From a virus, in IMG/VR virus record IMGVR_UViG_3300035670_001026, positions 1-28,199 of that record: 28,199 nucleotides of DNA. One strand, written 5' to 3'. A program made the translations under genes and the position numbers. Each line of letters opens with the position of its first letter. The first letter of the stretch is position 1. The notes below the pieces were generated by a model. It searched no databases and was not told the DNA's origin. It worked only from the letters and a program-made list of their open reading frames with translations. This document shows, piece by piece, positions 1 through 28,199 of this stretch.

Positions 1-1
1 A

Positions 2-82
2 GAGCGACGCGGAATAGACTTAGACGCATCTTCAATCAACAAGTATCGTCGAGGAGAATTCGCTCATGTCATTAAAGGATGA
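2..82 (+). CDS. Possible 3' end of an upstream gene (partial)
   Basis: One forward frame is open from the window edge to a TGA at 80-82. It gives a short C-terminal tail (about 26 residues, ending ...EFAHVIKG) that would overlap the next start by 17 bases, in keeping with the packed arrangement of this operon. A second frame is also open to a TAA at 73-75, so the frame choice is uncertain. No function can be given. Confidence 0.3.
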   Translation, partial: ERRGIDLDASSINKYRRGEFAHVIKG

Positions 83-1253
83 ATTGAACGAGGAATCCCA
101 ACCGCCAGAGAACCAACGTGCATGGGCAGAAGTAACCCCTGATGGTGGTGAGATTTCTACCGGTGTGCTGCCTACACCTATCACATCAGACTGGACAGCA
201 ATACTTGTTGGGTTCGGTTTAGACCCAATGGTGTTTGAAGTTGTTGATGACACAGTACGAATGTCTAAGTGGCAGACATCTAAGCGTTTAGAGAACGGTG
301 ACAGAGATGTTGCATGGCTGTACTCGTATCGTGCCAGGTTCAGGCGTAAAGCAAACAGGGTTTTACCTGATGAAGATATTGAGGCGTTACGACAGAAGGT
401 TTCCAAATGGAAGCAACCGAAACGCGCTGTCAGCAAACCATCTGATGAGCCACCATGCACATTCGTAATCAACTGGGCTGACCTGCAACTAGGTAAATCT
501 GCTGGCGGTGGTGTCGAAGCAACCGTCGAACGGGTATTGGAATCATTGGAGAAAACAGTTCAGCAACTCCATGACCTTCGCCGTAAGGGCAGGAACATTG
601 AGGGTGCTGCATTAGTGAACATGGGTGATCCGTTTGAAGGTTGCGATGGGAACTATGCGAGCCAGCTCTTTACCGTTGAACTCACCCAACGTGAACAGTT
701 GTTACTCGGTGCAGACCTGTTCGCTAAAGGCATCAGCACCATCGCATCACTTGTTGATGTGTTGGATGTTGTTGGTGTGTTATGTAACCACGGGGAGTGG
801 ACACGCCGAAACGGGAAAGCCGTAACATCAGACTCAGACAACGCTGGTGGATTCCTGATGGATGTCCTGTACCGAATCCTTGACACACAGATACCGAACC
901 TTGAATGGACTATCCCACACGATGAGATGGTCACAACCAAAGTGTTATCCGATGTCAAACTTGCGTTCGCCCACGGCCACAAGATCACCGGCAAAGAAGT
1001 TGAATGGTTGAACTCACAGTCGATAATGATTCTGCGTGAACAAGGACGCGAACCTGACCTGTGGATCACCGCACACAAACATCATTTGCAAGTCACCGAT
1101 CATGGTGCGTACACCCGTATCCAATGCCCGTCAATGGATGGTGGGTCTAAGTGGTTCGCTGACTCTAAAGGTATTTGGTCTACCCCAGGTACGCTCACGC
1201 TGCTGGTGGGTCGCCATGACAAACGTAACTGGTCTGATCTGGAGGTCTTATGA
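66..1253 (+). CDS. Calcineurin-like metallophosphoesterase
   Basis: This 395-residue protein carries the ordered metal-ligand blocks of the calcineurin-like phosphoesterase fold: ADLQLGK (D139), MGD at 186-188, NHGEW at 241-245, AHGH at 302-305 and AHKHH at 336-340. Residues 1-125 lack these motifs and look like a basic phage-specific N-terminal domain, possibly DNA-binding. Family members hydrolyse phosphodiesters with a two-metal centre. In phages such proteins sit beside recombination genes and are often compared with the Mre11/SbcD nucleases. The YqaJ exonuclease and annealing protein lie less than 2 kb downstream, so a nuclease role in DNA processing is a reasonable inference; an RNA or nucleotide phosphatase is the alternative. 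The start is supported by GAGGAG at 50-55, and the stop overlaps the next ATG (ATGA). Confidence 0.8.
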   Translation: MSLKDELNEESQPPENQRAWAEVTPDGGEISTGVLPTPITSDWTAILVGFGLDPMVFEVVDDTVRMSKWQTSKRLENGDRDVAWLYSYRARFRRKANRVLPDEDIEALRQKVSKWKQPKRAVSKPSDEPPCTFVINWADLQLGKSAGGGVEATVERVLESLEKTVQQLHDLRRKGRNIEGAALVNMGDPFEGCDGNYASQLFTVELTQREQLLLGADLFAKGISTIASLVDVLDVVGVLCNHGEWTRRNGKAVTSDSDNAGGFLMDVLYRILDTQIPNLEWTIPHDEMVTTKVLSDVKLAFAHGHKITGKEVEWLNSQSIMILREQGREPDLWITAHKHHLQVTDHGAYTRIQCPSMDGGSKWFADSKGIWSTPGTLTLLVGRHDKRNWSDLEVL

Positions 1254-1630
1254 GTGACAAAAGCGAGTTGATGCTACAGATTGCTGAGGCAAAGAAATGC
1301 GTTGCTTTTTGGCGTGGTGTTGTTGGTGTTTTGGAATCTGACCTTGCTGCGTTGCCTAAAGCGAAACCCACGGGTGGTCGTGGCAAGGTAAGAAATAAAT
1401 CTATTCGAGACAGATTTGGTTACGAAGCGAAAACATGGATTGAGTCGGATCAAATTGAGTGGATAGTCATGCTTTACTGGCAAGCACAAGAGATTGAACA
1501 ACTCACAACCCAAGCACAAAAGGAACAGTGGATTTCTGAGCAGTCTGGTTGGAGTGTTAGTACTGTCCATGTTCAGCTCAGTTTGGCTCGCCAGCATGGT
1601 TTGATCCCAGACAAACGGTTTAAGCCATGA
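1250..1630 (+). CDS. Hypothetical protein, possible helix-turn-helix
   Basis: I do not recognise this 126-residue protein. It begins with a helical stretch (about residues 1-35), followed by a Gly/Arg/Lys-rich linker (about 40-55). The C-terminal half is helical and includes a segment (about 90-118) with the look of a recognition-helix region (WSVSTVHVQLSLARQHG). It could therefore bind DNA, but that is weak. The ATG overlaps the stop of the phosphoesterase gene by 4 bases, which implies translational coupling, and its own stop overlaps the next small ORF in the same way. Confidence 0.65.
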   Translation: MSDKSELMLQIAEAKKCVAFWRGVVGVLESDLAALPKAKPTGGRGKVRNKSIRDRFGYEAKTWIESDQIEWIVMLYWQAQEIEQLTTQAQKEQWISEQSGWSVSTVHVQLSLARQHGLIPDKRFKP

Positions 1631-1719
1631 AAGACGCACGTTTATGCGCCTGCGTATATCGTGGGGTGATCCCACGTAACCCTGACTGCGGAGAAAAACC
1701 CGATGACTTTGATGAATAG
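1627..1719 (+). CDS. 30-residue cysteine-containing peptide
   Basis: A 30-codon ORF starts with an ATGA overlap on the preceding stop and ends at TAG 1717-1719. Three cysteines (CAC near the N-terminus, then PDCG) could be part of a small metal site, although a fourth ligand is not obvious. Its 3' end overlaps the next gene by 17 bases. The support is mainly the stop/start overlap pattern, which recurs throughout this operon, so it may be real or merely a coupling peptide. Confidence 0.4.
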   Translation: MKDARLCACVYRGVIPRNPDCGEKPDDFDE

Positions 1720-1984
1720 AACCGTCGTTTACATCCAATGGGCTGACACCCACCTGTCCGAAGGTGGCTGGCTAGATATGCAGTCCTATGAGGACGATGG
1801 TGAATGTCTCGTAGACACCGTAGGGTTCCTAATACCAGTCGGTGAACCAGGTTCCAAAGATAACCATGTGACTGTTTGGCAAACCATTTGCAAAGAAGAA
1901 GGCATCCACGCTATACATATCCCTGTAGCGATGGTCCGTGACATGAAAGCGATTGACTTGACAGTAACCGTGTCACACCCCTAG
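1703..1984 (+). CDS. Hypothetical protein
   Basis: This is a 93-residue acidic protein with no recognised domain. Alternating hydrophobic stretches (RTVVYIQWAD, VDTVGFLIPVG, HAIHIPVAMV, AIDLTVTV) suggest a small mostly-beta fold. The ATG at 1703 is preceded by GGAG at 1689-1692; an internal ATG at 1712 is a possible alternative start. A 35-base gap then leads to the strong ribosome site of the exonuclease gene. Confidence 0.6.
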   Translation: MTLMNRTVVYIQWADTHLSEGGWLDMQSYEDDGECLVDTVGFLIPVGEPGSKDNHVTVWQTICKEEGIHAIHIPVAMVRDMKAIDLTVTVSHP

Positions 1985-2019
1985 ATTACAAATACAACTG
2001 CACAACCATAGGAGGAACA

Positions 2020-2970
2020 ATGCAGAATCTACACACCATCCCCAAGCCAACACACGGCAGCCAAGACTGGCTTAACCTACGTTGGGCAAACGAAAAAGGT
2101 GAGAAACGAATCACCGCATCAGTAGCCGCAGCAATTCACGGTGAACACAAATACACCACACCAGCAGACCTAGCGGTAGAACTATTGGCATCCACACCCC
2201 CTGTGCCAACAGAACAAAACGATGCGATGCGTCGAGGCACAATCCTTGAAGGCCCACTCATGAGTTGGGCAGGCGAAATCTTGCACGACTTCATCGTGGA
2301 ACCAGCAGAAATGTACTGCTACGAAGAAGCCGGTGTACGCCTCATGTCCACAATGGATGGTCGTTCAACTGTCGACGGAAAGTTTTATGAACTCAAAACA
2401 TATAACAAGCGATGGACGGGACAACTTTCCCGAACCTGGTACTGGCAAGGAGTTCAGCAAGCGATATGCACAGGTAGTCACGAAATCCACTGGATCATTT
2501 TTGATAGCGACCTCCAACTCCAGTTCCATACACAGACCGTAACTAGCGACGAAAAACAGGTTCACATAGAAGCAGCCCGCAAATTCTTGGGCTTCATCGA
2601 CATGGGCATGATGCCTGACGTGGCTGATCCCACCTATGACAACGCCAGTACGCTCTACCCCGAGGGTTACGGTAACACGGTCGTATTGGGGCATGAGGTG
2701 TATGCGAGTCTAGAACGATTGGCACAAGCCCGTGAACAGAAGAAGCAGGCTGAAGCTGTTGAGGAACTCATCAAGGGTGAGTTGGCGATGTTGTTGCAGG
2801 ACGCTGAGTATGGTGCGATTGACGGTGTTCAGGTCGTATCGTGGAAGAACAGCAAACGCACATCGTTTGACACCAAGAAGTTTGAGGCAGAGCATCCTGC
2901 ACTTGCAGAAAAGTTTAAGAAAACATCAACCTTCCGCACTATGCGGATCATCGCTAAGGAGGCGAAGTAA
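2020..2970 (+). CDS. YqaJ-like viral exonuclease (lambda-exonuclease family)
   Basis: This 316-residue protein has the YqaJ/lambda-exonuclease arrangement of the PD-(D/E)XK fold: an N-terminal GSQDWLNLRW and RITAS block (residues 13-34), RRGTILEG (E77), STMDGRS (D113), YELKTY (E124, K126) and WYWQGVQQA (Q143/Q147). This family degrades one strand of double-stranded DNA ends 5' to 3', leaving a 3' tail for an annealing protein. The Rad52-like annealing protein encoded immediately downstream (TAATG junction) is the expected partner. The C-terminal third is helical and Lys/Glu-rich, as is usual for phage members. AGGAGGA directly upstream is a near-ideal ribosome site, so the start is firm. Confidence 0.85.
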   Translation: MQNLHTIPKPTHGSQDWLNLRWANEKGEKRITASVAAAIHGEHKYTTPADLAVELLASTPPVPTEQNDAMRRGTILEGPLMSWAGEILHDFIVEPAEMYCYEEAGVRLMSTMDGRSTVDGKFYELKTYNKRWTGQLSRTWYWQGVQQAICTGSHEIHWIIFDSDLQLQFHTQTVTSDEKQVHIEAARKFLGFIDMGMMPDVADPTYDNASTLYPEGYGNTVVLGHEVYASLERLAQAREQKKQAEAVEELIKGELAMLLQDAEYGAIDGVQVVSWKNSKRTSFDTKKFEAEHPALAEKFKKTSTFRTMRIIAKEAK

Positions 2971-3938
2971 TGAAACTAGAAGAAATCATCAGCAAGTACG
3001 GCGTACCAGACCCGAAGATCGTAGGCAAACTACCTAAAGGTGGGATGCAACTTGACTTCGTAGGTCACGCAGACACACAGAAAGCCCTGTCAGAAATTGA
3101 CCCAACATGGTCGATGGAACCAGTTGCGTTCGACGAGTTTGGTTTGCCAGCGTTCCGTGTCGAGAATGGTATGGCACATATGGCCGCATGGATGACCGTT
3201 CTTGGTGTGCGTCGTTTAGGTGTCGGTTCGGTCCAGGCATCTAAGCCCGATCTCTATAAGGAACTCCTCTCCGATACCCTCAGAAATTGCGCCATGCGCC
3301 ACAACGTTTATCTCGCACTTTGGTCAAAGAGTGAATGGGAAGATGTCACTTACACCTCATCAACACCTTTGGTAAAGTCTGCACCAGCAAAACCCGTTGA
3401 CCCATTGGTGTCGATGGACAATATTAAGCGTTTCGTTGACACCTGCAAGAAGGAAGGGTTAGACCCAGATCAGGTGGCGAAGTCAGCGAAGATTGATCTT
3501 GCAGACCTGAGAGAATCGCAGATGCCACAGCTTCGCACAGCGTTCCGTTTGGCTGCAGACAGCAAGGCTCCTGTAGTTGAAGAAGATGTAGCGCAAGAAG
3601 ATGAACTGCCACCAGAAATCATGGACGATTTCAACCCCAACTTCAAAAACACCGAGGAAGCAGTCGCAGCAGTAATCAATATGTTCTCTGCCGAAGAAGT
3701 GGTTGCTGAGTCAAAGAAGAACCACCCTGCTAACGGCTCGCCACAGATCAAAGAACCTGGCGCACCGGCAACAGCGAAACAGATCGGTATGTTCAGGGCT
3801 TTGGCATCAGGCAAAGGCATAGCAACCAAAGCAGAGCAACTGTCTATGGCATCAGACTCAACGGGCCGTGTCATCGAAGCATTGGAGTCTTTGACCAAGT
3901 CTGAGATTTCTGAACTCATCACCATCCTGAAGGCGTAA
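2970..3938 (+). CDS. Rad52-like single-strand annealing protein
   Basis: This is a 322-residue protein. The N-terminal region (about 10-125) contains LPKGGMQLDFVGHADTQKAL, an IDPTW-x-M-EP block, LGVRRLGVG and KELLSDTLRNCAMR. These are the blocks I associate with Rad52/Sak/Erf-type phage annealing proteins of actinophages (FVGHA, DP.W..EP, LGV.R.GVG, K...SD..RN.A...). The middle (about 190-245) is acidic. The tail (about 260-322) begins PATAKQIGMFRALA, a small helical region common at the end of such proteins. It should anneal complementary single strands made by the YqaJ exonuclease whose stop it overlaps by one base. Family assignment rests on motif recognition, so Erf-like versus Rad52-like is not settled. 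Confidence 0.65.
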   Translation: MKLEEIISKYGVPDPKIVGKLPKGGMQLDFVGHADTQKALSEIDPTWSMEPVAFDEFGLPAFRVENGMAHMAAWMTVLGVRRLGVGSVQASKPDLYKELLSDTLRNCAMRHNVYLALWSKSEWEDVTYTSSTPLVKSAPAKPVDPLVSMDNIKRFVDTCKKEGLDPDQVAKSAKIDLADLRESQMPQLRTAFRLAADSKAPVVEEDVAQEDELPPEIMDDFNPNFKNTEEAVAAVINMFSAEEVVAESKKNHPANGSPQIKEPGAPATAKQIGMFRALASGKGIATKAEQLSMASDSTGRVIEALESLTKSEISELITILKA

Positions 3939-3940
3939 AC

Positions 3941-4471
3941 GTGAAGTTTGCTTATGCTGACCCGCCCTACTTGGGGAACGGGAAGCGGAGGTATGCACCA
4001 TTTCACGACAACTCAGAGCAATACGACACCAAAGACGCACACCTGCTCTTAGTGGATCGACTTGTTTCTGAATACCCTGACGGTTGGGCATTGTCATGCA
4101 ACCCCAAAGACCTTGCATGGTTGCTGCCTGCTATGCCAGAAGATGTACGTGTCTGTGCTTGGACTAAAACATTCCACCAAATCAGAGTGAACGTTTCTGT
4201 GCAGTACGCATGGGAGCCAGTAATCCTGTGGCATGGTCGTGACGTTCGACATCGCAGGCCGATGACACGCGACTGGACAAGTGGCTGTATTGCCATGCGA
4301 AAAGGTTTGCCTGGGGCTAAACCCAAATACTTTTTTGATTGGGTTATAGCGATGCTTGGCTATGAAGATGGTGATGTTATTGATGACATATTTCCAGGCA
4401 CAGGCGGCCTATCAGATGCGCTGGCAGTTTGGAGGTGGGACGATGGAACAGAACAGGAAGGATTACTGTGA
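3941..4471 (+). CDS. Small DNA methyltransferase (DPPY motif)
   Basis: This 176-residue protein starts MKFAYADPPY, so catalytic motif IV (DPPY, residues 7-10) is at the very N-terminus. The AdoMet-binding FxGxG motif (FPGTGG, 151-156) is at the C-terminus, preceded by a KYFFDWVIAMLG segment. This is the permuted order of beta-class amino-methyltransferases, which make N6-methyladenine or N4-methylcytosine. It lacks an obvious target-recognition domain, so it is a minimal enzyme, perhaps with short or relaxed specificity. The start is GTG, two bases after the annealing-protein stop. No cognate restriction enzyme is visible, so self-protection from host restriction or an epigenetic role is more likely than a restriction-modification pair. 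Confidence 0.8.
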   Translation: MKFAYADPPYLGNGKRRYAPFHDNSEQYDTKDAHLLLVDRLVSEYPDGWALSCNPKDLAWLLPAMPEDVRVCAWTKTFHQIRVNVSVQYAWEPVILWHGRDVRHRRPMTRDWTSGCIAMRKGLPGAKPKYFFDWVIAMLGYEDGDVIDDIFPGTGGLSDALAVWRWDDGTEQEGLL

Positions 4472-4898
4472 GGGAAACAGAGACAAATGTACGGTTGACG
4501 GCTGCCCCAAGTTCGGAACTTTGGGACGTGAAGCTCGTGACGGTAAGCGACGGGTCAAAGGATGTAACGATCCTGTTGCTCGCGGAAAACGATCACGAAC
4601 TAAAGGTGATAGCAAAGCTCGACGTGCTAGGAAGAAGTTGGGTCTTAGTGCGACAGGTAATGCAGGCACTCGCCATGAAGAACATTGGGGTGGCTACTTT
4701 CGTGTCGAAGTCAAAGCGGGCGCGCAGGTGGGTCCGATCGCTACTCGTTTCAACCAGGCTCGTTTACAATCTGAAGCATCAAAGTCGTTGGGTGACATAC
4801 GACCTTTCGCGATGATTGCCATGCCTGATGGCAGTAGTGACGGTATCGTGTTAATGACATTGGATGAGTTCGCGGAACTGGTTTCCCTTATCTCATAA
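4443..4898 (+). CDS. Cys-rich, putative PD-(D/E)XK-type protein
   Basis: The protein is 151 residues when started at the ATG 7 bases after GGAGGT (4431-4436); an in-frame start further upstream lacks such a site. Four cysteines in the first 45 residues (C9, C15, C20, and VKGC) suggest a zinc-binding knuckle, followed by a strongly basic stretch. The conserved-looking core, RHEEHWGGYFRVEVKAG, contains E...VEVK, reminiscent of the E-x-K of PD-(D/E)XK nucleases, and is followed by R.....Q and FAMIAMPDGSSDG. I recall this as a recurrent uncharacterised actinophage protein. A small nuclease or resolvase is a plausible but unproven role. It overlaps the methyltransferase by 29 bases. Confidence 0.6.
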   Translation: MEQNRKDYCEGNRDKCTVDGCPKFGTLGREARDGKRRVKGCNDPVARGKRSRTKGDSKARRARKKLGLSATGNAGTRHEEHWGGYFRVEVKAGAQVGPIATRFNQARLQSEASKSLGDIRPFAMIAMPDGSSDGIVLMTLDEFAELVSLIS

Positions 4899-4932
4899 GC
4901 ATTACCTAAAATTTGCTAGTCTTGGAGGACCG

Positions 4933-5427
4933 ATGAGATCACTTGTACGGCTATTTGCCGTTGCTCTAGTAGGGACGATTACCTTCGGCAGTATGGTTCA
5001 TGCTGCTGAAGCCCCTGCCAACCCTGCGAACCCGTCAGTATCGCCTCTCTCAGAGGCTTACAGAGCGTCTGACAAGGTTCTGGTGCTACCCGCCGAGGTC
5101 GTTCCGGAGGGTGTTCCGAAGGACAAATCGAAGCGTTGCCCCCAATGGGAAGGACACTTCGCAGAGTTCGGGCTACCAGTCCAAACGTTCTCATACATCG
5201 CATACAGGGAAAGCCGATGCAACCCGTCAGCCCATAACAAAACCCTGAATCGTAACGGTTCACAAGATAGGGGTCTCCTTCAGGTCAACTCGACCTGGGT
5301 TTCTGTAACGGCCAAACAATGTGCTTCACAAAGAGGCGATCTGTCGGTACTGTTTAATGTACGGTGCAACCTTGCGGTAGCCCGATACTTATACAGGAAC
5401 GGCGGGCTGAGGCATTGGAATCTATAG
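4933..5427 (+). CDS. Secreted lytic transglycosylase (SLT-like)
   Basis: The protein is 164 residues from the ATG that follows GGAGG (4924-4928); the longer frame upstream has no ribosome site. Residues 1-25 are a clear signal peptide (basic MRSLVR, hydrophobic core, MVHA-A cleavage region). The catalytic domain has AYRESRCNPSA with the expected glutamate E93, then DRGLLQVNSTW (GLLQVN, 114-119), the hallmark of lysozyme-like transglycosylases that cleave peptidoglycan glycan strands. Paired cysteines (C69, C96, C130, C145) fit an extracytoplasmic disulfide-containing enzyme. It probably acts as an endolysin exported by the host Sec system, although its position among DNA-processing genes is unusual for a lysis gene. 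Confidence 0.8.
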   Translation: MRSLVRLFAVALVGTITFGSMVHAAEAPANPANPSVSPLSEAYRASDKVLVLPAEVVPEGVPKDKSKRCPQWEGHFAEFGLPVQTFSYIAYRESRCNPSAHNKTLNRNGSQDRGLLQVNSTWVSVTAKQCASQRGDLSVLFNVRCNLAVARYLYRNGGLRHWNL

Positions 5428-5459
5428 ACGAATATCAAGACGACAACGAGGGAGAAGAA

Positions 5460-5750
5460 ATGTCGGCAGCCGAAGATTATTACAGTCTCGTCAACAACCA
5501 ATTCGGTTTCACTGAGCAAGCAGCGTGTCGAGGAGCAGGCCCAGACCTGTTCTTCCTGAACGAAGATGAAAAAGGTGCGAACCATATCAAGCTTGCCGAG
5601 GCACGAACTGTTTGCTTTGGTTGCAAAGTAAAAAAAGAATGTCTTGACTTTGCTATGGACAACAACATAAAGTCAGGTATCTGGGCAGGAACAACACCAC
5701 TACAGAGGAAGGCGTTACGACGTGAGTATAGAAACACCAATCGAGTTTGA
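5460..5750 (+). CDS. WhiB-family Fe-S transcriptional regulator
   Basis: This 96-residue protein has the WhiB signature: one cysteine in AACRG (C23), then VCFGC (C52, C55) and ECL (C61), the four ligands of a [4Fe-4S] cluster, followed by GIWAGTT (73-79) and a basic tail (RKALRREYR) that contacts DNA or the sigma factor. WhiB proteins are confined to Actinobacteria and their phages. They act with the primary sigma factor, and known phage versions alter host gene expression and superinfection. The start was chosen because GGAG at 5451-5454 sits 5 bases before this ATG; an upstream in-frame ATG overlaps the transglycosylase gene. It overlaps the next gene by 29 bases. Confidence 0.9.
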   Translation: MSAAEDYYSLVNNQFGFTEQAACRGAGPDLFFLNEDEKGANHIKLAEARTVCFGCKVKKECLDFAMDNNIKSGIWAGTTPLQRKALRREYRNTNRV

Positions 5751-5943
5751 GTTAGAGCAATACAAGGATCGCGTTGATGCGATGCAGATGGCGAACGAAC
5801 TGTTGCGTGAGGAGCGTGACCGTTACAAGGATGCTGCTGACTCACTTCATACAGAACTAGAGGCTTGTCGAGCAACCCTGAAGCAAGCAGAGTCCGTTAT
5901 CTCTAGACTGCGAAACCATATCGCGCAAGGCGTAGAACTTTAG
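5722..5943 (+). CDS. Small coiled-coil protein
   Basis: This 73-residue protein starts with GTG. Almost the entire length is a charged amphipathic helix (ELEQYKDRVDAMQMANELLREERDR..., then SLHTELEACRATLKQAESVISRLRNHI), so a dimeric coiled coil is likely. It overlaps the 3' end of the WhiB gene, and its stop codon shares a base with the GTG of the following PP-loop gene. It may be a scaffold or adaptor for neighbouring proteins; no function can be assigned. Confidence 0.6.
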   Translation: MSIETPIEFELEQYKDRVDAMQMANELLREERDRYKDAADSLHTELEACRATLKQAESVISRLRNHIAQGVEL

Positions 5944-6731
5944 TGCTGCATTGTGTGCAGTTCTCGACAGGCATTGGGTCTGCCGAAGTCGCTTTCAGAG
6001 TCCAGGATTTGGCTGCTTCCGATGACAGACTCGTTCTCTTGACAGCAGACACGATGGTTGAGGACGAAGATAACTGGCGTTTCGCTCACGAAGTTGTGGC
6101 AAAACTTTCACCACGTTGGGAATGGGTTGTCATCCGTGACGGAAGAACACCAATGCAGGTTGGCAGGGATCAGCGTTGTGTGCCGAACGACAGAATGGCT
6201 GTATGTTCCAAGATATTGAAACGCCAGGCATTAGATAGATGGATCAAACACAACTGCAAACCTGATAGTTCGATCATTTATTTAGGTTTTGACTGGACAG
6301 AGCCACACCGCCACGAGAGAGCGGCTCCATTGTGGGAGCCGTACACCATCGACTCGCCTCTAATGCGCGAACCATACATCGAGAAGTCTGCGCTTCTGCA
6401 AAAGTATCGAGAGTTGGGGATCGAGCCACCTCGTTTGTATTCTGTTGGCTTTAGTCACGCTAATTGCGGTGGTGCTTGTGTGCGGGGTGGGCAAGCTGCA
6501 TGGAAGATGTTGCTTGACTGGAACCGAGATCGTTTCCTTGAATGGGAGAACGAGGAAGAAGCAACAAGAACATACCTAAACAAAGATGTGGCCATGTTAA
6601 AAGAAACCAAGCAGGGTAAAACCACACCATTAACTTTGCGTAGATTTAGAGAACGTCTGGAGGATCAACCGACCATGTTTGATAAGGAAGATTGGGGTAC
6701 GTGCGGCTGCTTTATGGATGAAAATTCATGA
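5943..6731 (+). CDS. PP-loop / PAPS-reductase-like protein (first of two)
   Basis: This 262-residue protein is of the adenine-nucleotide alpha-hydrolase (PP-loop) superfamily. It has FSTGIGSAEVAFRV (7-20) at the nucleotide-binding loop, LLTADTMVEDEDNWRF (32-47), IRDGRTPMQV and DRMAVCSKILKRQALDRW (83-100). It then has NCGGACVRGGQAAW (174-187) and a terminal GTCGC (252-256). The cysteines C175, C179, C254 and C256 (and C88) could hold a metal or Fe-S cluster. Related proteins activate a substrate with ATP, often before sulfur transfer or reduction. The loop departs from the canonical SGGxDS, so true ATP pyrophosphatase activity is not assured. The GTG start shares one base with the previous TAG. 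Confidence 0.7.
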   Translation: MLHCVQFSTGIGSAEVAFRVQDLAASDDRLVLLTADTMVEDEDNWRFAHEVVAKLSPRWEWVVIRDGRTPMQVGRDQRCVPNDRMAVCSKILKRQALDRWIKHNCKPDSSIIYLGFDWTEPHRHERAAPLWEPYTIDSPLMREPYIEKSALLQKYRELGIEPPRLYSVGFSHANCGGACVRGGQAAWKMLLDWNRDRFLEWENEEEATRTYLNKDVAMLKETKQGKTTPLTLRRFRERLEDQPTMFDKEDWGTCGCFMDENS

Positions 6732-6937
6732 CTACATTTCCCGCTGTAGCAATCCTAGAGAAGTTGGGCGCGAGTGAATCGCACTCATCTGTTGCCGAGA
6801 AACTAGGGACAGAACGCACCACCGTTTACCATTGGCGTTGGTACAACACACAGTTATCGCCGTGGGCTGCCGACAGGTATGCAGTCAAACTCGGCTTTCA
6901 TCCATCTGAAATCTGGGAAGATTGGTTTACAGCATGA
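6728..6937 (+). CDS. Small helix-turn-helix protein
   Basis: This 69-residue protein is nearly all one HTH domain. The segment SSVAEKLGTERTTVYHWRWYNTQLSPWAADRYAVKLGFHPSEIW resembles Cro/excisionase-type DNA-binding domains, with the turn near AEKLGTERTTVYHW (about residues 23-36). It lies between two PP-loop genes with 4-base ATGA overlaps on both sides, so it is co-translated with them. It could be a local repressor or a DNA-binding partner that targets the flanking enzymes. Confidence 0.7.
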   Translation: MTTFPAVAILEKLGASESHSSVAEKLGTERTTVYHWRWYNTQLSPWAADRYAVKLGFHPSEIWEDWFTA

Positions 6938-7767
6938 GCAAGCCGTTACGCATATTGTCTTTGGGTGCTGGAGTTCAGTCAACCACGTTGCTTTACATGA
7001 TGATTCATGGCGAGATCGAGAAACCAGACCATGTTATTTTTTCGGACACGGGGTGGGAACCAGTACCGGTGTACGAACACCTAGCGAAACTGGAACTCTT
7101 GATGAATCAGCATGACATCCCTTTCCATAAGGTGTCGGCTGGAAACATAAGGGAGGACGTTCTGAAAACTGACGGATCTCGTGTTGCTTTGCTTCCGACC
7201 TACATGAAGAACCCTGACAACACTAAAGGGATGATGCAACGCCAATGCACAGCGGAATACAAAATCAATCCTGCCATGCGTAAGCACCGCGAACTGGTTG
7301 GTCTGAAGCCAAAACAACGCAGCAAAGAACATTTGGCTACAACTATTTTTGGTATTAGTTACGATGAAATTCAACGCATGAAAGACCCACCTTTTAGTTG
7401 GTTAAGAAATGAATACCCACTAATTGACATGAAGATCACTCGACAGATGTGCCTGGATTGGTGTGCCAAACATGGTTATGAACTTCCACCGAGATCAGCT
7501 TGCATCGGATGCCCGTTCAAATCAGACCACGAGTGGCGACTTTTGCGCGACACAATGCCTGACGCTTGGGAGGATGCGGTCAAGTTTGACTATCAGTATC
7601 GCGACGCTGTGAAGGCCAGGGGAAAGTTGTCAAGTGTTCCGTTCTTGCACAAATCCCTAATCCCGCTAGACCAAGTCGATCTGCGAACTCAAAAAGAAAA
7701 AGGACAATTTGCCTTATTTGGTGATGACCAATTCAGTCAAGAATGTGAAGGGATGTGCGGTATATGA
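6934..7767 (+). CDS. PP-loop / PAPS-reductase-like protein (second of two)
   Basis: This is a 277-residue protein from the ATG in the ATGA overlap. The nucleotide loop is SLGAGVQSTTLLYM (9-22), followed by VIFSDTGWEPVPVYEHL (34-50), RQCTAEYKINP (C105) and SACIGCPFKSDHEW (C190, C193); it ends CEGMCGI (C271, C275). The cysteine set C105/C190/C193 plus the C-terminal pair could bind an Fe-S cluster or zinc. This family, usually labelled phosphoadenosine phosphosulfate reductase in phage genomes, is widespread but functionally unproven. Only the superfamily is shared with the PP-loop protein at 5943-6731, so the two are likely distinct enzymes in one pathway rather than duplicates. Confidence 0.75.
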   Translation: MSKPLRILSLGAGVQSTTLLYMMIHGEIEKPDHVIFSDTGWEPVPVYEHLAKLELLMNQHDIPFHKVSAGNIREDVLKTDGSRVALLPTYMKNPDNTKGMMQRQCTAEYKINPAMRKHRELVGLKPKQRSKEHLATTIFGISYDEIQRMKDPPFSWLRNEYPLIDMKITRQMCLDWCAKHGYELPPRSACIGCPFKSDHEWRLLRDTMPDAWEDAVKFDYQYRDAVKARGKLSSVPFLHKSLIPLDQVDLRTQKEKGQFALFGDDQFSQECEGMCGI

Positions 7768-8108
7768 CACCAGCACTAATCGAACTGTTCGTTGATCGTT
7801 TGTGCGGGATGTATCCGACAACGAATATCGCACGAAACACCGTGAAGAACGCCTGGGTTAAAGACGAGATGCTTCTCGACGCTTCCGAAGATGACGCGAA
7901 AACCGTACTCAAAATGGCTGAATCATTAGGCCACTACCCGAACCAGTATGAAGTGAAATCATTATTCCAAAAGGTAATGGGTGTACGCCAAGCAGAGGTG
8001 GGTTGCGAAAAATGTGACAGCACTGGTTTTGTATATACCGATTCCGATTTCGAGAACGACTCAATCAAAACCCGTTATGTGAAGTTCTGTGATTGTAGGA
8101 CTTTCTGA
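7764..8108 (+). CDS. Hypothetical protein with C-terminal zinc knuckle
   Basis: This is a 114-residue protein. The N-terminal part (residues 1-75) is helical with VDRLCGMYPT, DDAKTVLKMAESLGHYPNQYEVKSLFQKVMG. That pattern recalls small phage replication-associated proteins that end a helical domain with a P-x-x-x-E/D-V segment. The C-terminus has CEKC and FCDC, four cysteines spaced as a zinc ribbon or knuckle. A helicase-loader-like role is only a guess. The start is the ATGA overlap with the PP-loop gene; an upstream GTG at 7755 is possible. Confidence 0.6.
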   Translation: MTPALIELFVDRLCGMYPTTNIARNTVKNAWVKDEMLLDASEDDAKTVLKMAESLGHYPNQYEVKSLFQKVMGVRQAEVGCEKCDSTGFVYTDSDFENDSIKTRYVKFCDCRTF

Positions 8109-8230
8109 TGAAGGGCGAACACTGGTCTTGTCCAAGTTGCCAGCAGCGCATGATAACCCATGTGCAGGTTAAAGAACCACCGAAGTGCAACAACAAACAC
8201 AAACAAGTAGAAATGGTGAGGGTGAAATGA
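8108..8230 (+). CDS. 40-residue zinc-ribbon peptide
   Basis: The ORF starts at the ATG sharing a base with the previous TGA and is 40 codons long. It begins MKGEHWSCPSCQQRM and later has PPKCNNKH. CPSC plus the C/H pair form a plausible small zinc site. It overlaps the following gene by 4 bases (ATGA). The strict overlap on both sides and the CxxC motif support it as a real small gene of unknown role. Confidence 0.55.
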   Translation: MKGEHWSCPSCQQRMITHVQVKEPPKCNNKHKQVEMVRVK

Positions 8231-8460
8231 CATTCGATGAATGGATTAAGTTCGGTTATGACATGGGGTATTGCAGTCCACCAGTCTGTTCTACTCACGA
8301 TGGTGTCCCCAGTACTGCTCTTGAAGATGAAATCTGGGAACAGGGGGATGACCCATGCCTTCACGTTGTACGGCTTTATAACGGCATTGAAGAAAAGAAA
8401 AGTGTCGAAGCTAATTTCAGTCCTACCGTCTGGAGGGCTGAAGATCTTGGTTGGATTTAG
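8227..8460 (+). CDS. Conserved small phage protein (DEW...GYCSPPVC type)
   Basis: This 77-residue acidic protein begins MTFDEWIKFGYDMGYCSPPVCSTHDG, a sequence style I recognise from many actinophage and cyanophage small proteins of unknown function. CSPPVC and DDPC may form a metal site or disulfides. The ATG is in the ATGA overlap with the zinc-ribbon peptide and follows GAGGGTG. It is the last gene of the rightward operon and is followed directly by the hairpin at 8466-8508. Its N-terminus resembles that of the leftward gene at 8829-9185. Confidence 0.7.
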   Translation: MTFDEWIKFGYDMGYCSPPVCSTHDGVPSTALEDEIWEQGDDPCLHVVRLYNGIEEKKSVEANFSPTVWRAEDLGWI

Positions 8461-8465
8461 TAAGA

Positions 8466-8508
8466 GGAACCGCCTCGACCCTTCGGGGTAGAGAGGGGAG
8501 GCGGTTCC
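8466..8508. terminator. Bidirectional hairpin between convergent operons
   Basis: A perfect 10-bp stem (GGAACCGCCT at 8466-8475 with AGGCGGTTCC at 8499-8508) encloses an inner ACCC-TTCG-GGGT hairpin (8478-8489) with a very stable UUCG tetraloop. It lies 5 bases after the rightward operon stop and 64 bases beyond the last leftward stop. There is no long T-tract on either side, so termination efficiency is uncertain; RNA 3'-end protection is another possible role. Confidence 0.6.
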
Positions 8509-8571
8509 AATGGCGGCGACACGGTCACGGGTAGGTACCCCGCAAGCGTTTAGTTGTTGCCTTACCTCTGT

Positions 8572-8832
8572 TTAGGCTATCTGTCGGACACTCACCCCAA
8601 CAAATCCGTTCCCGATAATGGCAGCGTTTGCGCTTTCGATATTGGCAAAGAGATACCAGAACCGCTGAGCGTCGGTAAACGTCTGCCCCTGCCAACGATG
8701 ATCCCCCGCCCATACGCGCCCGTCGCGTTCACGCACCAGAACCCACCGACCAGCAGAAGGTCGAGCATGGCGTTCCAATGTTGCCACTCTCACGCGCTTC
8801 ACCGTGTTGCGGACTAATCTTTTCCACCTCAT
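8572..8832 (-). CDS. Hypothetical basic protein
   Basis: This is an 86-residue protein using the ATG that forms an ATGA overlap with the upstream leftward gene. The first 30 residues are very basic (MRWKRLVRN...KRVRVATLERHAR). A small globular part follows with RWVLVRERDGRVWAGDHRW and AQRFWYLFANIESANAAIIG. No family is recognised. It could bind nucleic acid through the basic N-terminus. It is the last gene of the leftward operon, followed by the shared hairpin. Confidence 0.5.
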   Translation of the reverse strand: MRWKRLVRNTVKRVRVATLERHARPSAGRWVLVRERDGRVWAGDHRWQGQTFTDAQRFWYLFANIESANAAIIGNGFVGVSVRQIA

Positions 8833-9185
8833 ACGAGACCCACGACGGCCTTCATGCCTTCGGCGGTAATCGTGCAAACCTGTTGCTCTACCCCTGCGCT
8901 AGAGATACGTGTTTCCCCTGTCGGCATGATGTAACCAGCCTGGCGAAGTTCCCCGCACCGCTTCCAATAGCAGCACTTCGGAAGCAGAGCAAGCCCGCTT
9001 GCCTTTCCTGCTTCTTCGTCGGTCAGGTCATGAGTGCGAAAGTACTCAACCAAAAGCTTGGCGCGTTGTGACCCTCCTCGAACGGTCATCGACTGTGCGC
9101 CTGCCTTCGACGTTGCCTTATCGTTGCGGCGTACACCTAGCCACCCGTTCGCATGACCGATTGCTGCCCATTCGTCGTAGTTCAT
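8829..9185 (-). CDS. Small winged-helix-like protein with DEW N-terminus
   Basis: This 118-residue protein begins at the ATG preceded by GGGAGGTG. The N-terminus MNYDEWAAIGHANGWLG matches the DEW..xG...G(W/Y) pattern of the rightward gene at 8227-8460. Residues 39-116 (SQRAKLLVEYF, DLTDEEAGKASGL, CYWKRCGELRQAGYI, ISSAGVEQQVCTITAEGMKAV) follow the helix-helix-helix-wing pattern of winged-helix DNA-binding domains common in actinophages. Role unknown; regulation or replication accessory function is possible. Confidence 0.65.
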   Translation of the reverse strand: MNYDEWAAIGHANGWLGVRRNDKATSKAGAQSMTVRGGSQRAKLLVEYFRTHDLTDEEAGKASGLALLPKCCYWKRCGELRQAGYIMPTGETRISSAGVEQQVCTITAEGMKAVVGLV

Positions 9186-9415
9186 TGTGACACCTCCCTG
9201 ATCTCGGCAAGGTCGAAGTCTCGCGCATGATCGAGCCCAATTTCCCCAACCAGGTCCTCCCAAGAAAGAACCTGTATTTCCTCTACGTCATCAGTCGTAA
9301 CCAGGAAACATATTTTCGTTAGGTTTGTTGAGAGTTGATTTTTTGGTTGCCACTCCGCCTCATAGGTTTGCATTTCCACCTTTAGCCCGTCGTCGTTTGT
9401 GTAATAGGTAGTCAT
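9182..9415 (-). CDS. Hypothetical acidic protein
   Basis: This 77-residue acidic protein starts MTTYYTNDDGLKVEMQTYEAEWQPKNQL, and LTKICFLVTTDDVEEIQVLSWEDLVGEIG suggests a small alpha/beta fold. The start is supported by GGGGGAG upstream, and the end overlaps the next gene by 4 bases (ATGA). No function recognised. Confidence 0.55.
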   Translation of the reverse strand: MTTYYTNDDGLKVEMQTYEAEWQPKNQLSTNLTKICFLVTTDDVEEIQVLSWEDLVGEIGLDHARDFDLAEIREVSQ

Positions 9416-9492
9416 TGATCTCCCCCGTCGTCGTATGTTTCGCTAATAAATAGGTAGGCCATAAGTACGGCCCGTAGTTCGTCGTATGTCAT
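9412..9492 (-). CDS. 26-residue peptide gene
   Basis: A 26-codon ORF (MTYDELRAVLMAYLFISE...) lies exactly between two neighbours with ATGA overlaps at both ends and has GGGAGG 7 bases before its ATG. The tight fit and the strong ribosome site make translation likely even though it is tiny. The sequence could form one short amphipathic helix. Function unknown. Confidence 0.55.
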   Translation of the reverse strand: MTYDELRAVLMAYLFISETYDDGGDQ

Positions 9493-9683
9493 TTTAAATC
9501 CTCCCAATATCCAGAAACCTCATCCATTACTGACGTTGCCGTGGTCAAATGTGTGTCTGTTCCACCGTTGACCTCTGTTCCTTCGTTGTCGTTCACCGCT
9601 TCCTCGGCTTGCTCTGCCGTGTCTGCTTCGACCTCAACTATTCGATAGTTTGTCCACTCCTGGATTACGCGATAAATTGCCAT
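9489..9683 (-). CDS. Hypothetical acidic protein
   Basis: This is a 64-residue protein. MAIYRVIQEWTNYRIVEVEADTAEQAEEAV has the beta-beta-helix look of small phage proteins in which a two-stranded sheet precedes an AEQAEEAV helix. An acidic, Thr-rich tail follows. A GGGGGGAG ribosome site precedes the ATG. This AxxAEEA-type fold is frequent in phage accessory genes, but no specific role is known to me. Confidence 0.55.
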   Translation of the reverse strand: MAIYRVIQEWTNYRIVEVEADTAEQAEEAVNDNEGTEVNGGTDTHLTTATSVMDEVSGYWEDLK

Positions 9684-9693
9684 GTCTCCCCCT

Positions 9694-9945
9694 TTAGTAT
9701 GTTTCCCAATAGTCTGCGGCGGTAGGTAGAACTACCTCTTGGTCATGTGTTTCGAAGTTCCATCGATACCACGTCAAACGCTGACCACATGAACACTCGA
9801 CGGGCGTGAACGCATCACAAGCCCCATTCCAACCGCTGTAACCAGGATTTGATTTCGCGCACTCGTCTGAGCAATAGTAAAACGCCCCAACGATGTCGAC
9901 GTTCCCCTCCGTGTCTGTTTCATATACCTCTACTCTGTGTGCCAT
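9694..9945 (-). CDS. Small zinc-finger-like protein
   Basis: The protein has 83 residues. CSDEC (about 25-29), a cysteine in GACDAF and ECSCGQ (about 51-54) give five cysteines arranged like a treble-clef or rubredoxin-type zinc site, flanked by VEVYETDTEGNVDIVGAFYY and LTWYRWNFETHDQEV. A GGGAGG site lies about 9 bases before the ATG. It is probably a small zinc-binding protein; target unknown. Confidence 0.6.
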   Translation of the reverse strand: MAHRVEVYETDTEGNVDIVGAFYYCSDECAKSNPGYSGWNGACDAFTPVECSCGQRLTWYRWNFETHDQEVVLPTAADYWETY

Positions 9946-9973
9946 TACTGAGCACCTCCCGATGCTGTTTTTG

Positions 9974-10033
9974 TTTAGCCACTGTGACTAAATCGCGCCC
10001 GCCGTAGTCGTGAACTACGCGCCCCCTGCGGGG
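9974..10033. promoter_or_regulatory. Intercistronic palindrome and twin hairpins
   Basis: The 101-base gap between two leftward genes contains three elements. The first is a 19-bp near-perfect dyad at 9974-9992 (TTTAG...CTAAA around CCACTGTGA). The second is a 6-bp hairpin CGTAGT/ACTACG with a 5-base loop (10003-10008 with 10014-10019). The third is a CCCC/GGGG hairpin (10022-10033). No clear promoter or T-tract was found. These may be an operator or RNA-processing signals that set stoichiometry within the leftward operon. Confidence 0.4.
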
Positions 10034-10046
10034 AACGGGCTACCTA

Positions 10047-10223
10047 CTACCAACCGCGGCGGGTGATTTGATCCCTCCGGCGTTGGACTATCTCGCGGGT
10101 GCGGGCTGCACGTTCTGCGGGTGTCGGCCGACGGTCGAGCCACGCCTGGAAAATGTACGCCCCCCACAAGGGGAAGCACAAGAGCAACGCCCCTGCACCA
10201 ATCGCTAGAAGTTCGCGGATCAT
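10047..10223 (-). CDS. Small membrane protein
   Basis: The protein has 58 residues from the ATG in the ATGA overlap; a GTG three codons upstream (10232), behind GAGGTG, is a good alternative start. One transmembrane helix (LLAIGAGALLLCFPLWGAYIF, about residues 5-25) is followed by a strongly basic cytoplasmic tail (RTREIVQRRRDQITRRGW). Single-span proteins with a basic tail include some holins and lysis regulators. Because the lysis-type transglycosylase is in another operon, that role is only a possibility. Confidence 0.55.
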   Translation of the reverse strand: MIRELLAIGAGALLLCFPLWGAYIFQAWLDRRPTPAERAARTREIVQRRRDQITRRGW

Positions 10224-10435
10224 GCCTCCCACCTTTCCACCTCGTCGGACAATTTCGCGATAATCTCGAACAATATCCGGAACTGATCCAACAGATAGCC
10301 TTTCATGTTTGCGGCGTATGTCTCGCCCGTTTCGGCACGTATCGCGGCCTCCAGTAGTGCAGTGGCCTTGTGGGGGTCACCGCCGCATATTTCGCGGTTC
10401 ATGTCTAGGGCAATTTGCCTGTAGTCGATCCTCAT
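10220..10435 (-). CDS. Hypothetical helical protein
   Basis: This 71-residue, mostly helical protein begins MRIDYRQIALDMNREICGG and ends LDQFRILFEIIAKLSDEVERWEA. A GGGGGG-rich ribosome site precedes the ATG, which shares one base with the upstream stop (TGATG). Such small helical proteins are common in actinophage accessory operons; no function recognised. Confidence 0.55.
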   Translation of the reverse strand: MRIDYRQIALDMNREICGGDPHKATALLEAAIRAETGETYAANMKGYLLDQFRILFEIIAKLSDEVERWEA

Positions 10436-10968
10436 CACTTGCCCCCCTTCTGTGCTCTGACGATGTCCATCAATGACACAACCTTGACCGAATGGGCGGG
10501 GCGTTCGTAGTCCCACCCCTCGGAAATCATGTCGACCAATTTATCCATTACCCGCGCCGACAATTCACACGCAAAGGAGGTTTTCCACCCGTCAAACTCA
10601 CACGCCTGATATTGGTAGCACTTGACCGCACCCATCGCCCGTGTGACGCTTGCGTCGTCAATCGTGACCCGCTGCCATGTGTAGCCCTCGGAGTAGTAGC
10701 CGCACATTTCCACCCCGTCGGAGTAACGCGCCGTGAGGCTCTTAACGTTGGCGTCAATCAATTCACGCCCAAGAGCGTCGGCGGTTTCGTAAGTTGCGCG
10801 GGTGACGTTGTAACCCCCGCGGCCTTCTGTTTCCTCCAAAAGCTGGCTATCCATTGGTAAATCGCCGTATGTGTAGACATATGGAGAACGGCCGCCAGGA
10901 CTGCCCCAATCGATTAACACGGAGACCATGAGGTCTATCGTGTCTTTGTTGACTTGGTATGCACTCAT
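10435..10968 (-). CDS. Conserved phage protein of unknown function (MSAY... / CYQYQACE family)
   Basis: The protein has 177 residues. It opens MSAYQVNKDTIDLMVSVLIDWG and includes LGRELIDANVKSLTARYSDG and the signature KCYQYQACEFDGWKTSFA. I recognise this pattern (MSAY start, RY.D, CY.YQ.CE..W..S) from a widespread but uncharacterised family in phages and prophages of many hosts. The conserved Cys/Tyr/Gln core suggests a defined fold, not just a spacer gene. Translation should start at the ATG behind GAGGG. It is the first gene after the putative internal promoter at 11023-11052. Confidence 0.7.
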   Translation of the reverse strand: MSAYQVNKDTIDLMVSVLIDWGSPGGRSPYVYTYGDLPMDSQLLEETEGRGGYNVTRATYETADALGRELIDANVKSLTARYSDGVEMCGYYSEGYTWQRVTIDDASVTRAMGAVKCYQYQACEFDGWKTSFACELSARVMDKLVDMISEGWDYERPAHSVKVVSLMDIVRAQKGGK

Positions 10969-11022
10969 TATTTCTACCCTCTTTCATGTTTGAACAGATA
11001 CACCGCTGCACCTGTGAGAGTG

Positions 11023-11052
11023 AGACTACCCCACCACTCGCGCCCGTGTCAA
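11023..11052 (-). promoter_or_regulatory. Putative leftward promoter for 10968 gene
   Basis: Read leftward, a perfect TTGACA -35 (11047-11052 on the complementary strand) is followed after 18 bases by TAGTCT (11023-11028), giving a leader of about 50 bases before the ATG at 10968. The -35 overlaps a dyad within the structured element just upstream, so it may be repressible. Confidence 0.45.
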
Positions 11053-11090
11053 CCTATGACGGTTACACCCCCGAACGGGGCAACACGGGC
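11042..11090 (-). other. Three-way-junction-like structured element
   Basis: An 8-bp outer inverted repeat (GCCCGTGT 11042-11049 with ACACGGGC 11083-11090) encloses two inner hairpins: AACC/GGTT (11051-11054 with 11061-11064) and CCCCG/CGGGG (11069-11073 with 11076-11080). An alternative pairing of GTGT with the first ACAC (11065-11068) extends the AACC/GGTT hairpin and excludes the outer stem. It is located right after the stop of the leftward 93-residue gene and overlaps a -35 box. It may be an operator or an RNA structure. Confidence 0.4.
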
Positions 11091-11095
11091 AACCG

Positions 11096-11377
11096 CTAAC
11101 TCTGCGGGACTAACGTCGTAAATTTCGTGCTGTTGGTTTTCTTGTCAAACTTGACCGCCGAAATGAAACGGAGACCACAGGAAGCCTCATACCACTCGTG
11201 GAGTTTGTCGGCCATTTCTCCAGGCGTACCGCTGAAAGTTTCCCATCCGTTCTCGGTGAAGTAGTCGGCCTCGTGTTTGTCCGTGGCTATGTATATCTTG
11301 TGGCACTCGTCAAACCCGATGAGTTTCGCCCTCTCGGTGTACTTGTAGACCTTTTGCCATGCGGCCATTGTGTCCAT
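11096..11377 (-). CDS. Hypothetical protein, first gene of leftward operon
   Basis: This 93-residue protein begins MDTMAAWQKVYKYTERAKLIGFDECHKIYIATDKHEADYFTENGW and has GEMADKLHEWYEASCGLRFISAVKF. It looks like a compact alpha/beta protein with a central ENGW turn. A second ATG at codon 4 is an alternative start. AAGGGG precedes the ATG. It is the first gene downstream of the strong leftward promoter at 11432-11460. No function recognised. Confidence 0.6.
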   Translation of the reverse strand: MDTMAAWQKVYKYTERAKLIGFDECHKIYIATDKHEADYFTENGWETFSGTPGEMADKLHEWYEASCGLRFISAVKFDKKTNSTKFTTLVPQS

Positions 11378-11399
11378 GATTTACCCCTTTATATGTAAG

Positions 11400-11415
11400 C
11401 CCGCACCGCTGCGGG
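11400..11415 (-). promoter_or_regulatory. Leader hairpin of leftward operon
   Basis: CCCGCA (11400-11405) pairs with TGCGGG (11410-11415) across a 4-base loop. It lies near the expected transcript start of the leftward promoter and 22 bases before the ATG at 11377. It may stabilise the 5' end of the mRNA. Confidence 0.4.
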
Positions 11416-11431
11416 ACTGATTGACACACTC

Positions 11432-11460
11432 AATATATAGACACAGTGACACGATGTCAA
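11432..11460 (-). promoter_or_regulatory. Strong leftward sigma70-type promoter
   Basis: On the complementary strand TTGACA (11455-11460) and TATATT (11432-11437) are separated by exactly 17 bases, matching the housekeeping promoter consensus. Transcription would start near 11425 and read the 93-residue gene and its followers. A second TTGACA at 11421-11426 on the plus strand forms an inverted pair with the -35, so a dyad covers the promoter. Confidence 0.7.
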
Positions 11461-11550
11461 GCCACGCGGCGAGAATATATCAGCCACAACTAGAACGGAT
11501 AGAGACCGCCTGGAGTATCACGAAACGAGATAGGCGGACCTCATACATTG

Positions 11551-11580
11551 TTACTCATCGGTAACTTACCCGTCGGTAAC
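11551..11580. repeat. Two adjacent 15-bp direct repeats
   Basis: TTACTCATCGGTAAC (11551-11565) is followed immediately by TTACCCGTCGGTAAC (11566-11580); the two differ at two positions. Each is itself a dyad (TTAC...GTAA), so they look like two protein-binding sites in tandem. Confidence 0.65.
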
Positions 11581-11607
11581 AAGCTGAGCGCAGGGGGTAG
11601 GGGGTCA

Positions 11608-11861
11608 ACCACTGTGAGTAGTCGTCACTCTCCGTGGTTAACTGACCACAAACTCCAGGGCGAACACCCGTTCGGTCAAATCGCGGGGCGGGGGTATGCC
11701 GAGGCACGTAGGGGTATAGATATATATATGGGTGTGTCTCTGTGTGTGGTTTTGTGACCACTTTGAGTGGTGGCTCTAGAGGGGTGTGCGGGGTGGTTCA
11801 GGTCACTGTGGGTGGTCAACGGCTGCTTCTTTCTGGAGCATGGTTTGACCTTTGGGGTGGT
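11608..11861. promoter_or_regulatory. Cluster of ACCAC/GTGGT half-sites (operator candidates)
   Basis: Nine ACCAC or GTGGT pentamers occur in 254 bases (starts 11608, 11634, 11645, 11746, 11757, 11767, 11793, 11812, 11857). They form a perfect 15-bp palindrome ACCACT-TTG-AGTGGT at 11757-11771, a near copy ACCACTGTGAGTAGT at 11608-11622, a looser copy GTCACTGTGGGTGGT at 11802-11816, and an everted pair at 11634-11649. This pattern fits binding by a dimeric repressor. Confidence 0.55.
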
Positions 11862-11969
11862 CGAGGATTTTCACATACGTGTGTGTATGTCGAATTCCTG
11901 TGAGGTAGGGAATGTGTGTTGCTCCCCCCACGGTTCGCTCAGAGAGCAGGTCGCCGTAGCTAGTTTCTT

Positions 11970-12077
11970 TTAGCCGACACCTTGTATTGATTTGTTTACC
12001 CCTGTGAGGATCGCGTGTGCGGCTCTTTTGACATATAGGGGTCGATCCCCGTTTCCGGTCACGTTTCGCGTTCCCAC
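11970..12077 (-). CDS. Possible 35-residue peptide (weak)
   Basis: A leftward ORF from GTG encodes a basic peptide with the protein-like stretch RPLYVKRAAHAILTGVNKSI. An internal GTG five codons later has GGGA 9 bases upstream and is the better-placed start. There is no strong ribosome site. It lies downstream of, and on the same strand as, the 51-residue gene at 12150-12305, so co-transcription is possible. Treat as tentative. Confidence 0.2.
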   Translation of the reverse strand: MGTRNVTGNGDRPLYVKRAAHAILTGVNKSIQGVG

Positions 12078-12149
12078 CCTGCTGTCACTGTTTTGTGGGG
12101 TCTAGCGCATGGTTGCCTGGTGTCTCCCGACATTCAGGGCTTGATGAAG

Positions 12150-12305
12150 TTAGTTTGAGTGTAGCACACCTTTTTGTTTTTTGGTGGCCCATCGTTCGGC
12201 TTGTTTTTGTGCGTTGCGGAGGAGTGCTTCGTCTGAGAGTGGGCGGGCTGGTTTTAGTTCTTTGCGGCGCATGATGCGTCCTGATGTTCCTAACTGTTTG
12301 CCCAT
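12150..12305 (-). CDS. 51-residue basic protein, probably leaderless
   Basis: This leftward ORF begins MGKQLGTSGRIMRRKELKPA and continues with PLSDEALLRNAQKQAERWATKK, a well-formed charged helix. Both halves look like real protein. There is no Shine-Dalgarno sequence, but an extended -10 (TGATACACT, complementary strand of 12313-12321) ends 7 bases before the ATG, so the transcript would start at or beside the start codon. The basic N-terminus and helical tail suggest nucleic-acid binding. It is divergent from the terminase gene and shares its control region, making a packaging or late-gene regulatory role an attractive but unproven idea. Confidence 0.5.
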   Translation of the reverse strand: MGKQLGTSGRIMRRKELKPARPLSDEALLRNAQKQAERWATKKQKGVLHSN

Positions 12306-12312
12306 GTGTCTG

Positions 12313-12321
12313 AGTGTATCA
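12313..12321 (-). promoter_or_regulatory. Leftward extended -10 promoter (leaderless)
   Basis: On the complementary strand TGA-TACACT matches the TGn-TAnnnT extended -10. Seven bases separate it from the ATG at 12305, too close for a leader with a ribosome site. No good -35 is evident. Confidence 0.45.
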
Positions 12322-12324
12322 AGT

Positions 12325-12397
12325 GTTGGTGGGTGTGAGGAGGACCGGAGCGATCCAGTTCATTTAAGTGCTGTTGCTCTACGGCACACCCACCAAC
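12325..12397. repeat. 13-bp perfect inverted repeat between divergent promoters
   Basis: GTTGGTGGGTGTG (12325-12337) and CACACCCACCAAC (12385-12397) are exact reverse complements with a 47-base spacer. The right arm also forms a local CCACC-AAC-GGTGG dyad (12390-12402) next to the terminase -10. It is probably a paired operator for divergent control, or part of a packaging-recognition site. It does not have the internal arms of a tRNA. Confidence 0.6.
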
Positions 12398-12399
12398 GG

Positions 12400-12408
12400 T
12401 GGTAGATT
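12400..12408 (+). promoter_or_regulatory. Extended -10 promoter of the terminase gene (leaderless)
   Basis: TGG-TAGATT matches TGn-TAnnnT, and its last base lies 9 bases before the ATG at 12418. No Shine-Dalgarno precedes that ATG, so a leaderless terminase transcript is likely. The motif abuts the right arm of the inverted repeat. Confidence 0.5.
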
Positions 12409-12417
12409 ATCAGAACA

Positions 12418-14397
12418 ATGACAGCAGGGCGTAGCGGGCGACGACAAGTTCCACCACAAGATATCGCAAGATATTGGCAGGCAAGAGCTTCGGGTATGTC
12501 GATTAAAGACGCAGCCAAAATTGCTGGTGTCCACTACAACACCGCACAGGGCTGGGACGCTAAGAAACGTAAAGCAAAAGCAGAACTTGAAATAGCCAAA
12601 CTCGACGAGGGTAAGACTAGGTCGAAGGTTGGTGGGGTTCAGGCTGATGCTTGGGCGAAGGTGATGGATGTTTCTGATTTGCCACCTGTTATCCCGTATG
12701 ACCGTTTATCGGATGAGGCTAAGCGTGGGTTAGAAGATTTCGATTATTTCAGGCGCAGATATTTGGGGCGTATCCCGTCGCCGTGGCAGGTGGATGCCGC
12801 ATACAAGATTGAGGATTATTTGTTGTCTAACGATAAACAGTTTGTGGTGTTGAACTGTCCCCCAGGTGCAGGTAAGTCCACCTTGTTTCATGATATTGCT
12901 GTGTGGCAGATTGTGAAGAACCGCAAGATTCGTGTGATGATCGGCTCTGTTTCACAGTCTTTGGCGAAAATGTATTCCCGTCGTATTCGTGAAACCCTTG
13001 AACGCCAGTTCCCATTGGACCCTGACCCTGTGCTGATCGACAAAGGTTTAGCGATAAAAGCGGAAGCGTGTTTGGCGATTGACTACGGTAGGTTTAAGCC
13101 TTCAACTTCAGGGTCGTTGTGGCGGGCTGAAGAATTCATTGTTGAACAGGAGGACATGGGTGGGTTGGATAACAAGGAACCAACTGTTTCTGCTTACGGT
13201 ATTGAGTCTGAATTCATTGGTCATCGTGCCGATCTATGTTTGTTTGACGACGTTGCATCACCGGAGAACGCTAAAGAATCTGCGGCAAGAGACAAACTCA
13301 TTGAGAGATGGGATTCAATGGCTGAAGCACGAGTCGATCCAGGCGGTTTGCTCGCCGTCGTCGGACAACGACTTGGACCTTTGGACCTCTACGCTCATTG
13401 TCTCAGCAAAGTCACCTACGAAGATTTCGAGGACGACTATGACGGATCAGATACAACGGACATTTCACAGAACACGGAACCGTTAAAGAAACAAAAATAT
13501 CATCACCTGATTTATAAAGCGTATTATGAGGATTTGGATATAGGGCTTGCGTCTAAACGGAACTCATCCCCTGCATGGCCTAACGGACCACTCCTAGACC
13601 CGCATCGTTTGTCTTGGAAAGACCTGTCGTACATCAAACATTCCAACCCATCCAAGTTTGCGGTTGTATATCAGCAGGAAGATCAAGCTGAAGGTAACTA
13701 TCTGATTGAGCGTGTGTGGGCTACGGGCGGGATCGGGCCTGACGGGGTGCTGTACCCAGGCTGTGTGGACAATGAGCGTCGCCCAGGTCACGTACCCCAC
13801 AACCTTCAACCCCCATTGATCTCGATTGCCAGTGTTGACCCGTCGCCAACCATGTTTTGGGCTATCCAATGGTGGATATATCAGCCTGAAACCAACCTGC
13901 GGTTCCTGATTGACGTGGAACGAGTCAAACTTACAGCCGAACAGTTACTCGGTTTTGACACTACGACCCGTGACTATTCAGGGATCATGGAAGATTGGCA
14001 GAACAGGGCTATGGACATGGGCTACCCGATCTCACATTGGGTAGTTGAGGTCAACGCAGCGCAACGATTCTTGTTGGCACATGACTTTGTTCGCAAATGG
14101 CAGTCCCGACACAACGTAAATGTGATCGCACACACCACTAGCCGTAACAAGATAGACGAAAACCTTGGTGTGGAAGCGTTGCTTCCACAGTTGTTCCGTT
14201 CCGGTGCGATCCGAACCCCATCTATGCGGGAAAACTGGAAAACCCTTGCCTTCATCGAAGAACATTCGTCGTGGACTAGGGATAAGAAGAACGGTACTGA
14301 CCTTGTGATGGCGTGTTGGATGGCGATGTTGCATTTACCGAACTTGTCACCGATTAGTCGGCCACAAAAGAAATGGCGACCTTCTTGGCTGGTGTGA
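12418..14397 (+). CDS. terL: Terminase large subunit with N-terminal HTH
   Basis: This 659-residue packaging ATPase/nuclease starts with an HTH segment (DIARYWQARASGMSIKDAAKIAGVHYNTAQGW in pieces, residues 15-46) of the kind normally found in small terminase subunits. It then has the ATPase: Walker A PPGAGKST (148-155) and Walker B LCLFDD (273-278). The RNase H-like nuclease follows with acidic residues D474 (SVDPS), E544 (VVEVN) and D628 (GTDLVMA). It drives DNA into the prohead through the portal and cuts concatemers. No separate small subunit is visible in the window, so the HTH may do part of that DNA-recognition job. The start lacks a ribosome site and is probably leaderless. A TGA then a 14-base gap lead to the portal gene. 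Confidence 0.9.
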   Translation: MTAGRSGRRQVPPQDIARYWQARASGMSIKDAAKIAGVHYNTAQGWDAKKRKAKAELEIAKLDEGKTRSKVGGVQADAWAKVMDVSDLPPVIPYDRLSDEAKRGLEDFDYFRRRYLGRIPSPWQVDAAYKIEDYLLSNDKQFVVLNCPPGAGKSTLFHDIAVWQIVKNRKIRVMIGSVSQSLAKMYSRRIRETLERQFPLDPDPVLIDKGLAIKAEACLAIDYGRFKPSTSGSLWRAEEFIVEQEDMGGLDNKEPTVSAYGIESEFIGHRADLCLFDDVASPENAKESAARDKLIERWDSMAEARVDPGGLLAVVGQRLGPLDLYAHCLSKVTYEDFEDDYDGSDTTDISQNTEPLKKQKYHHLIYKAYYEDLDIGLASKRNSSPAWPNGPLLDPHRLSWKDLSYIKHSNPSKFAVVYQQEDQAEGNYLIERVWATGGIGPDGVLYPGCVDNERRPGHVPHNLQPPLISIASVDPSPTMFWAIQWWIYQPETNLRFLIDVERVKLTAEQLLGFDTTTRDYSGIMEDWQNRAMDMGYPISHWVVEVNAAQRFLLAHDFVRKWQSRHNVNVIAHTTSRNKIDENLGVEALLPQLFRSGAIRTPSMRENWKTLAFIEEHSSWTRDKKNGTDLVMACWMAMLHLPNLSPISRPQKKWRPSWLV

Positions 14398-14403
14398 TAA
14401 CTT
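14395..14403 (+). promoter_or_regulatory. Possible extended -10 before the portal gene
   Basis: TGA-TAACTT overlaps the terminase stop codon and fits TGn-TAnnnT; 8 bases separate it from the portal ATG. The portal gene, like terminase, has no Shine-Dalgarno. This could let it be transcribed separately as a leaderless mRNA, but the motif is short and could be chance. Confidence 0.3.
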
Positions 14404-14411
14404 GTATCTAA

Positions 14412-16175
14412 ATGCTGTCTACAGAGGAAATCGTCCAACTCTACGAACAACGCCGTAGAAATCAAGGTCCTGTTCAAGAGCAGATGCGTCGTGTACGCGA
14501 TCTAGCCAACGGTGACGTAATCGTTCCACTAAACGAACTGGATAAGAACGCTAAATCCTCGGTAGCAAACCTGTTGGTACAAGGCTTGGATCAGATGTCT
14601 ATGCGTGTGACATCAACAATGCCATCCCCATATTTCCCACCAATCAAAGAAGGCTCGGAACGGTCCAAGTCCTCTGCCCGTATGCGTAAACGTGCGATGT
14701 TGTCTATTTGGGATCACAACCGTATGCAGATGAAGATGCGTCGTCGCGCACGACACCTACTCGGCTACTCACAGTCAGCTGTAGTTATCAAACCTGACTT
14801 CAAAACTTTGATGCCTGTGTGGTCTGTGCGTAACCCGTTAGACACTTTCGCTGCACCAGTAGATGATCCTGATAACCCGACCCCAGATGACTGCATTTTC
14901 ACGTATCGTGCCAGCGCAAGCTACCTGCTAGAAAACTATGGCGAACTTGTATTAGGGAAATTGCGTTTAGGAAAAATTGCTGCCGACACCAAATACACGA
15001 TGCTCGAATATGTTTGCTCAGATTCCATTCAACTCATCGTTCTAGGTGCAGAAGACTCCCCGAACCTAACAGTTGGTGAACGTGCAGGTATTGAAGCGAT
15101 GATGCTTGAATACATCCCGAACCGTACAGGTATGCCACTAGCAATCGTTGCTAACCGCATCACCCTAGACAAGCCACGTGGACAGTTTGATGGTGTGATG
15201 GGAATGTATTACACCCGCGCACGACTACAAGCCTTAACCGAGATCGCTATTGAGCGCGGTATCTTCCCTGAAGAATATCTAATCGCTCGACCTGGTGAGA
15301 ACCCTGAAATTTTGCAGGTTGCTGATGGTAAAGCCGGACAACTTGGTGTTGTGAAGGGTGGCGACATTCAACAGTTGCAACTCAACCCAGGCTATAAGAC
15401 CGATACTGCACTTGATCGTTTGGAACGACAGGAACGTTTAGAGGGTGCGATCCCTGCCGAGTTCGGTGGAGAGTCAGCATCCAACATTCGTACTGGTCGC
15501 CGAGGTGAATCCGTGTTGTCAGCAACGGTTGACTTCCGTGTGCAAGAAGCACAAACCACGTTTGAACAATCCATCTTAGAAGAAGATAAGGTCGCTATCG
15601 CTATCGAGAAAGCGTATTGGGGCAACCAACAAAAGTCGTTTTTCTTCGGACGCAAATCATCTGTCGGTGAAGAAACCTATACACCAAACAAACTTTGGCA
15701 AACAGATTTCCACTATGTCGCATACTCTGCGGCAGGCTCCGATGTGAACTCGCTGATAGTCGGCCTCGGTCAACGACTCGGAACAGGACTTATGTCTAAA
15801 GAATCCGCTCGTGAAGCCGACCCGCTTATCAGCGACCCAGACTTAGAACATGACCGCATTATCGCGGAAGGAGTAGAGAGTGCTTTACTTGCGAGTATTC
15901 AACAACAGGCTGCGGACCCTAATGGTCCGTATCAGCCAGAAGATTTGGCATATCTAACAAAGCTTGTTGTTGAGCAGGATGTTCCGTTGTTTGATGCTGT
16001 GCGTCGCACCGATCAACGCGCTAAGGATCGTCAAGCAGCACAAGCACCACAAGGTTCACCTGAAACAATGCCAGGTCTAGCGATGCCAGGTATGGGTGGA
16101 GAAATGATGGGTGGTCCACCACCGCAGGCAGGTCCACCGCCGATGGATCAACTACTCGCACAACTAGGAGGGTAA
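14412..16175 (+). CDS. Portal protein
   Basis: The protein has 587 residues. Its place directly after terminase, its size, and its sequence (MLSTEEIVQLYEQRRRNQGP start, long helical middle with RARLQALTEIAIERG, later RTGRRGESVLSATVDFRVQEAQTTFEQSI) fit a phage portal. The portal is the dodecameric ring at the capsid vertex through which DNA passes. The C-terminal ~50 residues are Met/Gly/Pro-rich and probably flexible (PGLAMPGMGGEMMGGPPPQAG). No clear ribosome site precedes the ATG. The next gene starts with GTG one base after the stop. Confidence 0.85.
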   Translation: MLSTEEIVQLYEQRRRNQGPVQEQMRRVRDLANGDVIVPLNELDKNAKSSVANLLVQGLDQMSMRVTSTMPSPYFPPIKEGSERSKSSARMRKRAMLSIWDHNRMQMKMRRRARHLLGYSQSAVVIKPDFKTLMPVWSVRNPLDTFAAPVDDPDNPTPDDCIFTYRASASYLLENYGELVLGKLRLGKIAADTKYTMLEYVCSDSIQLIVLGAEDSPNLTVGERAGIEAMMLEYIPNRTGMPLAIVANRITLDKPRGQFDGVMGMYYTRARLQALTEIAIERGIFPEEYLIARPGENPEILQVADGKAGQLGVVKGGDIQQLQLNPGYKTDTALDRLERQERLEGAIPAEFGGESASNIRTGRRGESVLSATVDFRVQEAQTTFEQSILEEDKVAIAIEKAYWGNQQKSFFFGRKSSVGEETYTPNKLWQTDFHYVAYSAAGSDVNSLIVGLGQRLGTGLMSKESAREADPLISDPDLEHDRIIAEGVESALLASIQQQAADPNGPYQPEDLAYLTKLVVEQDVPLFDAVRRTDQRAKDRQAAQAPQGSPETMPGLAMPGMGGEMMGGPPPQAGPPPMDQLLAQLGG

Positions 16176-16541
16176 GTGAGCGACATTCAAGCAGGAACAA
16201 ACCGTGTAGCAATCCAAGCTGCAACAGGTCAAACTTACGGTAAAGCAACAGAGCAGCGCAATGCCCAGCGTGCTGTACCTATGGGCGCACCACCGACGGA
16301 AGCACCACAGATTCAGCGTCCTGTACCTGGAACTTTGGGTGCGTTAACTCGACCAACGGAACGACCAACAGAACCTATTACTGCTGGCGCACCGTTCGGT
16401 ATGGGTCCAGGTCCAGTCGGTGCAGGTATCCCACAACCTGTTGGAGATAATGCTTTGGAAGAACTACGGATGATTTACCAAATGTTCCCTAACGATGATC
16501 TAGCGGATTTGATTGACTCATACACCCGTGATGGTTTGTAA
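16176..16541 (+). CDS. Pro/Gly-rich small protein of the head module
   Basis: This 121-residue protein starts at GTG with an upstream AGGAGGG. Residues 1-90 are rich in Pro, Gly, Ala and Thr and likely disordered. The last 30 residues form an acidic amphipathic helix (NALEELRMIYQMFPNDDLADLIDSYTRDGL). Between portal and the giant virion gene it may be a portal-associated or head-assembly peptide. The helical tail could dock onto a partner. The stop overlaps the next ATG (TAATG). Confidence 0.6.
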   Translation: MSDIQAGTNRVAIQAATGQTYGKATEQRNAQRAVPMGAPPTEAPQIQRPVPGTLGALTRPTERPTEPITAGAPFGMGPGPVGAGIPQPVGDNALEELRMIYQMFPNDDLADLIDSYTRDGL

Positions 16542-19500
16542 TGCCATCATCATTTATTGATGCTGTTTCCGAGCAGCGAATCAACGATTACATAACAAAT
16601 AGAAATCAACAGCACACCCTTTACCGCACTAACGCAACTCCAGAGATGGCTCAGGCCGCCGCAAAAATTTATCGCAATAGCCCGTGGCTTACCCCAGGTC
16701 AGGTGTTGGCTTTGGCTAAAGGTAACGCTTCACCGCAAGCCGTTGAACTTGCTTCGCAAGCACAATCAAACCTTGTACCTAAACTTCTTGACCCACAGAA
16801 ACCTAAGAAGCAATCTTGGTTTGAACGCAACGTGTACGGCAAGATTAAGGAAACTTCGCGCTGGGGTTTTGCTTCTTTGCAATTAACAACAGATTTGGCT
16901 ACTAACGTTGCTTCGGAAATTTTTTCAGAAAATGATCCTGCTGGATTTGATGGATGGTTTAAGTCAACAAACTTGGGAACAATGTTGGCTGATTCTGATG
17001 AAGCCGGTACTGGATGGTTTATTGGTGGTACGGCAGAAGAAAAACAGTCTGAACGCGCTCGACAATTCCGTGGGACAATTAACGGGAACGCTTGGTCTAT
17101 CGGTCGTGGAGCAGCCGCAGGAGTCTTTATTCCTGGTTCAATGCCATATAACATAATGTCAGGTTTTCTTGACGCTGCTGTGACCATCGTTGCCGACCCA
17201 ACCATTATTGGTGGAAAACTTTCAGCACCGTTAAAAGCACAACGCGCTACGATTAAGGGTTTACAAAGCGCGGAAGAAATTACAGCAGCAACAAAGATTG
17301 CCAACGCTGGTACACGTGCTTTGGCTGGTTTATCAACGTCAGAGCAAGCTGCTTTTGATGGTTCAAAGTTTATGAAATTTATGAAAACGGATCGTCGGGC
17401 TGTGCGTCTTGTGGAATCTCTTGCTGATCCAGCAAATGACGATCCTTACAAGATTATGCGTGATGTTTTTGATTTCAAGATTGACATGGACACGGCGAAG
17501 GCGCTTGCTAATGCTGGATCAAAAGACCAGATTTATGCGTTGCTTGGTGAACAGTCAGCGATCTTGGACAATGTTTCTAAGGGCATAATGCCAACCGATA
17601 TTCGTGACATTCGTGGAGCAAAATGGGGAACCGTTGTTAAAGAACGAATCCCAATGTATAACAACTTCAGGCAATCAAGATTGTTGTCAGAAGTACCGGA
17701 CAGTCTTGTTATTCATGGCTCTAGCGCGGATCGTGTCAAAGCGGTAAAAGATTACGGCAATTACTTGAACACCATCAAGGGTGGTTTTACCGATACCCCT
17801 GAAGGTGAGAAGTTGATGCGACAAGTCTTTGACGCTTACTCAGATACTTCAAAGGCTGGTGTCGACGCTGCGCGTGATGCTTTTGATGAAACCGTAAGAA
17901 CGTTAATGAAATCCGAAGGTGCTGATCCTTTCCTTGTCGATGAGGTTTTTAAGAAAGTTCTTAACAGTATTGATGAAACTAAAGCATATTTTGTTGATGA
18001 AGCAGGTGACGCAACCGATGCGGGATTTGTGCAACAACTTATTTCTAGTGGTGTTATTGATAAGACACAATTTGGGAATTTGACCCAACAACAGATTGAC
18101 CAATTTAGGTTGGTGGGTCCAGGCTCTATTGTCGAGTTGTTGAACTCAGCCCACGTTCTTCCAGACATTCGTGCTGTTCGTCGAATGACAGCAAACCCTG
18201 TTGTGAAACGTGCGGTTATGCAAGCGAAAAATGGCGACCAACGCGCTGCCGTGGAGATCGCAGACTATTTGCAGAACAAAATTTGGAAACCAATCACCCT
18301 TGCTACTGGTGGTTACATCATGCGAAATATGTTTGATGCCCAAGTGCGTATGGCAACAATCGGAAAAGACGGTTTCTTTAACCATCCTTTGCGTTATATC
18401 CAGTGGGCTATGAACGAAAAGGGTGCAGAGCGGATTATTGGTCGTGATTTTGATGACTTCATTAAGTCAACCGTTAGCGGGTTTGATGATGCCACAGATT
18501 ATTACGCAGAAGCGATGAAGATTTCGTTGGGTAAAAGCCTTGACGATATTGTTCCATCACAAATCCGTTTGGTTAAGAACGGTTCATACAAGATTGTTAG
18601 CCAAATGTCAGAACCCGAATTGTGGGTTACAGGTTTACGTGATGAGATTATCCAAATTTCTAAGGACACATTGGAGAACGCTGTCGCTAAGGGCATTTCA
18701 ACAGATGACTTGATTACCTATTTGCGTAATGATCCGAAGGGCCGTGAGGCATTGAAGCAGGTTGAGGACTATTTGCGTGGTGGAATCAATCTCGCCAAAG
18801 AGAGCGGATATTCGCAGAAGGTCAAGATAACAAATGTTACTGATGATGTTCTGAAGGAATGGATTGACAAGCTGGCTAGGGGTCGTGTGCTAGTTAAGAC
18901 TGGTGGCGATGAAGAACTGATGATGGCTATTGCCTACAAGCGTGTTCCTTTGGCAGATACTTTTGATAGTGCTGTCAAGGTAACTGGCAAAACTGTTGAA
19001 CTTGATGGTGTGGTGCGAACTGTTTTGGATGGACCGCAAACACCAGGTAGAGGCTCTTTGGTTGACATGGGTGTTGACCCAACTACCAAGAAACAAATAC
19101 TTGCTGTTGTCACCAACGAATCGGGTGGAAGATGGCAGTTACAAAGTGTTTCAACAAATCAGTTCACTGGTGTTGGTGTTGAGGCAGACGAATTGGCTCG
19201 CGGTCGAACTGAACTGACCAAGATGATCCAAGACAAGAAAAAGGTTCCGAACAATCTTCCAGCAAAAGTGAAGTATGCTGAACGGAACGTTGTCAACGAA
19301 GCCAAGAACCCGTTGGACAAGATGTTGCGTAGAGGAACCGACTGGTTCTTCCACCAAATCTATGAAAGCAAAGTGGTCAACAAGCTTGAGCGATCACCTG
19401 TTTACCGTCAGTTCTACTATGAGCAGGTAGCAAAGAACGTTGACAGTCTGACACCGGCTGAGGCAACCAATCTTGTTAAAAACATTAAGGATCAGGCTTT

Positions 19501-21121
19501 TGCTTTGGATGAGATGAAGCCGTGGGATTATGTCGGCAGCAAGGCAAACTGGAAGCAGATACAAAAACTTGCAGGCGAGGCGCGAGGAACAGGAACTATC
19601 AAAGACCTTGACGATTTTGCTGGTCTGACCGCGCTTAACGCCACAAAAGAAGCGTTGTTCAACGCAACTGAGCGTAACAACCTTGAAGATATTATGCGTA
19701 TCGTCATCCCGTTCGGTGCAGCATGGCGTGAAGTTGTTGGCACATACGCAAAGTTCCTGGTTGAGGACCCAAGTCGTATCCGTCGCGCACAACTCTTATT
19801 CAAAGGTGCAACAGACTTTGACCCAGATGGAAACGGTCGAGGATTTTTCTACAAAGACCCAACCACAAAACAGTATTCGTTCAACTTCCCGCTATCCGGT
19901 GAACTAGCGAAACTTGCTACTGGCATTAACGCACCGTTGCAGGGAACTGTGAAACGTGTGTCTGTTGGTTTGGACTGGCATCCAGCGTTAGGGCCTGTAG
20001 GTCAGATCGCTGCCGACAAAATCATTCCCGATACCCCAAAGTTTGATGGAATTGTCAGCATCCTTATGCCTTATGGTCGTGGGACAACAGCATCGTTGCT
20101 TCCTTCATGGGCGAAAAAACTTCAGTCCGCGATTGAAGCAGACCCATCAAAACTGGAAGGCATCTACGGCAACACTTATATCGACACGATGCGGGCGTTG
20201 GCTGCTTCAGGTGACTACAACCTAGATACGCCTGAAGGTCAAGAAGAACTGATGTCTGACGCTAAAGGCAAGGCACGTATTTTGACTGCGATGCGGGCTA
20301 TTGGACAGTTCATTGGACCTACCGCACCTGGCACAGAGTTTGAAATACCTACCAAAGATGGCGACATCATGGCATCACAACTCATCCAAGAGTTCTACAA
20401 GCTACAGGCAGATAACTATGACACCGCCGTTGGTGAGTTCTTGCGTATCTACGGTGAGGATGCGTTGCTGTATCTGTCATCCAAATCAAAGGCAACTGTT
20501 GAAGGTTTGGAAGCAACCAAAGAGTTCGGTGATTGGGAACGAACCAATGGTGATGTCATCAAGGCTTACCCTGACGTGGCAGCGTTCTTTGCGCCTGGTG
20601 GATCAGACTTTGATTTCCAAGTATGGCAACGCCAAATCAAGGGTGGTAAGCGTGTCCGGTTGACCGACAAGCAGGTTATCGAGCAAGCCCAATACCGTTT
20701 GGCTTCATCACAATACAAGGCTTATCGCGCACAGGTCGGGGCATATCCGAACGAGGAGCAACGAGCATGGCTCAAAGGTATCCGTGTTGAGTTGAACAAG
20801 AAGTATCCAGGTTTCCCTGTTGTCCCTGTGTTCACGGTGGGTGAGTTTGAAAAGAAAATCGTCCAAATGAAAGACGCTATTGCTGATCCGCGTCTAAAGG
20901 ATAATGATGTGGCTAAAGCGGTTAACACTTATTTCGGTTATCGGGATCAGGTTCTTTCACAGTGGATTGCTGCTGGTGGATCGGCACAAGGTTTGGCTAC
21001 ATCTAAGTCTGCTGAGCCGTTGCGAGGCTATTTGACTAGCATTGGTGATGCGCTTGCCTTACAAGTTCCAGATTTCGGGCGTGTTTGGGAACGTGAATTA
21101 CTATCTGAGGTAGACCAATGA
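16541..21121 (+). CDS. Giant virion protein (1526 residues), putative ejection protein
   Basis: This is the largest gene in the window. The protein is mostly helical, with few recognisable motifs. An Ala/Gly hydrophobic segment (about 185-230: RGAAAGVFIPGSMPYNIMSGFLDAAVTIVAD, in pieces) could insert in or cross a membrane. A mid-region has GGYIMRNMFDAQVRMA, and a later block, MRIVIPFGAAWREVVGTYAKFL with RIRRAQLLFKGA, resembles a stretch I associate with giant internal proteins of uncultured aquatic phages. It is not a standard tape measure (no long Ala/Gly coiled coil), and no lysozyme or protease motif was seen. Its location between portal and capsid suggests it is packaged in the head and ejected with DNA. 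An RNA polymerase or other enzyme domain cannot be excluded without a structure search. Confidence 0.55.
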   Translation: MPSSFIDAVSEQRINDYITNRNQQHTLYRTNATPEMAQAAAKIYRNSPWLTPGQVLALAKGNASPQAVELASQAQSNLVPKLLDPQKPKKQSWFERNVYGKIKETSRWGFASLQLTTDLATNVASEIFSENDPAGFDGWFKSTNLGTMLADSDEAGTGWFIGGTAEEKQSERARQFRGTINGNAWSIGRGAAAGVFIPGSMPYNIMSGFLDAAVTIVADPTIIGGKLSAPLKAQRATIKGLQSAEEITAATKIANAGTRALAGLSTSEQAAFDGSKFMKFMKTDRRAVRLVESLADPANDDPYKIMRDVFDFKIDMDTAKALANAGSKDQIYALLGEQSAILDNVSKGIMPTDIRDIRGAKWGTVVKERIPMYNNFRQSRLLSEVPDSLVIHGSSADRVKAVKDYGNYLNTIKGGFTDTPEGEKLMRQVFDAYSDTSKAGVDAARDAFDETVRTLMKSEGADPFLVDEVFKKVLNSIDETKAYFVDEAGDATDAGFVQQLISSGVIDKTQFGNLTQQQIDQFRLVGPGSIVELLNSAHVLPDIRAVRRMTANPVVKRAVMQAKNGDQRAAVEIADYLQNKIWKPITLATGGYIMRNMFDAQVRMATIGKDGFFNHPLRYIQWAMNEKGAERIIGRDFDDFIKSTVSGFDDATDYYAEAMKISLGKSLDDIVPSQIRLVKNGSYKIVSQMSEPELWVTGLRDEIIQISKDTLENAVAKGISTDDLITYLRNDPKGREALKQVEDYLRGGINLAKESGYSQKVKITNVTDDVLKEWIDKLARGRVLVKTGGDEELMMAIAYKRVPLADTFDSAVKVTGKTVELDGVVRTVLDGPQTPGRGSLVDMGVDPTTKKQILAVVTNESGGRWQLQSVSTNQFTGVGVEADELARGRTELTKMIQDKKKVPNNLPAKVKYAERNVVNEAKNPLDKMLRRGTDWFFHQIYESKVVNKLERSPVYRQFYYEQVAKNVDSLTPAEATNLVKNIKDQAFALDEMKPWDYVGSKANWKQIQKLAGEARGTGTIKDLDDFAGLTALNATKEALFNATERNNLEDIMRIVIPFGAAWREVVGTYAKFLVEDPSRIRRAQLLFKGATDFDPDGNGRGFFYKDPTTKQYSFNFPLSGELAKLATGINAPLQGTVKRVSVGLDWHPALGPVGQIAADKIIPDTPKFDGIVSILMPYGRGTTASLLPSWAKKLQSAIEADPSKLEGIYGNTYIDTMRALAASGDYNLDTPEGQEELMSDAKGKARILTAMRAIGQFIGPTAPGTEFEIPTKDGDIMASQLIQEFYKLQADNYDTAVGEFLRIYGEDALLYLSSKSKATVEGLEATKEFGDWERTNGDVIKAYPDVAAFFAPGGSDFDFQVWQRQIKGGKRVRLTDKQVIEQAQYRLASSQYKAYRAQVGAYPNEEQRAWLKGIRVELNKKYPGFPVVPVFTVGEFEKKIVQMKDAIADPRLKDNDVAKAVNTYFGYRDQVLSQWIAAGGSAQGLATSKSAEPLRGYLTSIGDALALQVPDFGRVWERELLSEVDQ

Positions 21122-21870
21122 GCATGACACCAAACCAAGCACAGCCAGCACCACCTGTTAATCCTGACCCGTTGAACGTGGGGCCTGCACCAGTTGTCGT
21201 AACTGGTGGTAACAAGAACCAGCCAGTCCCCCGTGAAGTTACAGGTGTTGCGCCTGCCATACAATCACAAGTTCCGTTAACACAACGAACCACCACAGGA
21301 AAATACCTGTATTCAGGAACATTTCTTGCTAACGCACAGGGTCAGGTTTATCGTGCGGCATATGACCCTGCATCTGATCCTGTCACTGAACTAGCAAAAC
21401 TTAATTCAACTGAGCGTTTAGGGTTGTTGACCGAGTTGTATCAGCGTGGTTTCTATGACGGAAAAGGCAAGCCTTCAGACAATGGGGATTCCCCTCTTGA
21501 TACCAAAGCGATGCAAGAGTTTTTGCTTACCTCCAACACTTATGGTTATGACTGGCAAACATCGTTAAACTTTGTACGCCAAGAGTTCCCTGTCAGGGGT
21601 GGTGGCGGTTCAGGTCGCAAGGCAACATCATCAGTTGATTTGGGTCGCGCATTACAGGATGAGTCTTTCGCGATGTTGGGTCGCAAACTCAGCAAAGAAG
21701 AACTACGCCAAGCGATTCGTTCTGTTCAGTCAAAGGAAGTTTCAACCGATACTTCTACGGGTACTCTTGTTCAGATGGCCCCACAGCAAGCTGACCCTAC
21801 ACAGGCCCAGGCTTACGGGTTTACTCGCGCTGCTGACATAGTTTCTCAAATGCTTAGGAATGGTGGATAA
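21118..21870 (+). CDS. Virion-associated hypothetical protein A
   Basis: The protein is 250 residues, with an ATGA overlap on the giant gene. Residues 1-60 are Pro/Gln/Asn-rich and disordered. The middle has LGLLTELYQRGFYDGKGKPS followed by DTKAMQEFLLTSNTYGYDWQTSLNFVRQEFP, then a glycine-rich linker. The end (LGRALQDESFAMLGRKLSKEELRQAIRSVQSKE, then GFTRAADIVSQMLRNGG) is helical and resembles the end of the following protein. It is likely a virion or ejection component. A second ATG at 21124 could be the start. Confidence 0.6.
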   Translation: MSMTPNQAQPAPPVNPDPLNVGPAPVVVTGGNKNQPVPREVTGVAPAIQSQVPLTQRTTTGKYLYSGTFLANAQGQVYRAAYDPASDPVTELAKLNSTERLGLLTELYQRGFYDGKGKPSDNGDSPLDTKAMQEFLLTSNTYGYDWQTSLNFVRQEFPVRGGGGSGRKATSSVDLGRALQDESFAMLGRKLSKEELRQAIRSVQSKEVSTDTSTGTLVQMAPQQADPTQAQAYGFTRAADIVSQMLRNGG

Positions 21871-23927
21871 TGAGTGACTCAGGTTTAGAACTTAGTGGTT
21901 CGGAGTATTCAGCCAGCTTGATGTTTGCTGGCAACGAGGTTCCACCTCCTCCTACCGAGCGAACCTCTGCCGAAATTGAACAGGAACTAAAAGAAGTTAA
22001 AGCCTTGTTCAAGGACTTGGAGAAAGGTTTTGGGAAAACAACGCTTGCTTCTTTCCCTACTTTGTCTGCATTTGAATCCGCTAAGGCACAGGCGTACACG
22101 CTTATCAACGAGACTTTGCCCGCCGAACTCAAAGAACGTAAAGATTGGGACAAAAGGTATCGCGTCAAAGTCGCAGGGCTTTTCGGTACTGGTGTCAATG
22201 AATACACCGTTCTTTCCGCTGATGATGTGTACCAGTATCAGCAGTTGTATAAGGCTGCAACAGACCCTAATGATCCTGAACTTAAAGCGTATGACGCTGC
22301 TGTAAAAGCCGTTAACGATTTGCGTAACAAGATCAATACTCCTGGCAGCAAAGAATCAAAACTTCCACCGCAGGAACAGCAACTTCTAATTGCTTCAAAG
22401 TTGAAAGAAGTTCAACCGTTGATTACTCCGCGTGTGATCGAGTTGCGTTCGCAGAATATCCCTCTTGAAGTTGACAAGTCTGGTCGAACTCTAAGGTCAA
22501 CAAGTTTCCCGTTGGTCGGTCAGATTGATACGCAAATCAATCGTGCGATTAACGAGGGTGTCCGTATCGCTGAACGTGTTTATGGGACTCGGAAGCCGAC
22601 AGCGACTTTGTATGGTCAGCCAGCAGAACTAACAACCGTTCGCGATCAACAACAGACAGCACAACTTACAGAGTTTATGGATCGTGCGGACACGTTGCGT
22701 GGTCAAACACCTTCGCAGGCTGGAGCGCAACCAATCACCTACACGCAACAACCAGCCGCTACTGGTGGTCAACCTGCTTCTGCAACTGTCACACCTACGG
22801 GTGCTTCACAACGGGCTATTAACGCTCAGTCTCAACGCTTTGCAGCTATGGCTGGACAAACCCCACCACCACCTCCAGGTGGAGGCGCGGGTGCTGGCGC
22901 GGGTGCTGGAGCAGGTGCAGGCGGTGCTGGTGGTGGTGCGGGAGCGGGTCGCGTCGGAGCAGGTGGAACCATCGGTGGTGGCACAGCAGAAACACCAAAT
23001 TTCAAAGTCGGTGACTGGCAAGCAGTATTGCAAGATCAGTTCCCTGGCTACTCAAAAGATTGGTTAGATTCTAACGCCACAACCCATTTCGGTCAGGACA
23101 TGATTAACCTGATGATTGAGGCTGCTAAGCCAAACGGCAGGTTCATGGGTTTAACGACCGATGCTTCGGTTGCTGCGTTTCAGAAAGCAATCAAACAAAC
23201 TACTTATTGGCAGACCACTGAAACTGCTGCAAAGAACTTTGACCAAGCAATCGGTGTTGACCGTGACCGGATCATCAACAACAAGAAAATAGAGATCGCT
23301 AACTCGTATGGTGATGTGTCATTTGATGATGCAACTTTGACCCAACTTGCGACTAATGCTGCACGTTTAGGTTTGACTGGTTTGGGTTTGCAACAGGCTG
23401 TTTATGCTGGTGCGTTGAAGCCTGGTGCTGGTGGCGCACAGACAGCGTTGGCTAGTCGAGTGTTGCAGGGTGCTGACGCTGATCGTATTCGCAGTATTGG
23501 TCGTGCATGGAACACCAAGATTTCTGACAGCCAAGTGCAAGCAATTTTAACTGGTAAAGCTGATCCTGCTACTGGCATCGTGTTGACTGAGGATGGTTTG
23601 CGTGAACAGTTGCAAGCGAAGTGGAAGGGTGCTATGCCTCATCTGCGTGACCAGTTTGATGCTGGTTTGACTTTGGATCAGATTGGTTCTTCATACAAGA
23701 CTTATGCTTCACAGTTGTTGGAGAAGCCTGAGGATCAGATCAATATGTTTGAGGGGCCGTATTTGCAGGCGTTTGATAACGGTGAGGGTGGTCAGTTGTC
23801 GTTGTCTCAGTGGATTGAGAAGGTTAAGACTGATGACCGTTTCGGGTGGCAGTATACGAAGCAGGCTAATCAGCAGGCTACGGATGTTGCTTTGACTTTG
23901 GCTAGAGCATTTGGAAAGGTGAGCTGA
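21870..23927 (+). CDS. Virion-associated hypothetical protein B with Gly-Ala linker
   Basis: The protein has 685 residues in two globular halves joined by a long flexible linker. Residues 1-260 are helical (EIEQELKEVKALFKDLEKGF). About 285-330 is Gln/Thr/Pro-rich; about 331-372 is PPPPPGGG followed by many Gly-Ala repeats. Residues about 375-685 are helical again, with WQAVLQDQFPGYSKDWLDSN, EQLQAKWKGAMPHLRDQFDAGLTLDQI, and a terminal GWQYTKQANQQATDVALTLARAFGKV. The C-terminal part resembles structural proteins I recall from aquatic phage contigs. Its short terminal helix echoes that of protein A. A role as an internal or ejection protein is inferred from its position; its exact function is unknown. 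Confidence 0.6.
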   Translation: MSDSGLELSGSEYSASLMFAGNEVPPPPTERTSAEIEQELKEVKALFKDLEKGFGKTTLASFPTLSAFESAKAQAYTLINETLPAELKERKDWDKRYRVKVAGLFGTGVNEYTVLSADDVYQYQQLYKAATDPNDPELKAYDAAVKAVNDLRNKINTPGSKESKLPPQEQQLLIASKLKEVQPLITPRVIELRSQNIPLEVDKSGRTLRSTSFPLVGQIDTQINRAINEGVRIAERVYGTRKPTATLYGQPAELTTVRDQQQTAQLTEFMDRADTLRGQTPSQAGAQPITYTQQPAATGGQPASATVTPTGASQRAINAQSQRFAAMAGQTPPPPPGGGAGAGAGAGAGAGGAGGGAGAGRVGAGGTIGGGTAETPNFKVGDWQAVLQDQFPGYSKDWLDSNATTHFGQDMINLMIEAAKPNGRFMGLTTDASVAAFQKAIKQTTYWQTTETAAKNFDQAIGVDRDRIINNKKIEIANSYGDVSFDDATLTQLATNAARLGLTGLGLQQAVYAGALKPGAGGAQTALASRVLQGADADRIRSIGRAWNTKISDSQVQAILTGKADPATGIVLTEDGLREQLQAKWKGAMPHLRDQFDAGLTLDQIGSSYKTYASQLLEKPEDQINMFEGPYLQAFDNGEGGQLSLSQWIEKVKTDDRFGWQYTKQANQQATDVALTLARAFGKVS
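22861..22985 (+). repeat. Low-complexity Gly/Ala-coding tract
   Basis: A run of ggt-gct/gcg-ggt type triplets encodes the Pro5-Gly3-(Ala-Gly)n linker of protein B. It is a simple-sequence region prone to length change by slippage. Confidence 0.8.
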
Positions 23928-25087
23928 TGAGTGACGTTGGTTTTGGTGGGGTTGATTTTAGTTTTGCTTTTGACGAAAACTTCAATAGGGATTTAGCGGC
24001 ATATTTCCAGACTCCTGAAGGTCAAGCGAATCTTGCTGCATCTGGTTTGGGCGGGATAAACATTCCTGATGCTGCTGTCCCTGAAACAGATTCAATCGTC
24101 TATGCCGGTGGAACTCCTAGAAGCGTGTTTGATGGGTCAGCACCATACGTCACCCCTGAAACCGAGGTTGACCCTATTGCACAACAGATGCAGTTGGATC
24201 GAGAGTTCCAACAACAGCAGGCTGCCTTGCAGACAGCGCAACGCCGTCAGGATGCTCGCACCACGATGGCTTCAGTTCTCGCCACCTACGGTTTAGGTGA
24301 TCTGTCCGATTTTGTTTACAACGAGATCATCGCCAAAGAAACCGTCAACATCAACAACCCTGACGCAATCATTTTCGCTATCCGTGAACAGCCTGCCTAC
24401 CAAAAGCGGTTTGCTGGTAACGCTGCACGTGTGAAGAAAGGTTTGGCTGAACTTGATCCTGCAACCTACATCGGGTTGGAAAACCAATACCGGCAGACGA
24501 TGCAATCCAACGGTCTTGACCCAAATTTTTATAATATGCCGTCTGACTTTCAAGCCTTGATAGAAGGCGATGTTTCCCCATCAGAACTCAATGAGCGTGT
24601 TCAGCAGGGCTATCGTGCTGTTGCTGACGCTGACCCTGCTGTTAAAGAACAGATGCGAAACCTGTACGGTGTCACCGAAGGACAGTTGGCAGGGTACTTT
24701 CTTGACCCACAACGCACAGCCCCACTACTCACCCGTCAGGCACAGGCTGCCAATATCGCAGCCCGTGGACTAGAGCAGGGTGGTATTCAGTTGACTGGTG
24801 CGTTCGCTGAGAACTTGGCGGCCCGTGGGATTACTGAACAGCAGGCTCGCGCAGGGTTCGCTGAAGTCGGTGCTTTAGGCGAGTTGCAACAGACTTTCGC
24901 GGGTGAAACAGAACTATCCGGTGAACAACTGGCAGGTGCGGCGTTCGGGATTGATGTCGCCGCGCAACAAGAGTTGGAGCGTAAACGTCGTTTGCGTACC
25001 GGTGAGTTCGCTGGTGGTGGGTCATTTGCTCGGACAACAGGTGAAACATCTGGCTCTACTTCGATAGGTGTGGGTAAAGCACAATAG
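23927..25087 (+). CDS. Virion-associated hypothetical protein C
   Basis: The protein has 386 residues. The N-terminus is acidic and Gly/Phe-rich. The core (about 110-245) has LATYGLGDLSDFVYNEI, DAIIFAIREQPAYQKRFAGNAARVKKGLAEL, YIGLENQYRQTMQSNGLDPNFYNMPSDFQALIEGDVSPSELNERV (in pieces), a set of blocks I associate with structural proteins of aquatic phages. The C-terminal third is helical and Ala/Glu-rich, ending in a Gly/Ser/Thr tail. It shares one base (TGATG) with the previous gene. It is the last gene before the promoter at 25093, so the three helical proteins and the giant gene probably form one transcript. Confidence 0.6.
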   Translation: MSDVGFGGVDFSFAFDENFNRDLAAYFQTPEGQANLAASGLGGINIPDAAVPETDSIVYAGGTPRSVFDGSAPYVTPETEVDPIAQQMQLDREFQQQQAALQTAQRRQDARTTMASVLATYGLGDLSDFVYNEIIAKETVNINNPDAIIFAIREQPAYQKRFAGNAARVKKGLAELDPATYIGLENQYRQTMQSNGLDPNFYNMPSDFQALIEGDVSPSELNERVQQGYRAVADADPAVKEQMRNLYGVTEGQLAGYFLDPQRTAPLLTRQAQAANIAARGLEQGGIQLTGAFAENLAARGITEQQARAGFAEVGALGELQQTFAGETELSGEQLAGAAFGIDVAAQQELERKRRLRTGEFAGGGSFARTTGETSGSTSIGVGKAQ

Positions 25088-25091
25088 GATA

Positions 25092-25123
25092 CTTGACACT
25101 GTCAAGCAAAGTGTGTGTATACT
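25092..25123 (+). promoter_or_regulatory. Promoter of the scaffold/capsid genes with overlapping operator
   Basis: TTGACA (25093-25098) and TATACT (25118-25123) with a 19-base spacer form a likely sigma70-type promoter, slightly over-spaced. The -35 lies inside a perfect dyad CTTGAC-ACT-GTCAAG (25092-25106), so a regulator could act here. It gives capsid genes their own transcription. Confidence 0.6.
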
Positions 25124-25133
25124 GTTAATGTTC

Positions 25134-25206
25134 GGTTACGGACACCATTGGAAACCCCCCGATTTCAATGTGCAAAAGGGGTGAGACTTGCAGCCATCGC
25201 GTAACC
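25134..25206 (+). ncRNA. Structured capsid-module leader with possible pseudoknot
   Basis: The roughly 110-base leader contains three nested elements. A 7-bp outer stem is GGTTACG (25134-25140) with CGTAACC (25200-25206). A bulged hairpin is CAC/ATTG/AAA (25143-25154) with TTT/CAAT/GTG (25163-25172). Its C6 loop (25155-25160) can pair with GGGG (25178-25181), which would make an H-type pseudoknot. CCTCC (25205-25209) could also pair with the GGAG of the scaffold ribosome site (25228-25231), competing with the outer stem. It has no T-arm, so it is not a tRNA. Confidence 0.4.
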
Positions 25207-25237
25207 TCCAGCGTGATGTGGGCAGAAGGAGTGGGTC

Positions 25238-25693
25238 ATGTCAGATGCAAACTACGAGTTTGAGGATGATGTAATGCAAGACCAGCAGCAATCGAAGGAC
25301 CCTGTGCGAGCGCACTTGCGGAAACTTGAAGCCGAAAATAAGGCTTTACGTGAGCAGGCAGCGGAAGCAGAGTCGGCCCGACGAGAACTTAACTTCGTGA
25401 AAGCGGGCGTCGACCCGAACGATCCGAAGTACAAGTATTTCGTTAAAGGCTACGACGGTGAAATAACACCGGAGGCGATTCGACAAGCAGCAGAAGAAGC
25501 AAGTCTCATACCTAGCCAGAACAAGGAAGTGGTTGCTGAACAGCAGTCATGGAATCGGGTGGCACAGGCAGCGCGAGCTGGACAGACAAGCGAACCTCCT
25601 GTTGATTACGCTCAACGTATTGCTAATGCAAAGTCCACGGATGAAGTGATGCAACTGCTGGCCCAGGCGAGAGCCGAAGCAGAAAACTACTAA
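25238..25693 (+). CDS. Capsid scaffolding protein
   Basis: The protein has 151 residues and is acidic and helical. HLRKLEAENKALREQAAEAESARREL (about 25-50, in pieces) is a coiled coil, followed by VKAGVDPNDPKYKYFVKGYDGE and a C-terminal helix, TDEVMQLLAQARAEAENY. This layout is typical of phage scaffolds encoded just before the major capsid protein. The scaffold guides shell assembly and is then lost. AGAAGGAG precedes the ATG. The gene lies downstream of the promoter and leader described above. Confidence 0.75.
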   Translation: MSDANYEFEDDVMQDQQQSKDPVRAHLRKLEAENKALREQAAEAESARRELNFVKAGVDPNDPKYKYFVKGYDGEITPEAIRQAAEEASLIPSQNKEVVAEQQSWNRVAQAARAGQTSEPPVDYAQRIANAKSTDEVMQLLAQARAEAENY

Positions 25694-25716
25694 TCACTCC
25701 CCTTAGGATTCACATT

Positions 25717-25736
25717 CTTTGGGGCTACCCCTAAAG
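25717..25736 (+). promoter_or_regulatory. Hairpin at the capsid-gene ribosome site
   Basis: CTTTGGGG (25717-25724) can pair with CCCC and AAAG (25728-25731, 25733-25736) with a 3-base loop and one bulged T. The AAAGGA ribosome site (25733-25738) is partly inside the stem, so translation of the major capsid protein could be tuned, or the hairpin may protect mRNA ends. Confidence 0.4.
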
Positions 25737-25745
25737 GAAAACAAC

Positions 25746-26714
25746 GTGTCTAAAACACAACAAAGTTCGTTGTCAACCGACCAGGCAGCGTATGATCGCT
25801 TAGCATATTTTGCTTTGCGTTCAGAGCTTCTGTTCGATCAGGCAGCAGACGTTCAACCAACCAACCAGTCAATGCCTGGTTCTTCGGTGATCTTCACGAT
25901 CTTCGCAGACCTCGCAGAAGCAACCAGCACACTTGACGAAGTCACCGACGTTACACCTGTAGCGATGAGTGACAGCCAAGTGACCGTAACTCTTGCTGAG
26001 TACGGCAACACAATCAACACGACCGCAAAACTCCGTGGAACCTCGTTCTTGGATGTTGATGCAGCAGCAGCGAACCTTATCGGTTACAACGCTGGTGTTT
26101 CAATCGACAGCGTAGTGCGCGAAGTGCTTGCTGGCGGAACCAACGTAGCTTACGGCGGTGGCGGATCATCCGATCCAACAGGTCGTACCTCGGTTGCTGC
26201 TGAGGACATCATTGAAGCCAACGACATCCGTAAGCAGACTGCTGCTTTGCGTGCTGCAAACGTTGCAACCTTCAATGGTTACTACATGGGTTACATCCAC
26301 CCAGACGTTTCTTATGACCTTCGCCGTGAAACCGGTGCAGCATCATGGAACGCTCCACACGTGGCTGTAGACACAGCAAACATCTACAACGGTGAGATCG
26401 GAACCTTTGAATCAGTACGATTCATTGAAACCCCTCGCGCAAAGGTGTTCGCTAACGCATCAAACGGAACCAGCTCGACTGGAACGATTGACGTGTATTG
26501 CACACACATCATGGGTCGTCAGGCGTTGGCTAAGGCTTACAGCCAGGTTGACGGAAATGGCATGGTTCCGAAGGTTGTTCGTGGACCTGTTGTTGACTCG
26601 CTCATGCGTTTCAACCCAATTGGTTGGTACTGGCTTGGTGGCTATGGCCGCTTCCGCGAAGCATCGTTGCGTCGTGTTGAGTCAGCATCAAGCATTGGTG
26701 CTAACGCAGCCTAA
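25746..26714 (+). CDS. Major capsid protein (N4-gp56 family)
   Basis: The protein has 322 residues from GTG 25746, behind AAGGA. The sequence has the N4-gp56-family pattern: YDRLAYFALRSELLFDQAADV, GSSVIFTIFADLAEATSTLDE, LAEYGNTINTTAKL, NLIGYNAGVSIDSVVREVL, YYMGYIHPDVSYDLR, and the C-terminal VKVV-like KVVRGPVVDSLMRFNPIGWYWLGGYGRFREASLRR (all in pieces). This is an HK97-fold shell protein. An intrinsic terminator follows at 26745, so high-level capsid expression is insulated from the tail genes. Confidence 0.85.
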   Translation: MSKTQQSSLSTDQAAYDRLAYFALRSELLFDQAADVQPTNQSMPGSSVIFTIFADLAEATSTLDEVTDVTPVAMSDSQVTVTLAEYGNTINTTAKLRGTSFLDVDAAAANLIGYNAGVSIDSVVREVLAGGTNVAYGGGGSSDPTGRTSVAAEDIIEANDIRKQTAALRAANVATFNGYYMGYIHPDVSYDLRRETGAASWNAPHVAVDTANIYNGEIGTFESVRFIETPRAKVFANASNGTSSTGTIDVYCTHIMGRQALAKAYSQVDGNGMVPKVVRGPVVDSLMRFNPIGWYWLGGYGRFREASLRRVESASSIGANAA

Positions 26715-26744
26715 TCAGTTAGGTTCGTTAAACCTCCACAAGAT

Positions 26745-26785
26745 GTGGGGTAGCCGAGTCCCCTCGCTCGGTTGCCCCACTTTTT
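26745..26785 (+). terminator. Intrinsic terminator after the major capsid gene
   Basis: A 14-bp stem (GTGGGGTAGCCGAG at 26745-26758 with CTCGGTTGCCCCAC at 26767-26780, three positions being wobble or A-T pairs), with an 8-base loop, is followed directly by TTTTT (26781-26785). This is a textbook rho-independent terminator. Confidence 0.9.
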
Positions 26786-26790
26786 GTATT

Positions 26791-26799
26791 TGGTATAGT
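26791..26799 (+). promoter_or_regulatory. Extended -10 promoter for the tail genes
   Basis: TGG-TATAGT matches TGn-TAtaaT closely. It lies just after the terminator and about 20 bases before the next ATG, leaving room for a short leader with GAAAGG (26809-26814) as the ribosome site. Confidence 0.55.
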
Positions 26800-26819
26800 C
26801 TTTTTAGCGAAAGGTTTGT

Positions 26820-27188
26820 ATGTCGATTTCTAATTATGCGGAACTGAAAATCCTTGAACACACCACAGGTACGACTGCTTGGACTATTCCTTCAGATGTG
26901 TATGTGAAGTTGCATACGGGTGATGCTGGTGAGGATGGGACTTCTAATGCTGCGTCTGAGGCGACTCGTAAGGTTGCTTCTTGGGCTGCGGCTTCTTCGG
27001 GTTCGATTGCTACTGATGCAACTTTGGAATGGACGAACGTTGCTGCTACTGAAACTTATTCGCATTGGTCTTTGTGGGATGCGTTGACTTCGGGTAACTG
27101 TTTGTGGACTGGCGCGTTGTCGTCATCTGCTGCGGTTACTGCGGGCGATACTTTTCAGATCACTTCTCTCACGCTGTCGCTCGACTAG
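26820..27188 (+). CDS. Small virion/tail-associated protein
   Basis: This 122-residue, beta-rich protein has MSISNYAELKILEHTTGTTAWTIPSDVYVKLHTGDAGEDG (in pieces) and EWTNVAATETYSHWSLWDALTSGNCLWTGAL. I recognise this from phage structural genes in which a SNYAE..IL.H..G.T.....P...Y..L.T..PGEDG pattern begins a beta-sandwich protein, usually annotated as tail or fibre-associated. Its location after the capsid terminator and before a repeat-bearing protein fits an appendage role. The start is behind GAAAGG. Confidence 0.7.
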   Translation: MSISNYAELKILEHTTGTTAWTIPSDVYVKLHTGDAGEDGTSNAASEATRKVASWAAASSGSIATDATLEWTNVAATETYSHWSLWDALTSGNCLWTGALSSSAAVTAGDTFQITSLTLSLD

Positions 27189-27193
27189 CCGTC

Positions 27194-27207
27194 AGGGGAT
27201 AACCCCT
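27194..27207 (+). promoter_or_regulatory. Hairpin covering the ribosome site of the repeat protein
   Basis: AGGGG (27194-27198), the only ribosome site for the ATG at 27209, is paired with CCCCT (27203-27207) across an ATAA loop. The start would be partly masked until the hairpin opens. Confidence 0.4.
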
Positions 27208-27208
27208 C

Positions 27209-28174
27209 ATGGCGCAAACAGCAGTCACAGGTTTTACAGAACCGTTTAGTGATACTCACCCGTTTTATCGGGGAACATATTTCCGTGTTGTTAGTCGTAC
27301 TGCGACTGGTTCTGGTGATGGTTCTGCTTCTGTTGCTTCAGGTTCGGCACAGGTTCGTTTAGGTCAGTTAACTGACTTTAGTTTCCCTTACCGTTTCGGC
27401 GGTCGTTTCTATTTGGGTGTTCGTGCGGTTATCACCGTTACTGCTACGGCATCAGGTTTAGGTACTGCTTCTTCTTCGGCGCAGGTGTTGCGTCAACGGC
27501 AGGGTACGGGTAGTGGTGTTGGTTCTGGTGATGCGATCAGGGTTGTTGTTCTTCTTCGTACCGCTACGGGTAGTGGTGTTGGGACGATGGATTCTACGGG
27601 GTTGCATATTGCGCCTCGTACAGCGTCAGGTAGTGGTGTTGGCTCTGCTACTGCTGTTGAAACTATTACGCCTGTTAGAACGGCTGTGGGTAGCGGATCA
27701 GGGGCTTCTAGTGTCACGTTCATTCGTGTGCCTTTGCGTACTGCGACTGGTTCGGGTGTGGGTGCAGGGTCGGGTGTTGATCTTGTTGTCAACATTCGTA
27801 CCGCCACAGGATCAGGATCAGGTATCTCGGTCACGCTTGGTGGCATCCTGTATTTCCGTAGTGCTACCGGATCAGGTGTTGGAACATCAACTGCTGATTG
27901 GGTGAAATCCCATATTTTCCGTGTGCCATACACCTACAACTATCCAGGTGGGTACTTTGGTGGTGGGGATTCAGCGAACCGTTTAGGCCGTTATGACCGT
28001 TCGGGCGTTCGCGCACGAAACCTATACAAACTTAAAACAGGTGAGTACACCATCGTTGACCAACGTGATCTAGGTCAGGTAGAAAAACTGTGGCATGGTG
28101 GTCGCCTGCATTTCTTGGATGATGCTGAGGTGGCAGAACTGACCGCAGCAGGCTTTGGGGATAGCATCACCTGA
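27209..28174 (+). CDS. Repeat-bearing tail/appendage protein
   Basis: The protein has 321 residues. Residues 97-236 are seven tandem 20-residue units beginning R(T/S/Q)(A/G)xGSGxG (starts at 97, 117, 137, 157, 177, 197, 217); two diverged copies lie near 30 and 78. Each unit ends in short hydrophobic beta strands, which suggests a repeated beta structure such as a fibre or solenoid. Residues about 237-321 form a globular C-terminal domain (FRVPYTYNYPGGYFGGGD, LYKLKTGEYTIVDQRDLGQVEKLWHGG). It is probably a virion appendage; host-surface contact is an inference. The stop overlaps the next ATG. Confidence 0.7.
   Translation: MAQTAVTGFTEPFSDTHPFYRGTYFRVVSRTATGSGDGSASVASGSAQVRLGQLTDFSFPYRFGGRFYLGVRAVITVTATASGLGTASSSAQVLRQRQGTGSGVGSGDAIRVVVLLRTATGSGVGTMDSTGLHIAPRTASGSGVGSATAVETITPVRTAVGSGSGASSVTFIRVPLRTATGSGVGAGSGVDLVVNIRTATGSGSGISVTLGGILYFRSATGSGVGTSTADWVKSHIFRVPYTYNYPGGYFGGGDSANRLGRYDRSGVRARNLYKLKTGEYTIVDQRDLGQVEKLWHGGRLHFLDDAEVAELTAAGFGDSIT
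27497..27916 (+). repeat. Seven tandem 60-bp coding repeats
   Basis: Units are 60 bases each with a conserved cgtaccgctacgggtagtgg-like start and diverged remainder. They encode the 20-residue GSG repeats. Exact period and degenerate third positions suggest repeat expansion followed by purifying selection on the protein. Confidence 0.75.
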
Positions 28175-28199
28175 TGGCAATTTTTACACCACCCACCGA
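28174..28199 (+). CDS. Start of a further late gene (truncated)
   Basis: An ATG in a TGATG junction with the previous stop opens a frame (MAIFTPPT...) that runs off the window. A MA(T/I)FTPPT start is familiar from phage structural proteins, but too little is present to name it. Confidence 0.5.

Follow-up and report, generated by a model that had tools for sequence, protein, structure and literature searches.

Control of translation by a pseudoknot in the mRNA leader has been described for several systems. The closed form of the SAM/SAH riboswitch blocks initiation (PMC7367207), and in E. coli rpsO (S15), the alpha operon (S4) and mycobacterial rpsO the pseudoknot is stabilized by a protein of the same operon, S15 recognizing a U-G/C-G motif (PMC10931766). 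In phages T4, T2 and RB69, the pseudoknot of the gene 32 leader is located 67 nt 5' of the start codon, and the ribosome site lies in an unstructured A+U-rich stretch along which gp32 spreads; a 2010 review considered it perhaps the sole viral pseudoknot in translational autoregulation (PMC3014915). Autoregulation of a scaffolding protein is documented for P22 by Wyckoff and Casjens (1985), as cited in PMC5744158. Here we analyze a virus record of 28,199 bases (the window) in which a conserved RNA leader of ~108 nt probably acts in cis, on the comparative evidence below, as a gate on the translation of a putative scaffold gene, with a core that would hide the Shine-Dalgarno (SD) and a balance that may be shifted by a protein of the operon. 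The features of the locus are the following.

25093 to 25123, plus strand: promoter predicted from sequence, -35 TTGACA (25093-25098), -10 TATACT (25118-25123), 19-nt spacer
25129 to 25144, plus strand: P1, 5'-terminal hairpin UGUUCG-GUUA-CGGACA, 25129-25134 with 25139-25144
25146 to 25170, plus strand: P2, hairpin with arms CAUUGGAA (25146-25153) and UUUCAAUG (25163-25170) and the C-rich loop ACCCCCCGA
25157 to 25181, plus strand: PK1, loop CCCC (25157-25160) with GGGG (25178-25181)
25190 to 25223, plus strand: P3, hairpin of P3a (25190-25191 with 25222-25223), internal loop AGC/UGG and P3b (25195-25201 with 25212-25218)
25206 to 25231, plus strand: PK2, loop CUCC (25206-25209) with the SD GGAG (25228-25231)
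25238 to 25693, plus strand: putative scaffold gene, 151 aa, preceding the capsid gene (phrog_7813, function unknown)
25719 to 26714, plus strand: major capsid gene (phrog_1357 major head protein, E=1.8e-82)
26745 to 26780, plus strand: intrinsic terminator 3' of the capsid gene, 15-pair stem with 9 G-C pairs, 6-nt loop, then TTTTT

Since the promoter lies directly 5' of the leader and the terminator directly 3' of the capsid gene, leader, scaffold and capsid genes look like one short operon. We call the 151-aa protein a scaffold because the gene at the same position in the records of Streptomyces phages Dennebes and JPandJE is annotated as encoding a scaffolding protein; similarity between these proteins and ours was not significant by profile comparison. 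The closest capsids among GenBank phages share 43-46% identity and belong mostly to Streptomyces phages, those typed so far being Beephvirinae. A -35/-10 pair is found upstream of 97 of the 113 distinct leaders described below when a loose pattern is used, with 19 nt as the commonest spacer and TATACT as the commonest -10. The promoter of the window, which also falls within the interval of the original prediction (from 25092), was not returned by a promoter scan restricted to spacers of 16-18 nt. Its -35 sits within a perfect 13-nt palindrome, TTGACACTGTCAA (25093-25105), that is retained in near relatives only and is a possible operator. At the other end of the operon, the terminator overlaps a promoter-like site of the next gene that has TG ahead of its -10 (26772-26799); the two together span 26745-26799. 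Elsewhere in the window, a 685-aa protein has a low-complexity GAGAGAGAG stretch (22860-22960), and a 321-aa protein encoded after the head gene carries RTATGSGSG-type repeats (27209-28174).

Folded alone, the window shows nothing unusual (z = +0.78, no better than shuffles); this single fold is uninformative, and therefore only comparison can decide. Relatives were collected by capsid and scaffold searches of viral contigs, which gave several hundred loci, 393 of them with a scaffold match and enough upstream sequence. A strict core pattern fits 377 of the 393, and 14 more deviate from it by GTGGGCG; of the last two, L430 has no usable leader sequence and L431 has a diverged core (GGAGCC...GCGGCC with a CCUCC loop). 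The 391 leader copies, window included, collapse to 113 distinct leaders, which is the proper count because many loci stem from records that overlap on one contig. Covariation across these relatives, the check proposed with the original prediction, was assessed by an R-scape-like test (G-test with average-product correction) against null alignments in which substitutions were redistributed over the scaffold-protein tree. With a plain MAFFT alignment the E-values were weak (best 0.03), the arms being misaligned; anchoring on invariant bases only, with pairing not used, cured this.

In this tree-aware test the pairs of P3 ranked first. This hairpin, absent from the original prediction, has the strongest support of any helix: the seven top-scoring core column pairs comprise six from P3b, all its variable ones, plus the closing pair 25190/25223, with E-values of 0, 0, 0, 0, 0.005, 0.26 and 7.6. 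The six P3b pairs are canonical in 104-113 of the 113 distinct leaders and show 5-9 double changes each on the tree, while the closing pair is G-C in 79 and A-U in 34, with zero exceptions. P3 has a folding energy of -11.6 kcal/mol (ViennaRNA). Across 57 cores, 96.4% of the cells of P3 and PK2 are paired, vs 39-54% in slid versions; for the whole structure in 41 diverse leaders the figure is 91.3%, vs 37-54% slid and 81% in shuffles. The bases CAGCC and GUGGG are invariant and unpaired, as is GGGUGAG in full-type leaders. Columns 25234 and 25236, just before the start codon, change together between GUGGGUC and GUGAGCC (G to A with U to C), a co-change that is not significant in the tree-aware test (E=17). 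These comparisons show the leader to be a genuine structured RNA under strong conservation, with a fold other than that originally drawn.

The P3 loop presents CCUCC (25205-25209), and its pairing with the GGAG of the ribosome site, already proposed in the original prediction, is present and covaries from C-G to U-A. CUCC/GGAG occurs in 110 of the 113 distinct leaders and CUCU/AGAG in 3. A scan for cores with a CCTCT loop, in which the SD was left free, returned 67 matches with a scaffold gene downstream, and the SDs behind them are AGAG (Watson-Crick) or GGAG (U.G wobble). Over 176 loci the loop/SD states are C/G in 110, U/G in 40, U/A in 26 and C/A in 0, as predicted for a selected pairing. 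Parsimony on the scaffold tree yields four C-G to U-A changes, reversal being partly ambiguous, and in one clade (MSEFDN...) the SD is CGGAG or GGAGAG with its pairing to the loop preserved. Three of the four PK2 pairs are invariant and one varies, with no change that breaks the pairing; this covariation fits a simultaneous pseudoknot and two alternative nested folds alike. Two marks of an H-type pseudoknot that sequesters the SD, a covarying hairpin (P3) and a loop/SD pairing backed by covariation, are thus found in the core.

The bulged inner hairpin of the original prediction corresponds to P2 and was confirmed, with 98.2% of cells paired and changes on both sides at 8 of 8 pairs; the arms form a mean of 7.71 of 8 pairs, vs 6.55 when they are swapped among sequences. 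Its loop pairing with GGGG (PK1) was borne out as well, the column pair 25159/25179 being C-G in 72 leaders, U-A in 7 and U-G in 1. In 37 of 80 leaders the outermost PK1 pair, 25160/25178, is missing and 3 bp remain. PK1 resembles PK2 in design, a C-rich loop pairing with GGGGUGAG, which is similar to the SD segment GGAGUGRG, and P2/PK1 (25144-25189) and P3/PK2 (25190-25240) have a common layout of a hairpin with a C-rich loop. A tandem duplication is a possible origin of the two; the next best site for the core covariance model in the window is P2/PK1, at a score that is not significant (11.7 bits, E=0.06-0.75). GGGG-UGAGAC-UUG (25178-25190) has the 6-nt spacing of the scaffold's own GGAG-UGGGUC-AUG. 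A leader peptide starting at this UUG (25188-25190) was considered and rejected: the UUG is missing in 12 of 41 leaders, a stop follows within 4-7 codons in 6, and block spacings among relatives do not shift in triplets.

The outer stem fared differently. GGTTACG (25134-25140) is complementary to CGTAACC (25200-25206) in the window, as the original prediction held, but in the 41 diverse leaders only 28.3% of its cells pair, vs 27.2% in shuffles, and three slid versions pair better than the stem itself; just 4 of the 80 distinct full-type leaders keep all 7 pairs. GGTTAC instead caps the conserved 5' hairpin P1, in which 83.7% of cells are paired and 4 of 6 pairs have changes on both sides (41 diverse leaders), and which is absent in some relatives. 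The lack of conservation of the outer stem in relatives refutes the proposed switch between it and CCUCC/GGAG; the proposed translational control by hiding of the SD, by contrast, is well supported by the loop/SD covariation and by the element's occurrence only before the scaffold gene.

P1 and P2/PK1 are lacking in some leaders; none of those examined lacks the P3/SD core. Between the -10 and CAGCC there are 64-71 nt in leaders with P1 and P2/PK1, 48-49 nt in those without P1, 19-21 nt in those with P1 and without P2/PK1, and 8 nt where the core stands alone (L352-L358), which puts the start of the RNA at about +1 in all types. With its start at the predicted start of transcription and a terminator behind the capsid gene, it would constitute the whole 5' leader of the scaffold-capsid operon. 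Comparison of relatives thus establishes the helices, and both pseudoknot pairings as conserved base pairs, in an element placed at the predicted start of the transcript directly before the scaffold gene. The core pattern has 103 matches in the loci examined, 102 directly 5' of the scaffold and 1 at a contig end. On 27 records, most of 36-42 kb, the core model finds one strong copy in 26; the 27th is that of the diverged L431, whose locus, searched by itself, gives 22 bits. Cellular genomes gave at least 118 matches to the core pattern, with no scaffold or capsid homologue among the matches listed; we attribute them to chance, since among those listed the P3-like arms pair at 0-5 of 6 positions. 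The core model found no match above background in Streptomyces Beephvirinae. A hairpin that covaries is located ~30 nt ahead of the scaffold start in these phages (L184, L185, L621, L622, L624 and L625); its loop, UUCCCUAG, complements the SD of their scaffold gene, CUAGGAG, as CCUAG/CUAGG. This hairpin is possibly a gate of similar kind, or no more than the terminator behind the tRNA array.

How might such a leader work? In a closed form, the P3 loop CCUCC would pair with the GGAG SD as an H-type pseudoknot and exclude 30S subunits, and in an open form the SD would be freed for initiation, so that the paired form would mean low translation. The upstream P1 and P2/PK1 would be accessory modules for tuning or sensing. 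The isolated CUCC/GGAG duplex is predicted at -3.7 kcal/mol, vs -8.4 for the 16S anti-SD on the same SD (ViennaRNA), and PK2 alone should therefore yield to ribosomes unless stabilized, which suits a gate that is worked by a partner and would need a stabilizer. Only 2-6 nt separate P3a from the SD (2 nt in L380); P3a and PK2 may therefore be mutually exclusive, and their coexistence across such short linkers is doubtful. If they exclude each other, the element could have two states after all, by a route other than the outer stem. We infer that a trans-acting factor shifts the balance, the likeliest candidate being the operon's own scaffold or capsid protein in a feedback on shell assembly, and the invariant unpaired bases are a natural site for such a candidate partner.

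Feedback by the scaffold or capsid protein is our preferred guess by analogy, because the leader serves only this operon and because T4 gene 32, the ribosomal proteins and P22 provide precedents. The P22 autoregulation reportedly acts after transcription. As in an operator, the leader here lies directly 5' of the gene for the putative regulator, and the operon that holds both is bounded by a promoter and a terminator of its own. Tentatively, free scaffold or capsid protein might bind the P3 core, lock the SD pseudoknot and halt scaffold synthesis until assembly uses up the protein, with P2/PK1 as a second such module.

The leader might also act without any regulator. We regard as rather unlikely a constitutive arrangement in which the pseudoknot fixes a low or delayed rate of scaffold translation and P1 guards the 5' end of the mRNA: the location of P1 at the predicted 5' end, the variable accessory modules around a constant core and the lack of a regulator gene linked by evidence in this analysis would agree with it, but the invariant unpaired CAGCC and GUGGG (GGGUGAG in full-type leaders) exceed what a fixed SD blocker needs, and a weaker SD would be a simpler route to a low rate. 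A metabolite or ion riboswitch, in which a small molecule binds the core and stabilizes PK2 as in SAM/SAH riboswitches, is improbable. It would share the arrangement of a hairpin, a helix between loop and SD, and unpaired bases that are conserved; however, in the loci examined the element stands only before scaffold genes and never before metabolic genes, none was found in cellular genomes among the matches listed, and Rfam has no riboswitch that matches. Still less credible is a put-type antitermination RNA that acts on RNA polymerase at the operon start. A promoter-proximal structured RNA does open a structural-gene operon here, but the strong terminator directly after the capsid gene leaves hardly anything for read-through, the one part that is always kept is the core next to the ribosome binding site (relatives with a naked core have nothing upstream), and antitermination has no need of loop/SD covariation. 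That coding constraint or DNA operator repeats rather than RNA cause the conservation, as the unremarkable single-sequence fold might suggest, has next to no chance of being right, since conserved-block spacings vary by 1, 2 and 3 nt and are therefore not coding, G.U pairs, which would not be favoured in a DNA palindrome, account for 57 of the 678 in P3, and all helices covary, a result that already refutes this reading for P2 and P3.

Gating by an SD-hiding core thus remains our preferred reading, and the leader probably controls the timing and amount of virus shell production, to judge from its sequence and position. All examined relatives in one large uncultured phage group keep this RNA before the scaffold-capsid operon, which makes it a concrete candidate for the means by which a DNA phage adjusts the translation of its scaffold and shell proteins, a kind of control for which few RNA operators have been described. 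The natural compensatory loop/SD variants are ready-made pairs for testing the pairing.

With respect to described families, no member of the Rfam 15 library reached its gathering threshold anywhere in the window. The best match below threshold, the L31-Firmicutes leader RF03156 (25206-25231, 15.4 bits, E=0.5), lies far under its cut-off of 33.3 bits and was set aside as chance. The leader is thus a structured RNA family without an Rfam match, and we found no published description of it in the searchable literature, a body that excludes most subscription journals.

In form, the leader most likely acts like the pseudoknots that sequester an SD, such as the SAM/SAH riboswitch (PMC7367207), where likewise a hairpin loop pairs with the downstream SD in an H-type pseudoknot and the SD lies in the pseudoknot helix. 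It differs in serving phage scaffold rather than metabolic genes, in its additional P1 and P2/PK1 and in sequence, the covariance models of the whole Rfam library giving no match to the SAM/SAH family consensus. With the gene 32 leader (PMC3014915) it shares a pseudoknot in a phage mRNA leader and control of translation, but here the SD itself is a strand of the pseudoknot and no A+U-rich stretch follows it. P22, so far as the citing source conveys it (PMC5744158), offers a likeness in the feedback on scaffold synthesis in a tailed phage that we propose here, a comparison that does not extend to RNA structures. The ribosomal protein operators (PMC10931766) resemble it in having a pseudoknot at or near the ribosome binding site, whereas the target gene here is that of a phage scaffold.
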